Assembly (NCBI RefSeq): GCF_000156375.1
Contig: NZ_DS996355.1
Span: forward strand, 138,045 to 202,044
Length of the DNA: 64,000 nucleotides
Source of the DNA: Desulfovibrio piger ATCC 29098
Lineage (GTDB): Bacteria; Desulfobacterota; Desulfovibrionia; Desulfovibrionales; Desulfovibrionaceae
Direction: 5' to 3'
The first letter of the stretch is position 1. Every line of letters starts with the position of its first letter. Under the pieces are notes generated by a model. It saw only the letters and a list, made by a program, of their open reading frames with translations, did no database searches and was not told the DNA's origin. A program made the position numbers and the translations under genes. Below, in pieces: positions 1-64,000 of this stretch.

Positions 1-149
1 TGGTGTTTGCTGATGGTCACGCTAAGGGGGCAGGGGGCAATGCGGGTATGACGGCCGTGTCGTCCGGCAACGATCAGAATGATTCGCAAAAGAGAGTATA
101 GCGCCGTTGGACGCGTTGTGGATACCGGGTAGAGCAAGCTAGGACTTCA

Positions 150-419
150 TCAGGACCGGTCGCTTTGCCTTTTCTCTTTTGGATCCCGTTCCGGCATCAG
201 GCACCAGACGGCGATGCCCCCCAGGGCGAACATGGTCAGATCATGATGCGGGAAGGCAGCCAGCGCCAAAAGGAGCAGGATGGCCAGCAGGCATAACCGG
301 CAGGCACCGCGCGTCACCATGCGCAGGAGCAGAAGAAAAGCCGCTATGCCCAGCAGTGGCGGCAGCCAGTCAAGCCCCGGAGGCAGGGGAGGAAGATGGA
401 AGATATGGGAAAGGTGCAT
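150..419 (-). CDS. Small hydrophobic protein of unknown function
   Basis: An 89-residue open frame divergent from hslU. It is strongly hydrophobic, with a stretch near residues 20-33 and two more between about 40 and 75, and a charged tail (PERDPKEKRQ), so it would be a small inner-membrane protein. I recognise no family. Upstream of the ATG there is no convincing Shine-Dalgarno sequence, and the frame could be a chance opening in GC-rich DNA. The hydrophobic pattern with a charged C-terminus is the main argument that it is real. No hslV is seen beside hslU, so this ORF occupies the place where hslV often lies. Confidence 0.4.
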   Translation of the reverse strand: MHLSHIFHLPPLPPGLDWLPPLLGIAAFLLLLRMVTRGACRLCLLAILLLLALAAFPHHDLTMFALGGIAVWCLMPERDPKEKRQSDRS

Positions 420-461
420 GGGCCACGATAGGAAAAAAGCAGGTTCTCGGCAATGGGGCCA

Positions 462-491
462 TTGTCAGAGGCAAAATCATGCTCATATATA
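462..491 (+). promoter_or_regulatory. Probable promoter of hslU
   Basis: TTGTCA at 462-467 is followed after 17-18 bases by ATATAT/TATATA at 485-491, a reasonable sigma-70-type pair about 90 bases upstream of the hslU start. A hairpin with arms GCCGGAC/GTCCGGC lies between it and the gene (about 517-542). Confidence 0.45.
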
Positions 492-579
492 AGGAGGCAT
501 GACTGCCGGAAAAATCGCCGGACCGTTTACAGGTTGTCCGGCTGGAAAATAGAGCGTCGAAGGACGCGCAGGAGATGCA

Positions 580-1890
<1,311 letters not shown>

Positions 1891-1931
1891 ACAGATATGA
1901 CCGCTGCCCTCCCGGAGGGCGGACAGGGAAG

Positions 1932-1958
1932 GGCCCGTCGTTGATGACGGGCCTTTTT
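1932..1958 (+). terminator. Rho-independent terminator of hslU
   Basis: GGCCCGTC / GACGGGCC stem with a 6-base loop followed by a run of six T residues, 40 bases after the hslU stop. Confidence 0.9.
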
Positions 1959-1996
1959 TATTGGTGTTTTCGCAGTGTCTTCGTGGAAGGCATATC

Positions 1997-2024
1997 TTGA
2001 AAAGTATATAGAGAATATTATATA
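1997..2024 (+). promoter_or_regulatory. Possible promoter for the endonuclease I gene
   Basis: TTGAAA at 1997 and TATATA at 2019-2024 with a 16-base spacer, in a conspicuously AT-rich stretch about 90 bases upstream of the gene. Confidence 0.4.
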
Positions 2025-2113
2025 CCCTCTAAAATTTGTCCGCGGATTTCATCTTTTGGAAAGGCTGCGCCCCATAGTCAGGCCATACGCGGGCACTTTT
2101 CGAGGGTATCATC

Positions 2114-2851
2114 ATGAAAAGGATCGTGTGGTTGCTGTGGGCTTTGTTGCTGGTGTTGCCTGCACAGGGCAGGGCAGCGGGCAATATGCAACACGAAAGT
2201 TTTGCCAAAGCCAAGCGGCTTTTGGAGCAGGAAGTTTACTATGACCATCGACAGACGCTCTATTGCGGAGCTTTTTTCGATGCGCACAAGCAGGTCGAGC
2301 TGCTGCAGGGCTTTACGACCGATAAGCACCAGAAGCGTTCTGCGCGAGTGGAGTGGGAGCATGTCGTCCCTGCCGAGAATTTCGGCAGGGCATTTTCGGA
2401 ATGGCGGGAAGGTCACGCCCTTTGTGTGGATCGCAAGGGCAAAACTTTCAGGGGACGGGCCTGCGCGGAAAAGGTCAATGCCGTGCGTTCCAACAAAAAT
2501 TTCCAGATGCTGGGGCCGGGCGTCCCTTCTGCGTTTGGTTCCTGCCCCATGAAGGTCAGCGGCAACAAGGTGGAGCCGCCGGAACGGGCGCGCGGTCAGA
2601 TCGCACGCTCAAGCCTCTATATGGCTGACAGTTATGCTGAGCATTACCGTCTGAGCCGTCAGCAACGGCAGCTCATGCAAGCCTGGGCGCGCCAATATCC
2701 TGTGGACGCCTGGGAGTGCCGTCGGGCAAGTCGCATAGAACGCTTGCAGGGCAACGAGAACAGGTTCGTCAAGGAGCCCTGCCTGTCTGCAGGCCTTTGG
2801 CCGGAGCAGGAGAGCGCATTTTTGCAAAAAGACAATGAAGGCATTTTTTGA
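2114..2851 (+). CDS. endA: Secreted/periplasmic endonuclease I family nuclease
   Basis: Non-specific DNA endonuclease of the EndA/NucM (endonuclease I) family. The 245-residue product begins with a signal peptide (MKRIVWLLWALLLVLP..., cleavage near GRAA, residues 19-22), so it should act in the periplasm or outside the cell. The family's beta-beta-alpha metal site is clear: VEWEHVVPA with the catalytic His, then a later Asn-containing segment (AVRSNKNFQMLG). Paired cysteines (YCGAFF, CVDRKG, ACAEK, SCPM, WECRR) suggest disulfides in the exported protein. It is a single-gene unit upstream of tRNA-Leu. Its biological role here (nutrient DNA use or defence) is inference. Confidence 0.9.
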   Translation: MKRIVWLLWALLLVLPAQGRAAGNMQHESFAKAKRLLEQEVYYDHRQTLYCGAFFDAHKQVELLQGFTTDKHQKRSARVEWEHVVPAENFGRAFSEWREGHALCVDRKGKTFRGRACAEKVNAVRSNKNFQMLGPGVPSAFGSCPMKVSGNKVEPPERARGQIARSSLYMADSYAEHYRLSRQQRQLMQAWARQYPVDAWECRRASRIERLQGNENRFVKEPCLSAGLWPEQESAFLQKDNEGIF

Positions 2852-2880
2852 AGAAATGCAGGCAACAGGACGTAAAAAAC

Positions 2881-2909
2881 TTGACGAAGACACCTATCGC
2901 CTGTAATCT
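2881..2909 (+). promoter_or_regulatory. Promoter of tRNA-Leu(CAA)
   Basis: TTGACG at 2881-2886 and TAATCT at 2904-2909 with an exact 17-base spacer, 35 bases upstream of the tRNA. Confidence 0.7.
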
Positions 2910-2943
2910 TTAAAAACTTTGTGGGCTTCTGGCCTGCGGCTAC

Positions 2944-3030
2944 GCCGGGATGGTGGAATTGGTAAACGCAACGGACTCAAAATCCGTCGGTGGCAACACC
3001 TTGCGAGTTCGAGTCTCGCTCCCGGTACCA
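2944..3030 (+). tRNA. tRNA-Leu (anticodon CAA)
   Basis: Class II tRNA with long variable arm. The acceptor GCCGGGA pairs with TCCCGGT, the discriminator is A, and CCA is encoded (3028-3030). The anticodon stem ACGGA/TCCGT encloses loop CTCAAAA with anticodon CAA at 2978-2980 (reads UUG). The T-arm GTTCGAGTC is intact. It sits just upstream of a decayed integrase gene, which makes its 3' end the likely integration site of that element. Confidence 0.95.
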
Positions 3031-3058
3031 TAAAGAAATGAATACCTTACATAAGGTG

Positions 3059-3126
3059 ATAGCCCCTTGGAGCATGGCTGCTGTACCCAAAGTGGTTGCG
3101 GCAAGGGCCATGATTCAAGGGGCTAT
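3059..3126. repeat. 68-base imperfect palindrome downstream of the tRNA
   Basis: ATAGCCCCTTG (3059-3069) pairs with CAAGGGGCTAT (3116-3126). After a symmetric 3-base internal loop, CATGGC (3073-3078) pairs with GCCATG (3107-3112). This gives a 17-bp stem around a 28-base loop. It may be the tRNA terminator (only a short T-run follows) or a miniature mobile/regulatory element of the integrated DNA. A smaller ACCTTA/TAAGGT palindrome precedes it at about 3044-3057. Confidence 0.6.
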
Positions 3127-3299
3127 TTGTTATGCCGGGTATAACCTCTATGATTCCTTACGCAATTCCCAGGCTTTTTCCTCTTGTGGTTGCATGTTTT
3201 GTTGCTTGGTTGCGGCAACCAGAGGGCTTCCTGTTGTCACAAAGAATTACCTGTAAAAACTATGCCCGGAGCCTTCTCCGTTTCTCCAATTAGTGCAAC

Positions 3300-3868
3300 C
3301 TAATCCCCAAGAAGGGTGGCTGCATGGCGCAAGTCAGAGGGAGAGAAGTGTGCGTAACGCGCTGTGGTCGTTATGCTCGTGTGCCCCATCCACTCTTTGA
3401 TGATGGGCATGGACCCCCCCGCCTATGACAAGCGGGTGGCGCATGTTGGCGGAGCATATGGGGGACGAACTGTGGGTCATCGTCCATCCCCATGTGGTAG
3501 CGGAGGATGTTCCACGGACGACGCAACCAATCGTTGCTGCCCATGGGGAGCAGCCTTCCCGTTCCGCCACAGGCCCGCATCCTACGTTCGATGATGGGGC
3601 GTATCCGGCCCACGATGGGGACCGTGCGGGGATGGTGGTTCTTGGTCTTCCATGCCGTCAGGGTGCCCCGTTCGAGGTCGATGTCCCGGCATTCGAGACG
3701 CCACAGTTCCCCGCAGCGGAGCGTCTCGCGGGCAAGGAGGGCAGCCTCCAGCGTGGCGGCGGTCTTGATCCGGCGCTTGCCGCCTACGGTCACGTCCACG
3801 ATGTAGCCGGAGCGGTGAGGACGGATGCCCCTGGGCAGGATGATAGTGTCTTTCTTCTTGGTTGCCAT
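3300..3868 (-). pseudogene. Decayed phage-type tyrosine recombinase (integrase)
   Basis: Remnant of a tRNA-targeting integrase. The start (ATG at 3868 after GGAGGGG) encodes MATKKKDTIILPRGIRPHRSG, a typical N-terminal SAM-like region. It then jumps, apparently by internal deletion, straight into the catalytic domain: the Arg box (GELWRLECRDIDL) and the H-x-x-R box (PHMLRQH). After HMLR the frame is lost. In another frame one can read LVIGGGSMPIIKEWMGHTSI and then TTTARYAHFSPSDL, which holds the Tyr nucleophile, ending at the TAG at 3300-3302. Residues are therefore still recognisable but the protein is shortened and frameshifted twice within about 30 bases. It is most likely inactive. Confidence 0.85.
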
Positions 3869-3984
3869 GTGTTTACATCCCCTCCGAGGTGTCGTCCCCG
3901 AAAAGGTGTCGGAACTATTTGTATTGGTATGCATGTTATATGCTCCTGTTTTTGGGTGTGTATAGTTTGATTTTTTGAAATAGA

Positions 3985-4018
3985 AAAGCCCGCCTAGGAT
4001 TAGACCTAAGCGGGCTTT
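3985..4018. terminator. Bidirectional terminator hairpin
   Basis: AAAGCCCGC ... GCGGGCTTT stem (with weaker inner pairing CTAGG/CCTAAG) flanked by A and T runs. It lies 31 bases past the stop of the tiny peptide gene on the minus strand and may end that transcript. Confidence 0.75.
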
Positions 4019-4048
4019 GTGTTTGGTGAGGTGTGGGATGGTTAGTAT

Positions 4049-4126
4049 TTACTTTGTTAAGGCAGCATAGAGGCCTATAGCCGCAACCAATATACAAAGG
4101 ATTGTCGTCAGTGCAAGCATGCTCAT
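4049..4126 (-). CDS. 25-residue hydrophobic membrane peptide
   Basis: A very short reading frame with a strong ribosome site: AAGGAG sits 8 bases before the ATG at 4126. The peptide MSMLALTTILCILVAAIGLY... ends LTK and is a single transmembrane helix. A terminator hairpin follows 31 bases after the TAA, so RBS, ORF and terminator form one compact unit. Size and hydrophobicity are like type I toxin peptides or small phage/holin-like membrane peptides, but I cannot assign a family and see no obvious antisense RNA. It lies in the AT-richer patch behind the integrase remnant, which suggests acquisition with that element. Confidence 0.55.
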   Translation of the reverse strand: MSMLALTTILCILVAAIGLYAALTK

Positions 4127-4233
4127 TTTTATTTCTCCTTAATTAAGGTCAAGCATAAGCTACTAGCTGCACAGAAAAGACCTAGCCAGAAAGACCATGA
4201 AGAACAACTGAACAAGTCATTGAAAATAGCACA

Positions 4234-4452
4234 ATGGACATTTTCTCTAGCCAAGCGGCTGCCCAGTTTTTGATTCTTTCATTTGTATTGCTCATAGTTG
4301 GATACTTCAGTTTTTTCTGCTTCAAGTCAACTTTTCCGAAGTGTTCCCTATGGCACACGGCAGAGGCTCCAGATTGCTTTTCCGTGTGGGCGGCCCGGCG
4401 TGGCGAAGCATACCGGCGGATTGTGAAAGAGTTTTTAGATGTTTTTGTCTAA
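4234..4452 (+). CDS. Possible small membrane protein, weakly supported
   Basis: A 72-residue open frame with one clear N-terminal hydrophobic helix (FLILSFVLLIVGYFSFFCF, about residues 12-30) and a short charged tail. No Shine-Dalgarno sequence precedes the ATG, and the family is not recognised. A hairpin at 4466-4514 follows its stop closely, which is mildly supportive. It could equally be a chance frame in this degraded patch. Confidence 0.3.
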   Translation: MDIFSSQAAAQFLILSFVLLIVGYFSFFCFKSTFPKCSLWHTAEAPDCFSVWAARRGEAYRRIVKEFLDVFV

Positions 4453-4465
4453 ATAGAGGCAAAAG

Positions 4466-4514
4466 AAAAAGGACTTGCATCCCTGTGCTTCTTCCGCCCT
4501 CGCAAGTCCTTTTT
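4466..4514. terminator. Bidirectional hairpin with A/T flanks
   Basis: AAAAAGGACTTGC / GCAAGTCCTTTTT, a perfect 13-base arm around a 23-base loop, placed between the plus-strand ORF and the minus-strand HTH gene. The hairpin is flanked by a 13-base direct repeat GTTTTTGTCTAAA (4441-4453 and 4520-4532). Confidence 0.7.
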
Positions 4515-4535
4515 AAGACGTTTTTGTCTAAAAAA

Positions 4536-4751
4536 TTATTTTCTTGCAACACCACGATTTCCTTGTGGTTTTACGGATTTTTTGAGGATTTCAAGTAAGG
4601 TCTTTTCCTCTATTAACCATGTATTGCCTAGTTTGTGGGCAGGTATCGTGCCGTTGATACAGCCTTGCCGTACTGAAGACTGCCCAGCGTATCCCAGGCA
4701 CTCCGCTGCCTCGGCAATCGTATAATATACACCGTTCAATTCTACAGGCAT
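4536..4751 (-). CDS. Excisionase-like helix-turn-helix DNA-binding protein
   Basis: A 71-residue protein matching the HTH_17/excisionase (MerR-like winged helix) pattern: YYTIAEAAECLGY, then SSVRQGCINGTIPAHKLGNT with WLIEE following, and a final helix. Proteins of this kind bind DNA as phage or integrative-element excisionases or small regulators. Its position next to the integrase remnant fits an excision or regulatory factor of the same element. The start is preceded only by a weak AGGAA site. Its lower GC content than the flanking housekeeping genes supports foreign origin. The exact role (excision or transcriptional control) is inference. Confidence 0.65.
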   Translation of the reverse strand: MPVELNGVYYTIAEAAECLGYAGQSSVRQGCINGTIPAHKLGNTWLIEEKTLLEILKKSVKPQGNRGVARK

Positions 4752-4766
4752 TTTGCCATTCCTATT

Positions 4767-5129
4767 CTATTGATATTTTGTTTTCCTACCATTCAGAGAA
4801 GTGTATATTGCCCGCCTTTTTACATCTTCTCGCATGGCATCATTATAGCCAACACTGGACCATTCACCACCATCATAGTTAATTATAATTGCAGTAGATT
4901 CTTTTTCGTATTTTTTACATAAATAAATAGCATTATCAGCGAGTGTTTCTATATCTGTTTTAAAATCATCTGTATTTGCTATGATTTTGACAACACAATT
5001 GTAATATTTTTCTGTTATTTTATTAAGTTCTTGTCTTTCGTTATCCGGCATCGTTGACAGATTAGGCTTGAAGCAAGCCAAAAACAGTGTGCAGGATAAA
5101 AAACAAAATAATAAAATGCACTTTTTCAT
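4767..5129 (-). CDS. Small lipoprotein of unknown function
   Basis: A 120-residue product with a lipoprotein signal (MKKCILLFCFLSCTLFLACF, lipobox LFLAC near residue 19), so it is probably anchored to a membrane facing the periplasm. The remainder (about 100 residues) is mixed polar sequence with two cysteines and no motif I recognise. It is distinctly AT-rich compared with the chromosome around it and lies 15 bases upstream of the HTH gene in the same direction, so the two may be cotranscribed. It probably belongs to the integrated element. Confidence 0.5.
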   Translation of the reverse strand: MKKCILLFCFLSCTLFLACFKPNLSTMPDNERQELNKITEKYYNCVVKIIANTDDFKTDIETLADNAIYLCKKYEKESTAIIINYDGGEWSSVGYNDAMREDVKRRAIYTSLNGRKTKYQ

Positions 5130-5249
5130 TTTCCGTTGTCTCCGTATTGTTTGTCTTATTTTTGTGAATAGATATATCTAAAATTAGAAGCGGTTTCCAC
5201 AAGCTGTAAAGAATCCTGACGCCTTCTGCTTTCAGGCCAGGGCGGCAGG

Positions 5250-6110
5250 CCAAAACCGGAAAAAGGATTTATAATCCATCGCAACGCAAGGAATAGCAAC
5301 GGTTTTCCTTTGGTTGCGGCCTTGGTTACATATATAGAGGTTTGGGCAGGGCAGGCCATCCTTTCCAATAGGTTTTGGACAGGATTCACTGGCCTTGGGC
5401 CGATGGGGGGAGCCAGGCTCTCTATACATCGTGTAGGGCTTTCAAATTTTTCTGCCAAAAACATCCCGGTGCCACCTACGATTCCCACAGCCCCACCCTA
5501 GGAACCTCTCGATCCCGTGGTCCAGCCAGCTCCAGAGACACCTCCGAGCCCCTTCAGTTCTCCTTCCGTCCCTCTTTCGCAACCTTCAGCCTGACTTTCC
5601 ACACGGCTTCAGCTTTTCTGTCTATCAGAAAAGGAAGATATTTTATCTTGGATAACTATAGAATGTCAATGGGATAGGGATGTTACTACAGTTTACTAGA
5701 GGTATTCTTATTTGAAGATGCTCTATCACAATCATAAAAGAAAATCTTATTAGAACCTTTAACCAAGAAGAGCTAAGGGAAAGTTTAGGGAAAGGATAGG
5801 GGATTCTTTAGGGAGGGGCTTTTCTCCTCTTATGCCGAATCAAGATGGCAAGAGAGGAGCCATGTACCTAGGGAGACCCTTATGCTTCGCAATTTCACGG
5901 GGTGAAAATTGCTCCTCCCCTATCCGACTTGCTGCTGAAGGGCCTGGCATAGCTCACTGGTTCCCCTGTCGGCCAGTTGTAGCGTTGCGGGACCTTATCA
6001 GGGGGGAAGAGCGTGACACTTAAGGCCTGGGCCGTGAAGCCGTCGGAATAAGTTTGCGGCACTATTGGCAGCAGAAAAGCAAAAATCAAGCGGGATTTCT
6101 CCCGCCTTTT
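5250..6110. other. Region with no recognisable gene
   Basis: About 860 bases in which I find no supported coding sequence. Short open frames on both strands lack ribosome sites and family resemblance. The stretch from about 5640 to 5830 is AT-rich and the part from 5230 to 5560 is GC-richer, giving the mosaic look of decayed mobile DNA. I found no second copy of the tRNA-Leu 3' end that would mark the far end of the element. Confidence 0.5.
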
Positions 6111-6122
6111 ACCGACAGGAAA

Positions 6123-6153
6123 AAGGCCCTCGCTCTGCTGGAGCGAGGGCCTT
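6123..6153 (-). terminator. Terminator of the exported protein gene
   Basis: AAGGCCCTCGCTC / GAGCGAGGGCCTT, a perfect 13-bp stem with a 5-base loop, followed on the minus strand by a T-run. Confidence 0.85.
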
Positions 6154-6185
6154 CGTGTCGCATAAAGCCGAGAACAGCGCGGTGG

Positions 6186-6668
6186 CTAGAAGTCCGTGGG
6201 GAAGAGCTTGCTGTCGACGGGCTTGAGGTTGTCCTTCAGCATCTTTTTGCCGGCATCAAGGGAAGCGCCCATGATGGTGATGACACTGCCGAGCTTGCCG
6301 TTGGCGCTGAAGTAGCTGATGCCCTTGACCTGCTCCTTGGAAAATTCTCCCATGTAGGAATCGCCGGAAGCCACAGGTTCAGAGACCGTGAAACCGGCAG
6401 CCTTCATATTGGTAAGGGTCTGGGTCGCAAGATCTTTGGCGGAAAGGGGGACAGGGGTGACGGCCACAGTAACAACGGTCTGTTCAGCGGCGTTCTGGAG
6501 GATGGCCATGGTAGCGCCCTGGGCAGACTGGACAGGCTGGGGTTGGGTCCAGCCGGAGGGCAGGTTCAGCGTAAAGTAATCGGTCTTCACTTCAGCAGCC
6601 AGCGCCACGGATGCGCAAAGAAGGATGCCCAGAAGGCAGGTTGCCGTAAACGTCAGGACTTTCTGCAT
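6186..6668 (-). CDS. Exported protein of unknown function
   Basis: A 160-residue protein with a signal peptide (residues 1-24, MQKVLTFTATCLLGILLCAS, cleavage after VALAAE region), so probably periplasmic. The mature part starts VKTDYFTLNLPSGW, a pattern seen in small secreted proteins that carry a beta-rich domain. No catalytic motif is visible. The start is firm: AGGAGG lies 7 bases before the ATG. It is a single-gene unit with its own terminator and no informative neighbours. Confidence 0.75.
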   Translation of the reverse strand: MQKVLTFTATCLLGILLCASVALAAEVKTDYFTLNLPSGWTQPQPVQSAQGATMAILQNAAEQTVVTVAVTPVPLSAKDLATQTLTNMKAAGFTVSEPVASGDSYMGEFSKEQVKGISYFSANGKLGSVITIMGASLDAGKKMLKDNLKPVDSKLFPTDF

Positions 6669-7262
6669 ATGATCCTCCTAAAAGTTTGAAAAAGGCTAAA
6701 CGTTTCTTGGTGGATAGGCAAGAGGAGCGGATAGCTGCCGTTGGAAAGGGCGTGCAGCATACCATACAGATGGATGTGGCTGGCGCTGTGAAAGGGGCCT
6801 TCCTGACGGGATCCTTTGGATGCCTATGTTCATGGTCTTGTGGGGACTTTACAGAAAAGACATAAGCCCTCTTCCTTTTTGTCTTATGGCACGGTGAGAG
6901 ATGTATCCGTAAGGGCAACGGAGCATCCCTCATAGTTTTGAGGAAAGACAGCGGATCCACACCCAGACGAGCTGTATATATTTAACTATACATCTCAACG
7001 AGTTGAAGCAGATAGATGAAATTGGCCGGATCAGAGGGCAAGGTTGGCCGTACGGCTTTGTCCCGTTTTGAACAACATCGTTTATTTGTCGTATCCCCTT
7101 GCGAACTTTCTGTTTCGGTGCTACGGTTTTATAAAATATTTTTTGTGGGGCACCTTGTTTCAGGAACGCTTCACAGAAAAAACGTGCCGGAGCTCGCAGC
7201 CGCCAGGCAAGCACTCCCTCCGGCATGTTCCTTGTTTCATCCTGACCCAGGAGAGGAAGCCT
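6669..7262. other. Long upstream region of the formate dehydrogenase operon
   Basis: Almost 600 bases without a supported gene between two divergently transcribed genes. It must hold the promoters for both. I see only weak structure (CATAAG...CTTATG at about 6860-6890) and no confident sigma-70 or sigma-54 element or riboswitch. Confidence 0.5.
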
Positions 7263-10200
7263 ATGAGCTACACACGAAGGGGATTCCTGAAACTGGCAGG
7301 CGTGAGTGCCCTCTGTCTCTCGCTCAGCCAGTTCGGTTTCAACCTCGGCGAGGCCCAGGCCTATGCCGGGAGTCTCAAGATAGAAGGCGCGAAGGAAGTC
7401 ATCACGATCTGTCCGTTCTGCGCTGTCTGCTGTCAGGTCATCGCTTATGTGCGTGACGGTAAGCTCGTCAGTACGGAAGGCGATCCCGACTTCCCCGTAA
7501 ACGAAGGTGCCTTGTGTGCCAAGGGCGCTGCCCTGTTCTCCATGTACACGAACCCGCACCGCCTCACCAAGCCTTTGTACCGGGCGCCCTACAGTGAAAA
7601 GTGGGAAGAAAAGGACTGGGGATGGATGCTGGAAAAGATCGCCCGTCGCGTGAAGGATACGCGTGACAAGGATCTTATCCTCAAAAACAGCAAGGGCCAG
7701 ACGGTCAACCGTCTGGAAAGCATTTTCATGATGGGCACCTCGCACGCCTCCAACGAGGAATGCGCGGTCATCCATCAAGCCATGCGCGGCCTGGGAGTTG
7801 TCCAAATGGACCACCAGGCCCGGGTCTGACACAGCCCCACTGTTGCGGCTCTGGCAGAGTCGTTCGGACGCGGTGCTATGACCAACCACTGGATCGACAT
7901 CAAGAATGCCGACGTGGTTCTTATTATCGGCAGCAATGCCGCTGAACATCATCCTGTTTCGTTCAAATGGATCATGCGGGCCAAGGACAACGGCGCGGCG
8001 CTTATCCACGTCGACCCCAAGTTCTCCCGTACGTCCGCCCGTTGCGATTATCACGTGCCGCTGCGCTCCGGTACGGATATCGCGTTCCTGGGCGGTATGG
8101 TCAACTATATCCTGGAATCGAACAGCTATTTCCACGATTACGTCGTCAACTATACCAACGCCTCGTTCATCGTCGGCAAGGGCTATGACTTCAAGGACGG
8201 CCTTTTCAGCGGCTATGACGCCAAGGCGCGCAAGTATGACCAGAGCAAGTGGGGCTTTGAAAAGGGCCCGGACGGCGCTCCGCTGCGTGACGCCACGCTG
8301 AAGCACGAACGCTGCGTCTTCAACCTGATGAAGAAGCACTATTCGCGTTACACCCTGAGGAACGTCTCCGACATCACGGGTGTTTCCGAAGAGAACCTGC
8401 TCAAGGTCTACAAGCAGTTCTGTGCCACCGGCAAACCCGACAAGGCCGGCACCATCCTGTATGCCCTGGGCTGGACCCAGCATACCGTGGGCGTGCAGAA
8501 CATCCGCTGCTCCACGCTGGTGCAGCTGCTGCTGGGCAACATCGGTGTGGCCGGCGGCGGCATCAACGCCCTGCGTGGCGAGCCCAACGTGCAGGGCTCC
8601 ACGGACCACGCTCTGCTGTACCATGTGCTGCCCGGTTATATCGGCCTGCCGCTGGCTCCCTGGCAGACCCTGGCCCAGTTCAACAAGGCCAATACCCCGG
8701 TCACCAAGATCCCCAACAGTGCCAACTGGTGGGGCAACCGGCCCAAGTACTTCGCCAGCCTGCTCAAGGGCTGGTACGGTGAAGAGGCCAAGCCGGAAAA
8801 CGATTTCTGCTACGGCCTGCTGCCCAAGGGCGAGCCCGGAGCGGACTATTCGTACATGTATGTCATGGACAAGATGTACCAGGGCAAGATCAAGGGTGGT
8901 TTTGTCTTCGGCGTCAACCCCATGAACAGTTTCCCCAACACCAACAAGATGCGCAAGGCTCTGGACAATCTGGACTGGATGGTCTGCGCCGAGCTGCACA
9001 ATTCCGAAACCACGGACAACTGGCACCGTCCCGGCGTCGATCCCAAGAAGATGAAGACCGAAGTCTTCCTGCTGCCGTCGGCGCACCGTGTGGAAAAGGC
9101 CGGTACCATCAGCAACAGCGGCCGCTGGCTGCTGTGGTTCGACAAGGCCGTGGAACCCGCCGGCGAAGCCCGCAACTTCGCCGACATGTTCGTGCCGCTG
9201 ATCAACAAGCTGCGCGAGCTGTACAAGGCCGAGGGCGGCAAGCTGCCCGAAGCCCTGCTGAAGATGAACTGGCCCGAAAAGTACGACCCCGAAGAATGGA
9301 CCCGCCGCATCAACGGCTTCTTCTGGGCCGATACCAAGATCGGCAACCGTCTGTACAAGAAGGGCGATCTGGTCCCGGCATTCGGCAATCTGCAGGCCGA
9401 CGGCACCACCTCGTCCCTCAACTGGCTGTACACCGGCAGCTATACGGAGGATGAAGGCAACAAGTCCAAGCGGCGCGACCCGACCCAGACGCCCATGCAG
9501 GCCGCCATCGGCCTGTATCCCAACTGGTCGTGGTGCTGGCCGGTCAACCGGCGCATCCTGTACAACCGCGCTTCCGTGGACCTCAACGGCAAGCCCTACA
9601 ATCCCAAGAAGGCCGTCATCGAATGGGACGGCAAGAAGTGGGTGGGCGACGTGCCGGACGGCCCCTGGGCCCCGCAGGCCGATACCAAGAACGGCAAGCT
9701 GGCCTACATCATGACGACGGACGGTTACGCCCAGCTGTACGGCCCCGGCCGTCTGGACGGCCCGTTCCCCGAGCATTACGAGCCGGCAGAAACGCCCGTG
9801 GCGCAGCATCCCTTCTCCAAGCAGCTGAGCAGCCCGGTCTACAAGTTCCATACCAGTGATATGGACAAACTGGCCAAGGCGGCCGATCCCAAGTATCCCA
9901 TCGTGCTGACGACCTACAGCATGACGGAACACTGGTGTGGCGGCGGTGAGACCCGCAACGTGCCCAATCTGCTTGAAGCCGAGCCCCAGCTCTATGTGGA
10001 GATGAGCCCCGAGCTGGCCAAGGAAAAGGGCATCGCCAACGGTGACGGCGTGATCGTGGAAAGCGCCCGCGGCAAGGTGGAAGCTATTGCCATGGTGACG
10101 GTCCGCATCCGTCCGTTCAAGGTCATGGGCAAGACAGTCCATCTGATCGGTATGCCCTTTGCTTATGGCTGGACGACGCCGAAATGCGGCGACTCCACCA

Positions 10201-10304
10201 ACCGTCTGACCATTGTGGCCTGTGACCCCAACACGACCATCCCCGAAGCGAAGGCCTGTTGTGTGAACATCCGCAAGGCGGACAAGTTGACGGAAATTGC
10301 TTAA
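7263..10304 (+). CDS. fdnG: Formate dehydrogenase catalytic subunit, selenocysteine-containing
   Basis: Oxidises formate to CO2 at a Mo/W-bis(pterin) site in the periplasm. The frame runs from the ATG at 7263 (AGGAG 10 bases upstream) through an in-frame TGA at 7827-7829 to 10304, giving 1013 residues. The TGA is selenocysteine 189: its context QARV-U-HSPTVA followed by ESFGRGAMTNHW is the classic FdnG/FdhA active-site segment. A twin-arginine signal (YTRRGFLKLAG, residues 3-13) precedes a [4Fe-4S] site with Cys 50, 53, 57 and 85. Downstream motifs such as LLLGNIGVAGGGINALRGE and the C-terminal molybdopterin-dinucleotide domain are intact. It heads an operon with fdhB, fdhE and cytochrome c3. 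Gene callers that do not read Sec would split it in two. Confidence 0.97.
7827..7870 (+). promoter_or_regulatory. Selenocysteine codon and SECIS element
   Basis: UGA at 7827-7829 is followed by a short hairpin in the coding sequence. CTGTT pairs with GGCAG around a loop containing GGCUCU, and an alternative pairing GGCUCU/AGAGUC is also possible. Position and loop resemble bacterial SECIS elements of formate dehydrogenase mRNAs recognised by SelB. Confidence 0.75.
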
Positions 10305-10312
10305 CCAGCACC

Positions 10313-10336
10313 GGGCGTGCCCTTCGGGGCACGCCC
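10313..10336 (+). other. UUCG-capped hairpin between fdhA and fdhB
   Basis: GGGCGTGCCC-TTCG-GGGCACGCCC, a perfect 10-bp stem with a UUCG tetraloop and no T-tract, just before the fdhB ribosome site. It probably stabilises or segments the polycistronic mRNA and is not a terminator. Confidence 0.7.
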
Positions 10337-10352
10337 CCCAAGGAGCAAAGAT

Positions 10353-11012
10353 ATGCCGAAAGCATTTTTAGTCGATACCACACGCTGCACGGCATGCCGC
10401 GGCTGTCAGCTTGCCTGCAAGGAATGGCACGATCTGCCCGCCAACGAGACCAAGCAGCGGGGGAGCCATCAGAATCCGCCGGATCTGAACCCCAACAACT
10501 ACAAGATCGTTCGTTTCCACGAGCATCTGGACAAGCAGGGCAACGTGGTCTGGAACTTCTTCCCGGACCAGTGCCGCCACTGCGTCACGCCCATCTGTGT
10601 GGACGTGGCCGACATGGCCGTGCCCGGCGCCGTGATCAAGGATCCCAAGACCGGTGCCGTGCTGGTGACCGACAAGATCCAGAAGCTCAGCGAGCAGGAC
10701 ATGGCAGACGTCATCCATGCCTGTCCGTACAATATCCCCAGGTATGACAAGGTCAAAAAGACCCTTGCCAAGTGCGACATGTGTTCCGACCGCGTCGCTG
10801 CCGGGATGCTGCCCGCCTGCGTCAAGACCTGCCCCACCGGGGCCATGGCCTTTGGTGAACGGGATGAGATCCTGGCCCTTGCCAAAAAGCGGCTGGAGGT
10901 CGTCAAAAAGACTCATCCCAAGGCATTCCTGGCAGATCCTGACGAAGTCAGCGTGATCTACCTGCTTGCGGAGGAAGCCGAGTTTTATCACGAATACGCG
11001 ACCTTCGGCTAA
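10353..11012 (+). CDS. fdhB: Formate dehydrogenase iron-sulfur subunit
   Basis: Electron-transfer subunit that takes electrons from FdhA. The 219-residue length matches soluble periplasmic FdhB proteins of Desulfovibrio and lacks the C-terminal membrane helix of FdnH. Four cysteine groups for [4Fe-4S] clusters are visible: CTACRGCQLAC (Cys 12, 15, 18, 22), CRHCVTPIC, CPYNIP with KCDMCSDR, and CVKTCPTGAM. There is no signal peptide; co-export with the Tat-dependent alpha subunit is the known mode for this family. The start is the ATG at 10353 after AAGGAG; a longer in-frame opening upstream runs through the intergenic hairpin and is not credible. Confidence 0.95.
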   Translation: MPKAFLVDTTRCTACRGCQLACKEWHDLPANETKQRGSHQNPPDLNPNNYKIVRFHEHLDKQGNVVWNFFPDQCRHCVTPICVDVADMAVPGAVIKDPKTGAVLVTDKIQKLSEQDMADVIHACPYNIPRYDKVKKTLAKCDMCSDRVAAGMLPACVKTCPTGAMAFGERDEILALAKKRLEVVKKTHPKAFLADPDEVSVIYLLAEEAEFYHEYATFG

Positions 11013-11080
11013 ATGTCGTTGCCTTCTCCCTGTTCCCACCCTCTCTCCGAAGCCCGCAGGCTTCGTTAGCCGGAGTATCC

Positions 11081-12040
11081 ATGGCCGCATCCTGTCAAAG
11101 CGTGGAAGAAACCGTCAGCGGTATCCTTGCCCGCCGTCCTGTCCTGTCCCCTGTCCTGCAAGCCTTTGCCCCGCTGCTGGCTGCCCGGGCCGCGCTGCCC
11201 GAACAGCTCAAGCCTTTGCTGCAAGCCGCCGGTATCCGTCTGCCCGAGATGCAGCGTGAACGGGCCGCGCAGGGGTATCCGTTGCTGGCGGAGATGTCGC
11301 TTGCCGGTATCGGGACAGCTCTCAGGGCTGCGGCCGAGACCCTGATCCCGCTGCTTGCGGCCCAGGAGGTCATCAAGCCGCATGAGGCGAAGCTGCGGGC
11401 CTTCTTCGTGGATGCTGCGCAGGGGCCTGAGGCTCCGGTGGCCCTGGCGGAAGCCGTGCTCAACGAGACGGCCGAGAGTGCCGAAAACGTGGGAAAGATA
11501 GCGGAGCATCTGGATATGCCTGTGCAGGTGCTGCTGTTCGCGTTCAGCTTCATGCTGGGGCCCGTCTTGCGGGCCCTGGTGGAGCTGTCGCCGCATGGGA
11601 ATGGGAAGGAGGCTCCCTGGAACGTGGAAGGTGCCTGGCGGCAGGGCTATTGCCCCGTCTGCGGATCCGGGCCTTCCATAGCGTATCTGGACCGGCCTGT
11701 TTTTGATGAGAAAAACGCGTTCCTGGCGGGCGGTGGCGGCAAAAAACACCTCCACTGTTCGCTGTGCGGCACGGACTGGACCTTCCGCCGCGGGGCTTGT
11801 CCCTTCTGCGGCGAAGAAGGGGCAGGCGTCATGGAGATCCTGAAAGAGGCGGGGAATGCCCTGGGCGAGCGCCTGGACTGGTGCACCCGCTGCAAGACCT
11901 ACTGCCCGGCGGTGGACCTGCGCGAGCGTGATACGACGCCCGATCTGGACGCCCTGGCGCTGGGAATGCTCCATATGGATATGGTCGCGGCCAAAAAAGG
12001 CTTGCAGCCCATCCATCCCGCTTTCTGGAACACGTTTTAG
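11081..12040 (+). CDS. fdhE: Formate dehydrogenase accessory protein FdhE
   Basis: FdhE-type maturation protein for formate dehydrogenase; family members bind iron through rubredoxin-like cysteine pairs and act in the cytoplasm on the alpha subunit. The 319-residue product has the expected pairs: YCPVCGSGPS, HCSLCGTDW, CPFCGEE and CTRCKTYC, in the C-terminal half, after a helical N-terminal half. The start follows a CCGGAG site. A small hairpin CGAAGCC-CGCA-GGCTTCG (11048-11065) lies in the gap to fdhB. The position between fdhB and the cytochrome c3 gene matches the arrangement known in Desulfovibrio. Confidence 0.93.
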   Translation: MAASCQSVEETVSGILARRPVLSPVLQAFAPLLAARAALPEQLKPLLQAAGIRLPEMQRERAAQGYPLLAEMSLAGIGTALRAAAETLIPLLAAQEVIKPHEAKLRAFFVDAAQGPEAPVALAEAVLNETAESAENVGKIAEHLDMPVQVLLFAFSFMLGPVLRALVELSPHGNGKEAPWNVEGAWRQGYCPVCGSGPSIAYLDRPVFDEKNAFLAGGGGKKHLHCSLCGTDWTFRRGACPFCGEEGAGVMEILKEAGNALGERLDWCTRCKTYCPAVDLRERDTTPDLDALALGMLHMDMVAAKKGLQPIHPAFWNTF

Positions 12041-12089
12041 CACGACTGCCGTGGCTGCCTTGCGGCCAGCGGTCAATACGAGGTAACGC

Positions 12090-12497
12090 ATGAAACGAGC
12101 GCTCATTGCGATATGTATGCTGTCGTTGATCGGCGGCGCGGCCACCTGGGCCGTGGCCGGCGACGCCAAGGCTCCGGACAAGCCCATCGAGCTCAAGAGC
12201 TCGGAGCATAAAAAGATGTGGGTAAAGTTCGATCACGCTACCCATGAGAGCGTGGAGTGCGACGTCTGCCATCACGCGGCACCTTCTGATGCCAAGGATG
12301 CCTATGTGTCCTGTGGTGCGAGCGAAGAATGCCATTCCCTGAAGGGGACGCGGGAACGTGATCCCCAGAGCCTGTTCTGGGCGTATCATACCAAGAATTC
12401 CGAGCGTTCCTGCTATGGCTGCCATACGGCCATGGTGGGGCCGGGCTGCCGCCCGTGTCACATGCCTCCCCAGGGTGGCGGGGCCGAAGGAAAGTAA
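12090..12497 (+). CDS. Tetraheme cytochrome c3, formate dehydrogenase partner
   Basis: Class III multiheme cytochrome, 135 residues, with a signal peptide (residues 1-24, MKRALIAICMLSLIGGAATW) for periplasmic heme attachment. Four heme-binding motifs are visible: CDVCH (57-61), CGASEECH (75-82), CYGCH (108-112) and CRPCH (120-123 region). Extra histidines (HKKM, FDHATHE, HH, AYHTK) can supply bis-His ligation. The second motif has five residues between the cysteines (CX5CH), not the usual two or four. As the last gene of the fdh operon it is the likely electron acceptor of FdhAB. Confidence 0.93.
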   Translation: MKRALIAICMLSLIGGAATWAVAGDAKAPDKPIELKSSEHKKMWVKFDHATHESVECDVCHHAAPSDAKDAYVSCGASEECHSLKGTRERDPQSLFWAYHTKNSERSCYGCHTAMVGPGCRPCHMPPQGGGAEGK

Positions 12498-12512
12498 GCT
12501 ACAGTCTGTCTG

Positions 12513-12549
12513 CTGCCCCGCAGGGAGAGATCCTGCGGGGCAGTTTTTT
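12513..12549 (+). terminator. Terminator of the formate dehydrogenase operon
   Basis: CTGCCCCGCAGG / CCTGCGGGGCAG, a 12-bp stem with a 7-base loop and six T residues. Confidence 0.93.
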
Positions 12550-12805
12550 CTGGATCCCGGACAGCCGCCGGAAACGGGGGAGTACGTATTCCTTGCCGGA
12601 CAGGTTCCCCGGCCCATGCAGTTTACAGGGCTGCAACAAGCGGGTATCTTTATAGGATAGGTCTTTCGGCAGGGCAGGCAGCCTGTCCGGCGTTCTTCCA
12701 TGCCATAGGCTTTCGTGTGCCGGTTTTTCCAAAAGGCCGGCGAGGAGGCCCGCCAATGGTCGGGCAATATGCGGGAGAGCCGCAGGATTTTCAATGGAGA
12801 CATGC

Positions 12806-13381
12806 ATGCGGATCGGAAAGTGGGATCACGATGCCTTTGTGGCCGTGGTAAAGGATTTTCATGGCCATGTGGCCCCCGGGGTCATCATCGGCGGATATAT
12901 GGTGGAAATGGCACGGCGTACCCTGCCGGGAGGCATCCTGTACGACGCCGTTTCGGAAACGGTCCAGTGTCTCCCGGATGCCATCCAGCTGCTGACCCCC
13001 TGCACGGTGGGCAACGGCTGGTTGAAGGTCTATCATTTTGGTATCTATGCTCTTTCCCTGTATGACAAATATACGGGGGAAGGGACGCGCGTCCGCCTCA
13101 ATGTGGAGGCGCTGGATGCCTACCCGCATGTGCGGGCCTGGTTCCTTAAGGAAAAGCCCAAGCGTGAGCAGGAGCCGGAATTGCTGCGTGAAGAGATCCG
13201 CACGGCCGGCATGGACCTGCTCCAGGCCGCCCCTGTACGCATCCATCCCGACTTTTTGGTGAAGAAGGGTAAAGGCATGGTGCGCCGCTGTCCCCGCTGT
13301 GGGGAATGGTATCCGGCTGTGCTTGGCGATGTGTGCCGTCCCTGCCAGGGGGATGGTCCCTACCTTGCCGGAAAGGAATAG
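12806..13381 (+). CDS. FmdE-family protein with zinc-ribbon tail
   Basis: Related to subunit E of formylmethanofuran dehydrogenase (FmdE), a family often found beside Mo/W enzymes in bacteria that lack methanofuran, where its role is unclear. The N-terminal domain has the FmdE hallmark FHGHVAPGVIIGGYM with its His pair and a later Cys (LTPCTVGNGW). The C-terminus carries RRCPRCGEWYP and CRPCQG, a four-Cys zinc ribbon. GGAGA 6 bases before the ATG at 12806 favours this start (191 residues) over one 12 bases earlier. It stands alone between terminators, 300 bases after the formate dehydrogenase operon, so a link to Mo/W cofactor metabolism is plausible but inferred. Confidence 0.85.
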   Translation: MRIGKWDHDAFVAVVKDFHGHVAPGVIIGGYMVEMARRTLPGGILYDAVSETVQCLPDAIQLLTPCTVGNGWLKVYHFGIYALSLYDKYTGEGTRVRLNVEALDAYPHVRAWFLKEKPKREQEPELLREEIRTAGMDLLQAAPVRIHPDFLVKKGKGMVRRCPRCGEWYPAVLGDVCRPCQGDGPYLAGKE

Positions 13382-13395
13382 TCCCTGTCGTCCCG

Positions 13396-13433
13396 GGCCC
13401 ACGGAAAGCATACTGCCGTGGGCCTTTGTTTTT
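13396..13433 (+). terminator. Terminator after the FmdE-like gene
   Basis: GGCCCACGG / CCGTGGGCC stem with an 11-base loop followed by TTTGTTTTT. Confidence 0.85.
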
Positions 13434-13447
13434 CAGGAGAGACCGTG

Positions 13448-14846
13448 ATGGAACTGGAAGCCCGCAAAGCCGTATTGTATTCAATCTTCGATGCCGGGGT
13501 GCGGGCTGTGGCCCCCGATGCGGCCCTGATGCGCCATGTCCGTCTGGAAGGCGATGCCCTGCTTGTGGACGGGAATCGCTGGCCATTGCCGCGCCGGGGA
13601 CGTTTGCTGGTATTGGGGGCCGGGAAAGGGGTCGCCCCCATGGGCGCTGCCGTGGAACTTGCGGGCGACCTCACGCAGCTGTTCCGGCGGGGTCGCCCCC
13701 ATGGGCGCTGCCGTGGAAGAGCTGCTGGGGGACCGTATCGATAGCGGGATGCTGGTGGTCAAATACGGTCACGGCCTGCCGTTGCAACAGATCACCCAGG
13801 TGGAGGCCGCCCATCCCGTCCCCGATGCGGCAGGGGCGACGGCCACGCAGGCACTGCTGGATATGGCTGCCGGGACCACGGCAGATGATCTGGTCCTGTG
13901 CCTGCTCACAGGCGGGGCCAGCGCTTTGACGCCAGCCCCGGTGTCCGGGGTCACGCTGGAAGACATGCAGCAGGTGACGGAGCTGCTGCTGCGCAGCGGC
14001 GCGACCATCACGGAACTCAACGCCGTCAGGAAACATCTGTCCCGCTTCAGCGGTGGCCAGCTGGCCCGGACGGCCGCTCCGGCCGGTGTGGTGAGCGTCA
14101 TCGTTTCCGACGTGGTCGGGGACGCCCTGGATGTCATCGCCTCGGGTCCCACAGCACCGGATGCGTCGACGTTTGCAGACTGCATGGACATCTTCGCCCG
14201 TTATGAACTGGCATCGTCCATGCCGCCCGCTGTTCTGGATCATCTTCAAAAAGGCTATCTGCGCCAGGACGCCGAGACCCCCAAGCCCGGGGACGCCCTG
14301 TTCCGGCATGTGCAGAATGCCCTGGTCGCCACCAATCGGCAGGCCTTGGATGCGGCGGCGGAGCAGGCCCGGCAGCAGGGTTTCCGTCCTGTCATCCTGA
14401 CGGACAAGATGGTGGGGGAAGCCCGGGAACAGGCGGCCCTGCTGGTGGCACAGGCCCGGCAGATGGCGGCTGAACTGCCGGCGGACGCCCAGCCTGTCTG
14501 CCTGCTGGCCGGAGGTGAGACGACGGTGACGCTCCGTGGCAGGGGCAGGGGAGGGCGCAATCAGGAAATGGCGCTGGCGGCCAGCCTGGCCTTGCAGGAC
14601 TGCCCGCATGTCTGCGCCCTGTTTGCCGGCACGGACGGCACCGATGGTCCCACGGACGCTGCCGGTGGATGCGCCTGGGCCGGGAATCTGGCGGTGACGG
14701 GAATGGAACAGGCACGCCATGCCCTGGAAAATAACGATAGCTATCCGATACTGCACCAGTGTGGCGCGCTGCTGCGCACCGGTCCCACACGGACGAACGT
14801 GATGGACCTGGCCGTGTTGCTGGTCTGGCCGGAAAAGAGACAGTAA
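13448..14846 (+). pseudogene. Glycerate 2-kinase (MOFRL family), frameshifted
   Basis: Homolog of glycerate 2-kinase/hydroxypyruvate reductase-type proteins (N-terminal DUF4147 plus C-terminal MOFRL domain), which phosphorylate D-glycerate. The gene starts at 13448 after CAGGAGA and reads normally to VLGAGKGVAPMGAAVE, then a 61-bp insertion throws it out of frame. The rest (EELLGDRIDSGMLVVKYGHG onward, with LLTGGASAL, LNAVRKHLS, LAGGETTV and GGRNQEMAL and GTDGTDGPTDAAGG) is intact in the next frame to 14846. Removing exactly 61 bases restores one continuous protein of about 445 residues. As it stands it encodes a truncated product. Slipped-strand reversal or a sequence-assembly artefact are both possible. 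Confidence 0.85.
13628..13718 (+). repeat. 30-bp direct repeat with 61-bp period inside the glycerate kinase gene
   Basis: Bases 13628-13657 are repeated exactly at 13689-13718, separated by 31 bases that have no second copy. The period of 61 is not a multiple of three and causes the frameshift. Confidence 0.95.
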
Positions 14847-14870
14847 AAGTTTTTATTTTATGGTCATAGC

Positions 14871-14899
14871 TTGACAATGACAGGTTTAAATAGTAATGT
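14871..14899 (+). promoter_or_regulatory. Promoter of perR with AT-rich operator-like sequence
   Basis: TTGACA (14871-14876) and TAATGT (14894-14899) with a 17-base spacer. The -10 region lies in an AT-rich partial palindrome (AATAGTAATGTTTATTAAA) that resembles Fur/PerR boxes, so autoregulation is likely. Confidence 0.7.
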
Positions 14900-14922
14900 T
14901 TATTAAATACTTGGAGTTTGCT

Positions 14923-15324
14923 ATGGCCCAACCACAGACCAGAATGACTAGGCAACGTGCTGTCATCCTTGAAGAACTGAGAAAAGTCAAAACACACCCC
15001 ACAGCGGATGAGCTGTACAGCATCGTCCGTGAGCGCCTGCCCCGCATCAGCCTCGGCACGGTATACCGTAACCTCGATTTCCTGGCGGATACCGGCGAGA
15101 TCCGCAGGCTCGAAGCAGCAGGGACGACCAAACGATTCGATGGCGATATTTCCTGGCATCAGCATGTGCGCTGCATCCATTGCGGGCGCATTGGTGATGT
15201 CATGCAACCCCTGCCGGTACCCTCTGTGGCAGGCATGCAGGTGGAAGGTTTTTATTCCATCGTCGATTCCCGCGTGGAATTTGACGGGATTTGTGAAGCC
15301 TGCGCCGCCAAGGGCTTGAAGTAA
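14923..15324 (+). CDS. perR: Fur-family peroxide-type regulator PerR
   Basis: Metal-dependent repressor of the Fur superfamily, 133 residues from the ATG at 14923 (TTGGAG upstream). The winged-helix part contains [20 protein letters not shown], the DNA-recognition helix pattern of Fur/PerR. The C-terminal half has the His-rich metal site [11 protein letters not shown] and a second pair CEACAAKG that complete the structural zinc site. It precedes a rubredoxin-like gene, as in the Desulfovibrio perR-rbr-rdl locus, which supports a peroxide-response role over iron regulation. It is likely autoregulated through the AT-rich promoter. Confidence 0.88.
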
Positions 15325-15333
15325 GCACAACTT

Positions 15334-15358
15334 TCGGGACGGATATTTTCCGTCCCGA
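15334..15358 (+). other. Intercistronic hairpin between perR and rdl
   Basis: TCGGGACGGA ... TCCGTCCCGA stem with a 5-base A/T loop and no T-tract, 10 bases after perR. It could attenuate or stabilise the transcript. Confidence 0.7.
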
Positions 15359-15377
15359 TCCTTCAAAGGAGATTGCT

Positions 15378-15566
15378 ATGGCTGAAGCTCAGGATATGTG
15401 GCGTTGCCAGATGGTGAATTGCGGTTATGTCTACGATCCGGATCGTGGTGACAAACGCCACAAGATCCCTGCCGGTACCAAATTCGAAGACCTTCCCGAT
15501 GACTGGCGCTGTCCGGTCTGTGGCGCGGCAAAGAAAAGTTTCCGTCGCCTCTCGGAAGAAAATTAG
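15378..15566 (+). CDS. rdl: Rubredoxin-like electron-transfer protein (Rdl type)
   Basis: A 62-residue one-iron protein. The second iron site is a standard CPVCGAAK, but the first is [15 protein letters not shown] with four residues between the cysteines instead of two, the feature of Desulfovibrio Rdl/type-2 rubredoxins. [11 protein letters not shown] is canonical for the family. Rubredoxins donate electrons to rubrerythrin, superoxide reductase or rubredoxin:oxygen oxidoreductase in oxygen defence. It follows perR directly; rubrerythrin, expected between the two in related species, is absent. AAAGGAG precedes the ATG. Confidence 0.93.
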
Positions 15567-15575
15567 CATTCAGGC

Positions 15576-15604
15576 AAGGACGCTCCTTGGGGCGTCCTTT
15601 TTTA
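15576..15604 (+). terminator. Terminator of perR-rdl
   Basis: AAGGACGC / GCGTCCTT stem followed by six T residues. Confidence 0.9.
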
Positions 15605-15642
15605 TTATGAGCTGCACTGATCCGTGCAGACAGGGAATGTAG

Positions 15643-15668
15643 AGCACCCGGTACACGGGTGCTTTTTG
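15643..15668 (+). terminator. Second terminator-like hairpin
   Basis: AGCACCC-GGTACAC-GGGTGCT followed by TTTT, 40 bases past the perR-rdl terminator. No gene is seen between the two hairpins. It may be a back-up terminator or end a small RNA. Confidence 0.6.
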
Positions 15669-15946
15669 TTGGGGCAAGCGGTGCGTCTGCCGGACGCGCA
15701 TCGAAAAAACACTGTTCTGCGCTGCTCTGATCTTGGTGCCGGACTGCGCGGCGATAGAAGTGATGCGGGGAGTGCGGGCGAACAGGTGTTCTGTTCTGCG
15801 CGGTCCCGCTGACTGCATCTGTCATCCCTGCCCTTCGTTCGGGTATCCGTTGTCCTGCCCGGACAGGGCCGCAAAGAGATGCTTGCGTAGCCTGACTGTT
15901 TTGGTATCTTCAAAAAATACCTTGTTTCAGCAACAGACTGGTGCGC

Positions 15947-17683
15947 ATGAAATATCTACCATCCCAGATCATGACCTTTCTGCACGAGCGCGGCGCAAAG
16001 CATAATATGATCGTGCTGCGGCGCTTTTTCATTACCTTGTGCATCATGATCGCCGCCTATAGCGTCATTTTCCACTGGCTCATGGAATATGAGGGGAAGG
16101 AACATTCCTGGATCACCGGGGTCTACTGGACACTGACGGTCATGTCCACGCTCGGTTTCGGGGACATCACCTTTTCTTCGGATCCGGGCCGCATTTTTTC
16201 CATCATCGTGCTCATGTCGGGCGTGATCTTTTTCCTGATCATGATGCCCTTTACCTTCATCCAGCACTTTTATATGCCGTGGCTGGAAAGCCAGAAAAAG
16301 GACATGGTGCCGCGCCGTCTGCCTGCCGGGATCAGGGGGCATGTGCTGATCGCCGGGAGCGGGCCCATCACCCTCAACCTGGCGGACGACCTGGCGCGCC
16401 ACGGCATCCGGCGCGTGCTGCTGTGCAATGATCCCCAGACCGGCCTCGACCTGCTCGACCAGGGCTACGAAGTGGCCGCCGGTGACCATGACGACGTGAA
16501 GACCTACCAGAAATTACACGCCGATACGGCGGCCATGCTGGTGGTCATGGATACGGACATCCGCAGCACCAACATCGTCTTCTCGGCCCGTGAAGCCGCG
16601 CCACAGGTGGTCATCGCCGCGGGGGTGGAAAACCCCGACGCTACGGACATCCTGCGCCTGGCAGGGTGCAACAGGGTGTTCCAGTTCCACAATGTTTTGG
16701 GTGAGGCCATGGCCCGACGGGTGGTCCGCTCGTCCCAGCGGGCCAGCATCATGGGCCGCTTCGGCCGTCTGGTGGTGGCGGAAGCCCCGGTGATGCACAG
16801 CAGTTTAGCCGGCAAGACCCTGCTGGACTGCAGTCTGCGCGAACGGACGGGCATCAACGTGGTCGGTGTCTGGGATCGCGGTGCTTTCCAGCTGCCCGGG
16901 CCGCATACCATGTTCACGGAGAGCAGCGTGCTGGTGGTGGCCGGTACGGAAAAGCAGGTGCGGGCGTTCGACCGCCTGATCAGTGAGCCGGAAAAGGCAG
17001 AGATGGAAAGCGCGCCCGTGGTCATCCTGGGCGGCGGCAGGGTGGGGCTTGCCGTGGCGCGGAACCTGGCACGCCGCAAGATCCCGGCGGTGATCGTGGA
17101 CCGGCAGCCGCACATCAATTCCGGTGCCATCCCCCATGTGCACGGGGACGCCGCGGATCTCGCCGTCCTGGAAAAGGCCGGCATCCGCAAGACGCGCACC
17201 ATCATCATCACCACCCATGACGATGACGCCAACATTTATCTGACTATCTACAGCCGTCGTCTGCGGCCGGATGCCCAGATCCTTTGCCGAGCATCGCTGG
17301 ACCGTAACGTCAACGGCCTGCACAGTGCCGGTGCGGACCAGGTACTTTCCCTGGCTTCGCTGGTGAGCAACAGCATCATCAATCTGCTGGCCCCGGACAA
17401 GATGATGATGCTGAACGAACGCCTGCTCGTCTTCCGCTATACCATCCGGGGACAGCTGCAGGGCAAGAGCCTGATGGAATGCGGCATCCGTAACAAGACC
17501 AAGTGCAGCGTGCTGGCCGTGCGCGACCATACCGGCACCATGCACGTCAACCCCGATCCGGGCTACGTGTTCGAATTGGGGGATGCCCTGTATCTCATCG
17601 GTGACTCGGAAGCCGAGGAACGCTTCCGCGAACGGTATGGCATCGACAGCAATCTGGCCTGTGCCGATGCTGATTTGAGCTGA
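15947..17683 (+). CDS. Potassium channel with two RCK (TrkA) domains
   Basis: A 578-residue two-helix K+ channel. TM1 is at about residues 25-45, the pore loop holds WTLTVMSTLGFGD with selectivity filter TLGFGD (about 68-73, a variant of TVGYGD), and TM2 is at about 84-104. Two cytoplasmic RCK units follow, each starting with a nucleotide-binding fold (HVLIAGSGPITLNLADDLA and APVVILGGGRVGLAVARNL) and the second ending in a TrkA_C domain. The tandem-RCK architecture on one chain resembles GsuK-type channels gated by ions or nucleotides. An in-frame GTG two codons earlier is an alternative start; neither has a strong ribosome site. It is a single-gene unit. Confidence 0.9.
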   Translation: MKYLPSQIMTFLHERGAKHNMIVLRRFFITLCIMIAAYSVIFHWLMEYEGKEHSWITGVYWTLTVMSTLGFGDITFSSDPGRIFSIIVLMSGVIFFLIMMPFTFIQHFYMPWLESQKKDMVPRRLPAGIRGHVLIAGSGPITLNLADDLARHGIRRVLLCNDPQTGLDLLDQGYEVAAGDHDDVKTYQKLHADTAAMLVVMDTDIRSTNIVFSAREAAPQVVIAAGVENPDATDILRLAGCNRVFQFHNVLGEAMARRVVRSSQRASIMGRFGRLVVAEAPVMHSSLAGKTLLDCSLRERTGINVVGVWDRGAFQLPGPHTMFTESSVLVVAGTEKQVRAFDRLISEPEKAEMESAPVVILGGGRVGLAVARNLARRKIPAVIVDRQPHINSGAIPHVHGDAADLAVLEKAGIRKTRTIIITTHDDDANIYLTIYSRRLRPDAQILCRASLDRNVNGLHSAGADQVLSLASLVSNSIINLLAPDKMMMLNERLLVFRYTIRGQLQGKSLMECGIRNKTKCSVLAVRDHTGTMHVNPDPGYVFELGDALYLIGDSEAEERFRERYGIDSNLACADADLS

Positions 17684-17740
17684 GGCGTCGCAGCAGCTCA
17701 GGCATTCGCAGCCACGGTATGCGGCCATCTGCTATCACAA

Positions 17741-17771
17741 AGGGAGGGAGATCCGTCTGCCTCCCTTTTTT
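17741..17771 (+). terminator. Terminator of the K+ channel gene
   Basis: AGGGAGG / CCTCCCT stem with a 12-base loop and a T-run. Confidence 0.8.
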
Positions 17772-17920
17772 GCGGCCTGATCTTCGGAAACGGACAGGAT
17801 GATCTTCGCGTGGCTTTTGCGCCGACTGCCGGGAGCGCGTGTTTCGTCCTGCCGCAGAAGGGAGACGGGGGGATGAAAACATCTGGAGAAACAGGCAGGA
17901 GCAGCTTGCCCTTGAGAGGG

Positions 17921-18361
17921 TTAGCCCTGCAGGAACTGCAAGACTTCCTTGTCGTCTTCCACGACCTCGAAGGCCGATTGCAGGGAGGCTGGCAGGCGGG
18001 AAGGTCTGCCGGTCGCCATATCGATATAGATCCAGACCGTGGCCGCTTCGGCCAGGACGCTGCGGTCGGCGGCACGCCAGAACAGATAGCGGCGCAGGCT
18101 CTGGCGGGAGGCCAGTTCGGCCACCCAGGTGGCGGCGGTGATGACGTCTCCGGCAAGGGCAGGGCGTTTGTAGGTGATGGTGTGCTGCCGGACGACCCAG
18201 CCGTGCCCTTCCGCGTCGTAGCGTTCCACGCCCCAGCCCTGGACAGTGGAGTGGTTGATGGCCAGGTCCTGCATCCACTGGACATAGCACAGGTTGCTGA
18301 CGCGGTTCTGGATGTCGATATGCTGGGGAGCGACGATGATTTCCTGGGTGAAGATGCGCAT
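17921..18361 (-). CDS. Acyl-CoA thioesterase of the hot-dog (4HBT) family
   Basis: A 146-residue hot-dog-fold protein resembling YbgC/FadM thioesterases, which hydrolyse acyl-CoA (or acyl-ACP) thioesters in the cytoplasm. The active-site segment HIDIQNRVSNLCYVQWMQDL corresponds to the family's H-x-D-x2-GHV-N-N-x2-Y region, with Asp replaced in context by HID. ITYKRPALAGDVITAATWV is the typical central beta strand region. GGAGG lies 4 bases before the ATG at 18361, which fixes the start and excludes a 20-residue extension. Substrate is unknown. Confidence 0.85.
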   Translation of the reverse strand: MRIFTQEIIVAPQHIDIQNRVSNLCYVQWMQDLAINHSTVQGWGVERYDAEGHGWVVRQHTITYKRPALAGDVITAATWVAELASRQSLRRYLFWRAADRSVLAEAATVWIYIDMATGRPSRLPASLQSAFEVVEDDKEVLQFLQG

Positions 18362-18546
18362 GGTTCCTCCTTGGCAGACCGGTACAGCCCGCCTTGCAGG
18401 ACGCAGCATATACCTGTCCACGGGGAAAGGCCATGTGCCTTTCCCCTGCTTCCGCTGCCTGCCGGAGAGATTTAGCTTGTCTGTCCTGCCGCCCCGGCGT
18501 AGAGGGGAAACAGGACATGTGTTCGGGACAGGAGGGAAGGACCATC

Positions 18547-19629
18547 ATGGTGCAGCGCATGACCATGGCGTGGATACAATGGTTGGGATGTGCGGGCTTG
18601 CTCCTGCTGCTGTCGGGGCCGGTCCTGGCCGCGGAAGGCATGCTGGAGATCCTGGCGGCCGGCGACGTGCTGCTGGGCGGCCGGATGCTCGAAGCGCCCC
18701 AGGCGGGAGAACTTTTCGGGCCCCTGACCCGTCAGCGTCTGGGACAGGCGGACATCTTCCTGTGGAATTGCGAGATCGCCGGTCTTTCTTCCGTCTCCAA
18801 ACAGAATACCTTCGTCTTCCATGCCGACGGTCTGCTGTTCCCCCAGATGGCGTTTGCCAATGGAGCCGCCTGTACCGCCAATAACCATGTGTTCGACGGG
18901 CTGGAAGAGGGCGCGGCCAATCTGCTGACCGTGCTGGAGGGTGCCCGTATCCGCCACAACGGCCTGCATGATCGCGGCACCTTTGCGCCACTTTCTCTCT
19001 TGCCGCAACGGGATCCTCCGGTCTACCTGCTGACGGGCTCGCCCATGTCGCAGATCGGCAGCGGTCCCCGGATCGTCACACTGTCCTATCCCCAGCTGCT
19101 GGAGACCGTGCGGGCGTTGCGTGCCCGGGAACCGGAAGCCTGGATCATCCTGTATTCCCATGACGGGGATGAAGGTTTCTCCGAAGCTTCGGAGCGCCAG
19201 CGGCTTTGGGCGGGCTGGTTCGCCGCCGCCGGGGCAGACATCATCCTTTTTGCCCACAGTCATTGCTATGGCGGGTTCGAGACCCTGGAAGCCACGCCAC
19301 GAAAGACTTTTGTGGCCTGGGGACTGGGGAATTTCTTGTTCGGCGGCAACAGAGGCTGGCGGAGCCGGAACGATGTGCGCCTGCTGTCCATCCGTCTCGA
19401 CACGGTCACAGGTCAAAAATCCGCCTGCTGGCTGTACGGGAAAACCAAAAACTGGCAGTTTTCCCTGTACCGCATGGATGAGGGCGTGCTGCGGCAGGTG
19501 CAGAATCTGGGGGCCAGGGTTGCCGCCATCATCGCACAGCCTCCGGCGGAAGGAAGCGGGCAGGATGCGAAGAAGGCTGATGAAGGATTCGGACTAAAAT
19601 CGATCTTCCTGTTCTGGAAAAATCTTTAG
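18547..19629 (+). CDS. CapA-like exported metallophosphoesterase-fold protein
   Basis: Related to CapA/PgsA, the capsule (poly-gamma-glutamate) synthesis proteins of calcineurin-like phosphoesterase fold. The 360-residue product begins with a signal or anchor segment (WIQWLGCAGLLLLLSGPVLAAE). It then shows the family's metal-site motifs in order: LAAGDVLLGGRM, NCEIAG, ANNHVFDGL, YSHDGDEGF and FAHSHCYGGFE, ending with WGLGNFLFGG. The AGGAGG site just upstream of 18547 excludes a 51-residue extension. No polyglutamate genes are near, so the substrate is open and the capsule role is only a family default. Confidence 0.85.
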   Translation: MVQRMTMAWIQWLGCAGLLLLLSGPVLAAEGMLEILAAGDVLLGGRMLEAPQAGELFGPLTRQRLGQADIFLWNCEIAGLSSVSKQNTFVFHADGLLFPQMAFANGAACTANNHVFDGLEEGAANLLTVLEGARIRHNGLHDRGTFAPLSLLPQRDPPVYLLTGSPMSQIGSGPRIVTLSYPQLLETVRALRAREPEAWIILYSHDGDEGFSEASERQRLWAGWFAAAGADIILFAHSHCYGGFETLEATPRKTFVAWGLGNFLFGGNRGWRSRNDVRLLSIRLDTVTGQKSACWLYGKTKNWQFSLYRMDEGVLRQVQNLGARVAAIIAQPPAEGSGQDAKKADEGFGLKSIFLFWKNL

Positions 19630-19991
19630 GCGCTGAAGATCCCCGGGGAACGGACAAGACCCGCATCCGGGATGGGCGAGTCGCAAACAGAGCGTCCGCC
19701 CGGCTACACCGGCCAGCTACATGGGAAACGGGCGGCAGGCGCTGGCAGCTGCGGAGCAAACGACGTCGTCCTGGCAGTGCCGGGCACAAGAGGCTTGCCC
19801 TGTTCCAGCGTACGAGATGCGGCAGGTTGCCGGACTGTCGTCCATTTCCTGTCTGGCTGTCCGGGGCCGGTTATCCTTTGACAAAAGAAGAAGGGGCGGC
19901 AGGGTATTCCTGCCGCCCCTTCATTTGACAGGAAGCGGGGGTGCCTCCTGCCCGGGGGAGGGCATGGCATCGGGCCGTCTAGGAGGTGGGG
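19630..19991. other. Intergenic region without gene
   Basis: About 360 bases between convergent genes. Apart from the terminator near 19900 I see no supported ORF or RNA. Confidence 0.5.
19892..19921 (-). terminator. Terminator of the ferredoxin/flavoprotein genes
   Basis: GGGGCGGCAGG / CCTGCCGCCCC stem with a 5-base loop; on the minus strand a T-rich run follows. Confidence 0.85.
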
Positions 19992-19992
19992 A

Positions 19993-21675
19993 TCACTTGG
20001 CGCTTTCGTTGGTCGGGAAAGCGAAGTTGTCCTGGTAGTATCGGGTCACAGGGTGCTTGTACTGCTCCAGCGGCACGGGGACGCGGAAGAATTCCGGCTT
20101 GCTGGCCGCATCCTTGCGCAGGCAGAGCCAGGCCAGCTGGGAATCGTCGCGCACGGGGTAATCTTCCCGGTAGTGGCCCGCACGGGTCTCCTTGCGTTCC
20201 AGAGAGGCCCGGACGTACATTTCACTGACAAAGGCCACGCCGCGGGTCTCATGCAGTTTGAGCAGGTAATGGGGATCCGCCGCCGCCATGCGCGGCAGAT
20301 CTTCTTCCCGAATGCGCTCCAGTTCCTTGAGCGCGGCCTGCAGGCTGCATTCGTTCTTGAGGATGGAGACCCCGTAGGGGAAGACCGTTTTCTGGATGGA
20401 GGTCAGCACTTCCTTGGGCGTGAGACCTTCCTTGCCCAGAGGAGCGAACAGGGCCTGCTGGCGGGCGGTGATCTCCGCATCGGACAGGTCGCTCTTGACT
20501 TCCGGCAGCGTCTGGAGCAGACGGGCCGCGTTCTCGCCGGCCATGTGGCCCAGCACGGACGTGGTCATCAGGGCGAAACCGCCGGCGTAGACACCGGGCT
20601 CGGTGGCACGGGCCGTACCGGCAGCCAGCAGACCTTCCAGATTGGTGTTGCCCCAGGCGTCGGCCCGCAGGCCACCGTACGAAACGGTCATCTGGGGCAC
20701 CCATTCCGTGGAATCCCGGAACAGGTCCAGCCCCAGGGCGGAAAGCTTGTCGTAATTCAGCTTCTGCCAGCCGTTCTGGGGGCGCAGCAGGATGAGGTTC
20801 TCCTGCTGGATGCGGCTCAGGTCAAAGGTGATGGGGCCGCGACCGGCCCGAATCTCCATGGCCATGGCCATGGTGGTGTAATGGGGGTCGGTATTGGATC
20901 CCAGCACGGGGGAGTAGCGCTCCATGAAGGGCTCGCCTTCGGCATTGACGAAGCGCGCCCCCAGGGGCATCAGCACGGTCTGGCCTTCCCAGCCGAAAAG
21001 GCGGGGCATGTTCCAGACGCGGGCAAATTCCAGGTTCTGCAGGACGGCACCGGCCTCATAGGTCATCTGCATGGTCTCGCCGGTGGGCGTGTTCTTGCCG
21101 TACGAGGTCTTCCAGCCGCCCATGCCGCTGGCGGCAATGACCACCCGGGCGTCGAAGCGGTAGAAATCACCGTTGATGGTGTCGAAGCCCAGGGCGCCGC
21201 ATACGCGGCCGTCCTGCTGCAACAGCTCGGTGAGCAGGATGCGTCCCACCCGCTCCACGGAGCGCTGCTTGAGCTGGCGCACGATGTTCTTGACCATCAG
21301 TTCGCCGCCGCGGCCCTTGAGCTGGGCCGGATACAGCTTCACATGCTCCAGTCCCCGCTGGGGGACGTATTTCATGCTGCCGTCTTCTTTTTTGAAAAAC
21401 TCGCAGCCGAGGATCTCTTCCATGAGGTCCTGGTCGCAGAGGCCGTCGAAATAATAGATGAAATCCTGGACCCATTCATCCACGTTGTCCGGAGGGAGGA
21501 CGGCTTCAAAATCGCCGCCCGCCATGGTCATCAGGCCGCCCCAGTCGCGGGGGCCCTTGTCCACGATGCAGATGCGGGCTTCGGGAGCCAGTTCGGAGCA
21601 GCGGTAGGCGGCCCACAGGCCGGCGGAACCGCCGCCCATGATCAGGACGTCCGTAGTGATATGATGCATGTTCAT
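19993..21675 (-). CDS. AprA/FrdA-like FAD-dependent oxidoreductase (560 aa)
   Basis: FAD-binding protein of the fumarate reductase/adenylylsulfate reductase alpha-subunit superfamily. The N-terminal dinucleotide fold is clear (TDVLIMGGGSAGLWAAYRC, acidic strand end ICIVDKGP), and a C-terminal helical segment (RASLERKETRAGHYREDYPV) matches the FrdA/AprA tail. The HPTG active-site motif of fumarate reductases is not present: the equivalent stretch reads VWNMPRLFGWEGQTVLMPLG, so the substrate is probably not fumarate. It starts one base after the ferredoxin stop (TAAGATG), so the two are translationally coupled and probably form an AprAB-like pair. Cytoplasmic; no signal peptide. Confidence 0.8.
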   Translation of the reverse strand: MNMHHITTDVLIMGGGSAGLWAAYRCSELAPEARICIVDKGPRDWGGLMTMAGGDFEAVLPPDNVDEWVQDFIYYFDGLCDQDLMEEILGCEFFKKEDGSMKYVPQRGLEHVKLYPAQLKGRGGELMVKNIVRQLKQRSVERVGRILLTELLQQDGRVCGALGFDTINGDFYRFDARVVIAASGMGGWKTSYGKNTPTGETMQMTYEAGAVLQNLEFARVWNMPRLFGWEGQTVLMPLGARFVNAEGEPFMERYSPVLGSNTDPHYTTMAMAMEIRAGRGPITFDLSRIQQENLILLRPQNGWQKLNYDKLSALGLDLFRDSTEWVPQMTVSYGGLRADAWGNTNLEGLLAAGTARATEPGVYAGGFALMTTSVLGHMAGENAARLLQTLPEVKSDLSDAEITARQQALFAPLGKEGLTPKEVLTSIQKTVFPYGVSILKNECSLQAALKELERIREEDLPRMAAADPHYLLKLHETRGVAFVSEMYVRASLERKETRAGHYREDYPVRDDSQLAWLCLRKDAASKPEFFRVPVPLEQYKHPVTRYYQDNFAFPTNESAK

Positions 21676-21676
21676 C

Positions 21677-21919
21677 TTACAGTCCTCCGCCCAGGGCCTT
21701 GGGGATATCGGGGAAAACAGGCGGCAGTTCTTCGCGGAACGGGTGCACGAAGATGGCGCCTGACGGACACAGCCGTTCACAGATGTAGCAGGTCATACAG
21801 TCGTCGGCATAGGCGATGAAGGCCTTGCCGTCCTCACCGAGCCGCAGGGCGTCCAGAGGACACTTTTCCACGCAGGCGCCGCAGCCGATACAGATAGCGG
21901 CATCGATTCTTTCGATCAT
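21677..21919 (-). CDS. Ferredoxin-like 2[4Fe-4S] subunit of the flavoprotein
   Basis: An 80-residue ferredoxin with two full clusters: CIGCGACVEKCPLDAL and CMTCYICERLCPSGAI. It resembles AprB-type and polyferredoxin electron carriers. The ATG at 21919 follows AAGGAAAG; a GTG six codons earlier is less likely. The flavoprotein gene begins one base after this stop, so the pair probably assembles as one complex that passes electrons between FAD and an outside carrier. Confidence 0.9.
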   Translation of the reverse strand: MIERIDAAICIGCGACVEKCPLDALRLGEDGKAFIAYADDCMTCYICERLCPSGAIFVHPFREELPPVFPDIPKALGGGL

Positions 21920-21981
21920 GATCTTTCCTTTGGGCACGGCCGCAGTGGAGGTGCAGCCGTGCCCGTGTTCAGGAGGGCTGG

Positions 21982-23517
21982 CTAGAAAGAGTAGATGAAC
22001 AGCACGCTTACGTTCCAGGCGTCGCGGATATCGCGATGGTCGCCGCCGGTCAGGCTCTGGCCCCAGACGTCATCCGACTTGTCCAGCCACAGGGCGATGT
22101 AGCTGGCTTCGAGGTTGACCTGCAGGTTGTCATAGATCTTGTATTCGTTGAGCAGGCCGAACTCCAGGGCGTAGTCACGCGTGGTAAGGTACAGGTTCTC
22201 GCGGCCGACCTTGGTGGTGCCTTCGGGATTGTTGGGAGCCATCCACTGATTGGTACGCTCGTGGTACTTCTTCAGGATGCCGGGGTCGTTGGTACCGCCG
22301 AGCAGGCTGATGTGGAAAGTGTGCTTGAGGTCTTCCAGGAAGCTCATGTCCTTCAGGCGGAAGCCCACGCCCCAGGTGCCCACCAGGTTGTTGCCGATGA
22401 CGCGGTCACGTTCGAGGCCATTGATGTCCGGGCCCATGAAGGTGCCGGAGAAGCTGCAGGGACCGTAGTCGTTGCTGATGGTGGGCAGGCGTTCGGAACC
22501 GTTGCCCACGTTGTCGTCGTCACCGGAGCTGTACCAGCCGAACAGGCCCAGCTTGGTCCAGTCCAGATTGTATTCCAGCAGCAGGCCGGCCAGCCAGCCG
22601 GAGCGGTTCAGGGAGCCGTCGTCATAGGTCACATTACCGTACGAGAAGTCCCAGGCGATGCGGAAGGGATCCCACTTGGTGATCTCGCCGCTCAGGCCGC
22701 CCCACCAGGCGGTGCCGTAGGCATTGAGTTTTTCCTTGTGGCTCAGCAGGTCGGCACGCAGGGGGAACAGGCCACTCAGGGCATAGCCGCCGTTGACGCC
22801 GTTGATCTTGTTGCCGACGTAGGCATAGTTCTTGGAGCTGTCATTGCGGAACGTGTTGGAACCGATGGAGGCGAACATGCCCCAGGGGGTCAGCTTGACG
22901 CCGTCAAAGGTCAGGGGCACCATCAGGCCGGCCATGTCCATGTTGTCCATGAAATTCTTCTGGTCGCCGTCGGCATCGCCCACATAGTTGTCGTTGTACG
23001 GACGGGCCCAGAAGGCCGTCATGGCAGCGTTCTCATTGAAGACGTAGCTGGCGGTGATGGCGGCCACGTCGGACTGGAAGACGGTGGGGCCGCCCATGGC
23101 CATGTAGGGCAGACCGATGCCCTGGATACCCATGCGCAGCTTGAGGTCCGTATTGGGCACGCGCCAGTCGATAAAGGCTCTTTTGAGCTTCACGATGGAT
23201 GCGTCGGCGCCCAGGGCCATACCGCCCTGGGGATTGTCGGCCTTGCCCCAGATGGACTTGCCGATTTCAAAGTAGACCTGACCGGAAAGGTTTTCGTCAG
23301 CCACGGCGTCGATGACCAGACGGACACGGGAGCGGGCCTCGAACTCGTCTTCGCTCGGGTCATAGCCGGTATGCCCGCCATTGGTGAAGTTGCCGTTCTG
23401 ACCATACTGGAAACTCGCCAGCCATACCCCCTTGGCCTTGAAGTCTACAGCGTGGCTTGCCTGGGCGGCTCCCGTCACCATGGCTGCTGCCAGCAGCAGA
23501 CACCAGATCTTTTTCAT
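21982..23517 (-). CDS. Outer-membrane porin, Desulfovibrio type
   Basis: A 511-residue outer-membrane beta-barrel. A signal peptide (MKKIWCLLLAAAMVTGAAQA, cleavage near SHAVDF) is followed by FKAKGVWLASFQYGQN, the start shared by the abundant Desulfovibrio homotrimeric porins. Alternating amphipathic strands and short acidic loops (DDDNVGNGSE, DADGDQ) run throughout, and the chain ends in VLFIYSF with the C-terminal Phe recognised by the Bam complex. GGAGGAAGG precedes the ATG at 23517. Lying between the ferredoxin and the GltD-like gene in the same orientation, it probably serves as the outer-membrane entry for this cluster's substrate. Confidence 0.88.
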   Translation of the reverse strand: MKKIWCLLLAAAMVTGAAQASHAVDFKAKGVWLASFQYGQNGNFTNGGHTGYDPSEDEFEARSRVRLVIDAVADENLSGQVYFEIGKSIWGKADNPQGGMALGADASIVKLKRAFIDWRVPNTDLKLRMGIQGIGLPYMAMGGPTVFQSDVAAITASYVFNENAAMTAFWARPYNDNYVGDADGDQKNFMDNMDMAGLMVPLTFDGVKLTPWGMFASIGSNTFRNDSSKNYAYVGNKINGVNGGYALSGLFPLRADLLSHKEKLNAYGTAWWGGLSGEITKWDPFRIAWDFSYGNVTYDDGSLNRSGWLAGLLLEYNLDWTKLGLFGWYSSGDDDNVGNGSERLPTISNDYGPCSFSGTFMGPDINGLERDRVIGNNLVGTWGVGFRLKDMSFLEDLKHTFHISLLGGTNDPGILKKYHERTNQWMAPNNPEGTTKVGRENLYLTTRDYALEFGLLNEYKIYDNLQVNLEASYIALWLDKSDDVWGQSLTGGDHRDIRDAWNVSVLFIYSF

Positions 23518-23627
23518 AATCCTTCCTCCAGAGAGACAGTAGTTTTTGGGCAAAGCCCGGAAACTTGGGTGCAGAAGCAGACCCGGAGGCCGAAAGGGGG
23601 CCTCAGGGGGTCTGGTGCAATCTTAAA

Positions 23628-23655
23628 AAGGGCGGATCATGCGATCCGCCCTTTC
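23628..23655 (-). terminator. Hairpin after the GltD-like gene
   Basis: GGGCGGATC-ATGC-GATCCGCCC with a T-run on the minus strand (AAAA on plus). It separates the two flavoprotein genes upstream from the porin and ferredoxin genes downstream, so the cluster has at least two transcripts or a partial terminator. Confidence 0.8.
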
Positions 23656-23662
23656 CATCATG

Positions 23663-25363
23663 CTAGACTTGCATAAACAGGGGGAATGTGAAGCCGATGG
23701 CGCTGCAGGGGCAGCTGGTGCGGCAGTTGGCGCAGTGCCAGCACTCTTCGCCATGGACCATTTCGGGCCGTTCCGCTTCCTGGTAAGGACGCATCTCCAG
23801 CACATAGCCGGGGCAGTCCTCGACGCAGGTACCGCAGGCCTTGCAGTGGCCGCAGTGGAAGCAGCGGGCGGCTTCCTTTTGGGCCTGTTCGATGGTCAGA
23901 CCCAGGTTGAGTTCGGCAAAAGCCTTGGTACAGGCATTTTCGGCTTCCTTTTCGGAAGGAACGCTCTCATACTGGGCGATGCCGTAGATGTCGGCGTACT
24001 GCACCACATAGGGAGCGGTGTCGCTGCCCATGGCGTCGCAGTCTTCGATCATGTTTTCTTCGTTCAGGGCGTAGACGCGGCTGCTGGTGCCGGTCAGCAT
24101 CTGGTGCACGGCAAAGGCGGCGCGGCGGCCGTCGCCCACGGCACGGGCGATGGAGGCGGGGCCGGCGGACACGTCGCCGGCGGCGAAGACACCGGCCTTG
24201 GAGGTGCGCTGGCTTTCGTCGACCTTGATCCAGTTGCGGGGGGTCAGTTCCAGACCACCGGCGTTTTCACCCAGGAAAGCCAGGTCGGTCTTCATGCCCA
24301 CGGCAAAGATCACGGTGTCGCATTCCAGGACATGCTCGCCACCAGGCACGGCTTCCAGGGTCAGCTTGCCCTTTTCGTCAAAGTGGCAGTCCTTGACTTC
24401 GAAGTAGTCCACGCCGGTGACCTTGTCGCCTTCGGTGCGGATGGCGGACATGGTGCAGGAATTGTGCACATGCACGCCTTCCTTGGCGGCCAGTTCCAGG
24501 TCTTCGGCAGGAGCACGCATCTCGCCGGCCTTTTCCAGGCAGATCACATGGACGTTCTCGGCGCCGAGGCGGCGGGCGGTGAAGGCGCAGTCGAAGGCCA
24601 CGCCGCCGCCACCCATGATGACGACGTTCTTGCCGATCTTGCCGGTGTTCTGGCCCAGAGCGGCGGCACGCAGGAATTCCACGGCCTTGACGGCCTTTTC
24701 GGCGCCGGGGATGGGCAGGCTGTTTTCAGCGGGCACACCGGTGGCCACGATGACGGCATCGTAGCGGGCGGAGATCTCTTCCATGGTGATGTCCACACCC
24801 ACGCGGGTGTTGACGCAGGCGCGCACGCCAGCTTCCAGCACCAGGCCCACTTCGCGGTCAACCACATCGCGGGGCAGACGGAAGTTCGGCACGCCGTAGC
24901 GGGGCACGCCGCCCAGCAGGGGCTCGGCTTCATAGATGGTGACTTCGTGGCCCAGCAGGGCCAGGAAGTAGGCGGCCGTCAGGCCGGCAGGGCCGCCGCC
25001 GATGACGGCGGCTTTCTTGCCGGTGGCGGGACGACGCTTGAAGAAGACGTGGCCGCGTTCGGCAAAAGTCTCGGCAGCGCGTTCCAGAGCGCGGATGTTC
25101 AGGCAGCCGTCCATTTCCTTACGGTTGCAGGCATCCATGCAGAAGTGGGGGCAGACGCGGCCGGTGATGCCCGGGAAGGGGTTCTTGGCACGCAGGTAGC
25201 GCAGGGCTTCGGTGAACTGGCCTTTTTCGATGAGCGAGTTCATCTTCTGGATGGAGTTGCCGATGGGGCAGGAAGTTTCGCAGGGCGAAGTGCGGAACTG
25301 CTCTTTCAGCTGGGCGCCCAGCACGACGGGGCGCGTTATTTCACGGCTATATCTCGGGGGCAT
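23663..25363 (-). CDS. GltD-like FAD/NAD(P) oxidoreductase with C-terminal ferredoxin domain
   Basis: A 566-residue protein of the glutamate synthase small subunit (GltD)/NfnB-like family. An N-terminal FeS region (CETSCPIGNSIQ, GRVCPHFCMDACNR) leads into an FAD fold (AAVIGGGPAGLTAAYFLALLG, YEAEPLLGGVPRYGVPNFRL) and an NAD(P) fold (NVVIMGGGGVAFDCAFTARR). The flavin signature GVFAAGDVSAGPASIARAVG follows, then a C-terminal pair of clusters (CFHCGHCKACGTCVEDCPG; CWHCANCRTSCPCSA). It should move electrons between NAD(P)H and the cluster's flavoproteins or ferredoxin. It starts 42 bases after the 557-aa flavoprotein gene, with AAGGAG upstream, so these two are cotranscribed. Confidence 0.9.
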   Translation of the reverse strand: MPPRYSREITRPVVLGAQLKEQFRTSPCETSCPIGNSIQKMNSLIEKGQFTEALRYLRAKNPFPGITGRVCPHFCMDACNRKEMDGCLNIRALERAAETFAERGHVFFKRRPATGKKAAVIGGGPAGLTAAYFLALLGHEVTIYEAEPLLGGVPRYGVPNFRLPRDVVDREVGLVLEAGVRACVNTRVGVDITMEEISARYDAVIVATGVPAENSLPIPGAEKAVKAVEFLRAAALGQNTGKIGKNVVIMGGGGVAFDCAFTARRLGAENVHVICLEKAGEMRAPAEDLELAAKEGVHVHNSCTMSAIRTEGDKVTGVDYFEVKDCHFDEKGKLTLEAVPGGEHVLECDTVIFAVGMKTDLAFLGENAGGLELTPRNWIKVDESQRTSKAGVFAAGDVSAGPASIARAVGDGRRAAFAVHQMLTGTSSRVYALNEENMIEDCDAMGSDTAPYVVQYADIYGIAQYESVPSEKEAENACTKAFAELNLGLTIEQAQKEAARCFHCGHCKACGTCVEDCPGYVLEMRPYQEAERPEMVHGEECWHCANCRTSCPCSAIGFTFPLFMQV

Positions 25364-25405
25364 GATTACAAACTCCTTGGAAAGTGCATGAGGATGCCGC
25401 GGGCA

Positions 25406-27079
25406 TTACAGCAGCGGCGCCTTGCCCCACTGGAAACGGGGGCCGTCTTCACCGCGGATCAGCAGCAGCGGCTTGGCCATGTCGGGATTCAGCTCGGGGT
25501 AGTCCCGCAGCTTGTAGACACAGCGGCCGGTCTCCTTGCGTTCCATGGTGGCCTGGATGGCCAGTTCACAGACCGTCAGGATGTCGCGGGATTCGTGGCA
25601 GCGCATGAGGTCGCGCAGGGTGTCGGCGTGCAGGCGGTCGGCCTGGCCGGACAGGAAGCGGATCTTTTCCAGGGCGCGGGCCATGCCGGCCATGGAGCGG
25701 CGGAAGCCCATGTAGTAGTTCATGACGTTCCGGGTAGCCTGTTCGATCTCCTTGTAGCTGACGCCTTCGTCGGCGGGCACCTGCATGGGGGCGAACACGT
25801 CCTTCTTGACGCTGGCGGCCAGATCTTCATTGATCTTGCCGGCTTCGGTGATACCGGCGGCACGCATGCCGGCCTGGCGACCGGCCTCGTAGCCACCGCA
25901 CATGGCGCCGGAGCAGTACAGGAAGATACTGCCGCAGAAGAGGTTGGGCACGGTGGTCTCGAAGGTGTCGTTGACGGCGATGGTGCCGCCGAAGATCAGC
26001 TCGCCGATCTCCACTTCCAGCAGCTTGTGCTGGAAGTCGGTGCCGGTGCAGTCGGCCCAGTCACCGAAGGTGGCCTTGTCGCCGGGCATGAGCACATACT
26101 GCAGTTCATGCACGACATCCTTGTCCACGTGGCGCATGTCCATGTAGAATGGCGGGCCGGAACCCTCCATCTGTTCCTGGAAGGTGCCCTGGATCTGGTT
26201 GTTGCGCACGCCGTTTTCCATCATGGGGTCGTACTTGCCCATGAAGCGTTCGCCAAGGGCGTTGATCTCGTGCGCACCGGAGCTGTTGATGCCGTTCATG
26301 CCGGGGCAGCCGTAGCCCTTGGGCAGCATGGTGGCACGCTGATAAGTGTCCAGTTCGGTCACGGCGGCGCCCACATCATAGCCCAGCACCACACCGGCGC
26401 TGGTATTATAGGGGTACATCCAGACGTTGAAGGGATTGTGGGTGGAGTTATCCGTGCCGCGCGTGGCCGAACGACCCTGGGCCGAAACAACGGTCTTGGC
26501 GCGAACCAGCACGAATTCGCCGGTGCGGACATTCCAACCCAGCGCACCGCAGGCCTTGCCGTTGTCGGTGAGGATCTTGACCGCCATGACGTTGTCGAGC
26601 GTATTGATGCCGGCATCACGCACGATGCGGGCCATGGCGCGTTTGATGGTCATGCCGTTGGCGATATGGACCCACCAGCGGCCGGGCTGACCAAAACCCT
26701 GGGTGCGCAGGTAGGTGCCGTCAGCCTTCTTGCTGAACTGCACACCAGCCTTGCCCAGCACATCCAGAAAATATTTCATGTGGGCGTACCAGCCGTTCTG
26801 CAGCATGGCGGGCGACCAGCCGTTGAGGGGCTTGGCGTAGAACTTGACGAGATCTTCCACGGTATCGTGGGCTTCGCCGGGCTCATCCAGGACGGCCATG
26901 TAGTGGTCATTGCCGCCGCCGATACAGCCGGAGCTTTCCAGCTTGCCCTTGTCCATCAGCACTACGTCGAGGCCCTGGTCACGCGCGCCGAGCGCCGCAC
27001 CACAGCCCGAAGCACCGGAGCCGATCACGAGCACGTCGGTTTCCACCAATGTGCCGAGAGGGTGTTTGGTCATCTTCAT
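25406..27079 (-). CDS. Second AprA/FrdA-like FAD-dependent oxidoreductase (557 aa)
   Basis: A second flavoprotein of the FrdA/AprA superfamily. It has the FAD fold TDVLIGSGASGCGAALGAR-type start (VLVIGSGASGCGAALG), GCIGGGNDHYMAVLDEPG, a central substrate domain, CGSIFLYCSGAMCGGYEAG and the tail TMERKETGRCVYKLRDYP shared with AprA. As in the first flavoprotein, no HPTG motif is seen. It is the first gene of the operon, divergent from the LysR gene, and is followed by the GltD-like gene. The two flavoproteins are about the same length but clearly different in sequence, so they may be the reductase and partner of one pathway or act on different substrates. Confidence 0.82.
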   Translation of the reverse strand: MKMTKHPLGTLVETDVLVIGSGASGCGAALGARDQGLDVVLMDKGKLESSGCIGGGNDHYMAVLDEPGEAHDTVEDLVKFYAKPLNGWSPAMLQNGWYAHMKYFLDVLGKAGVQFSKKADGTYLRTQGFGQPGRWWVHIANGMTIKRAMARIVRDAGINTLDNVMAVKILTDNGKACGALGWNVRTGEFVLVRAKTVVSAQGRSATRGTDNSTHNPFNVWMYPYNTSAGVVLGYDVGAAVTELDTYQRATMLPKGYGCPGMNGINSSGAHEINALGERFMGKYDPMMENGVRNNQIQGTFQEQMEGSGPPFYMDMRHVDKDVVHELQYVLMPGDKATFGDWADCTGTDFQHKLLEVEIGELIFGGTIAVNDTFETTVPNLFCGSIFLYCSGAMCGGYEAGRQAGMRAAGITEAGKINEDLAASVKKDVFAPMQVPADEGVSYKEIEQATRNVMNYYMGFRRSMAGMARALEKIRFLSGQADRLHADTLRDLMRCHESRDILTVCELAIQATMERKETGRCVYKLRDYPELNPDMAKPLLLIRGEDGPRFQWGKAPLL

Positions 27080-27189
27080 AACGATATCCTGGTTGTGATT
27101 TTTAGCGGACAGTCATCGCCGGGCCGGTCGGGCAATCCTCAGTGGCTGGCCCAGCGTTTGTGAATAAAAAATCATGCGAAACGCCTGTA

Positions 27190-27207
27190 TTGTCAAATCA
27201 ATAAAAA
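27190..27207. promoter_or_regulatory. Shared operator/-35 element, copy 1 (divergent LysR/flavoprotein promoter)
   Basis: TTGTCAAATCAATAAAAA. Its complement carries a TTGACA -35 box for the minus-strand flavoprotein operon, with a poor -10 (GATTTT or TGATTT) 16-17 bases on. A copy with one mismatch lies at 29910-29927 before the transporter gene. The AT block upstream of the -35 fits a LysR binding site. Confidence 0.65.
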
Positions 27208-27246
27208 TCAAATATCGTTTCAATAAATCAAACATTGGAGGACGTG

Positions 27247-28275
27247 ATGATCCCGGAGTTGAATGGTGATTTTCTTCAATGGTTACGAGGGTTTTATTAT
27301 GTCGCCAAAACAGGGAGCGTGCGCAGGGCCGCGGAGCTGATGCACAGGAACCCCTCAACGATCAGCTATCAGCTGCGTTCGCTGGAGACCGAGCTCAACA
27401 CGGTCCTCTTCGACAGGTACAAAAAAAGCCTTCAGATTACGCCTGAAGGCAAAAAATTGCTGGGCTGGACCATCACGACCTTTGAGACCCTGCAAAGCAT
27501 GCGCTCCGCCGTCGGGACCACGGACGGCCATCTGCAGGGCGACATCTTCCTGGGGGCGACCCTGCCGGTGGCCATCATGGCCGTGGACGCCATCGCCGCC
27601 TTCCGTGCGGAGAATCCCCAGGTCAACATCCGCATCCAGCGCGCCCTTTCCTCCGAGATCGTCCAGGCGGTCAAGGAATCCCGCCTTGATTTCGGCCTCA
27701 CGGGCATGACGGCCCTGCCCAAGCTGGACACCATGGAGATCCTGATAAAGGCCCGACCTTTGCTCGTCATGCGCAAGGACAGCATGTGGGACATCCCGCC
27801 CATCCCCACGGAAGCGGATCTGGAGCGCCTGCCGTTCGTCGTTTTTCAGACATCGCTGGAAGAAAGCGAGCAGCCGACGCCGACCCTGCAGTATGCGGCA
27901 CGCCGTCTGCAAAAGAACACCGTCATCAGCGTCAACAACTATCACCTCATCATGCAGTTCGTCCGTTGCGACGTCGGGGTGGCCATCATGGACGAGCTGT
28001 GTTACCGGGCGACCATGTTCGGTTCGGACTGGAGCTCCATCGTCAGCTGTCCTCTGGACCATCTGCTGCCCAACGTGCTGTACGGCATCCTTGTGCGCAG
28101 GCACAAGCATATCAGCCCCCAGGCGCAGGCCCTGATGGATGCCCTGCGGCGGCATTTCATCGAGCTTGCGGCCCAGCCCCTTGGCCCCACCTTGCTTGCC
28201 GGACAGACGCAAAAAGGCGGACAGCCCAAGGCTGCCCGCCCGCGTAGGAAGGCCTCGTCCCGCAAGGGAGATTAG
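27247..28275 (+). CDS. LysR-family transcriptional regulator of the flavoprotein cluster
   Basis: A 342-residue LysR-type regulator. The N-terminal winged helix is typical (FYYVAKTGSVRRAAELMHRN, then STISYQLRSLETELNTVLFD and RYKKSLQITPEGKKLL). The C-terminal two-lobe periplasmic-binding-like domain follows (FLGATLPVAIMAVDAIAAFR onward), where a small effector would bind. GGAG lies 6 bases before the ATG at 27247; a TTG four codons earlier overlaps that site. It is divergent from the 557-aa flavoprotein gene and convergent with the transporter, whose stop overlaps its own by a few bases. Genes on both sides are its likely targets. The last 40 residues (QKGGQPKAARPRRKASSRK) are a basic tail unusual for the family. 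Confidence 0.9.
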   Translation: MIPELNGDFLQWLRGFYYVAKTGSVRRAAELMHRNPSTISYQLRSLETELNTVLFDRYKKSLQITPEGKKLLGWTITTFETLQSMRSAVGTTDGHLQGDIFLGATLPVAIMAVDAIAAFRAENPQVNIRIQRALSSEIVQAVKESRLDFGLTGMTALPKLDTMEILIKARPLLVMRKDSMWDIPPIPTEADLERLPFVVFQTSLEESEQPTPTLQYAARRLQKNTVISVNNYHLIMQFVRCDVGVAIMDELCYRATMFGSDWSSIVSCPLDHLLPNVLYGILVRRHKHISPQAQALMDALRRHFIELAAQPLGPTLLAGQTQKGGQPKAARPRRKASSRKGD

Positions 28276-29732
28276 AAGATGGCCTTGCCCACGACGATCG
28301 TGATGGCCGCGGTGACCAGATAGGACATGAGGATAACGGCAGGCGCCGTCTTCCAGATGGCCTTGGAATCCGACCACTCGTTGCCGTGCAGCAGGGCCGC
28401 ACTGGCGCTGGCGGCAGGCGTGAGGAAGGCAAAGTGCACGCCCATGACCACCATGATCAGCGGAAGTTCGGGGCTGACGTTGGCCGCCTGGCAGTAGCTG
28501 TAGATGATGGGCATCAGGGCCACACCCACGGCGCCGTTGTTCATGACCTGGGTCAGCAGGGTAGCGGCAAGGCCCAGGAACAGGGCAAAGGTCAGCGGGG
28601 TGCCGCCGGAGATGATGGGATCAAGCGCCATCATCAGGAAGGGCGTGATGCCGCTTTCAGGCTTGGCCATGGCACCGGACAGGGGCTGCACGAAGGCCAG
28701 CAGCACGATGCCCCAGGTGACGCCGGAGTCCACCATGACCTTGAAGTTCAGCAGGGCCTTGCCTTCCACCTTGATGGCCGCCATGACCGTCACCAGCAGG
28801 ATGACGATGCCGGTATTGCCGATGCCCTTGAGGAAGCGGGTCAGGAAGAAGTCCTTGGGCATGAAGTTGGGGGCCAGCAGCAGGATGACCAGCAGGAACA
28901 GGAAGGCCAGGATGACCTTCTGCACGCGGGAAAGGACCAGGCTGCCGTCCTTGTCCAGCTTGCTCACATACAGATGGACGAGCTTGCTCATGTCGGGACG
29001 GAAGATGTACTTGCCCATGACGATGAAGAGCAGCGAGCACACGGCGCAGATGAGCAGGGCGATGAGCATGTACTTGGCGTAGTCGATGCCCACACCGGAC
29101 ATGGTCTCATAGGCGCTGAACACGGTCAGGGCCGCTTGCTTGAAGGGGATGAGGGACATGCCCACCTGGGCGGCGAACACGATGCCGAACACCATCATGG
29201 TGGGGTAGCCGTCGCCCTTCTTGAAGCCGCAGACTTCACAGACACCGTAGAGGATGCTCCAGCCGATGATGGCGGCCGGAGAGGCGCTGGTCAGGCCGCC
29301 GAGGATGAAGATGGAGCCCAGGAAGGTGTAGGTGAAGACCCAGGGACGCCCGGCAACGAACTTGCGGGTGATGAACCACAGGGAAATGAACTTGGACAAG
29401 CCATAATGGCTGATGGTGGCGCAGAAGACGAAGATAAAGAACATCATCTGGACAACAGGGTCACCAAAGCTCTTGTTGAGCAGCATCATGGGCTTCATGC
29501 CGCCGATGAGCATCAGGGCCAGCAGACCGGCCAGACTGGGCCAGACGATCTCGATACAGACCCAGCCGTAGAGCACGCCCAGGAAAATACCGATAAGATT
29601 CATCCCCAGGGGCGTCAGCGGTTCCACGGGCGGTAGCTGGCCAAAGCCGAACATGATGAGCAGACAGACGACAGCGTGCAGATAATAGGCAGGCGCCGAG
29701 AAGCGCTTGGGGGTGGATTCTTTTCCAGCCAT
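28272..29732 (-). CDS. DASS-type (SLC13/CitT-like) anion:sodium or anion exchanger
   Basis: A 486-residue polytopic inner-membrane transporter. About 12 hydrophobic segments are visible, with the repeated DASS hallmarks (GGLTSASPAAIIGWSI; LTQVMNNGAVGVALMPI and LTPAASASAALLHGNEW). Members carry di- and tricarboxylates, tartrate or sulfate. Its gene sits convergent with the LysR regulator and has its own promoter sharing an 18-bp element with the flavoprotein operon, so it probably imports the substrate (or exchanges product for substrate). Which anion is not readable from the sequence. Confidence 0.88.
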   Translation of the reverse strand: MAGKESTPKRFSAPAYYLHAVVCLLIMFGFGQLPPVEPLTPLGMNLIGIFLGVLYGWVCIEIVWPSLAGLLALMLIGGMKPMMLLNKSFGDPVVQMMFFIFVFCATISHYGLSKFISLWFITRKFVAGRPWVFTYTFLGSIFILGGLTSASPAAIIGWSILYGVCEVCGFKKGDGYPTMMVFGIVFAAQVGMSLIPFKQAALTVFSAYETMSGVGIDYAKYMLIALLICAVCSLLFIVMGKYIFRPDMSKLVHLYVSKLDKDGSLVLSRVQKVILAFLFLLVILLLAPNFMPKDFFLTRFLKGIGNTGIVILLVTVMAAIKVEGKALLNFKVMVDSGVTWGIVLLAFVQPLSGAMAKPESGITPFLMMALDPIISGGTPLTFALFLGLAATLLTQVMNNGAVGVALMPIIYSYCQAANVSPELPLIMVVMGVHFAFLTPAASASAALLHGNEWSDSKAIWKTAPAVILMSYLVTAAITIVVGKAIF

Positions 29733-29887
29733 GATAAGTTCCTTCTTGAGAGATCGCTACATACCGCCGCAAAGGCGGCTGTTCCTTCGGTCATCCAATA
29801 CAGGAGGGGACATGTCTGTCCGCAATACCATGCGCCCCACCATTTTCTCCCTGTATGGCCGTTGCCCGCAGCCATTATGTGAAAAAG

Positions 29888-29927
29888 TTATCATGTCAGG
29901 GGTACTGTTTTGTCAATTCAATAAAAA
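29888..29927 (-). promoter_or_regulatory. Promoter of the transporter gene with shared operator, copy 2
   Basis: On the minus strand, TTGACA (complement of 29911-29916) and TGATAA (complement of 29888-29893) are separated by 17 bases, a near-consensus promoter. The plus-strand sequence 29910-29927 (TTGTCAATTCAATAAAAA) differs from copy 1 at one base. Confidence 0.8.
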
Positions 29928-29928
29928 A

Positions 29929-29961
29929 ATATTTTTGTTTGATAATTTTAAACAAAAATAT
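29929..29961. promoter_or_regulatory. Perfect 12-bp inverted repeat upstream of the transporter promoter
   Basis: ATATTTTTGTTT (29929-29940) and AAACAAAAATAT (29950-29961) around a 9-base spacer. It begins next to the shared operator and resembles a dimeric regulator site. Confidence 0.6.
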
Positions 29962-30285
29962 CAACTTGAAATAAGAAAATATAATTATTCTGGCGTATTA
30001 TATATTTTATGAAACAAATTTCCCGCTATTCCAGAAAATTGGATGCTATCAGGGGCATGATCTGCCAGAGAAAAATGGTGGCCGGACAGAATGCTGTTTT
30101 TTAATATGTTAAATTTATTTGATAAAATTTTATCATATAAATCGTGAGAGGAACACGGTGCCTGCGTGCGATCGTCGGAAAAACGCAGGTAAGCGGCTGT
30201 GTAAAAAAGAACAATTGACAGCGGCTGTCAGTCCCGGCATAAGGGGCGGCATCGTGTGTGTCCCTCAGCACACAAGGGAGGAAAC

Positions 30286-30489
30286 ATGTCTTATTTTGCA
30301 GCCCGGCAGGCCCAGACGACATTGTCCTGTCCTGAATGCGATCACAAACTGGAAATCGCGCGTACCTGCTACGAGGCCTTCATGCGCTGCCCGTTCTGCG
30401 GCAAGCGGTTCCCGCTGGAACAGTTCATCAGCCAGGCAGATGAAGCCATGGAACGCTTCCTCGAAGGCCTGTACTTCGACCGCATCTAG
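30286..30489 (+). CDS. Small dual zinc-ribbon protein
   Basis: A 67-residue protein with two CPxC pairs (LSCPECDHKL and MRCPFCGKRF), a single four-Cys zinc-ribbon fold, then an acidic helix. Such proteins often bind nucleic acid or scaffold other proteins, but nothing in the sequence says which. The ATG is well defined by GGGAGG 6 bases upstream. A very short hydrophobic ORF starts two bases after its stop, so the pair may be translated together. Confidence 0.65.
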   Translation: MSYFAARQAQTTLSCPECDHKLEIARTCYEAFMRCPFCGKRFPLEQFISQADEAMERFLEGLYFDRI

Positions 30490-30491
30490 GC

Positions 30492-30599
30492 GTGAACCGG
30501 CATCAGAGGGCAGCTCTTTTACTTGTGCTGGCGCTATCCGGCGCCGTGCATGCAATTATCCTGCTGTGCGCCGGTGTGGGTATGCTGCTGGCAGGATGA
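30492..30599 (+). CDS. 35-residue membrane peptide coupled to the zinc-ribbon gene
   Basis: GTG-started frame beginning two bases after the zinc-ribbon stop (TAGGC-GTG). After MNRHQR the product is almost entirely hydrophobic (AALLLVLALSGAVHA, IILLCAGVGMLLAG), one or two transmembrane segments. There is no separate ribosome site, so translation would depend on coupling. A terminator lies 49 bases downstream. Family unknown. Confidence 0.4.
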   Translation: MNRHQRAALLLVLALSGAVHAIILLCAGVGMLLAG

Positions 30600-30648
30600 T
30601 GCATCGGTCTTGTCGCCAGGAGGAGAGCCCGGCTTTCCCGGAGGACAA

Positions 30649-30688
30649 AAACAGCCCGCATGGAGAACGGACCATGCGGGCTGTTTTT
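30649..30688. terminator. Bidirectional terminator
   Basis: AAAACAGCCCGCATG / CATGCGGGCTGTTTT, a 15-base arm with a 9-base loop, between the zinc-ribbon unit and the SLBB gene. Confidence 0.9.
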
Positions 30689-30710
30689 ATATCTGCAGAG
30701 AGAGGACGGA

Positions 30711-32261
30711 TCAGTAGAGGGTGGGCAGGCCCAGGATGGCACGGGCGGACACGGCCACCTGCATCATGACCTGGGAGATGTCTTTGACGGCCTGCATGTT
30801 CTTGGACGCCACCCGCGGCATCACAAGGATCTGGTCCCCGGGCCGGATGTTGTCGCCGTCATGGCTCACCGAGCCGTTGGGATGCATGACCAGCACCGTA
30901 TCCTGGTCCGCACGGCTGTTATAGCCGCCGGCGCCCTTGATATAATCGTCCAGATCCTTTTTTTTGCTCCAGAGCATGGCCTGGGGCATCATGACTTCAC
31001 CGCTGACGAGGACCACGTCGCTCTTGGCCGGGATGACGATGACATCGCCATCTTCCAGCGTGATGTCGCCGATCTTCTGGCCGTCGCTCAGGACGACGAC
31101 GCCTTCAGGCTCCACAGCCTTGGCCCGTTCCACGAATTTGGCGATCATTTCCGCTTCCTTGGCGCGGATCTGGGATTCCTCCGTACTGGCCGAAGAGGCG
31201 GTGAGGGCGGATTCCTCCAGACGGCGCAGGCTGTCGGCGATGGCTTTTTTCTGGCGGGCGGCCACGCTCTTGCGCTTGATGTACATGCCGTTCAGATCCG
31301 CGCGCCCCTGTTCGACGGCGATGAAGTTGCGCACTTCATCCAGGCGTGCCCCGCGACGCACGGGAAAACGGGTGGCACCACGCACGGCGCCCTGCACCGT
31401 GACCGTGATGGTATTGCCCGCGGCATCCGCCAGCAGCTCGATGGTGTCACCGTCCGCCAGTTGCAGGCTGGCCAGTTCCCCAAGGGGCAGATAGGTATTG
31501 TAGGGTTTGCCGTTGCGGACACCCTTGATGGCGATATGCGAGGCGCTGCTGTCGGGGTCCACCAGTTTCAGCAGGCTGGCCCCCGAGGTATTGCCTTCCG
31601 GCAGCTCGAAACGGGCGCTGGTGCGCACTTTGCCCGTCACGGTGACCGTGGGCCCCTTGTCGGGAACGACGATGATGTCGCCGTTCTGGAAGCGGATGGG
31701 CGGCATGCTGCCTTCACGGATGAAGGGATACAGGTCCACCGTGGTCACGACCTGATCGTTGCGGCGGACCTGGATGTTCCTGTAGCTGCCCCTCCCGGCG
31801 TCGATGCCGCCTGCCTTGTCCAGATAACTCAACAGGGGATCGGCTGCCGAACCGCTGTAGCGGCCGGGCTTGGGCACGTTGCCGGTGACGAACAGGGTGA
31901 TGGGCTGCGCATCCATGGGAGCCAGATAGATCTGGCTGTCGGCATGGCCGGAGGCCGCCAGCTTGCTGCGCAGGGCATCCTGCAATTTGTCCTGGGCCAG
32001 GCCGGTCACGTTGAGCTGACCGACCTCGGGAATGTCCAGCTGGCCCGCAGGACTGACTTCAAGGACGGTATCCACATTGAGGCTCCCGCCCCACAGACGC
32101 AGGACGACCCTGTCGCCCGGAGCCATGGCGCCGGCGGCAGCCCCCTGACCGAAGTTGCCCTGAAAAAGGTTGGCCCCGTAAGGTGCCGGAGCGTCAGCGG
32201 CGTAGGCGGCCTGCGGCAGGAGCAACAGGCACAGCAACAAAAGAAAGACAGGATTTTTCAT
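30711..32261 (-). CDS. Polysaccharide export (Wza-like) SLBB-domain protein
   Basis: A 516-residue exported protein with a cleavable signal (MKNPVFLLLLCLLLLPQAAY). The Poly_export domain begins MAPGDRVVLRLWGGSLNVDT, and is followed by repeated SLBB-type segments (ITLFVTGNVPKPGRYSGS; VTVTGKVRTSARFELPEG; DVVLVSGEVMMPQAMLWS). There are more SLBB units than in a standard Wza, and no lipobox or C-terminal barrel-forming helix is evident. It resembles an export adaptor or periplasmic conduit protein. No glycosyltransferases or polymerase are next to it; only a small lipoprotein gene lies immediately upstream in the same orientation (start 16 bases beyond). Confidence 0.85.
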   Translation of the reverse strand: MKNPVFLLLLCLLLLPQAAYAADAPAPYGANLFQGNFGQGAAAGAMAPGDRVVLRLWGGSLNVDTVLEVSPAGQLDIPEVGQLNVTGLAQDKLQDALRSKLAASGHADSQIYLAPMDAQPITLFVTGNVPKPGRYSGSAADPLLSYLDKAGGIDAGRGSYRNIQVRRNDQVVTTVDLYPFIREGSMPPIRFQNGDIIVVPDKGPTVTVTGKVRTSARFELPEGNTSGASLLKLVDPDSSASHIAIKGVRNGKPYNTYLPLGELASLQLADGDTIELLADAAGNTITVTVQGAVRGATRFPVRRGARLDEVRNFIAVEQGRADLNGMYIKRKSVAARQKKAIADSLRRLEESALTASSASTEESQIRAKEAEMIAKFVERAKAVEPEGVVVLSDGQKIGDITLEDGDVIVIPAKSDVVLVSGEVMMPQAMLWSKKKDLDDYIKGAGGYNSRADQDTVLVMHPNGSVSHDGDNIRPGDQILVMPRVASKNMQAVKDISQVMMQVAVSARAILGLPTLY

Positions 32262-32276
32262 GGTGCAGATCCGGGC

Positions 32277-32660
32277 TTATTCCTTGCCCTCTTCCGTCTG
32301 GGAAGCCGTCACGACAGCGGGGCTCATGCCCTGGCCCCAGACGCGGGGCGCCAGCCGCCACTGGCCCTGGGCATTGCGGCAGGCAACGATGATCTCGGCT
32401 TCATTGAGATGGTTGCGGACAGTGGCACGCTTGCATTCTTCACCGGCGGCGGAGAAGAAGCTGTCTTCCATGCTCACGCGCACATCCGTCCCGAAGGCGG
32501 GATCGGAAAGGGTGGTGATGTCACCGGGCACGGCATTGGCCATAAAATTTTCCACAGGACTGGGCTTGTACTCGGGCGTTTCAGGGGAATCTCCCAGCAG
32601 GCCGCAGCCATTGAGGGCCAGACAGGCCGTCAACATGAGGAGGGTGGAAAGACGTTTCAT
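32277..32660 (-). CDS. Small lipoprotein linked to the SLBB export gene
   Basis: A 127-residue lipoprotein (lipobox LALNGC near residue 19, MKRLSTLLMLTACLALNGCG). The mature part is short, with a conserved-looking CKRATVRNHLNEAEIIVACR segment containing two cysteines. I do not recognise the family. Its stop is 16 bases upstream of the Wza-like gene start, so the two are most likely one transcript, and it could be the outer-membrane lipoprotein partner of the export protein. Confidence 0.7.
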   Translation of the reverse strand: MKRLSTLLMLTACLALNGCGLLGDSPETPEYKPSPVENFMANAVPGDITTLSDPAFGTDVRVSMEDSFFSAAGEECKRATVRNHLNEAEIIVACRNAQGQWRLAPRVWGQGMSPAVVTASQTEEGKE

Positions 32661-32702
32661 GAGTTCTCCTGGAGAGGGAAGGCCGGAAGCGGAGCGCGTT
32701 CG

Positions 32703-33269
32703 TCAGCCCTGGACAGGCTGATGCACGGTGTCCGTCATCCGGGGTGAAAAGGGCAGGGGAAGCTCCAGATCGATGAAGCGTTCCCGCACGGTGGCTTCCG
32801 GGATATGGATGGCGAGTTGCTTCAGGTCCTCCGGAGCGAGCGTTACAAGCCAGTCCACGGCCTCGCGAGCCATGACGAGCCAGCGGTCCAGCGGCAGGAA
32901 AAGGACCGCCGGGCAGATCTTGTACAGATAAAGGCCCGTTTCGAGCAGGACCAGCGGGAACAGGCTGCAGGCCACGGGGCGCCGCTGCCGTGGCAGAAGA
33001 CAACCTTCCGGACCGCAGGATTTGCACCCCCTGTCGTCCAGGCAGGCCGTATCAGGGGCAAGCAGAAAAAAATCCCTGTCCAGATGGGCATGCTGCTGTG
33101 AGGGCAGCAGCTTCATGGGGAAAGGGGTCGCGCAGTCCTGCGGGCCGCAACAGTACCGGCAGTCCCGGCAATACTCATTGCTCAGGATACCCTGATCGAA
33201 ATGCACATCCCGTTGCAGAGGAAAACGCTGGCGCCATTGCTGCCAGTAATGCCAAGAGCTTTTTTGCAT
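32703..33269 (-). CDS. Cys-rich YkgJ-like metal-binding protein
   Basis: A 188-residue protein with a dense cysteine array: NEYCRDCRYCCGPQDC, later CLDDRGCKSCGPEGC and RRPVACSLFPLVL, typical of the YkgJ/CxxCxxCC family that binds iron-sulfur or zinc. The function of the family is not established. The start is fixed by GGAGGATCTCC before the ATG at 33269; a 12-residue extension is unlikely. It lies 42 bases upstream of the lipoprotein gene in the same orientation. A similar protein is encoded at 62332-62781. Confidence 0.75.
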   Translation of the reverse strand: MQKSSWHYWQQWRQRFPLQRDVHFDQGILSNEYCRDCRYCCGPQDCATPFPMKLLPSQQHAHLDRDFFLLAPDTACLDDRGCKSCGPEGCLLPRQRRPVACSLFPLVLLETGLYLYKICPAVLFLPLDRWLVMAREAVDWLVTLAPEDLKQLAIHIPEATVRERFIDLELPLPFSPRMTDTVHQPVQG

Positions 33270-33417
33270 GGAGATCCTCCGGCAGTTTCGGCTGTGCCGG
33301 AACAAAAATGTCGATTATCCCGATGCGGAGCATCTGTCAAATATCACTCTATCAACTTGAAAATAAAGAATAAAAAAATCAGGTTTCCGCAAAACAGAAA
33401 AAGAGGCGAAAAAATGC

Positions 33418-33446
33418 TTGCCAGACGGGCAGGGATGGCGTAAACA
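33418..33446 (+). promoter_or_regulatory. Probable promoter of tRNA-Leu(CAG)
   Basis: TTGCCA (33418-33423) and TAAACA (33441-33446) with a 17-base spacer, 12 bases upstream of the tRNA. Confidence 0.5.
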
Positions 33447-33458
33447 TTTCTTTGTTGT

Positions 33459-33545
33459 GCCGAAGTGGTGGAATTGGTAGACACGCTAGGTTCAGGGTCT
33501 AGTTCTGGCAACGGAGTGGGAGTTCGACTCTCCCCTTCGGCACCA
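33459..33545 (+). tRNA. tRNA-Leu (anticodon CAG)
   Basis: Acceptor GCCGAAG/CTTCGGC, discriminator A, CCA encoded. The anticodon stem CTAGG/TCTAG holds loop TTCAGGG with anticodon CAG (33493-33495, reads CUG). The variable arm is long, as expected for leucine. Confidence 0.96.
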
Positions 33546-33554
33546 AGAGAAAGC

Positions 33555-33583
33555 AAAGGCTGGTAGCAATACCAGCCTTTTTC
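33555..33583 (+). terminator. Terminator of tRNA-Leu(CAG)
   Basis: AAAGGCTGGTA-GCAA-TACCAGCCTTT followed by T residues, directly after the tRNA. Confidence 0.9.
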
Positions 33584-33715
33584 GTTATGCGCTTTGTCCT
33601 GCACGCGGCAGACGCAAAACAACTATCCGCTGTCACCCGGGTGGCTGTGTGGCTCAGAGGGCATCACAGGCTTTTCCCGGGGCTCCGTGCCAGCCGGTCG
33701 TACTGCTATGAGCGT

Positions 33716-33742
33716 GGCAGGTCGGTGATGATGTGACCTGCC
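33716..33742. other. Isolated hairpin in the 33.6-33.8 kb gap
   Basis: GGCAGGTC / GACCTGCC arms with an 11-base loop. No T-tract and no gene nearby on the same strand; significance unknown. The rest of this 250-base gap shows nothing else. Confidence 0.45.
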
Positions 33743-33787
33743 GGCACGCGCAGCAGGCAAACGATAAGATAACAAAGCTACCATAAA

Positions 33788-33818
33788 AAACTCTCCTCAT
33801 TTGAGGAGAGTTTTTTTG
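33788..33818 (-). terminator. Terminator of the coiled-coil exported protein gene
   Basis: AAACTCTCCTCA / TGAGGAGAGTTT with a 2-base tip and flanking A and T runs; it can act in both directions. Confidence 0.85.
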
Positions 33819-33836
33819 TTTCCGGATCAGCCCTGT

Positions 33837-34955
33837 TTATTCCGCTGCCCGCAATCTGCTGGTGATGTCGTCGAACTCCTGCCGCAACCGGGCATCATAC
33901 AACAATGAGAGATCGGGCGGCTGGAAGGCGAAAATGCGGGAAAAGTCCGCTTCCGACGTATGCATCATCCCCAGCAGATCGCTGCTGGTCTTGACGGTCC
34001 GGTAGGTATTGACGGCCACTTTGAAGGACTTTTCCGCCCGCTGCAGCAGCTGTTGCAAATGCTTTTTCTGGCGAGACAGGTACTGGTTGTAGAGGTCCAC
34101 GGCATCCAGGGTCCTCTGGTTGGCGGCGATATTCACTTCCAGGATCTTTCGGTCCGTCTCCTCCGCTCCTGAAAGCAGGCTGCGGGCATGTTCCTGCAGC
34201 TGGGAGGCTTCTTTCCTGATCTTCCCCAGACGGCCGAGGTAGCGGCTGTCGATCTGTTGCAAGGCCTGTTGCAGGGCATAGACGTAGACCTTGTTGCACA
34301 TCATGTAGATGCCCGTATAGGTCTGGAGCAGCTCCACGGAGGCGTCCGGGGCCGCCAGCTGGCTTTCTATACTGCGCTGGATGGCGCTGATGTTCTCGGC
34401 CACGGCCATGATGCTGGCGGTATCCTTGCCGTCGGCCGCGCTCAGCATGGTTTCCAGCTGCTCACGGCTGACAGGCAGGCCGCGGGCGGAGATCTCGGCA
34501 AAGATGCGCTCTTTGTCCGCCTCCAGACCGTGCTCCAGGTCTGCGATCTCCTTGCGCAATCCGGCGATATCTTCCTGCAGGCTGCTGCGCGTGGCCTTGA
34601 GCGGGTTCCAGTGCGAGGAGGGAGCGGAGACCAGTTCCTGCTGCAAGGCCGCTATTTTGTGGCGCTTTGCCGCGATCTCGTCCCGGGTGGCATCCCGGCT
34701 GGCGATGAGGTCCAGGGCCTGGGAATCCGCAAGGATGGCGAAGCATTCGGAGACGATGCGCTGGAATTTGGGATCACGGAACGTCAGGGCCTCGGCCCAG
34801 CTGCGTTCGGAGGGGTCCTCTCCCGAGGCGATGATATCCACCCCGTCGTGCAGCAGCGGGACGGCATCGTCCCAGATATCGACGAAGGTCCGGGCGGCGA
34901 AGACAGGCTGGGCATGGAGCAGGATTGTCAGCAACAGGAGCAGGGCCGGGCGCAT
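33837..34955 (-). CDS. Exported coiled-coil protein of unknown function
   Basis: A 372-residue protein with a signal peptide (MRPALLLLLTILLHAQPVFA, cleavage after AA-R). Most of the chain is predicted helical, with heptad-like stretches (AAKRHKIAALQQEL, LQEDIAGLRKEIADLEHGL and AEETDRKILEVNIAANQRTL), so it is probably an extended periplasmic coiled coil. The ATG start has an AGGAG-like site (AAAGGAGAGCGC). I recognise no family and the neighbours (tRNA and metNIQ) say nothing about its job. Confidence 0.7.
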   Translation of the reverse strand: MRPALLLLLTILLHAQPVFAARTFVDIWDDAVPLLHDGVDIIASGEDPSERSWAEALTFRDPKFQRIVSECFAILADSQALDLIASRDATRDEIAAKRHKIAALQQELVSAPSSHWNPLKATRSSLQEDIAGLRKEIADLEHGLEADKERIFAEISARGLPVSREQLETMLSAADGKDTASIMAVAENISAIQRSIESQLAAPDASVELLQTYTGIYMMCNKVYVYALQQALQQIDSRYLGRLGKIRKEASQLQEHARSLLSGAEETDRKILEVNIAANQRTLDAVDLYNQYLSRQKKHLQQLLQRAEKSFKVAVNTYRTVKTSSDLLGMMHTSEADFSRIFAFQPPDLSLLYDARLRQEFDDITSRLRAAE

Positions 34956-35199
34956 GCGCTCTCCTTTGAAAAAAGTGACGATACGGGGAAAGGGTAGCAG
35001 GCGGAGGAAATGGCTTCAAGGGGCAGGGGTATGCCCGGGCCGGCAGGTGCGGGCTTCGTGACCTTGCCCGCATGAGCTGGAGACCGGTCAGGACGCCCGG
35101 CCGCAGATGAAAAAATGGCTGTTGCCCAGCGTGGCGTACGGCGGGCGATCCTTGCCTGTCGCAGAGGTCGGATAGTGGTGCGGACCGCGGCGCCATGAA

Positions 35200-35223
35200 A
35201 AAGGCCCCCAGGTAGGGGGCCTT
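35200..35223 (-). terminator. Terminator of the methionine transporter operon
   Basis: AAGGCCCCC / GGGGGCCTT stem with a 5-base loop and T-run on the minus strand, 25 bases after metQ. Confidence 0.85.
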
Positions 35224-35247
35224 CATGGATGACGTTGCGGTCTTGGC

Positions 35248-36045
35248 CTAGTGGGTGGCCAGCACGGCGCCTTCGTACTTGGTCTTCATGAATTCCTTGA
35301 TTTTGTCGCTGCACAGGGCCTTGTACAGGGCCTGCAGTTCGGGACGCTTTTCATCGCCGGTGCGGATGGCCAGGATGTTGGCGTAGGTGGTGGCAGCGGC
35401 GGAGTCGGCGGCTTCCACGGCCAGGGCATCGGCCACCTTCAGGCCGCCGAGGATGGCGTAGTTACCGTTGATGATGGCGATGTCCACGTCAGGCAGGGCG
35501 CGCACCAGCTGGGCGGCTTCGATCTCTTCGATGCGGAGCTTTTTGGGGTTTTCCTTGATGTCGCGCACGGTGGCGGTCAGGCCCACACCGTCCTTGAGGG
35601 TGATGAGGCCCTGGTCCTGCATGAGCAGGAGAGCGCGGCCTTCGTTGGTGGCATCGTTGGGCACGGCCACGATGGCACCCTTCTTGAGGTCCTTCAGGCT
35701 CTTGCACTTGCCGGCGTAGATGCCGAAGGGCTCATAGTGCACGCCGCCCATGGAGGACAGCTTGGTGCCTTTCTGGGCGTTGAAATCGTCCAGATAGGGC
35801 TTGTGCTGGAAGTAGTTGGCGTCCAGATCCTTGCTGTCCAGGGCCACGTTGGGCTGCACGTAGTCGGAATATTCGATGATCTCCAGATTGATGCCTTCAG
35901 CCTTGAGCATGTCTTTGGCAGCATTCAGGATCTCGGCGTGCGGCGTGGGAGAGGCGCCCACCTTCACGGTGGTGGCGGCCTGGGCATGGCAGACCAGAGT
36001 ACCGGCGGCCAGCATGGCGGCCAGCGTCAGCAGAAGTTTTTTCAT
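35248..36045 (-). CDS. metQ: D-methionine-binding protein MetQ
   Basis: Substrate-binding protein of the MetNIQ methionine ABC transporter. The 265-residue product has a signal peptide (MKKLLLTLAAMLAAGTLVCH) and the NlpA/MetQ core: VKVGASPTPHAEIL, YVQPNVALDSKDLDANYFQH, PNDATNEGRALLLMQ and a closing AIINGNYAI. MetQ is usually a lipoprotein; here the residues before the only early Cys (TLVC) do not make a good lipobox, so it may be a free periplasmic protein. It is the last gene of metN-metI-metQ, with a weak GAGG site upstream. Confidence 0.93.
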   Translation of the reverse strand: MKKLLLTLAAMLAAGTLVCHAQAATTVKVGASPTPHAEILNAAKDMLKAEGINLEIIEYSDYVQPNVALDSKDLDANYFQHKPYLDDFNAQKGTKLSSMGGVHYEPFGIYAGKCKSLKDLKKGAIVAVPNDATNEGRALLLMQDQGLITLKDGVGLTATVRDIKENPKKLRIEEIEAAQLVRALPDVDIAIINGNYAILGGLKVADALAVEAADSAAATTYANILAIRTGDEKRPELQALYKALCSDKIKEFMKTKYEGAVLATH

Positions 36046-36083
36046 GGGAAAAACCTCGGGGAAAGGGTGATAGAAAAAGCGGA

Positions 36084-36738
36084 TCAAGACCCGCGTTTGT
36101 CGCTGCGTCGGGTGGCCCAGTTGCCGAAGCTCTGGAAGATCTGCACGATGATGATGAGCAGGATCACCGTGGCGATCATGATATCGGTCTGGTAGCGGTT
36201 GTAGCCGTACATGATGGCCAGCTTGCCCAGACCGCCGCCGCCGACGGCGCCGGACATGGCGGAGTAGCCCAGGATGGTGATGGCCGCCACGGCACTGCCG
36301 TTGATGAGCGAGGGCATGGCCTCGGGCAACAGGACCTTGGTGATGATCTGCCAGGTGGACGCGCCCATGCTCTGGGCGGCTTCCACCACACCGTTATCCA
36401 CTTCCAGCAGGGAAGACTCGATGAGCCGGGCCACGAAGGGCGCCGCGGCGATGACCAGCGGCACGACCGTGGCGTTGTTGCCGATGGTGGTCCCCACGAT
36501 GTAGCGGGTGAAGGGGATGACGGCGATCATCAGGATAAGGAAGGGGAAGGACCGGGTCAGGTTCACCACCACGTCCAGCACGCTGTAGACCACGGGATTG
36601 GGACGGATACCGTCTTTGCGGCAGATGACCAGGATGACGGCCATGACGATGCCGAAGACATAGGAAAAAAACGTGGAGACGACGGTCATGTACAGGGTGT
36701 CCACCACCCCTTCCATGAGCATTTCCACAGTGGCCTGA

Positions 36739-36746
<8 letters not shown>
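36084..36746 (-). CDS. metI: Methionine ABC transporter permease MetI
   Basis: Inner-membrane permease of the methionine transporter, 220 residues, with five or six transmembrane helices and the ABC-permease EAA-type loop (AAQSMGASTWQIITKVLLPEAMPSL split across 20-residue windows) that contacts MetN. Its start codon overlaps the metN stop (ATGTTTGA), a sign of translational coupling, and it is followed after 38 bases by metQ. Confidence 0.95.
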
Positions 36747-37743
<997 letters not shown>

Positions 37744-37987
37744 AGTGCCTCCCCTTTGATTCCCCTGTCGGGGGTATACGAGGTTAGCATATCTTCCCCC
37801 GCTCGCAAAGAAAAAAGATATTGAAAAATGTGCTGCGCAGGGCTTCGGGCAATGGGGAGGGAAAAGACAGGAGCAGACGGAAGAGCCCATCCGGTGGACA
37901 GGGCCGGCCCGGAAAAGCATGCGGGGGAAAGAGCGGGGCATGAGGGCAAAGCAGGGGGAAAGGGATCCCCCCGCTTTGCAGAAAGCG

Positions 37988-39130
37988 CTAGCGCTGGCGG
38001 ATATAGTCTTCCAGACGACGCATGGCCTCGGCCAGGTTGTCGATGGAGTTGGCGTAGGAAAGGCGCAGGAAACCTTCGGTCTGGCTGCCGAAGTCGATAC
38101 CGGGGGTGATGCCGATATGGGCTTTTTCCAGCAGGTCGAAGGCCAGTTCCATGGAGCTGTTGCCCAGATGGCGGGCATTGATCAGCATATAGAACGCGCC
38201 CATGGGCTCCACGGGGATGTTGAAGCCCAGGCGCTTCAGCTCGCCCAGCAGGAAGCGGCGGCGTTCATCATAGGTGGCATGCATGCGGGCCACATCTTCA
38301 TCCGCGCAGGTCAGGGCCGCGATACCGGCCTTTTGCACCGCGGAATTGGTGGACAGGAAAAAGTTCTGCATCAGGGCCTGCATGGGACGCACGAGGTCGC
38401 GGGGCACGATGAGGTAGCCCAGGCGCCAGCCTGTCATGGCATAGGCCTTGGAGAAGCCGCCGATGACCACGGCATTGTCCGTGTACTCCAGGATGGAGTG
38501 CTCTTCCGCATCCCCGTAGGTCAGGCCGTGATAGATCTCGTCGGAAACGATCATGGGGCCCAGCCCGGCCAGGGCGCGCATGCGTTCCGGTTCCAGCACG
38601 ATGCCCGTGGGGTTGCAGGGAGAGTTGATGAGCACGGCCCGGGTGCGCGGCGTGATCTGTTTGGCCACGTCCTCGGGGCGGAACTGGAACCCCTCTTCCT
38701 CATGGGTCAGCGTCCAGACAGGCACCCCGCCCGCATAGCGCACGAAGTTGGGATAGCAGGCATAGCCGGGATTGGAGAGGATCACTTCGTCGCCCGGATC
38801 GAGCAGGGCGGAGAAAAGGACCATCATGGCCGGGGAAGAACCGGGGAAGATCAGCACCTGGTCGGGATGCAGGCTGACACCATAGCGCCGCTTGTAATAG
38901 GCGCACAGGTGCTCGCGCAGCTCCACGTCACCCAGGGAGTGGGTGTAGTGGGTCTGACCTTCGTCCAGGGCCTTGAAGGCAGCCTGACGGATGCACTCGG
39001 GCGTATCGAAATCGGGTTCGCCCAGTTCCAGGTGGATGATGGAAGCACCCTCTCGTTCGAGCTTCTGGGCGCGTTCCAGCACTTCCATGGCCAGAAACGG
39101 CGTGATGCCGCGTACTCTCTCGGCTATCAT
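37988..39130 (-). CDS. Class I/II PLP-dependent aminotransferase
   Basis: A 380-residue aspartate-aminotransferase-family enzyme. The PLP lysine lies in GGFSKAYAMTGWRLGYL, the aspartate that contacts the pyridine is in SDEIYHGLTYG and substrate-carboxylate contacts fit LINSPCNPTG and the C-terminal FLRLSYANS. Members transfer amino groups between amino acids and keto acids. The exact substrate (aspartate, alanine, aromatic or methionine-cycle keto acid) is not visible. It lies alone, 240 bases upstream of metN in the same orientation. Confidence 0.88.
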   Translation of the reverse strand: MIAERVRGITPFLAMEVLERAQKLEREGASIIHLELGEPDFDTPECIRQAAFKALDEGQTHYTHSLGDVELREHLCAYYKRRYGVSLHPDQVLIFPGSSPAMMVLFSALLDPGDEVILSNPGYACYPNFVRYAGGVPVWTLTHEEEGFQFRPEDVAKQITPRTRAVLINSPCNPTGIVLEPERMRALAGLGPMIVSDEIYHGLTYGDAEEHSILEYTDNAVVIGGFSKAYAMTGWRLGYLIVPRDLVRPMQALMQNFFLSTNSAVQKAGIAALTCADEDVARMHATYDERRRFLLGELKRLGFNIPVEPMGAFYMLINARHLGNSSMELAFDLLEKAHIGITPGIDFGSQTEGFLRLSYANSIDNLAEAMRRLEDYIRQR

Positions 39131-39288
39131 CGTATATCCTTTGTTCTTCCTGCCACCGGGGCAGGCTGGTTCCGCGCCTTGTGCGGCCGGTATCCGTGCC
39201 GCTGGGGCGCCGCAGGGCAGACAGGGGCCCTGCCGTATGTCATCCGGGCCTCATATCAGGAGGGGCGGCAAAAAGGAAGAGGGCCCGT

Positions 39289-40020
39289 TTATTCCATCCA
39301 GAGAGGATCGTTCTCGGGATAGATCATGCGCCTGGTCATGCCGCCGTCTACCGGCAGGTTGGCCCCGTTGATGAAGCCGTTTTCCTCACGGGCCAGGAAC
39401 AGGCAGGCGTTGCAGACATCTTCCGGTTTTCCCACACGTCCGGAGGGGTGCTGGCTGTGATCGCAGGGGGGCAGGCTGTCGTAATCGTCCACCTGTATCC
39501 AGCCCGGGCTGATGGCGTTGACGGTGATGCCCGTGCCGTGCAGCGACACGCACAGGCTGGCGGTCAGGGAGACCAGTCCGCCCTTGGAGGCGCCGTAGGC
39601 TTCCCAGCCGCATTCGTTCTGCTGGTAGCGCGTGGAGGCGATGTTGATGATGCGTCCGTAGCCTGTCCCCCGGCAAAGGCGGACGAACTCCCGGCAGCAG
39701 AGGAAGGCGCCGCGCAGGTTCGTGCCCAGGACGTCATCGAATTCCTTTGCCTCCAGCAGGGGGAAAGGCTTCCGGAAGCGGCTGATGGCCCCGTTGTTGA
39801 TGAGGACGCGCGGAGTGCCGAGGGTTTGGGATACCGTGCGGAAAACGGTGGTGATGGCGGCTTCGTCGCGCAGGTCACAGGGAAAGAAATGGATGTCCGG
39901 ATGGGGGCTGTCCATGGGCCGGATGTCCAGAGAGGCGACCACATAGCCCTCGCGGGCAAATCCTGCGCACAGGTGGCGTCCTATACCGGCGGCACCGCCG
40001 GTGATGATGGCAACGGGCAT
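39289..40020 (-). CDS. Short-chain dehydrogenase/reductase (SDR)
   Basis: A 243-residue classical SDR. The dinucleotide motif TGGAAGIG (near residue 7), the acidic residue after strand 2 (SLDIRP, favouring NAD+), NNGA, and the catalytic Ser-Tyr-Lys set (IASTRYQQ; YGASKGG) are all present. C-terminal GFINGANLPVDGGMTRR is usual for the family. The substrate is unknown. It stands alone between the aminotransferase and ndk, in the same orientation. Confidence 0.9.
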   Translation of the reverse strand: MPVAIITGGAAGIGRHLCAGFAREGYVVASLDIRPMDSPHPDIHFFPCDLRDEAAITTVFRTVSQTLGTPRVLINNGAISRFRKPFPLLEAKEFDDVLGTNLRGAFLCCREFVRLCRGTGYGRIINIASTRYQQNECGWEAYGASKGGLVSLTASLCVSLHGTGITVNAISPGWIQVDDYDSLPPCDHSQHPSGRVGKPEDVCNACLFLAREENGFINGANLPVDGGMTRRMIYPENDPLWME

Positions 40021-40120
40021 AGTTCCTCCAAAAAAGTGTTGCGGCCGGGGATGTTCATGCCACCAATAGCCGAGGCCCCGTCAGCCTGCAAGGTCACAGG
40101 GCAGAGGAGAAAAACAAAAA

Positions 40121-40149
40121 GGCCCCCGGTCCGCGGAGGACCGGGGGCC
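40121..40149 (-). terminator. Terminator of ndk
   Basis: GGCCCCCGGTCC / GGACCGGGGGCC, a 12-bp stem, followed by T residues on the minus strand. Confidence 0.9.
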
Positions 40150-40168
40150 GGCAGATCGTCGGGAATAC

Positions 40169-40585
40169 CTAGCCGGTGATCTCCAGGGCATTGAAGAAGT
40201 AGGCCATTTCGTAGGCAGCGGTCTCCGGAGCGTCAGAGCCGTGCACGGAGTTGGCTTCGATGCTTTCGGCGTACTTTTTACGGATGGTCCCTTCCGCCGC
40301 ATTGGCGGGATTGGTGGCGCCCATCAGTTCCCGATAGCGGGAGATGGCCTTGTCGCCTTCCAGGATGGCGCAAACCACAGGGCCGGAACTCATGTATTCC
40401 GTCAGGCTGGCAAAGAAAGGCCGCTCCTTGTGCACGGCATAAAAGCCTTCGGCCTGCTGGCGGGTCATGCGGATCTGCTTCATGGCCACCACACGCAGGC
40501 CGGCAGCCTGGATCATGGCAAGGATCTCGCCCTGCAGGTTACGGGCAACGGCATCGGGTTTGATGATGCAAAAAGTACGTTCCAT
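40169..40585 (-). CDS. ndk: Nucleoside-diphosphate kinase
   Basis: Transfers the gamma phosphate between nucleoside tri- and diphosphates. The 138-residue product has the typical N-terminus ([20 protein letters not shown]), the [20 protein letters not shown] nucleotide-binding loop and the active-site His in [11 protein letters not shown]. The CAGGAG site before the ATG at 40585 fixes this start and excludes a 41-residue extension. Confidence 0.97.
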
Positions 40586-40701
40586 GGAAACTCCTGTGGA
40601 TAAATGAGAAAAAGCGGCAATCCTTATTGCATAAAATATTTCATAAGACAAGGAATTTTCTGATGTCCCAAATCCGGGCAATGGCCGAGCGGACATAAAA
40701 A

Positions 40702-40725
40702 AAGCCATCCCTTGTGGGATGGCTT
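40702..40725 (-). terminator. Terminator of the M23 peptidase gene
   Basis: AAGCCATCCC-TTGT-GGGATGGCTT followed by T residues on the minus strand, just after the stop. Confidence 0.85.
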
Positions 40726-40732
40726 CGTGATC

Positions 40733-42049
40733 TTACTGGGCGTTGAGGCGTCCGGTGATGTTGTCCTTGATCCACTTGGGATCTATCCACTCCAGCGGGG
40801 TGACTTCCACGCCACCGACCAGCATGCCGAAGTGCAGGTGGTCGCCGAAGGCCAGACCGGTGCTGCCGGTCTTGGCGATGATGGCACCTTTCTGGACCAC
40901 ATCGCCCACTTTGACGTGGATCTCGCTCAGATGGGAGTAGAGGGACATGAGGCCCAGGCCGTGGTCGATGACGATGAGGTTGCCGTAGATGCCGAGCTCA
41001 CCGGTGAAGACCACACGACCGTTGTTGGCTGCGGGGACTTCGGCATTGCGGACCGAGGCCAGGTCAAAGCCCAGGTGGTAGGATTCGCCCACCTGCTTGC
41101 CCTGATAGGTGAAGTAGCGGTGGTCGCCAAACCCGGCACGGGCCGCGGAGCGGGGCAGGCGCTGGAACGTCCCGTCCCAGAGCATGGCCGCTGCGGTATC
41201 CTTGCGCAGGGCGCGCAGCGTCTCGACGTTGGCCGCGCGGACCTGGTTGTTGATATAAAGGTAGCCTTCCAGCTGGTTGGCGGCGTTGGGGGCCAGGTAG
41301 CCCAGCTTGCTGTTGACGCTGGCCAGGAAGTTGTCCGAGATGCTGATGGTATCGCTCTTGAAGTTGCGCTCATAGGCCAGCAGGCCCAGACGGCTGCGGG
41401 TCACGTTGCCGGCCATGTCCGTGGCGGTCAGTTCCACGGCATTTTTGTATTCCACGGCGGTCATGGTGTAGGGGAAGGGGAAGAAGCAGATGTAGCTGCC
41501 GTCCTTTTGCAGGAAGCCGGGGACGAAATACCCCGCCACCAGCACACCGCTCTGGGTGACTTCCTCGTCGATGGTATAGCGGATGGCGGCGGCACCACCG
41601 CGGCGCACGCTGGGCGGAAGGGTCTTGACGGAGATGCGCGGCGGCTGGGTATCCAGACGCATGGCCAGCACTTCCGTCCGGGTATTGCCCTGGCCGAATC
41701 CCGCCAGGGAGGCGTCCGTCGCCTTGATCTCCAGCTCGAAAGCGCCTTCACGCAGGCCGGCATTCTTCAGCGAGACCTCGACGGTGCGCTGGGGCAGGTA
41801 CTCTTCGAAATGCCGCTGGAAAATGGGGGTGACCACATTGTTGCGGCGCACGCCCACAGAGATGGAGCGGATGTTCGAAGGGTCCGCCAGCGTTATCTGC
41901 AGGGGCGTGTGGGGAGAGACGCGCCCGGTATCGGGCGCGATGGCGATGGACGGGCCGTCCATATCCTTGAAAAAGATGTACCCACAGGCAATCAGCGCGA
42001 TCAGGATGAGCAGGCTCAGGATAGTGGAAAAGAAATTTTTTTTGCGCAT
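40733..42049 (-). CDS. M23 (LytM) family peptidoglycan endopeptidase, membrane-anchored
   Basis: A 438-residue protein with one N-terminal transmembrane anchor (residues about 8-27, [20 protein letters not shown]), a long periplasmic region of beta-rich repeats, and a C-terminal M23 peptidase domain. The zinc ligands are in HLGFDLA and DHLHFGM, with [19 protein letters not shown] between them. Such enzymes cut peptide cross-links in peptidoglycan or activate amidases. AAAGGAG before the ATG at 42049 sets the start. No division genes adjoin it. Confidence 0.92.
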
Positions 42050-42185
42050 GGAGACTCCTTTCTCATACAAGCGGGAGTGTTGCACGTTTCAGGGGAGTTT
42101 TCAAGGAATAGCCCTGCATCGACGGTATTTGACTTGGGGGGGAAAATTTGTTCTTTCTTCGCCATACGCAAAGGACAAAACGAGC

Positions 42186-42842
42186 ATGATGGCAAGAGGT
42201 ACCGCGATAGATCCCAGACGCCTGCGTCTGCGCATGGTTCGGGAGCTGGCCGCCAGGGGCATAACGGACGGACGCGTCCTCGATGCCATGTCGCGTGTCC
42301 CCCGGCATCTTTTCGTGCCCGAAGGGCTGCGCTCGCGGGCCTATGAGGACTGCCCGCTGCCCATCGGCTACGGCCAGACCATATCCCAGCCGTCCACGGT
42401 GGCCCTCATGTCCCAGATGCTGGAGACTTCGCCCGGCATGCGCGTGCTGGAGGTCGGTACAGGTTCCGGCTACCAGGCGGCGGTGCTGGCCGCCATGGGT
42501 TGCACGGTCTATACCGTGGAGCGCCTCAAAGAGCTGTACCAATCGGCCCGGACCCTCTTGCAGCAGCTCGATCTTCGCGCTATTCACATGCAACGAAGCG
42601 ATGGAACGCTGGGCATGCCTGCCGCCGCCCCGTTCGACCGCATCATCGTCACTGCCGGAGGTCCCCAGATCCCCCGCCCCCTGCTGGAACAGCTTGCCGT
42701 GGACGGCATCATGCTGATCCCGGTGGGGGCACGGCCCCGCACGCAACGTCTGATGCGCATCATGCGCCGTCAGGGGCGGCTTTGCAGCGAGGACCTGGGG
42801 CCTGCCGTCTTCGTGGATCTGGTGGGCGACCATGGTTGGTAA
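42186..42842 (+). CDS. pcm: Protein-L-isoaspartate O-methyltransferase
   Basis: Repairs isoaspartyl damage by SAM-dependent methylation. The 218-residue product has the PCMT hallmarks [38 protein letters not shown] and the SAM site [19 protein letters not shown]. Two adjacent ATGs (42186 and 42189) follow AAAGGA. It is followed 35 bases later by the mrp gene in the same direction. Confidence 0.95.
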
Positions 42843-42877
42843 GCCCGCCTGTTGTCATACCCTGTAAAGGAGATATC

Positions 42878-43786
42878 ATGTCTTCCTGTTCTTCCTGTTC
42901 CTCTGCGTCGGGCTGCTCTTCCAAGGGCAATCCCGGCGGCGCCGGTTGCATGGAATCGGCCATGGCCCGGCAAGACCAGATCATTGCCGACCGCCTGGCC
43001 CACATCCGGCACAAGATCTTTGTCATGAGCGGCAAGGGTGGCGTGGGTAAAAGCTCCGTTACCGTCAATACCGCCGCGGCCCTGGCCCATCGCGGCTTCA
43101 AGGTCGGCATCCTGGACGTGGACATGCACGGCCCCAGCGTGCCCAACCTGCTGGGTCTGAAGGCCACCATCGAAATGAATGAGAAAAACGAACTCATCCC
43201 TGCCATGTACAATGAGAACCTGGCAGTCATTTCCATGGATTCCTTCCTGCAGGATCGTGACCAGGCCATCCTGTGGCGCGGCCCCAAAAAGACGGCCGCC
43301 ATCCGCCAGTTCCTTTCCGACGTGGCCTGGGGCCCGCTGGACTTCCTGCTCATCGACTCCCCTCCAGGAACCGGTGACGAACATATGACCATCCTTAAGA
43401 CCATCACCGATGCCCAGAGCGTCACGGTGACCACGCCGCAGGAGATCTCCTTGGCCGACGTGCGCAAGGCCGTCAACTTCCTGCAGGTCGCCGAAGGCAA
43501 GGTCCTGGGCGTGGTGGAAAACATGAGCGGCCTGGTCTGCCCCCACTGCCATCAGGAGATCGACCTGTTCAAGAAGGGCGGCGGTGAAGAGCTTGCCAAG
43601 CACTACGGTATCCCCTTCCTGGGTGCCATCCCGCTGGATCCGGCCACCGTGGTGGCCGCCGACAGGGGCGTGCCCGTGGTCTATCTTGAACAGGATTGCC
43701 CTGCCAAGCAGGCCTTCCTGCATCTGGCTGACGCCATCGCCCAGGCTGCCGACAGCGGCGCCGCGAAGCTGGTCAGCAAGAGCTAG
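42878..43786 (+). CDS. mrp: Mrp/NBP35-family iron-sulfur cluster carrier ATPase
   Basis: P-loop scaffold protein that delivers Fe-S clusters in the cytoplasm. It has 302 residues. A serine/cysteine-rich N-terminus (MSSCSSCSSASGCSSKG, several Cys) precedes the deviant Walker A MSGKGGVGKSSVTVN, the DVDMHGPSVPNLLG switch region and VENMSGLVCPHCHQEI, the paired Cys that bind the bridging cluster. AAAGGAG lies upstream of the ATG. The N-terminal extra cysteines resemble the Nbp35 type more than E. coli Mrp. Confidence 0.93.
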   Translation: MSSCSSCSSASGCSSKGNPGGAGCMESAMARQDQIIADRLAHIRHKIFVMSGKGGVGKSSVTVNTAAALAHRGFKVGILDVDMHGPSVPNLLGLKATIEMNEKNELIPAMYNENLAVISMDSFLQDRDQAILWRGPKKTAAIRQFLSDVAWGPLDFLLIDSPPGTGDEHMTILKTITDAQSVTVTTPQEISLADVRKAVNFLQVAEGKVLGVVENMSGLVCPHCHQEIDLFKKGGGEELAKHYGIPFLGAIPLDPATVVAADRGVPVVYLEQDCPAKQAFLHLADAIAQAADSGAAKLVSKS

Positions 43787-43794
43787 GTGCTCTT

Positions 43795-43818
43795 TGGGGG
43801 GTGGCTCGTCCACCCCCT
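43795..43818 (+). terminator. Weak terminator-like hairpin after mrp
   Basis: GGGGGTGG / CCACCCCC arms with a 5-base loop. The following bases are TTAGG, so no real T-tract; it may only slow transcription. Confidence 0.4.
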
Positions 43819-43905
43819 TAGGATACCTGCGCGTTTTTTCCTTTTCTCGTGGGCGCGTTTGTGATACCCGTTTCCATGTAGTCCTGTTTCCCGGTCGGTG
43901 AGAAT

Positions 43906-44460
43906 ATGTTCAATCTTGCGAATAAACTGACGCTGTTGCGCATGCTGCTGGTCCCGCTCGTCATCGTGCTGCTGTATTTCCAGGGTCCGGTGACCTGTGT
44001 GCTGGCCGCGCTGGCATTCATTGCCGCCTCCATCACGGACTGGGCCGACGGCTACGTGGCCCGGCGCAACAATATGGTCACCAGCATGGGCAAGTTCCTT
44101 GATCCTCTGGCGGACAAGGTCCTCATCTGTTCCGTACTCATCATGTTCTGCACTCTCGGCTGGGCTGAAGCGTGGGTCGTCATCCTGATCGTCTGCCGTG
44201 AACTGGTGGTCACGGGGCTGCGCGCCATCGCCATCGATGAAGGGATCGTCCTGGCTGCCGACAGGTACGGGAAGCTCAAGACCGTCCTGCAGATCGCGGC
44301 CATCATCCCCATGCTGCTGCACTATCCCTACTGGGGCGTGCGCCTGTGGCCCATCGGGGAGGTCATCCTTTATCTGGCGCTCATCATGTCCGTAGTGTCC
44401 TGTGTGAACTACTGTTACGGTTTCTACCGCAAGATCGCTGCAAAAAACGCTGCCGAATAA
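43906..44460 (+). CDS. pgsA: CDP-diacylglycerol-glycerol-3-phosphate 3-phosphatidyltransferase
   Basis: Makes phosphatidylglycerophosphate for phospholipid synthesis in the inner membrane. The 184-residue product has the CDP-alcohol phosphotransferase motif DGx2ARx8Gx3Dx3D as DGYVARRNNMVTSMGKFLDP plus ADK, and about five membrane helices. Starts MFNLANKLTLLRMLLVP, typical of PgsA. It begins a run of close-packed genes (44462, 44718, 45031, 45941), so it is probably the head of an operon. Confidence 0.95.
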   Translation: MFNLANKLTLLRMLLVPLVIVLLYFQGPVTCVLAALAFIAASITDWADGYVARRNNMVTSMGKFLDPLADKVLICSVLIMFCTLGWAEAWVVILIVCRELVVTGLRAIAIDEGIVLAADRYGKLKTVLQIAAIIPMLLHYPYWGVRLWPIGEVILYLALIMSVVSCVNYCYGFYRKIAAKNAAE

Positions 44461-44461
44461 G

Positions 44462-44716
44462 ATGAGTACCCTGCAGTTACGGCTGAAAAACTGCATCCAG
44501 ACCATCCTCGAGCTGGAGCCACAGATCGGTGCTGACCTCTCCGATCGCTATTTTGTTGAAGAATTCATGGCACTACGGCGTTTTTTGGACAGTGTCGAGC
44601 AGATGCGTCTTGGAGAGGATGACGTAGAGCGCCTGGAGTCCGCCACAGCGACTTTTCTGGAAGAGCTGGGCCTCTCCCGGCGTACCTGGCAGAAACAACG
44701 ACGGGTCTTGCAATAA
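44462..44716 (+). CDS. Conserved-looking small protein of unknown function
   Basis: An 84-residue, mostly helical acidic-basic protein (MSTLQLRLKNCIQTILELEP ... RLGEDDVERLESATATFLEEL). It starts one base after the pgsA stop and ends one base before the ftsB-like gene, so it is cotranslated with them. No family is recognised. The operon position suggests a cell-envelope or division link, which is inference. Confidence 0.7.
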   Translation: MSTLQLRLKNCIQTILELEPQIGADLSDRYFVEEFMALRRFLDSVEQMRLGEDDVERLESATATFLEELGLSRRTWQKQRRVLQ

Positions 44717-44717
44717 G

Positions 44718-45047
44718 ATGGTAGCTTGGCGGGTCATAGTTCTGGTAGCTGTGTGGGGGATCAACCTCATCATTTTCTGTCACATGATCTGGGGATCTGA
44801 GGGCCTCATCGCCTACCGGGAACTCAAGCAGAAACATGCGGCCATCGAGGCCGAAATCGCCAGCATCGACGCGGAGAACCGCTCGTTGAGCCGGGACATC
44901 CGTTTGCTCCAGACGGATGAGCGCTATGTCGAAAAAATGATACGCCAGCGACTGCACTACGTTCACGAGAACGAAGTGCTGTACCTTTTTGGTGATTCCT
45001 CCGAAAATCGGGAGAGCGGGGCAGCCACGCATGATGGACAAAATTGA
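44718..45047 (+). CDS. ftsB: FtsB/DivIC-like septum formation initiator
   Basis: A 109-residue bitopic protein with one N-terminal membrane helix (VIVLVAVWGINLIIFCHMIW) followed by a coiled coil (AYRELKQKHAAIEAEIASID, AENRSLSRDIRLLQTDERYV) and EKMIRQRLHYVHENEVLYLF, the conserved DivIC/FtsB segment. These proteins help assemble the divisome. It lies in the middle of the pgsA operon and overlaps the TPR gene. Confidence 0.82.
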   Translation: MVAWRVIVLVAVWGINLIIFCHMIWGSEGLIAYRELKQKHAAIEAEIASIDAENRSLSRDIRLLQTDERYVEKMIRQRLHYVHENEVLYLFGDSSENRESGAATHDGQN

Positions 45048-45924
45048 ATGGTACAGGGAAGTGCTGGAGCTGGAACCCAGCTCCAAGCTGTTTTTTCCCC
45101 TGGCTCGCCTGCTGGTGGAGGACGGACAGCCCGAAGCCGCTCTGGAGACCCTGCGTCGGGGCCTGGAGCGTCATCCCGAATTTCTTGAAGCACGGCTTTT
45201 TTATATCGAACAGCTTTACCACCATGGGCAGCCCGAAGCCTGCGTGGCGGAGGTGACGGAGCTGGGGCAGCTTTTTGCCTCCTATCCCGGCTTCTGGCAG
45301 GCCTGGGCGGCCAGCATGCTCGGCAGCGGCTGCGGGGACGTGGCGACGGCCCTGCGTTTTCTGGCGGCCAGCTTCGCAAGCCGTCCGCTGAACCTGAACG
45401 AAGTTTTTGAGCGGGGCCTGCGTTCCTTCATGCAGGAGGCCCAGAGCAGCGATCTGCCGCGCGGCAAGGCCCTGGCCGACCTGGCCGTCATGGGGCCCGA
45501 GGCTGCGGATGCGCGGGAACATGATGCCATGGCCGTTCCGGTCATGCCTTCCGGTGCCGGGATGACGGTGGAAGACGCGCATGTCCCCTTTGTTGCAGCG
45601 CAGGGCCGGCGGGAACATCCGCTGCCGCAACCGGCCCCGGACAGGCCCCTTTCCCTCCGGACCCGGTCCATGGCGGAAGTCCTGGCCGAGCAGGGGGATC
45701 TCCAGGGAGCTTTGGATATTTATACCGAGCTGGCAGCTGCCGCCGCCGGCTCTCCCGAACAGGAAGTCCTGCAGCAGCGTATCGCCATGCTGCGCACTCA
45801 GCTTGAGGGCGCTGCTGCGGAGGATCTCGTTCCGCCTTCGCCGGATATGGCCGCAGGCAAGGACAAACTCATCAGTATGCTGGAAGCCCTGGCCGAACGC
45901 GTGGAAGCCAGGGCCCAGAGTTAA
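45031..45924 (+). CDS. TPR-containing protein
   Basis: A 297-residue protein, no signal peptide. Its N-terminal part is a tetratricopeptide array (KIEWYREVLELEPSSKLFFP, LARLLVEDGQPEAALETLRR and YIEQLYHHGQPEACVAEVTE) and a further TPR lies near residues 200-225 (SMAEVLAEQGDLQGALDIYT). The middle is low-complexity. TPRs mediate protein-protein binding; the partner is not indicated. Start ATG at 45031 (or 45034) overlaps the ftsB-like gene end, so translation is coupled. Confidence 0.8.
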   Translation: MMDKIEWYREVLELEPSSKLFFPLARLLVEDGQPEAALETLRRGLERHPEFLEARLFYIEQLYHHGQPEACVAEVTELGQLFASYPGFWQAWAASMLGSGCGDVATALRFLAASFASRPLNLNEVFERGLRSFMQEAQSSDLPRGKALADLAVMGPEAADAREHDAMAVPVMPSGAGMTVEDAHVPFVAAQGRREHPLPQPAPDRPLSLRTRSMAEVLAEQGDLQGALDIYTELAAAAAGSPEQEVLQQRIAMLRTQLEGAAAEDLVPPSPDMAAGKDKLISMLEALAERVEARAQS

Positions 45925-45940
45925 GAAGCAGGAGTGCGTG

Positions 45941-47398
45941 GTGTCCCATTTGTTTAGGCGTTGTTGTGTACTGCTTGCCTCCGCCGCCATGGTGGCGGGC
46001 TGCAGTTCCTACCAGCCCACCAAGAATGTCTGGAAGGGTACAAAGGATGTCTGGTATACCTATGTCAGCCCTCCTGCATCTGTGGATTATGGTGAAAAAG
46101 GAGATCTTTCCCCGCGTGCGCTGGCGCTCACCAATTGCATGATGGGGCTGGACGTGGAGCTGGGCCGTTTTGAACGGACCATGCTCAACGCGGACAAACC
46201 GCCGACGCGCCAGTGGCTGGACAGCCTTTTTGCCGCCCATCCCTGGCTGGACGGTTTTGCCGGCGTCAAATATGACGGGACCCTGCTGGGGCAGGAGCCT
46301 GCCAATCCGCTGAAGCAGCTGGATTTCATCCCGCTGCTGTATGAGGACAAGAAACAGGGCAGCCGTGCCCTGCGTGCCGATGTGCAGCAGACCCCCATGG
46401 GGCCGGAAGTCATGCTGGCGGCCCCCCTGTACGATGGTGTGGATTTCCTCGGCATCGTCGTGGCCTATTTCGACATGCGCAATCTGGTGCAGTATTCCGG
46501 CAATCCCCAGGACATGGTCATCCTCAGCCCCCAGGCGCTGCTCTGGCCCGGCAAGTATGACTATGCGGCGACCCCGCTCGCTTCGGTGAACTGGGAAGAA
46601 ACCGTTACCAAAAGCTCTTCCGGCACCTGCACCAATGCCATGGGGAGCTTCTACTACATGGTTCGTTATCTGGGCAATCTGCCGCTGGTCTTTGCCGTGC
46701 CGGAATCCGGCACCTTCCCGCAGGGGAACGGCAGTGTGGACCAGGGCCTGAAGTTCTTCCCCAAGGAGAGGGAAAAGCTGCCGCCGCCGCCCATGCCCGA
46801 GCGCAAGAAGGACGACGCCAAGACGACGCCCGCCTTCGGTGCTTCCGAGGATGCCGTCGACAGCTATGGTGACGCCGGCGGCATGCCGCCGCAGGATGTG
46901 GCTCCGGGCGCCAACATCGTCCAGCCGCCGCAGGAAAGCGCCCCGGCTCCTTCCCGTGTGCGTGAACGGCCGCTGGCCGGCGAGAACGTGAAGCCGCGTC
47001 CGCGCAGACGGCTCGTCATCCCCGATGAGGCGCTCACGGTGCCCGAATTGCCCGAAGAGACCGCACCTGCACCGCAGGTACGCATGCCCAGCCCCTTCGG
47101 TCCTCGGGGCGGCGCCAAGCCGGTGACCGGGCAGGGTGGAGCGGATGCGGCGGCCCCGGCGGCTCCGGCCGAGTCCGCTGCCGAGACGGCTCCCGCAGCG
47201 GAAACGTCTGCTCCCGCGGCACCGGCTGCTGCCCAGCCCGCAGCTGCTCCGGCTCCTGCCGCTCCGGCAGAGACGGCAGCGCCCGCGGCGGAACCCGCTG
47301 CCGAGCCTGCGGAAACCCCGGCAGCCGAAGATCCTTCGGAGCCCAGGCGTCCGGCCCTGCTGCCTGGCGGGCGTCCCAGTCCCTTCGGTCCCAGGTAG
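45941..47398 (+). CDS. Lipoprotein with sensor-like domain and Ala/Pro-rich tail
   Basis: A 485-residue protein with GTG start (45941, 6 bases after AGGAG) and a clear lipobox (LASAAMVAGCSS), so anchored to a membrane facing the periplasm. Residues 60-260 form a compact domain whose pattern (WLDGFAGVKYDGTLLG ... MLAAPLYDGVDFLGIVVAYF) resembles Cache/PAS-type sensor domains; this is by eye and not certain. The C-terminal third is rich in Pro and in Ala repeats with charged spacers. PSPFGPR occurs in this tail and again as the last residues. It ends the pgsA operon. Confidence 0.75.
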   Translation: MSHLFRRCCVLLASAAMVAGCSSYQPTKNVWKGTKDVWYTYVSPPASVDYGEKGDLSPRALALTNCMMGLDVELGRFERTMLNADKPPTRQWLDSLFAAHPWLDGFAGVKYDGTLLGQEPANPLKQLDFIPLLYEDKKQGSRALRADVQQTPMGPEVMLAAPLYDGVDFLGIVVAYFDMRNLVQYSGNPQDMVILSPQALLWPGKYDYAATPLASVNWEETVTKSSSGTCTNAMGSFYYMVRYLGNLPLVFAVPESGTFPQGNGSVDQGLKFFPKEREKLPPPPMPERKKDDAKTTPAFGASEDAVDSYGDAGGMPPQDVAPGANIVQPPQESAPAPSRVRERPLAGENVKPRPRRRLVIPDEALTVPELPEETAPAPQVRMPSPFGPRGGAKPVTGQGGADAAAPAAPAESAAETAPAAETSAPAAPAAAQPAAAPAPAAPAETAAPAAEPAAEPAETPAAEDPSEPRRPALLPGGRPSPFGPR

Positions 47399-47418
47399 TC
47401 ATTGACAGCAATCACGCA

Positions 47419-47446
47419 GTGTGCGCCGCTTCGGCGGCGCACACGC
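47419..47446 (+). other. UUCG-capped hairpin between the lipoprotein gene and fbp
   Basis: GTGTGCGCCGC-TTCG-GCGGCGCACAC, a perfect 11-bp stem. It lacks a T-tract but may end or protect the upstream mRNA. Confidence 0.65.
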
Positions 47447-47474
47447 TTTCATATCCAGTGTAAGGAGGCTTTCC

Positions 47475-48479
47475 ATGGCCGACATTACCGTTACCGAACA
47501 CCTTCTGCTGCATCAAAAACGCTCTCCCCAGGCAACCGGCCAGTTCACCGGTCTTTTGTATGACCTGATCCTGTCGGGCAAGACCATCTCCCGGCGGATC
47601 AACAAAGCCGGCCTGCTGGATATCCTCGGCGGCACGGGCGAAGTGAACGTCCAGGGCGAGAACGTGCAGAAGATGGACAGCATCGCCAACCGTATCCTTC
47701 TTTACCGTATGGAACGCTGTGGTGCCCTGTGCGCCATGGGTTCCGAGGAAGAGCCGGAACTGGTGCGCGTGGGCCCGGAATTCCCCCGTGGCGATTACAT
47801 CCTGATTTTCGACCCTCTTGATGGCTCGTCCAACATCGATGTCAACATCAATGTGGGCACCATCTTCTCCATCCTGCGCCGTCCTGCGGGCAGCACCGGC
47901 GAAGTCTCCCTGGATGAGGTCCTGCAGCCCGGCATCCAGCAGGTGGCCGCAGGCTATATCCTGTACGGCCCGTCCACCATGCTGGTGTTCAGTACCGGAC
48001 AGGGTGTGCATGGCTTCACGCTGGACCCCGGCGTCGGGGAATTCCTGCTTTCCCATCCTGACATGCGCATCCCCGAACAGGGGCACATCTATTCCGTCAA
48101 TGAAGGCAACCGGAACAACTGGGATGCGCCCGCGCGTGAGGCCGTCGAGTGGTTCCATACCTGCAAGAGTCCGGAAGGCAAGGATTATTCCGCCCGTTAT
48201 GTGGGATCTCTGGTGGCTGACTTCCACCGTACGCTGCTGTACGGCGGCATCTATCTGTATCCGCCGGACAAGAACAAGCCCAACGGCAAATTGCGCATGA
48301 TGTGCGAAGCCGCTCCTCTGGCGTTCCTGGCCGAACAGGCCGGGGGCAAGGCCAGCGACGGTCGCCGCCGCATCCTTGAGCGCCGCCCCGAGACCCTGCA
48401 CGCCCGTACGCCCCTGTACATCGGTTCGGCCCGCGACGTGGAGGCTGTGGAAGCCATCTACGCCAAATATCCGGCCTAG
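47475..48479 (+). CDS. fbp: Class I fructose-1,6-bisphosphatase
   Basis: Hydrolyses fructose-1,6-bisphosphate in gluconeogenesis. The 334-residue product shows the metal site [17 protein letters not shown], the AMG-rich nucleotide region [13 protein letters not shown] and the substrate-site segments [20 protein letters not shown] and [22 protein letters not shown] is 7 bases upstream of the ATG. It is probably cotranscribed with tsaD, whose start is 18 bases after this stop. Confidence 0.97.
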
Positions 48480-48497
48480 TCCGAGTGGGAGAGAGCC

Positions 48498-49559
48498 TTG
48501 CTGTGCCTCGGCATTGAAAGTTCCTGTGATGAGACCGCACTGGCTGTGGTCTGGGATGGTGTCCTGCTGGATGCCGTCCTGGCCAGCCAGGCGGATATCC
48601 ATGCCCTGTTCGGCGGTGTCGTCCCTGAACTGGCGTCCCGCGAGCATTATCGCTATCTGGGGACGCTGTTCGACCAGCTCATGCAGCGCCTCGACCTGCG
48701 GCCGTCCGACCTGGATGTGGTGGCGGTCTCCCGGGGGCCCGGCCTGCTGGGCAGCCTGCTGGTAGGCGTTGCCTTTGCCAAGGCGCTGGCGCTGGGCTGC
48801 GGGGCCCGCTTCCTGGGCGTCAACCACCTGCATGCGCATCTGCTGGCCGCAGGGCTGGAGAACGAGCTGCGCTTTCCCGCGCTGGGGCTGCTGGTCTCCG
48901 GCGGGCATACGCATATCTATCGCATGGAATCGCCTTCCCGCTGCATCGTCCTGGGCAAGACGCTGGATGACGCGGCAGGCGAGGCCTTTGACAAGGTCGG
49001 GAAGATCTTGGGCCTGGCCTATCCCGGCGGCAAGCTGATGGACGCCCTGGCCCGGCAGGGCAGGGCGGATGCCCGTCTGTTCCCGCGTCCGTATCTGGAC
49101 AATGACAATCTGGATTTCAGCTTCAGCGGTTTGAAGACCGCCGTGACCAGCTATGTGTACCAGGTGCTGCCGGATCAGCCCTGGCCGCATCCGCTGCAGG
49201 ATACGGCGGATGCCCCCCAGGCTCTGAAAGACTGCTGCGCTTCCTTCAACCTGGCTGTGGTGGAGACCATCGCCACCAAGGTGGAGCGGGCGCTTGCCGC
49301 CAATCCCGATCTGGATCTGCTGATCATGGCCGGAGGTGTTGCCGCCAACAGCCTGCTGCGCGAACGCATGGCACAGCTGATGGAAAAACGGGGGGGCCGC
49401 ACCATCATGCCCGGCCGGGCCCTGTGTACGGACAATGCCGCCATGGTGGCCTATGCGTCCTGGCTCATCGCCAGAGAAGGCTGGCAGCACGATCTGCGCA
49501 TGGAGACCATCCCCCGGGGCAAGGCGATCCCGGACGATATGGTTTTCCGGGAACTCTAG
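48498..49559 (+). CDS. tsaD: tRNA N6-threonylcarbamoyltransferase TsaD
   Basis: Catalyses transfer of the threonylcarbamoyl group to A37 of ANN-decoding tRNAs (t6A). The 353-residue product has the family's metal-binding histidines (GVNHLHAHLLAAG), GGHTHIYRM, and DNLDFSFSGLKTAV. The start is a TTG (LCLGIESSCDETALAVVW) preceded by GGGAGAG; no ATG is better placed. It is adjacent to fbp and not linked to its partner genes tsaB/tsaE in this window. Confidence 0.95.
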   Translation: MLCLGIESSCDETALAVVWDGVLLDAVLASQADIHALFGGVVPELASREHYRYLGTLFDQLMQRLDLRPSDLDVVAVSRGPGLLGSLLVGVAFAKALALGCGARFLGVNHLHAHLLAAGLENELRFPALGLLVSGGHTHIYRMESPSRCIVLGKTLDDAAGEAFDKVGKILGLAYPGGKLMDALARQGRADARLFPRPYLDNDNLDFSFSGLKTAVTSYVYQVLPDQPWPHPLQDTADAPQALKDCCASFNLAVVETIATKVERALAANPDLDLLIMAGGVAANSLLRERMAQLMEKRGGRTIMPGRALCTDNAAMVAYASWLIAREGWQHDLRMETIPRGKAIPDDMVFREL

Positions 49560-49588
49560 ACATTTGTCATCGTTTTTGTGTCACCGTC

Positions 49589-49617
49589 TTGACAGTGGCG
49601 GGTGAGGCAACTAATCT
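49589..49617 (+). promoter_or_regulatory. Promoter of trxA-trxB-bamD
   Basis: TTGACA (49589-49594) and TAATCT (49612-49617) with a 17-base spacer, a near-consensus pair about 85 bases before trxA. Confidence 0.85.
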
Positions 49618-49701
49618 TTTGGCAGCCGTGGCAGCTCGTCTGCGATGGCGGGATCCGTCCGTCTGTGACGGGAATTTGCTTATTCTTTAAGGAGAGACAC
49701 T

Positions 49702-50025
49702 ATGGCCGAACAGATTTCTGATGCCACTTTCGATAGCGTTGTCCTGAATTCCGATATCCCTGTGCTGCTGGACTTCTGGGCCCCCTGGTGCGGCCCCTGC
49801 CGTGCTGTGGGCCCCATCATCGACGAGCTGGCCGCCGAGTACGAAGGCAAGGTCCGCATCGTCAAGATGAACGTTGACGAAAACCCGGCGACGCCCACCA
49901 AATTCGGTATCCGCGCCATCCCGACCCTGATGCTGTTCAAGAATGGCCAGGCCATCGACCAGGTGACCGGTGCCGTCAACAAGGACGCCATCGTCAACAT
50001 CCTGCAGACCAAGGCCCTGGCATGA
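49702..50025 (+). CDS. trxA: Thioredoxin
   Basis: A 107-residue thioredoxin with the active site [13 protein letters not shown] (Cys pair about residues 32 and 35) and the conserved cis-Pro region [13 protein letters not shown]. It is the disulfide reductant of the cytoplasm. It overlaps trxB by four bases (ATGA), so both are translated together, and AAGGAG lies just before the ATG. Confidence 0.97.
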
Positions 50026-50948
50026 GCACCTTCGATGCTGCAGTCATAGGCAGTGGCCCTGCCGGGGTGACGGCGGCGCTGTATCTCGTCCGTTCCGGCT
50101 GCTCCGTCATCCTTTTTGAGAAGATGGCAGCCGGAGGACAGATCCTGCAGACCGAAGCCCTGGAGAACTATCCCGGTTATCCCAAAGGGATCAAGGGCTA
50201 CGAGCTGGCGGATCTGTTTGCCGCGCATCTGGAAGGCCTGCCGGTGACGCACAGCCGGGACGCTGTGGAAAGCGTCAGCGGCGAGGCCGGCAACTTTGTC
50301 GTGCAGGCCGGCGGCAAGGAACACAGCTGCCGGACGGTCATCGTGTGTTCCGGCGCCCATCATCGCGAGCTGGGGCTTGCCGATGAAAAGCGCCTGCAGG
50401 GACGCGGTGTTTCCTATTGCGCCCTCTGTGACGGCAACTTTTTCCGCAACGCGCCTGTCGCTGTCGTCGGCGGCGGCAATGCTGCGCTGGAAGAATCCCT
50501 TTATCTGGCCAAGCTGGCTTCCAAAGTCTATCTGATCCATCGCCGTGACGAGTTCCGTGGTGCGAAGATCTATCAGGACAAGCTGGAAGCCATGTCGGAC
50601 AAGGTGGAGCTGGTGCGCAGCAGCGTCGTGACCGCCCTCCATGGAGAAAACGCCCTGACCTCCCTGAGCGTCAGGGATCTGAAGACGGACGAGATCCGTC
50701 AGATCCCCGTCGAAGGGCTGTTCATCTACGTTGGTTTCGAGCCGGTAACGGCGTACCTGCCCGCCGCGCTGGAACGTGATGCCCAGGGCTTTATTGTGAC
50801 GGATACGGAAATGCGGACCAGCATCCCCGGCATTTTTGCCGCGGGCGACGTGCGTTCGAAGCTGTGCCGTCAGGTCATAACTGCCGCCGGTGACGGTGCA
50901 ACTGCTGCGCAGGCAGCTTTCGTCTTCCTGGAACAGCTCCATGTTTAA
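50022..50948 (+). CDS. trxB: Thioredoxin reductase
   Basis: FAD/NADPH protein that reduces thioredoxin. The 308-residue product has the FAD fold [21 protein letters not shown], the redox-active pair in [13 protein letters not shown], the NAD(P) fold [19 protein letters not shown] and the closing FAD segment [20 protein letters not shown]. It shares an operon with trxA and overlaps bamD by eight bases. Confidence 0.97.
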
Positions 50949-51672
50949 AAACTATCTTCGCTCTCTGACCCTGGCTTTGGCCATCTTTTCGCTGTCTGGC
51001 TGCGGCATCATCGATATGATCTACCTGCCTCCGGCCGAGGATACAGCGCAGGAGATATTTGAAGCCGGCAATGATGCCATGAGCGAAAAGAACTATGTGC
51101 GCGCGGTCGAACTGTACAACAAGCTGCGGGATACCTATCCCTTCAGCCCGTATACGGTCGATGCGGAGCTGGCCCTGGCCGATGCCTATTACCTCGATGA
51201 GGAATATGTGCTGGCTGCGGAAACATACAAGGATTTCGAGTCGCTGCACCCGCGGCATGAGGCGACCCCCTACGTTATCTACCAGACGGGCATGTCTCTC
51301 ATGAAGCAGTTCCGGTCCATCGACCGGGCGACGACGATCCTGCAGGAAGCCCACGAATACTTCGCACGGCTGCGGCAGGTCTATCCCGACTCTCCCTATG
51401 CCAAGGATGCCGAGGAAAAGATGCATACCTGCCGTCGTCTGATGGCCGAGCATGAACTTTATATCGCCGACGTGTTTTGGCATATGGAAAAATACGGCCC
51501 TGCCTGGCGACGCTACGAGTATGTGAGCGAGACCTTCCCGGATGTTCCCGAAGTGGCCTCGCATGCCAAGGAGAAATCCCTGGCGGCGTACCACAACTAC
51601 AAGGAAGAGCAAGGCCGCCTGACCCGCGAAAAGCGGCAGGGCAGCTGGCGAAACTGGTTCACCTGGCTGTAA
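50941..51672 (+). CDS. bamD: Outer-membrane assembly lipoprotein BamD
   Basis: Lipoprotein of the Bam complex that folds outer-membrane proteins. The 243-residue product has a lipobox (LSLSGC near residue 20) and TPR-like helical repeats across the remainder (YVRAVELYNKLRDTYPFSPY; AAETYKDFESLHPRHEATPY), the BamD pattern. It begins inside the end of trxB, which is an unusual partner for a Bam gene. A terminator follows. Confidence 0.92.
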   Translation: MFKNYLRSLTLALAIFSLSGCGIIDMIYLPPAEDTAQEIFEAGNDAMSEKNYVRAVELYNKLRDTYPFSPYTVDAELALADAYYLDEEYVLAAETYKDFESLHPRHEATPYVIYQTGMSLMKQFRSIDRATTILQEAHEYFARLRQVYPDSPYAKDAEEKMHTCRRLMAEHELYIADVFWHMEKYGPAWRRYEYVSETFPDVPEVASHAKEKSLAAYHNYKEEQGRLTREKRQGSWRNWFTWL

Positions 51673-51676
51673 GAAC

Positions 51677-51703
51677 AAAAAAGCCCCGTTCGGGGCTTTT
51701 TTG
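51677..51703 (+). terminator. Terminator of trxA-trxB-bamD
   Basis: AAAAAGCCCC-GTT-CGGGGCTTTTTT, short loop, strong flanking A/T runs. Confidence 0.9.
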
Positions 51704-51837
51704 TTCTGTATGGAAAATGACTTCCACTCCCGCTTTCCGGGATGTCCGGTACTGAAAGGAACCGGTACGATTATGCCGCAGAGGATTCCGGTCTGGCTTG
51801 GGGACGCTCTGCCGCATGAAGACAAGGATGGAATACG

Positions 51838-53286
51838 ATGAACGAGGAACACAGTCAGGCCAAGAACAGGGCGGCCTTGGTCTCCCTGCTGGCAGCCTGC
51901 CTGCTTACGGCCATCAAGCTGGTCGTAGGTGTCTATACCAACAGCCTGGGGATCCTTTCCGAGGCATTGCACAGCGGGCTTGACCTGCTGGCGGCGGCCA
52001 TGACCCTTTATGCCGTCCGGCTTTCCTCCCGTCCGGCGGATGCCCGGCATCCTTATGGGCATGGCAAAGTCGAGAATCTGTCGGCACTGGGTGAGACCGT
52101 GCTGCTGTTCGTTATCTGTATCTGGGTCGTTTATGAGGGGGCAGGCCGTCTCCTGTCAGGGGATACTCCGGTGGCCCCTTCCATCTGGGGCATCATCGTG
52201 ATGGGCATCTCCATCGTGATCGACGTGAACCGGGTGCGGGTGCTGAAAAAAGTCGCCAAAGAGACGCGGAGCCAGGCGCTGGAAGCCGATGCCCTGCATT
52301 TTTCGACGGACATCCTTTCTTCCGCTGTCGTCCTCGTAGGGGTGGCGGCAGTCTGGCTGGCGGCCAAGCTGCAATTGCCTGAGCCGGTGCACAAGGTCCT
52401 GGTGCAGGCGGATACCGTTGCCGCCCTGCTGGTGGCCCTGATCATTTTTCGGGCCAGTCTGCATATGGCCCGGGAAGCCATCAACATGCTCATGGACAGC
52501 GGTTCCACGGAAGAGCAGCAGGCCATCTGCGAAGCAGTGAGGCATTTGCCGGGCGTCCAGGACGTACAGCGTGTGCGTTTGCGTTCCAGCGGCCCGCATT
52601 ATTTTGTGGATCTGACCGTGGGGGTCGATCCCGCCATACGGGTCAGTGAAGGGCACAAGATCGCCCATGATGCCGAACTGGCCGTGGATGGCATCCTGCC
52701 CGGAGCGGATGTCACGGTCCACGTGGAGCCCGTGCGCTCCGGCCAGAAGGAAGACCCCTTTGCGGTGGTGCAGCACGTGGCCTCCATCCAGGGGCTGGCC
52801 ATCCATGATGTCCAGATCCTGCGCAGCGGAGCGGGGACGCTTGTGGAAGTCCATGTGGAGGTCCCGGGGCAGGAAGCGTTCTGCGAGGCCCACAAACGGG
52901 TCCGTACTTTTGAGGAGGCGCTGCATGCGGCCCTGCCGCAGGCCGGGATCGTCACCCACATGGATCCTGAGGAGAGGGGAGACGTCCAGGAAGAAGCCAC
53001 TCCCGCCCAAACAGCCGTGGCCGAACTGGCCTGGAAGGAAGTGGAGCAGGCCGTTGGTCGTGAGCCCCTGCTGTGCTGCGCCCACGGCTACCACGCCTAC
53101 ACCTTGCCGGTATACGGCCTGTGCATCTCCTTCCATTGCTGCGTCCGGCATGACCTGAGCGTAGAGGAAGCTCATCAGTTGACGGTGCGCCTGGAAAAAG
53201 AGCTGCGCGAACGTCTGCCGTTGCTGGGACGCATACTCATCCATCTGGAGCCCCCTAGGACGGAAGCAGCCCCGCTGGGCAAGTAA
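51838..53286 (+). CDS. Cation diffusion facilitator with repeated C-terminal domains
   Basis: A 482-residue CDF-family metal exporter (Zn2+, Fe2+ or Mn2+). The membrane domain has the ion-site motifs HSGLDLLAA and the later HFSTDILSS, and six helices in about 220 residues. The cytoplasmic part is far longer than usual: besides the normal ferredoxin-like domain (HLPGVQDVQRVRLRSSGPHY), two more similar units follow (AVVQHVASIQGLAIHDVQIL and VEQAVGREPLLCCAHGYHAY). The last contains a Cys/His-rich loop that could bind metal. A single-gene unit with its own terminator. Confidence 0.9.
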   Translation: MNEEHSQAKNRAALVSLLAACLLTAIKLVVGVYTNSLGILSEALHSGLDLLAAAMTLYAVRLSSRPADARHPYGHGKVENLSALGETVLLFVICIWVVYEGAGRLLSGDTPVAPSIWGIIVMGISIVIDVNRVRVLKKVAKETRSQALEADALHFSTDILSSAVVLVGVAAVWLAAKLQLPEPVHKVLVQADTVAALLVALIIFRASLHMAREAINMLMDSGSTEEQQAICEAVRHLPGVQDVQRVRLRSSGPHYFVDLTVGVDPAIRVSEGHKIAHDAELAVDGILPGADVTVHVEPVRSGQKEDPFAVVQHVASIQGLAIHDVQILRSGAGTLVEVHVEVPGQEAFCEAHKRVRTFEEALHAALPQAGIVTHMDPEERGDVQEEATPAQTAVAELAWKEVEQAVGREPLLCCAHGYHAYTLPVYGLCISFHCCVRHDLSVEEAHQLTVRLEKELRERLPLLGRILIHLEPPRTEAAPLGK

Positions 53287-53299
53287 TGAGCGAAAGAAA

Positions 53300-53340
53300 A
53301 GAGGCAGGAAGATGTAGGGACATTTTCCTGCCTCTTTTTA
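53300..53340 (+). terminator. Terminator of the CDF gene
   Basis: AGAGGCAGGAA / TTCCTGCCTCT stem followed by TTTTT. Confidence 0.85.
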
Positions 53341-53462
53341 TCAAAGATATTTTGCCGTCCCGTCTGAAAAAGTATCTTTCAGGGGCAGCGTCTTTTGAAG
53401 GACTATGGGCCGGGATAACGGATCCCTGTGAGCGGGAGCCGGGGCCAGCCCCCGATGCGGAT

Positions 53463-54131
53463 CTAAGCTTTTTCCTCCGTGGCAGCTGTCGTCCGGGCAA
53501 GGGCTTCGGCCAGGGAGGCCGTCACAGGCTGGGCGGCTTCTTCCTCAAGGATGACCGGCGCACAGCCCGAGGCTTCGATAAGGCGCTGCCACAGGGCATC
53601 CATACCCATGCGTTTGCTGGAAGAGGTGATGACCGGTTTGACGCCGACGATCTCGCCCCATTCCGCCTGGCGTGCAGCACGTTCCCGCTGGTTGCACTTG
53701 TCGGCCTTGGTGAGGATGGGCAGCAAGGGGAGCCCGCAGGAACGGGCAAAGCCGGCCAGGTCCAGATCCAGCTTTTGGGGGGGCAGGCGGCTGTCCAGAA
53801 GCAGGGCCAGAGCCCTCAGGTTCTTGCAGGTGGAAAGATATTTTTCCAGCAGGGTCGCCCAGCTGCGGCGCTCGCTGTGGCTGGCCCGGGCATAGCCGTA
53901 GCCCGGCAGGTCCACCAGGAAGAAGTTGTGGGGCTGCACCCGATAAAAATTGATGGAGCGCGTCTTGCCTGGCGTGGCGCTGACCTTGGCCAGCTTTTTG
54001 CGCACGGCCAGGGCATTGATGAGCGAGGACTTGCCCACGTTGGAACGGCCGGCCAGGGCCACCTGGGCTTCGGGGACATCCAAGAGTTGCTGGAGGGTGT
54101 AGACGGTGCTTTCTAGGGTAAGCGTCGGCAT
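53463..54131 (-). CDS. engB: Ribosome-assembly GTPase EngB (YsxC/YihA)
   Basis: GTPase needed for late assembly of the large ribosomal subunit. The 222-residue product has G1 GRSNVGKSS, G2/G3 TPGKTRSINF and DLPGYGYARAS, G4 TKADK and G5 TSSSKRMG. The start at 54131 (MPTLTLES) is preceded by GAGG; a longer GTG start six codons upstream is less likely. It is divergent from efp. Confidence 0.95.
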   Translation of the reverse strand: MPTLTLESTVYTLQQLLDVPEAQVALAGRSNVGKSSLINALAVRKKLAKVSATPGKTRSINFYRVQPHNFFLVDLPGYGYARASHSERRSWATLLEKYLSTCKNLRALALLLDSRLPPQKLDLDLAGFARSCGLPLLPILTKADKCNQRERAARQAEWGEIVGVKPVITSSSKRMGMDALWQRLIEASGCAPVILEEEAAQPVTASLAEALARTTAATEEKA

Positions 54132-54152
54132 GGTGTGGACCTCAGGCACAGC

Positions 54153-54181
54153 TTGACAGTAAGGGGTATTTTCACAATAAT
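54153..54181 (+). promoter_or_regulatory. Probable promoter of efp
   Basis: TTGACA (54153-54158) and AATAAT (54176-54181) with a 17-base spacer. Confidence 0.7.
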
Positions 54182-54269
54182 CCGCAATTCACTAAGCGTA
54201 TACTAGCCGTAGCGCGTTTTTTTTGCAAATGGCCGAACAAAGGCCACGCGCACGGCAGCAGGAGGAAGA

Positions 54270-54827
54270 ATGTATTCGACGACTGATTTTCGCAAGGGCC
54301 TCAAGATCGAGGTGGAAGGCATCCCCTACGAAATTGTTGACTTCCAGCACTTCAAGCCCGGCAAGGGCGGTGCCATGGTCCGCACCAAGCTGCGCAACAT
54401 TCTGACGGGACGCATCCAGGACATCACCTTCCGCTCCGGCGAAAAGGTGGGCAAGCCCGACATGGAGACCCGCGACATGCAGTTCCTGTATCGTCAGGAC
54501 GACGAGCTGATCTTCATGGATATGACCACCTACGAACAGCTCCAGGTGTCCACCTCCACCACCGGTGGCAAGGAAGGCTTCCTCAAGGACGGTCAGGAAT
54601 GCCGCGTGCTGCTGTACAAGGGCAATCCTCTGGATATCGACATCCCCCTGAGCCTGGTGCTCGAAGTGGTGGAGACCGAACCCGGCGCCAAGGGCGACAC
54701 CGTGAGCAACGTGACCAAGCCCGCCAAGCTGGAGACCGGTATCGTGGTGCAGGTGCCCATCTTCGTGAACGAAGGTGACCGCATCAAGGTCGATACCCGT
54801 ACCAAGGAATACCTGGGCCGCGAATAG
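54270..54827 (+). CDS. efp: Elongation factor P
   Basis: Helps the ribosome through polyproline stretches. The 185-residue product has the three-domain EF-P pattern, beginning [20 protein letters not shown] and carrying the exposed modification loop [11 protein letters not shown]. The loop residue is Lys, as in EF-Ps modified by EpmA/B-type lysylation or used unmodified. AGGAGGAAGA lies immediately upstream. Its last bases overlap the extended ftsK frame. Confidence 0.96.
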
Positions 54828-57405
54828 GCCTTTTTGCAAGATACGCGAGGGTAGACATACGGACGCACGCAAGTTCAGCCGCGAACTTTTTGGGCTTTTC
54901 CTGCTTTTCTGGGCACTGTTGATGTTGCTCAGTGTGGTGACTTTCAGCGCCAATGACCCCAGCCTCAACCATGTGGTCAGCAAACAGGCCGAAGTCAGCA
55001 ACCAGGCGGGACTTTTTGGTGCCTATACTGCCGGCTTCCTCAATGATGTTTTTGGCATAGGCGCCTATATCTGGCCTCTGGTCTTCGGAGCCCTGGGCGC
55101 GTCCTGTGTCTCCCCCGCGTATACCATCAGCTGGTGGCGCTGGTGCGGCCTTTTTTTGCTGACTATCTGCCTGCTGGTCGTGGGGGCCGCATGGGATCTG
55201 TCCCTTGGTGATATCGCCGGTGGCGGGATGATCGGCGGCACCCTCCATTCCAATTCCAGCTACTACCTGAGCCCCGGGGGCTCGGGGCTGGTCTGGTTCT
55301 TCATTTTTCTGGTCGGCGTGCAACTGACCTTCAATTTTTCCTGGGTCTCTGTGGGGGCGCTGTGCGTGGCCCGCATCCGGGAACGCATCCTGCAGAAAAA
55401 ACAGGATGAAGAGCACAAGCCCGAGATCGTCACCCACGGTCAGGAGCTTGCCTCCCTTCCTTTCCATAAGCGCATCCTCGCCGGGCTGAAGCAGAAAAAG
55501 CCGGGCAAGGGATCCGATTTCTGGCGGGCCCTGCGCGACAAGCTGGGCAATATCCGTCCGGCCAAGGATCCCATGCCGGAAATCTATCCTGTGGAGCCCG
55601 ATGAGGCTGTCCAGCCCGCCGCACCCGCCGTTCACGCCACGGAGCAGGCGCCTGTTGCCGCCCCTGTCTCCGGGCCTGATGACGATGATGACTTTTTTGC
55701 TCCGGCAGCTCCCCGTCCGGTCATCGTCGAGACGCCTTCCGTCATCCCGGCCGGGGAGGACGGCCCTGATGCCGGTGCGACTGCTGCGGAAGCGGAAGAG
55801 GCTCCGGCACAGGAAGGCCACAAGCAGACTGCCACGTCCGCCTCGATGGAAGCGGTTCCTGCAAAGCAGGATACTGTGGCCCCCAAGGCCGCAGCTGGGA
55901 CTCCCGCAGCTCCTGCGGCGCCTGCTTCCCGGCCGACGACGCCTGCCGCACAGGAAAAGCGTCCTCGTGCTCCCATTCCTTTGCCCAGTCTCGATCTGTT
56001 GAGCCTGCCTTCCAAAGATGCCCCCCGCGTCCGCCGCGAGGATCTGGAAGCTCGCGGCAAAGCTTTGATGGAATGCCTGAAGGATTTCGATATCCAGAGC
56101 GAGCTTGTCCGCATCACGCCCGGGCCTGTGGTCACCATGTACGAGGTGCGCCCGGCCCCCGGTATCCGCGTCAACCGCATCGCCAATCTCAGCGATGATC
56201 TGGCCCTGGCCCTCAAGGCCATTGCCGTGCGCATCCAGGCCCCGATCCCCGGGTCCGATACCGTGGGTATCGAGATCCCCAATGATGACCGGGAGATCGT
56301 GAACTTCAGGGAGCTGGCCTCGTCGGAAGATTTCCGCAAGGGGTGCGGGCCCCTGACCATGATCCTGGGCAAGGACATCGCCGGTCGTCCCTTTATGGCG
56401 GACCTGACCAGGATGCCGCATCTGCTGGTGGCCGGTGCCACCGGTGCGGGCAAGAGCGTTTGCCTCAATGGTATCCTGCTCAGCCTGCTGTACCGCACGC
56501 AGCCTGAAGAGATGCGCCTGCTCCTGGTGGACCCCAAACGCATCGAAATGGCCATGTACGCCGATGAGCCCCACCTGATCCATCCTGTGGTGACGGAGAT
56601 GAGCGAAGCCAAGAACGCTCTTGACTGGGCCGTGCATGAAATGGATCAGCGTTATGAGGCCATGGCCCGCATGGGCGTACGCAACGTGGCCTCTTACAAC
56701 CAGCGCCTGGCCAGCTACAACGGTCAGCTCCCGCCGGATCTGGCGGATCTGGAGCCCTTGCCCTATCTGGTCATCGTCATCGACGAGCTGGCCGACCTGA
56801 TGATGACGGCCGCCCGCGAAGTGGAGACCAGCATCGTGCGTCTGGCCCAGCTGGCCCGTGCCGCCGGCATCCATATGATCCTGGCCACCCAGCGTCCCAG
56901 CGTGGATGTGGTGACCGGCCTGATCAAGGCCAACTTCCCCTGCCGCATCTCGTTCCAGGTCACGTCGCGGCATGATTCGCGTACCATCCTGGACCAGGCT
57001 GGCGCCGAGCATCTTCTGGGCCGCGGCGATATGCTGTTCAAACCCAGCGGCGGTCGCTTGCAGCGTTTGCACGGCCCCTTCCTGAGCGATGAGGAAGTGC
57101 AGAACGTCGTCGGCTACTGGAAGCACCACCTTGTGCCCAGCTATAAGGTCAGCTTTGCGGACTGGAACGCTGACGGTGCCGTTGGTGGCAATGGTGGCGG
57201 CAGCGGAGCGGGGGACGTGGCTTCGGACCCCCTGTATGCCGAGGTCCAGGCTTTTGTGACCGAACAGGGCAGGGTGTCCATTTCCCTGATCCAGCGGCGC
57301 TTCAAGATCGGCTTCAACAGGGCCGCCAATATGGTGGAACAGCTGGAAGCCGACGGTATCATTGGCCCTGCCGACGGCAGCAAGCCGCGAGCCGTGGTCA
57401 AATAG
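54775..57405 (+). CDS. ftsK: DNA translocase FtsK (start uncertain)
   Basis: Division-associated DNA pump that clears and aligns chromosome ends at the septum. The protein has four or five N-terminal membrane helices ([20 protein letters not shown] onward), a long Pro/Ala linker, the motor domain (Walker [19 protein letters not shown]; Walker [15 protein letters not shown]), and a C-terminal gamma winged helix ([20 protein letters not shown]). No ATG, GTG or TTG lies at the natural N-terminus near 54859, where the codon is ACG after GAGGGTAGAC. The given start is an upstream GTG inside efp, giving 876 residues. Inserting one G after CAT at 54858 would create an ATG in frame. Confidence 0.9.
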
Positions 57406-57414
57406 GAGGTAACA

Positions 57415-58086
57415 ATGCGCATGATCAAATCTCTGGTGCTTGGTGCCGTATCCCTGCTGGCGCTTGCCTCATGGGCGCAGGCCGCCGACCTCGTGGGGGA
57501 TCTCAAGCAGCGTTATGACACTTTGCAGTCCTTTTCCGCCGAGTTTGAGCAAAAGCTCACCCATAAGGAAAGCGGGGCTGTAGAGACCCGTTACGGGACC
57601 CTGCACTTCAAAAAGCCCTTGCTCATCCGCTGGGAAACGAAAAAGCCCATCAAGGAGACCCTGGTGGTCACGGGCAAAGAGATCTGGGATTACATCCCGG
57701 ACGAGGAAGTGGCCTACCGCTATCCTCACGATCTGGTGCAGGATTCCCGCAGCATCATCCAGGTGCTGACCGGTCAGGCCGCGTTGAGCAAGGATTTTGA
57801 TATCAAGGAAGAAGGCACGGAGAACGGGATGCGGAAGATCCGTCTGTATCCCAAAGACCCGACGCCTCAGATGGTCGAAGCCCTGATCTGGGTCGATGCC
57901 CAGACCTTTATCCGTCGCGTGGATCTGGTGGATTTTTACGGTAACCATAACGACGTGAATTTCATCAAGTTCATTCCGGACGTCATGCTGGGGAGCGGCA
58001 CATTCCAGTTCACGCCGCCCAAGGGCGTAGATGTGGAAGACCGCACCGACAAAGCCAAGGTGCAGGAACGCGAGCTTTTCAAGTAG
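57415..58086 (+). CDS. lolA: Outer-membrane lipoprotein carrier protein LolA
   Basis: Periplasmic chaperone that ferries lipoproteins to the outer membrane. The 223-residue product has a signal peptide (residues 1-23, MRMIKSLVLGAVSLLALASW) and the LolA beta-sheet pattern (LQSFSAEFEQKLTHKESGAV ... TRYGTLHFKKPLLIRWET). GGAGGTAACA precedes the ATG, 10 bases after ftsK, so both are probably one transcript. A terminator follows. Confidence 0.93.
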   Translation: MRMIKSLVLGAVSLLALASWAQAADLVGDLKQRYDTLQSFSAEFEQKLTHKESGAVETRYGTLHFKKPLLIRWETKKPIKETLVVTGKEIWDYIPDEEVAYRYPHDLVQDSRSIIQVLTGQAALSKDFDIKEEGTENGMRKIRLYPKDPTPQMVEALIWVDAQTFIRRVDLVDFYGNHNDVNFIKFIPDVMLGSGTFQFTPPKGVDVEDRTDKAKVQERELFK

Positions 58087-58109
58087 CGAACGCATCGTGC
58101 GAAGCGAAC

Positions 58110-58140
58110 AAAAAAGGCCCCGTTTTCCGGGGCTTTTTTT
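58110..58140 (+). terminator. Terminator of ftsK-lolA
   Basis: AAAGGCCCCG-TTTT-CCGGGGCTTT with flanking A and T runs. Confidence 0.9.
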
Positions 58141-58347
58141 GTGTTTTCTCTTCCCCTGTGCCGGCTGCGTACAGGCTTTTTGTCCGGGCTGCAGGTCGCA
58201 GGAGCAGCACAAGCCCTGGATACGCGCGGGGCTTGAGGATCTCTGTCCGTTCCGGAGCAGGCCGTGGGCGGAAGCACGATGTTCGCGATGGACGTTTGGC
58301 GCACTTGGCGTCCCTGCCTCTCTCCGGTCGGGCGCCTGTCCCCTGCC

Positions 58348-58390
58348 TTGACAAAGGCTGCGGAGCACGGGCATTATCCCCATGATGGGG
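58348..58390 (+). promoter_or_regulatory. Possible promoter and palindrome for the 58.5 kb gene
   Basis: TTGACA (58348-58353) with CATTAT 18 bases on (58372-58377). A short palindrome CCCCAT-G-ATGGGG follows at about 58378-58390, where transcription would begin. The remaining 400-base gap (58141-58547) holds no supported gene. Confidence 0.45.
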
Positions 58391-58547
58391 CATTCTCTGA
58401 CCCGGCGGACATGCGGTCCGCAGACGATGGACGCGCGCGACAGCCGGTGGTCAGGCTGTGCACGAAAGAGCATGCCCGGATTCACGACGAGACCGTTTCG
58501 TCCGTATGCGGTGCGCCGTGGCAAAGAGCAGACAAAGGAGTATTCAT

Positions 58548-58976
58548 ATGTCCGCTGACTGGAGCAAGGGCGTTGAGGAACTGTTGCAAGCCTGGCAGAG
58601 CGATCCCCTGAATGCCCGCGCGGCCTTCCTGGCGTATCGTGACTATCTGGCGGGTCTGGAAAACGTCTCGCTGGAATTCAAGGCCCGTCCGGGCGTCAGC
58701 TATTCGCTGCGTGCGCGTAATGCCGCCCAGAAACAGCGTGAGCTGTTCGTCCTGGTGGACGTGGTGGATGACGAACCGGAAAGCCGCTGGCTGTCGGTCT
58801 GCTTCTATGCCGACATGATCCAGGATCCCGACGAGCTGGGCGATTATGTGCCGGCCGGTCTCATGGGCGAGGATGCCTGCTGCTTCAATCTGGATGAAGA
58901 CGACGATGCCATGCGTGCCTACATCGCTGACCGCATCGCCGAAGCTGCCCGCAGTGCGGCAGAGGGCAAGGAGTAG
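58548..58976 (+). CDS. Small conserved-looking protein of unknown function
   Basis: A 142-residue acidic protein without membrane segments (MSADWSKGVEELLQAWQSDP ...). AAAGGAG sits directly before the ATG, so the start and the gene are well supported. Three cysteines occur (CFYADM, CCFNLDEDDDA). I recognise no domain. The exonuclease gene begins six bases after its stop, so it is the first gene of a two-gene unit. Confidence 0.75.
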   Translation: MSADWSKGVEELLQAWQSDPLNARAAFLAYRDYLAGLENVSLEFKARPGVSYSLRARNAAQKQRELFVLVDVVDDEPESRWLSVCFYADMIQDPDELGDYVPAGLMGEDACCFNLDEDDDAMRAYIADRIAEAARSAAEGKE

Positions 58977-58982
58977 CCCCGT

Positions 58983-59504
58983 ATGATGACAGGCCGGTAT
59001 GTGGCCCTTGATTTTGAAACTTCCGGCTATGCGGCCCACAGCGCGTGCGCTGTGGGCCTTTGCCGCATCGAGGATGGCGCGGTGACGGACAGCTTTTACA
59101 GCCTGATCCGTCCGCCGTCCTCCCGCGTTTTGTTCACCCATGTGCATGGCCTGACCTGGCCCCTGCTGAAAGATGCCCCCACCTTCACGGAAGTGTGGCC
59201 GCAGCTGGCGGCCTTCATGGAGGGCAGCCGTGCGATCCTGGCCCACAATGCCGGGTTTGACCGCAGGGTGCTGCACGCATCCTGTCAGGCTCTGGGCCTT
59301 GTGCAGCCGCAGTTGCCGTTTTTATGTACGCTCAAGGGGGCACGGCGTAGCCTGCCGCTGGCATCACGGGCGCTGGACAGCGTTTGCGACTACTTCGGCA
59401 TCCCGCTGGATCACCATCACGCCGGCTCCGACGCCCGGGCCTGCGCAGAGATCTATTTGCGTCTGCATGCGTTGGGCGTCACGGATGGTCAGATGAAATT
59501 GTGA
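58983..59504 (+). CDS. DEDDh-type 3'-5' exonuclease
   Basis: A 173-residue nuclease of the DnaQ/polymerase III epsilon-like superfamily. The four acidic residues and the general base His lie in ALDFETSGYA, LAHNAGFDRRVLHAS and HHHAGSDARACAEIYL, the expected Exo I, II and III motifs. Without additional domains it could act in repair, RNA trimming or nucleotide recycling. It follows the 142-residue gene and is closed by a terminator. Confidence 0.9.
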   Translation: MMTGRYVALDFETSGYAAHSACAVGLCRIEDGAVTDSFYSLIRPPSSRVLFTHVHGLTWPLLKDAPTFTEVWPQLAAFMEGSRAILAHNAGFDRRVLHASCQALGLVQPQLPFLCTLKGARRSLPLASRALDSVCDYFGIPLDHHHAGSDARACAEIYLRLHALGVTDGQMKL

Positions 59505-59525
59505 TGGCTGCCCGGCAGCACAGAC

Positions 59526-59557
59526 AGGAGGCATCCCCGGGATGGCCTCCTTTTTTT
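59526..59557 (+). terminator. Terminator after the exonuclease gene
   Basis: AGGAGGC ... GCCTCCT stem with inner ATCCC/GGGAT pairing and a T-run. Confidence 0.75.
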
Positions 59558-59640
59558 ATGGCTGAAGAATGGCGAACGGGACCCGGGCGGATGAGGAAAG
59601 CCGCCCGATTATATGGAAAGACAACGAGCTGGGAGGATAT

Positions 59641-60096
59641 ATGGATATCGTCCATGTCCGTAGCCATAAAAAAGCCTGGTTGCCGCTCTTGCTCGTAGGG
59701 GATGAGAGCGAGGCCATGATAGACCGTTATCTGGACCGCGGGGAGCTGTTCGTCCTTCATGACCCCGATGCCCGGGGGCTGTGCGTCGTGACCCGGGAGA
59801 GCGAGGGCGTGGCGGAGATCAAGAACCTGGCCGTGGCGGCCCCTTGGCGCAGACGCGGTTACGGCAAGGCGCTGATAGAATTTGTCTGTGCGCGCTATGC
59901 CTCGTCCTGCCATAGTTTGCAGCTGGGGACAGGGGAAGTCCCTTCGACGCTGGCATTTTACCGTGCCTGTGGTTTTGTGCCGTTTGACCGCATCCCTGAC
60001 TTCTTTACCCGCAACTACCCCCAGCCCATCGTGGAAGAGGGCATTCTCTTGCGTGATATGGTGTACCTGCGGCGCCGGCTGTCTGCCGGGAGATGA
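59641..60096 (+). CDS. GNAT-family N-acetyltransferase
   Basis: A 151-residue GNAT enzyme. The acetyl-CoA site is IKNLAVAAPWRRRGYGKALIEF, and the following strand/helix (LGTGEVPSTLAFYRACGFV) is typical. These proteins acetylate amines on small molecules, antibiotics or proteins; the substrate is unknown. GGGAGGATAT lies before the ATG at 59641. Confidence 0.88.
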   Translation: MDIVHVRSHKKAWLPLLLVGDESEAMIDRYLDRGELFVLHDPDARGLCVVTRESEGVAEIKNLAVAAPWRRRGYGKALIEFVCARYASSCHSLQLGTGEVPSTLAFYRACGFVPFDRIPDFFTRNYPQPIVEEGILLRDMVYLRRRLSAGR

Positions 60097-60171
60097 GGCT
60101 GACAGCGTGGAGCCGCCCCGGGAAGAAATGTGTGTCATTTTTTTGAATGATTTGCGCGGAGTTATTCTGAA

Positions 60172-60188
60172 AAGATATTTAATATCTT
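60172..60188. promoter_or_regulatory. Palindrome upstream of the sigma-54 promoter
   Basis: AAGATAT-TTA-ATATCTT, 7-bp arms, 23 bases upstream of the -24 element. It may bind a regulator or a DNA-bending protein. Confidence 0.45.
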
Positions 60189-60210
60189 GTAATCAATGAT
60201 TATTTGCAAA

Positions 60211-60226
60211 TGGCATCCTCTTTGCT
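60211..60226 (+). promoter_or_regulatory. Sigma-54-type promoter of the FliF/FliG-like operon
   Basis: TGGCATCCTCTTTGCT. GG and GC are spaced exactly as in the RpoN consensus (TGGCAC-N5-TTGCA/T), with the -24 GG and -12 GC intact. The predicted start of transcription (about 60237) lies just upstream of the first gene. Confidence 0.75.
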
Positions 60227-60267
60227 AGCTATATGTGGATACAGCTATCCATGGGGGAATTTTGGCA

Positions 60268-61293
60268 GTGTCAGGCAGCAGCATCCAGGAGCGCCACAAG
60301 GGCACAGGACGTACACGGCAGGCCGTATTGGCGGCGGTCGCGTTCGTGTCTCTGCTGCTGGCCGCGTTGATGGGCGGCTTATCCTTGCGGGGAACGGGCG
60401 GATGCGGTGGCAAGGAAAGTGCCGTCGCCCTTCGTCATGAGCAGGAGACGCTGCTGGCCCGGCAGCTGGAACAGTTTTCCTGCATCCGCCAGGTGAAGGT
60501 ACAGCTTGCCCCTCAAAGCTGGCAGCCCGGAGCGGTCATCGTCCTGGAGCCTTCACGGCCGGAAGCCATGCCGGATGCGGCGGCACTGGACAGGATGCTG
60601 GATGTCCTGGCCCTGGTACCGGACGGCCCGGACAAACGCCATGTCCTGGTCTTCGATACGGAAGGACGGCGCCTGTATCCTGATCGGGATACGGACGAGA
60701 CGGCCCGCCGGGAACAGGAAATGGCGCTGGAGCGCCAAGCTCTGCGGGTCCTGCGGCCCCTGCTGGCAGACAACGGAAGGACAGAGGTCCTCGTCAGTCT
60801 GGATGGAACGGGCAAGGAAAAATCCCGGGCAATGGGGCGCCGTACGGTCGCGGTCTTGCTGGAGGAAAATGTCGTTCCGGAGACGGTACGCCCGTATCTT
60901 GAGAGCCTGCTGGGGCAGGCCTGTGCGCTGGAGGAGGAGAGGGGCGATACGCTGCGGATCTGTTTCCTGCCTGCCCGGCGGGATGTGGCTGTACTGCGGG
61001 GCGTGGCCCTGGCTTTTGCCGTGCTGGCTTTGGCCAGCATGGCCGCGTTCTTTTGGACGCGTCGCCGCTTTGCTGTCGCCTCTGTTTCTGCCGGGATGCC
61101 GGTGGAGGGCAGTATGCCGGTTGAGGCTGGTGCGGACAGCGGAGCGCCGGATACCGTGGACTGTCTGCGTCAGCAGGTGGAGGCCCGTATCCGTGAGCAT
61201 CCCGGGCATGGTGCGGCCTTGCTGCGCCACTGGCTGGCGCAGGAAGATGGCATAGCGGAAGGGACAGCAGGAGGACAGGGATCATGCAACTGA
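60268..61293 (+). CDS. Miniature FliF-like MS-ring protein
   Basis: A 341-residue protein related to FliF, the flagellar MS-ring subunit (usually about 550 residues). It has an N-terminal membrane helix (RQAVLAAVAFVSLLLAALMG) and a ring-building motif like FliF RBM2 (LLARQLEQFSCIRQVKVQLA then AVIVLEPSRPEAMPDAAALD). A short RBM3-like part ends EERGDTLRICFLP, matching the FliF 'RGDTL' segment, before a second helix (VALAFAVLALASMAAFFW). The tail REHPGHGAALLRHWLAQED matches the FliG-binding end of FliF. RBM1 and the beta-collar insert are missing. GTG at 60268 follows GGGGGA by 9 bases; an earlier GTG (60235) would lie at the transcription start. Confidence 0.82.
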   Translation: MSGSSIQERHKGTGRTRQAVLAAVAFVSLLLAALMGGLSLRGTGGCGGKESAVALRHEQETLLARQLEQFSCIRQVKVQLAPQSWQPGAVIVLEPSRPEAMPDAAALDRMLDVLALVPDGPDKRHVLVFDTEGRRLYPDRDTDETARREQEMALERQALRVLRPLLADNGRTEVLVSLDGTGKEKSRAMGRRTVAVLLEENVVPETVRPYLESLLGQACALEEERGDTLRICFLPARRDVAVLRGVALAFAVLALASMAAFFWTRRRFAVASVSAGMPVEGSMPVEAGADSGAPDTVDCLRQQVEARIREHPGHGAALLRHWLAQEDGIAEGTAGGQGSCN

Positions 61294-62279
61294 CAGGCAG
61301 CCAGCGTTGTGCCGTCTTCCTCCTGGCCATGGGCGAAGATGTGGCTGCGGACATGCTGGGCGGCATGCAGCGGCAGGAGGTGGCCCGGATAACGGAAGCC
61401 ATGGCCAGTCTGCCGCACGTCCCCGAAAGCGAGGTGCGGGCCATCTTGCGGGAAGCCCGGGTATTCCTTGACACGCAGGCTGACGGCATCTGTGCGGACA
61501 AGGCACTGGCCGGACGTCTGCTGACGCATTGCCTTGGCGAGCGTGAGGCACGGGAGACCATGCGCGCCTGGGGCCCGGCGGACGCGGCGCGGCCGTTCGA
61601 ATCGCTGGAGCGGATGCGCCCGGGTCAGCTCTATCAACTGCTGCGTCAGGAACATCCCCAGACGTTGGCGCTGGTCCTCGGTCATCTTTCCGCTTCCCAG
61701 GCGGCGGGCCTGCTCATGCGCCTGCCTACAGACATGCGCTCTCTGCTGCTGGAACATATCGGCGGACTGACGCCGGTAGATGCGGACATACTGGATGAGG
61801 TGGACAGCGTGCTTGCCCGGCAGGCTGCGGAAAAATCAGCACAGGACTGGCGCCCCGGCCTGCAGGTGGCAGCAGAGATCGTGGCGGCGGCGGGCAAGGA
61901 TGCGGGCAGGGAGCTGCTGGCCGATCTGGAACGGCAAGATTCCCGCTTGCCGGCACTGCTGGGCAGGATGGTGCATTGTCCTGAGGACTGTTTGCAGCTG
62001 GAAGACGGTCTGCTGGAAGAGGCGCTGGAGGAAACTTCCGGTGAAGCTCTGGCCGGGCTCCTGAGCAGCTGTGGGCCTGCCGTACGCGAGGCCCTGCTGG
62101 AGCGTGTGCCGGAGGCACGGCGTCCTGTCATCGAGCGGCGTCTTCGTGATGAGGGGCCGCCCGTCAGCCAGTCGGTGGCATACCGTGAAGAATTTTTGCG
62201 CCGCGTGCGGCATCTGCAGGCGGAGCGCATGCAGGCTGATCTGGATGCGGCAAAAGCCGCCGAGAGGGCCGAAGCATGA
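61284..62279 (+). CDS. FliG-like switch protein outside a flagellar operon
   Basis: A 331-residue homolog of the flagellar rotor protein FliG. All three regions are recognisable: FliG_N (LTGSQRCAVFLLAMGEDVAA), the middle domain with the EHPQ motif (LYQLLRQEHPQTLALVLGHL), and the C-terminal torque domain (VREALLERVPEARRPVIERR). FliG links FliF to FliM/FliN and converts stator force to torque. It overlaps the FliF-like gene by ten bases, with GGAGG upstream, and is closed by a terminator. No other flagellar gene is in the window. Several charged torque-helix positions differ from E. coli FliG. Confidence 0.87.
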   Translation: MQLTGSQRCAVFLLAMGEDVAADMLGGMQRQEVARITEAMASLPHVPESEVRAILREARVFLDTQADGICADKALAGRLLTHCLGEREARETMRAWGPADAARPFESLERMRPGQLYQLLRQEHPQTLALVLGHLSASQAAGLLMRLPTDMRSLLLEHIGGLTPVDADILDEVDSVLARQAAEKSAQDWRPGLQVAAEIVAAAGKDAGRELLADLERQDSRLPALLGRMVHCPEDCLQLEDGLLEEALEETSGEALAGLLSSCGPAVREALLERVPEARRPVIERRLRDEGPPVSQSVAYREEFLRRVRHLQAERMQADLDAAKAAERAEA

Positions 62280-62282
62280 AAA

Positions 62283-62316
62283 AGAGCCCGGAAGACATCT
62301 TCCGGGCTCTTTTTTC
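62283..62316. terminator. Bidirectional terminator after the FliG-like gene
   Basis: AGAGCCCGGAAGA / CTTCCGGGCTCT stem with flanking A and T runs, between the convergent FliG-like and YkgJ-like genes. Confidence 0.9.
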
Positions 62317-62331
62317 AAACTGTTCGCGCGA

Positions 62332-62781
62332 TCATTTGTCCAGGATCAGGGCGTTGGCCTCGCAGCTACGGTCATTGGCCAGCAGGCCATTTTCCTGCAG
62401 ATAGCGCTTGCCCTGGGCGGCAAAGTCGGCATGGCTGATCTCTTTGGGGATGCCGGGACAAAAATCCTTGGCCAGATGCAGGCTGACGGGATCTTCTATG
62501 TTGCCCCGGAAAAAGGGCCAGGCTTTGCAGATGGAAGGTTTGCCCTCATGGACGATGCAGCCCTTGCCTTCCCGGAAAAAGATGCAGTAGCCGTCCTCAC
62601 CCACGCGGATCTTGAGCTTTGTCCCTACATATTCCCCGAACCGGCGTATCACCTCTTCCTCTTCCATGCAGAGGGTGGCACAAAGCCGCTTCAGGTCGGA
62701 GGGGCTGACGACAATACCGCCTTTCCCCTTGCAGCAATGGCCGCACATCTTACAGGAAAAGGCCTGGGTTTCTTGGCTCAT
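62332..62781 (-). CDS. YkgJ-like CxxCxxCC protein
   Basis: A 149-residue protein of the YkgJ/UPF0153 family, defined by the N-terminal CKMCGHCCKGKGG and later CIVHEGKPSICKAWPF. Such proteins are thought to bind Zn or Fe-S; their function is not known. GAGGAT precedes the ATG at 62781. The CoA-binding gene ends 16 bases upstream in the same orientation, so the two are probably an operon. Confidence 0.88.
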   Translation of the reverse strand: MSQETQAFSCKMCGHCCKGKGGIVVSPSDLKRLCATLCMEEEEVIRRFGEYVGTKLKIRVGEDGYCIFFREGKGCIVHEGKPSICKAWPFFRGNIEDPVSLHLAKDFCPGIPKEISHADFAAQGKRYLQENGLLANDRSCEANALILDK

Positions 62782-62797
62782 TTCGATATCCTCAGGA

Positions 62798-63217
62798 TTA
62801 TTTTTGCAAAGTGAGCAGGCGGGCATGTTCGACCATGAGACAAAGGTCTTCCACCACCAGGATCTGTTCAGGCTCCAGCAAAGCCCGTGCCTCGGCAGAG
62901 CGGATGCCTTCCTGCATCCAGAAGCAGAGGGGCTTCCAGGGCAGGGCCAGCACTTCCTGCGCATGGGCGGGGCAGTACTGGGGAGCGCGGAAAAGGTCGA
63001 TGATGTCCACCGGCTGGGGCAGGGACGCCAGATCGGGATAGGCCGTCAGGCCCCAGACGGTCTTGCGGACGGGATGCACCGGAAAGATGGTGTAGCCCTT
63101 GTCCAGCAGGTAGCGGCCCACTTTGTCCACGGGCTGCCCGGCTTTGTCCTTGGCGCCTACGATGGCGATGCTGCGGGATCGCTGGAGTACGTCCCGGATG
63201 GCGGTAAATGAAAGCAT
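62798..63217 (-). CDS. CoA-binding-domain protein (YccU-like)
   Basis: A 139-residue protein with a single Rossmann-like CoA_binding domain as in succinyl-CoA synthetase alpha and YccU: SRSIAIVGAKDKAGQPVDKV, GYTIFPVHPVRKTVWGLTAY, VDIIDLFRAPQYCPA. The exact role is unknown. The start ATG at 63217 follows GGAGGCAAGG; the earlier ATG overlaps that site. Confidence 0.9.
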   Translation of the reverse strand: MLSFTAIRDVLQRSRSIAIVGAKDKAGQPVDKVGRYLLDKGYTIFPVHPVRKTVWGLTAYPDLASLPQPVDIIDLFRAPQYCPAHAQEVLALPWKPLCFWMQEGIRSAEARALLEPEQILVVEDLCLMVEHARLLTLQK

Positions 63218-63340
63218 CCTTGCCTCCATAAGGGATTGCCCCGGCATGGCCGACAGGGGAAGACGAATATACGGGCTGACAGGGACAAGTGCAAGTCTGG
63301 GCCCGGACTTGGTGGAAACTTTGTCCCTGCCATGGAATCA

Positions 63341-64000
63341 TCAGGCCCGGGAGGCCTCCTGCGCGGTCGCAGCCGCGGGGGTGGCGGGGGCTGCACAGAT
63401 GACCGGCTTGACGGCAAAGAGCTTGTCCGTTTTGCCGAACAGGTAGAGCAGGTCCCCGGCTTCCATGACGAAGTCGGCAGGCGGGGAGGCCATCACCTCC
63501 TGTTCGCTGCGGGCCACGGCCACCACGGTCACGGCATATTCCCGGCGCAGATTGCTCTGGGCAAGGCTGAGGCCGCACAAGGGGGAGCCTGCCTCCAGAC
63601 GCATGGTCTGCACGCCCATTTCGGGCAGGCGGCTGGCCACGCTTTCCAGACTGTCCGCGGCGCTGCTCATGCGCCGGATCATGCGGTAGTTCTGCTGGCG
63701 CAGGCGGGCGGAGAATGCGTCGATGTCCTGACGGGGCACCAGATACTGGGTCAGTACCTGGTTGAACACCTCGATGGAGGTCTCGAATTCCTCGGCGATG
63801 ACCACATTGGCCCCCAGACGGCGCAACGGGGCGACCTCGGTGATGAACCGGGTACGGGCCACGATATAGAGGTCGGGGTTCATGCGCCGGGCCTCCAGGG
63901 TGATGGCACGCACGGCCGCCGGATCGGAGATGATGATGGCCAGGACACGGGCCGTATAGACGCCCAGATGCTCAAGGATGACAGGCTGGGAGGCATCCCC
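63341..64000 (-). CDS. C-terminal part of a KefB/TrkA-type transporter (cut by the window end)
   Basis: The open frame continues past 64000. The visible 219 residues begin within a TrkA_N/RCK domain (GDASQPVILEHLGV ... IIISDPAAVRAITLEARRMN) and end with a TrkA_C domain (GLSLAQSNLRREYAVTVVAV) and an Ala-rich tail. The pattern fits a CPA2-type K+/Na+ or H+ antiporter with regulatory RCK domains; the membrane part lies outside the window. Partial. Confidence 0.8.
   Translation of the reverse strand, partial: GDASQPVILEHLGVYTARVLAIIISDPAAVRAITLEARRMNPDLYIVARTRFITEVAPLRRLGANVVIAEEFETSIEVFNQVLTQYLVPRQDIDAFSARLRQQNYRMIRRMSSAADSLESVASRLPEMGVQTMRLEAGSPLCGLSLAQSNLRREYAVTVVAVARSEQEVMASPPADFVMEAGDLLYLFGKTDKLFAVKPVICAAPATPAAATAQEASRA

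Follow-up and report, generated by a model that had tools for sequence, protein, structure and literature searches.

The flagellum appears to be gone from the non-swimming gut bacteria of the Desulfovibrio piger group, yet trimmed forms of FliF, FliG and FliM, proteins of its inner rotor, are maintained by selection and suggest a task other than swimming. The explanation that we prefer, and hold to be probable from the sequences, is that FliF, FliG and FliM form a membrane complex that works without a flagellum, in regulation or as a scaffold. The fliF and fliG genes lie in the window, that is, the whole stretch of 64,000 nucleotides analysed here from D. piger ATCC 29098, where two overlapping + strand ORFs (60235-61293 and 61284-62279) belong to a unit at 60211-62315 that opens with a sigma-54-type box, continues with the genes of a 341-aa FliF homolog and full-length FliG, and closes with a terminator. 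A close form of this mini FliF-FliG pair is found in 4 of the 79 genus genomes, hereafter the carriers, and is intact in all of them. The features of the locus are:

58983..59504, + strand: RNase_T exonuclease, used as synteny anchor; in 3/3 flagellated congeners examined, flgB comes next after its homolog
59569..60096, + strand: GNAT acetyltransferase, between the exonuclease anchor and mini fliF (synteny comparison)
60211..60226, + strand: sigma-54-type (-24/-12) promoter box TGGCATCCTCTTTGCT, identical in 4/4 carriers
60253..60257, + strand: GGGGG, judged from the sequence to be the probable ribosome-binding site of mini fliF; same letters in 4/4
60268..61293, + strand: mini fliF, 341 aa, with TM1, RBM2, RBM3 without collar, TM2 and probable FliG-binding tail; intact in 4/4 carriers
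60448..60783, + strand: RBM2-like segment and start of RBM3; hhalign to full FliF 137-263, 93%, E 3e-7
60988..61074, + strand: second membrane helix of mini FliF (helix 241-269 in a low-confidence model; hydrophobic sequence)
61156..61242, + strand: probable FliG-binding C-terminal tail (two short helices, at 297-310 and 314-325, in a model of low confidence)
61284..62279, + strand: fliG homolog, 331 aa, N, M and C domains (Pfam FliG_N 3e-22, FliG_M 1e-22, FliG_C 8e-11)
61650..61661, + strand: EHPQ motif of FliG_M, present in 4/4 mini and 49/49 other FliG
62115..62141, + strand: equivalents of the presumed torque residues R281, D288 and D289, being A, R and R in 4/4 mini FliG
62278..62315, + strand: intrinsic terminator hairpin with T run; T run in 3/4 carriers, absent in G211

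The initial annotation described a stand-alone operon with promoter and terminator and with no other flagellar genes on its flanks, and both points are confirmed. The terminator hairpin folds at -28.5 kcal/mol (z -9.3), and FliG is the sole match when seven flagellar operon proteins of one congener are searched against the window; no Rfam RNA family was found at 58000-64000. The box TGGCATCCTCTTTGCT scores 9/12 and is by itself weak evidence, because 16 boxes at least as good are present on the same strand in the 64 kb. Across the four carriers its columns are identical at 16/16 positions, the flanks at 18/25 and 23/30. Just before fliF the flagellated congeners have TGGCATGGCAATTGCT (n=2) or TGGCATAGCTCTTGCT (n=1), and the stretch preceding the box of the window is similar to that preceding the flgB box of G040, so that the box may derive from either of the two. 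The best start of mini fliF, giving 341 aa, is the GTG at 60268, since GGGGG precedes it at 60253-60257 and a 1-nt deletion in G211 puts the earlier start out of frame.

Sequence comparison identifies mini FliF as a FliF homolog with RBM1 and the beta-collar missing, in agreement with what had first been read from the letters. Searches of Pfam (including YscJ_FliF), NCBIfam and PDB with the single sequence gave nothing significant, and tblastn of one congener's FliF against the window at 1e-3 did not recover it. As a query, mini FliF matches FliF of relatives in 22 of 199 family genomes including its own, with a best non-self E of 1.4e-7; phmmer against 21 FliF ORFs gives 2e-11 to 7e-8, and global alignment of the mini and full FliF profiles, in one comparison, gives 95.9% and E 3e-9. 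The profile alignment skips RBM1 and the collar of full FliF, while local alignment gives 93% (E 3e-7) for RBM2 and only 42% (E 3e-4) for the RBM3 piece. Globally the tail lines up with the end of FliF, its local score being not significant, and in the fused gene of G211 it runs straight into FliG. Two hydrophobic membrane stretches are read from the sequence, and a monomer model of low confidence places helices at 13-39 and 241-269; both AlphaFold2 models, made from two sequences each, are poor (pLDDT 44 and 53). At the site of the FliF ASVXV motif, mini FliF has GAVIVL against SASVVL in congeners; altering this motif in Campylobacter jejuni is described as ending FlgS signalling (PMC7064773).

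The FliG homolog is full length as annotated, all three Pfam domains being over the cut-off, and scores 128.8 bits against the NCBIfam fliG equivalog, under the cut-off of 226.7. It retains EHPQ, which we take to be the FliM-binding motif of FliG_M. At the equivalents of R281, D288 and D289, whose numbering and role as torque residues we assume, charge is retained in 49, 49 and 46 of the 49 other FliG, and the equivalents of K264 and R297 are neither K nor R in mini FliG. In G211, a one-contig genome, mini FliF and FliG form a single open frame, a natural fusion.

Beyond the initial annotation, a trimmed FliM of 234 aa with no SpoA domain is retained with the pair in all four carriers; kept at a second locus, it shows that the pair is not a two-gene module. 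The reduced ring or rotor module once suggested stands as to its reduced homologs; it is a remnant of ancestral flagellar loci and not an independent module, and has FliM as third member; of fliM and fliN, whose co-occurrence had been raised, only the former is found. The trimmed fliM lies elsewhere in the genome, apart from both the fliF-fliG pair and the T3SS genes, at the ancestral fliM position, with two upstream neighbours common to 4/4 carriers and 3/3 flagellated congeners. Its middle domain PF02154 is found in 4/4 carriers, over the cut-off in G000 with E 6e-8, and a search for a SpoA relic in the 2 kb from the fliM start gave nothing significant, with one match of E 0.19 (G000) and none in the other three carriers. 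The N-terminus reads LSQEEIAALL in 4/4 carriers, the aspartate being replaced in what is presumably a motif of the CheY-binding type. A sigma-54-like box, TGGCCT[T/C]GTTCTTGCA, is located 50 nt before the trimmed fliM in 4/4 carriers, and TGGCCTTTATCTTGCA or TGGCCTTTTTCTTGCA 80-88 nt before fliM in 3/3 flagellated congeners; such boxes are not rare, G154 having another of score 9 at 259 nt ahead of fliM. The sole negative control for FliM co-occurrence is G126, which has no flagellar matches and no trimmed FliM.

On the descent of the pair, 3/3 flagellated congeners have exonuclease-flgB-flgC-fliE-fliF-fliG-fliI at the matching locus, and the FliG tree separates the 4 mini and 29 Desulfovibrio FliG from 5 of the family and 15 of the phylum with support 99/99. 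Because of this exonuclease synteny and the grouping of mini FliG with congener FliG, we regard the pair as a vertically inherited remnant of an ancestral flgB-flgC-fliE-fliF-fliG-fliI locus; horizontal gain is rejected on the same synteny and tree, even though the mini FliG branch is very long (3.45 changes per column, without stops) and deviant in letter make-up and may lie either within the other Desulfovibrio FliG or next to them. Two viral-contig scans found no relative. Among 395 genomes of the phylum, seven have FliG_N but no rod match (G000, G263, G305, G567, G596, G616 and G631), the two lists being compared by eye (243-7 = 248-12 = 236). The PF00460 rod search has misses, as flgB and flgC of G305 are seen by tblastn only, which finds fliE, fliF, fliG and fliI there too. 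G263 has its FliG on a contig of 3.2 kb. In G616, an assembly 91% complete with 6% contamination, FliG and a 531-aa FliF ORF sit close to a contig end, and the preceding 6 kb give no match to flgB, flgC or fliE. The FliG matches of G567, G596 and G631 are weak. Among the literature matches listed, none describes a FliF/FliG/FliM set kept in D. piger.

The three genes might be slow relics, functionless flagellar genes that decay has not yet reached, which we consider unlikely. Their vertical descent and ancestral positions agree with such an idea, and decay of this kind occurs nearby, the FliG reading of G209 containing 1 TGA and 2 TAA. Between distinct carriers dN/dS is 0.16-0.39 overall, with 0.16-0.21 for mini fliG, where the M domain is the most constrained (0.07-0.11 in three pairs), and 0.33-0.38 for mini fliF, the latter again on the side of relics. 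So is the elevation of the pair over most neighbour genes in dN/dS and dS, which fits partly relaxed constraint. However, the frames are intact in 4/4 genomes at dS up to 0.57, the long FliG branch has accumulated no stops, and whole-gene dN/dS intervals are below 1 for all three genes, in 3/6 genome pairs tested for mini FliF and FliG and in 6/6 for mini FliM; for short pieces (linker, FBM tail, TM2, N-terminus, FliG tail) the intervals reach or exceed 1 in some pairs. Both sigma-54-like boxes are also retained, and what has been kept from two separate loci is a set of three mutually binding rotor proteins. The early judgement that this is not simple decay is upheld.

Motor and export or secretion functions are unlikely as well. 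A second, non-flagellar rotary motor would account for the rotor proteins being kept, but is highly improbable: MotB is unmatched in 4/4 carriers and detected in 3/3 flagellated controls, R281 is changed to A and D288 and D289 to R in all four, with no K or R at the K264 and R297 sites, and FliN is absent, since the only FliMN_C match is T3SS-type. Rod proteins likewise have no match in the four carriers. None of the 8 genomes searched, among them the flagellated ones, passes the FlhF family cut-off. The FlhF N-terminus is also matched by a 352-382-aa ORF in the three flagellated controls and by no such ORF in carriers and G126, where the matches are to longer ORFs resembling SRP GTPases; weak matches (8e-4) fall in ORFs of 785-802 aa in three carriers. 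Improbable too, to a lesser degree, is an accessory ring by which the trio adds to or modulates the base or cytosolic platform of an injectisome. Each carrier has a single FlhA (FHIPEP) homolog and a single FliMN_C homolog, which look like injectisome parts, and the own genome has an injectisome locus whose SctQ bears the FliMN_C (SpoA) domain missing from FliM; in G211 some 80 kb separate the pair from the genes for FHIPEP and FliMN_C. Nevertheless, this T3SS owns SctC, SctD-like, SctJ (PF01514, E 5e-21), SctK, SctN, SctQ, SctR and a SctV homolog, G126 lacks the trio and yet has homologs of FHIPEP and FliMN_C, and the pair does not adjoin the T3SS genes (other contigs in G000, about 325 kb in G246), with fliM elsewhere again. 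The pair thus neither adjoins a T3SS locus nor always accompanies T3SS-type genes, and the secretion platform of the initial annotation is left unsupported; of its three proposed jobs a regulatory assembly is the most plausible candidate.

What the sequences establish, and the proposed flagellum-free complex builds on, is the homology, the loss of domains, the ancestral position of both loci, the natural FliF-FliG fusion, the conserved sigma-54-like boxes, the intact frames and the purifying selection. After loss of the flagellum in the D. piger lineage, selection would have kept a rotor core held by mutual contacts, with the shortened FliF in the inner membrane, FliG on the FliF tail and the shortened FliM on FliG. 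FliF has lost its rod and export side (RBM1 and collar), FliM its FliN side (SpoA), and the stator-facing charges of FliG are gone or spoiled; the presumed elements of FliF-FliG-FliM contact stayed. We infer that the three proteins assemble as a membrane-bound ring or patch and, with less certainty, that this serves regulation or scaffolding, for example by engaging a response regulator through the FliM N-terminus, or by contact with a sensor kinase of the kind that FlgS has with FliF and FliG in C. jejuni. The narrower version, a stator-free switch complex of mutual interfaces only, forming a sigma-54-controlled membrane ring with response regulator or kinase input for signalling or scaffolding, is put forward tentatively. 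If true, a rotor/switch core has been kept and trimmed by selection after rod, flagellar export set and stator were gone, for a function neither of swimming nor of secretion, a second life of the flagellar switch; this bears on which parts of FliF a membrane ring requires and on whether the switch complex signals in its own right. Since D. piger, a common human gut bacterium, is cultured (PMC5313605) and one genome has FliF and FliG fused, ring formation and function are directly testable.

Compared with the flagellar MS-ring/C-ring core, the D. piger set shares sequence homology, ancestral loci, sigma-54-type boxes, the probable FliG-binding tail, EHPQ, the FliM middle domain and, with the aspartate replaced, a FliM N-terminal motif; it differs in that a rod, flagellar export gate, stator, FliN and FlhF are not detected, FliF lacks RBM1 and collar, FliM lacks SpoA, and the torque charges are lost or reversed. 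The injectisome ring proteins SctJ/PrgK have RBM domains anchored in the inner membrane, like mini FliF. The latter differs by its second TM, its probable FliG-binding tail and the fliG gene that accompanies it, and the genome encodes SctJ separately. Oral Desulfobulbus single-cell genomes have FliG, FliM and others without rod, hook or filament proteins, but are incomplete and also contain FliN, FliP, FliQ, MotA and MotB, trimmed FliF or FliM not being among the features described (PMC3608642). Non-flagellated Lysobacter enzymogenes likewise retained and reused flagellar genes after the loss of flagella, yet as presented in PMC9927559 these are the export genes flhA, flhB and fliI, with no FliG homolog, while D. 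piger kept rotor genes and has FHIPEP only of the injectisome kind. In C. jejuni, according to PMC7064773, an MS ring-rotor-fT3SS checkpoint is sensed by FlgS, the platform of FliF and FliG being read by the kinase of a two-component system which switches on sigma-54 genes, and an MS ring-rotor requirement also exists in Vibrio cholerae and Pseudomonas aeruginosa. That checkpoint is a flagellar assembly step around the export core, whereas no flagellar export core is found in D. piger and kinase input there is our proposal; what it offers is a precedent for FliF and FliG as a signalling platform.

The window corresponds to G000:C42:138045-202044 in the genome of Desulfovibrio piger ATCC 29098 (G000), which has 2,866,203 bases in 46 contigs. 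The species is nonmotile (PMC5313605), as passages of PMC8069399 and PMC3608642 also state. The following stretches of this genome are discussed here:

Window 60268-62279: the pair, mini fliF and mini fliG
G000:C38:741353-742057 (L126:9354-10058): mini fliM, 234 aa, above the Pfam cut-off
G000:C43:146000-165000 (L024): injectisome gene cluster (SctC, SctD-like, SctJ, SctK, SctN, SctQ, SctR; SseC-like) of a D. piger-type gut commensal

GTG 60268 appears to be the best start of mini FliF, since a conserved GGGGG precedes it and a 1-base deletion in G211 (taken as D. piger FI11049) puts the earlier start out of frame. A single mini FliF sequence gives no significant family match in Pfam, NCBIfam and PDB searches and is not recovered by tblastn with the FliF of one congener as query; used as the query itself, it matches the FliF of relatives. 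In the profile comparison (352-aa numbering), residues 72-183 correspond to RBM2 and the beginning of RBM3 (93%, E 3e-7), residues 221-246 to the end of RBM3 (42%, E 3e-4), and the probable FliG-binding tail on its own gives a match below significance. The global profile alignment with FliF (95.9%, E 3e-9) skips RBM1 and the collar. Together with the RBM2 segment, this alignment bears out the initial annotation, which had called the upstream protein FliF-like and missing these two parts. Pfam assigns all three domains (FliG_N, FliG_M and FliG_C) to mini FliG, and solved FliG structures match it at 3e-20.

Overall, some FliG match is present in 62 of 79 genus genomes, and the close form occurs only in four carriers, G000, G245, G246 and G211, the last three having 89%, 89% and 82% identity to the window's FliG. 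Other congeners have a FliG with 32-37% identity to that of the window, a range that omits two weak partial matches (G234 and G257). Mini FliF adjoins mini FliG in all four carriers by tblastn, so the search of related genomes proposed earlier finds the close pair in 4 of the 79. A relative of the pair also lies on a contig of Desulfovibrio piger PG-251-APC-1 (L056), which is counted once with G245. In the single-contig G211 genome (2,807,531 bases), one 689-aa open frame holds both FliF and FliG, a natural fusion.

The phylum survey of 395 genomes finds FliG_N in 243 and a rod match in 248, with FliG_N but no rod match in seven, of which four have strong FliG (G000, G263, G305 and G616) and three weak. 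As a second flagellum-free FliG case, G305 is ruled out by its flagellar operon, and G263 is set aside with FliG on a fragment only. G616 encodes FliG and a FliF ORF of ordinary size (531 aa) at L134 (G616:C211:8300-17996), with a contig end close downstream and no flgB, flgC or fliE match in the 6 kb upstream. Several genomes (e.g. G330, G390, G485, G525 and G580, family f49) match FliG_N only weakly (E about 1e-8 to 1e-10) despite rod matches; these are divergent FliG forms.

The pair had been regarded as a module of two genes; both genes are there, however the module is not limited to them, as a third partner, mini FliM, is encoded at a separate locus in all four carriers. A FliM middle-domain search over eight genomes detects this divergent copy in the carriers (E 1.5e-9 to 1.4e-7), ordinary FliM in all three flagellated controls (E about 1e-70), and no match in G126, a congener without flagellar matches. 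Mini FliM has 234 aa in every carrier, the other three being 83-93% identical to the G000 copy. Its N-terminus is MSSILSQEEIAALL, with the aspartate replaced, which we take to resemble the CheY-binding start of FliM; the ORF has no SpoA domain and no significant SpoA relic. RACo-like and Rsm22-like genes (names from Pfam in G000 and G040) lie upstream of fliM in all carriers and in the three flagellated congeners, and the downstream neighbours differ between G000 and G040. A sigma-54-like box is located 50 nt upstream of mini fliM, TGGCCTTGTTCTTGCA in G000 and TGGCCTCGTTCTTGCA in the other carriers, and 80-88 nt upstream of fliM in the flagellated congeners, TGGCCTTTATCTTGCA or TGGCCTTTTTCTTGCA. 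Among the matches listed in a literature search, there is no report of such a FliF/FliG/FliM trio.

As to the origin of the pair, the flagellated congeners have a homolog of the window's exonuclease gene followed by flgB, flgC, fliE, fliF, fliG and fliI (L081 of G040 by Pfam, with a FliH-like gene preceding fliI; L082 of G196 and L083 of G154 by tblastn), and the window has exonuclease, GNAT, mini fliF and mini fliG. In the FliG tree (53 rows) the four mini rows cluster with support 100/100 on a branch of length 3.45. A 99/99 split places them with the Desulfovibrio rows and apart from 5 family and 15 phylum rows; the tree software warned of long branches and of the deviating letter make-up of the mini rows. 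The window's box resembles that directly upstream of congener fliF (TGGCATGGCAATTGCT in two, TGGCATAGCTCTTGCT in one), and the sequence preceding it resembles that preceding the G040 flgB box, TGGAACGCTTGTTGCT. Sigma-54 control of D. vulgaris flagellar genes is published, according to an excerpt of PMC4641369. Elsewhere in the genus, a 1.6-Mb genome has a FliG reading with one TGA and two TAA (G209:C1:143910-144788), a case of flagellar decay that contrasts with the pair in the window.

Between distinct carriers, whole-gene dN/dS is 0.33-0.38 for mini FliF, 0.16-0.21 for mini FliG and 0.19-0.39 for mini FliM, omitting the near-identical pair G245-G246 (0.27, 0.24 and 0.10, respectively). The whole-gene bootstrap intervals are all below 1, for mini FliF and FliG in the three of six genome pairs tested and for FliM in all six. 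The M domain is the most constrained part of mini FliG (0.07-0.11), the intervals of short pieces being wide and some including 1. For the neighbours, also without G245-G246, the values are 0.03-0.18 (exonuclease and the genes we presume to be YkgJ-like, CoA-binding-like, lolA and ftsK) and 0.20-0.35 (GNAT); lolA and ftsK are not found in the G211 stretch. The pair has dS values of 0.36-0.57, exceeding those of most neighbours (0.18-0.48), and mini FliM (0.21-0.29) has no such rise.

At the residue level, EHPQ is kept in all four mini FliG. Compared with 49 other FliG, the minis have A at the R281 position (R in all 49), R at D288 (E or D in all 49) and R at D289 (E or D in 46), and never the K or R universal in the others at K264 (D, S or H instead) and R297 (S or P); these positions correspond to residues with a role in torque. 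Where the 49 are at least 95% invariant, the minis retain the residue at 4 of 7 positions in the N domain, 9 of 12 in M and 6 of 26 in C. From this residue and domain comparison, the elements joining FliF, FliG and FliM appear kept, and those facing the rod, export gate, stator and FliN are lost or altered.

In the four carriers and G126, the rod-domain profile has no match (eight each in G040 and G196), nor has the MotB profile (one each in G040, G196 and G154), and the FlhF N-terminus is absent from the FlhF-family matches of the carriers. Each single absence is soft, because the rod profile also missed G305, where tblastn finds flgB and flgC; it is the agreement among absences that counts. 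FHIPEP and FliMN_C have one match each in these five genomes. The two matches are separated by about 20 kb in G000, G246, G211 and G126, and those of G245 fall on different contigs. Contig C43 of G000 carries both, together with the Sct homologs (two of three SctD-type matches there being under the Pfam cut-off) and the SseC-like protein, a translocator homolog. The 2.2-Mb genus genome G126 has T3SS-kind FHIPEP and FliMN_C homologs, with no FliG, FliM, rod or MotB match.

We consider it fairly probable that a functional FliF-FliG-FliM complex has been retained, which would be membrane-bound with a regulatory or scaffold role; we are less confident of any particular input to it. According to PMC7064773, C. 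jejuni FlgS interacts with FliF and FliG after these form the MS ring and rotor, and FliF and FliG are likewise needed by the corresponding systems of V. cholerae and P. aeruginosa. Part of PMC9927559 describes flagellar export genes reused in Lysobacter after flagella were lost, and part of PMC3608642 reports FliG and FliM without rod, hook and filament proteins in oral Desulfobulbus single-cell genomes. None of these is the same case as the D. piger trio, but the FlgS system is a precedent for FliF and FliG as a signal platform, and Lysobacter one for the reuse of flagellar genes, though of export genes.
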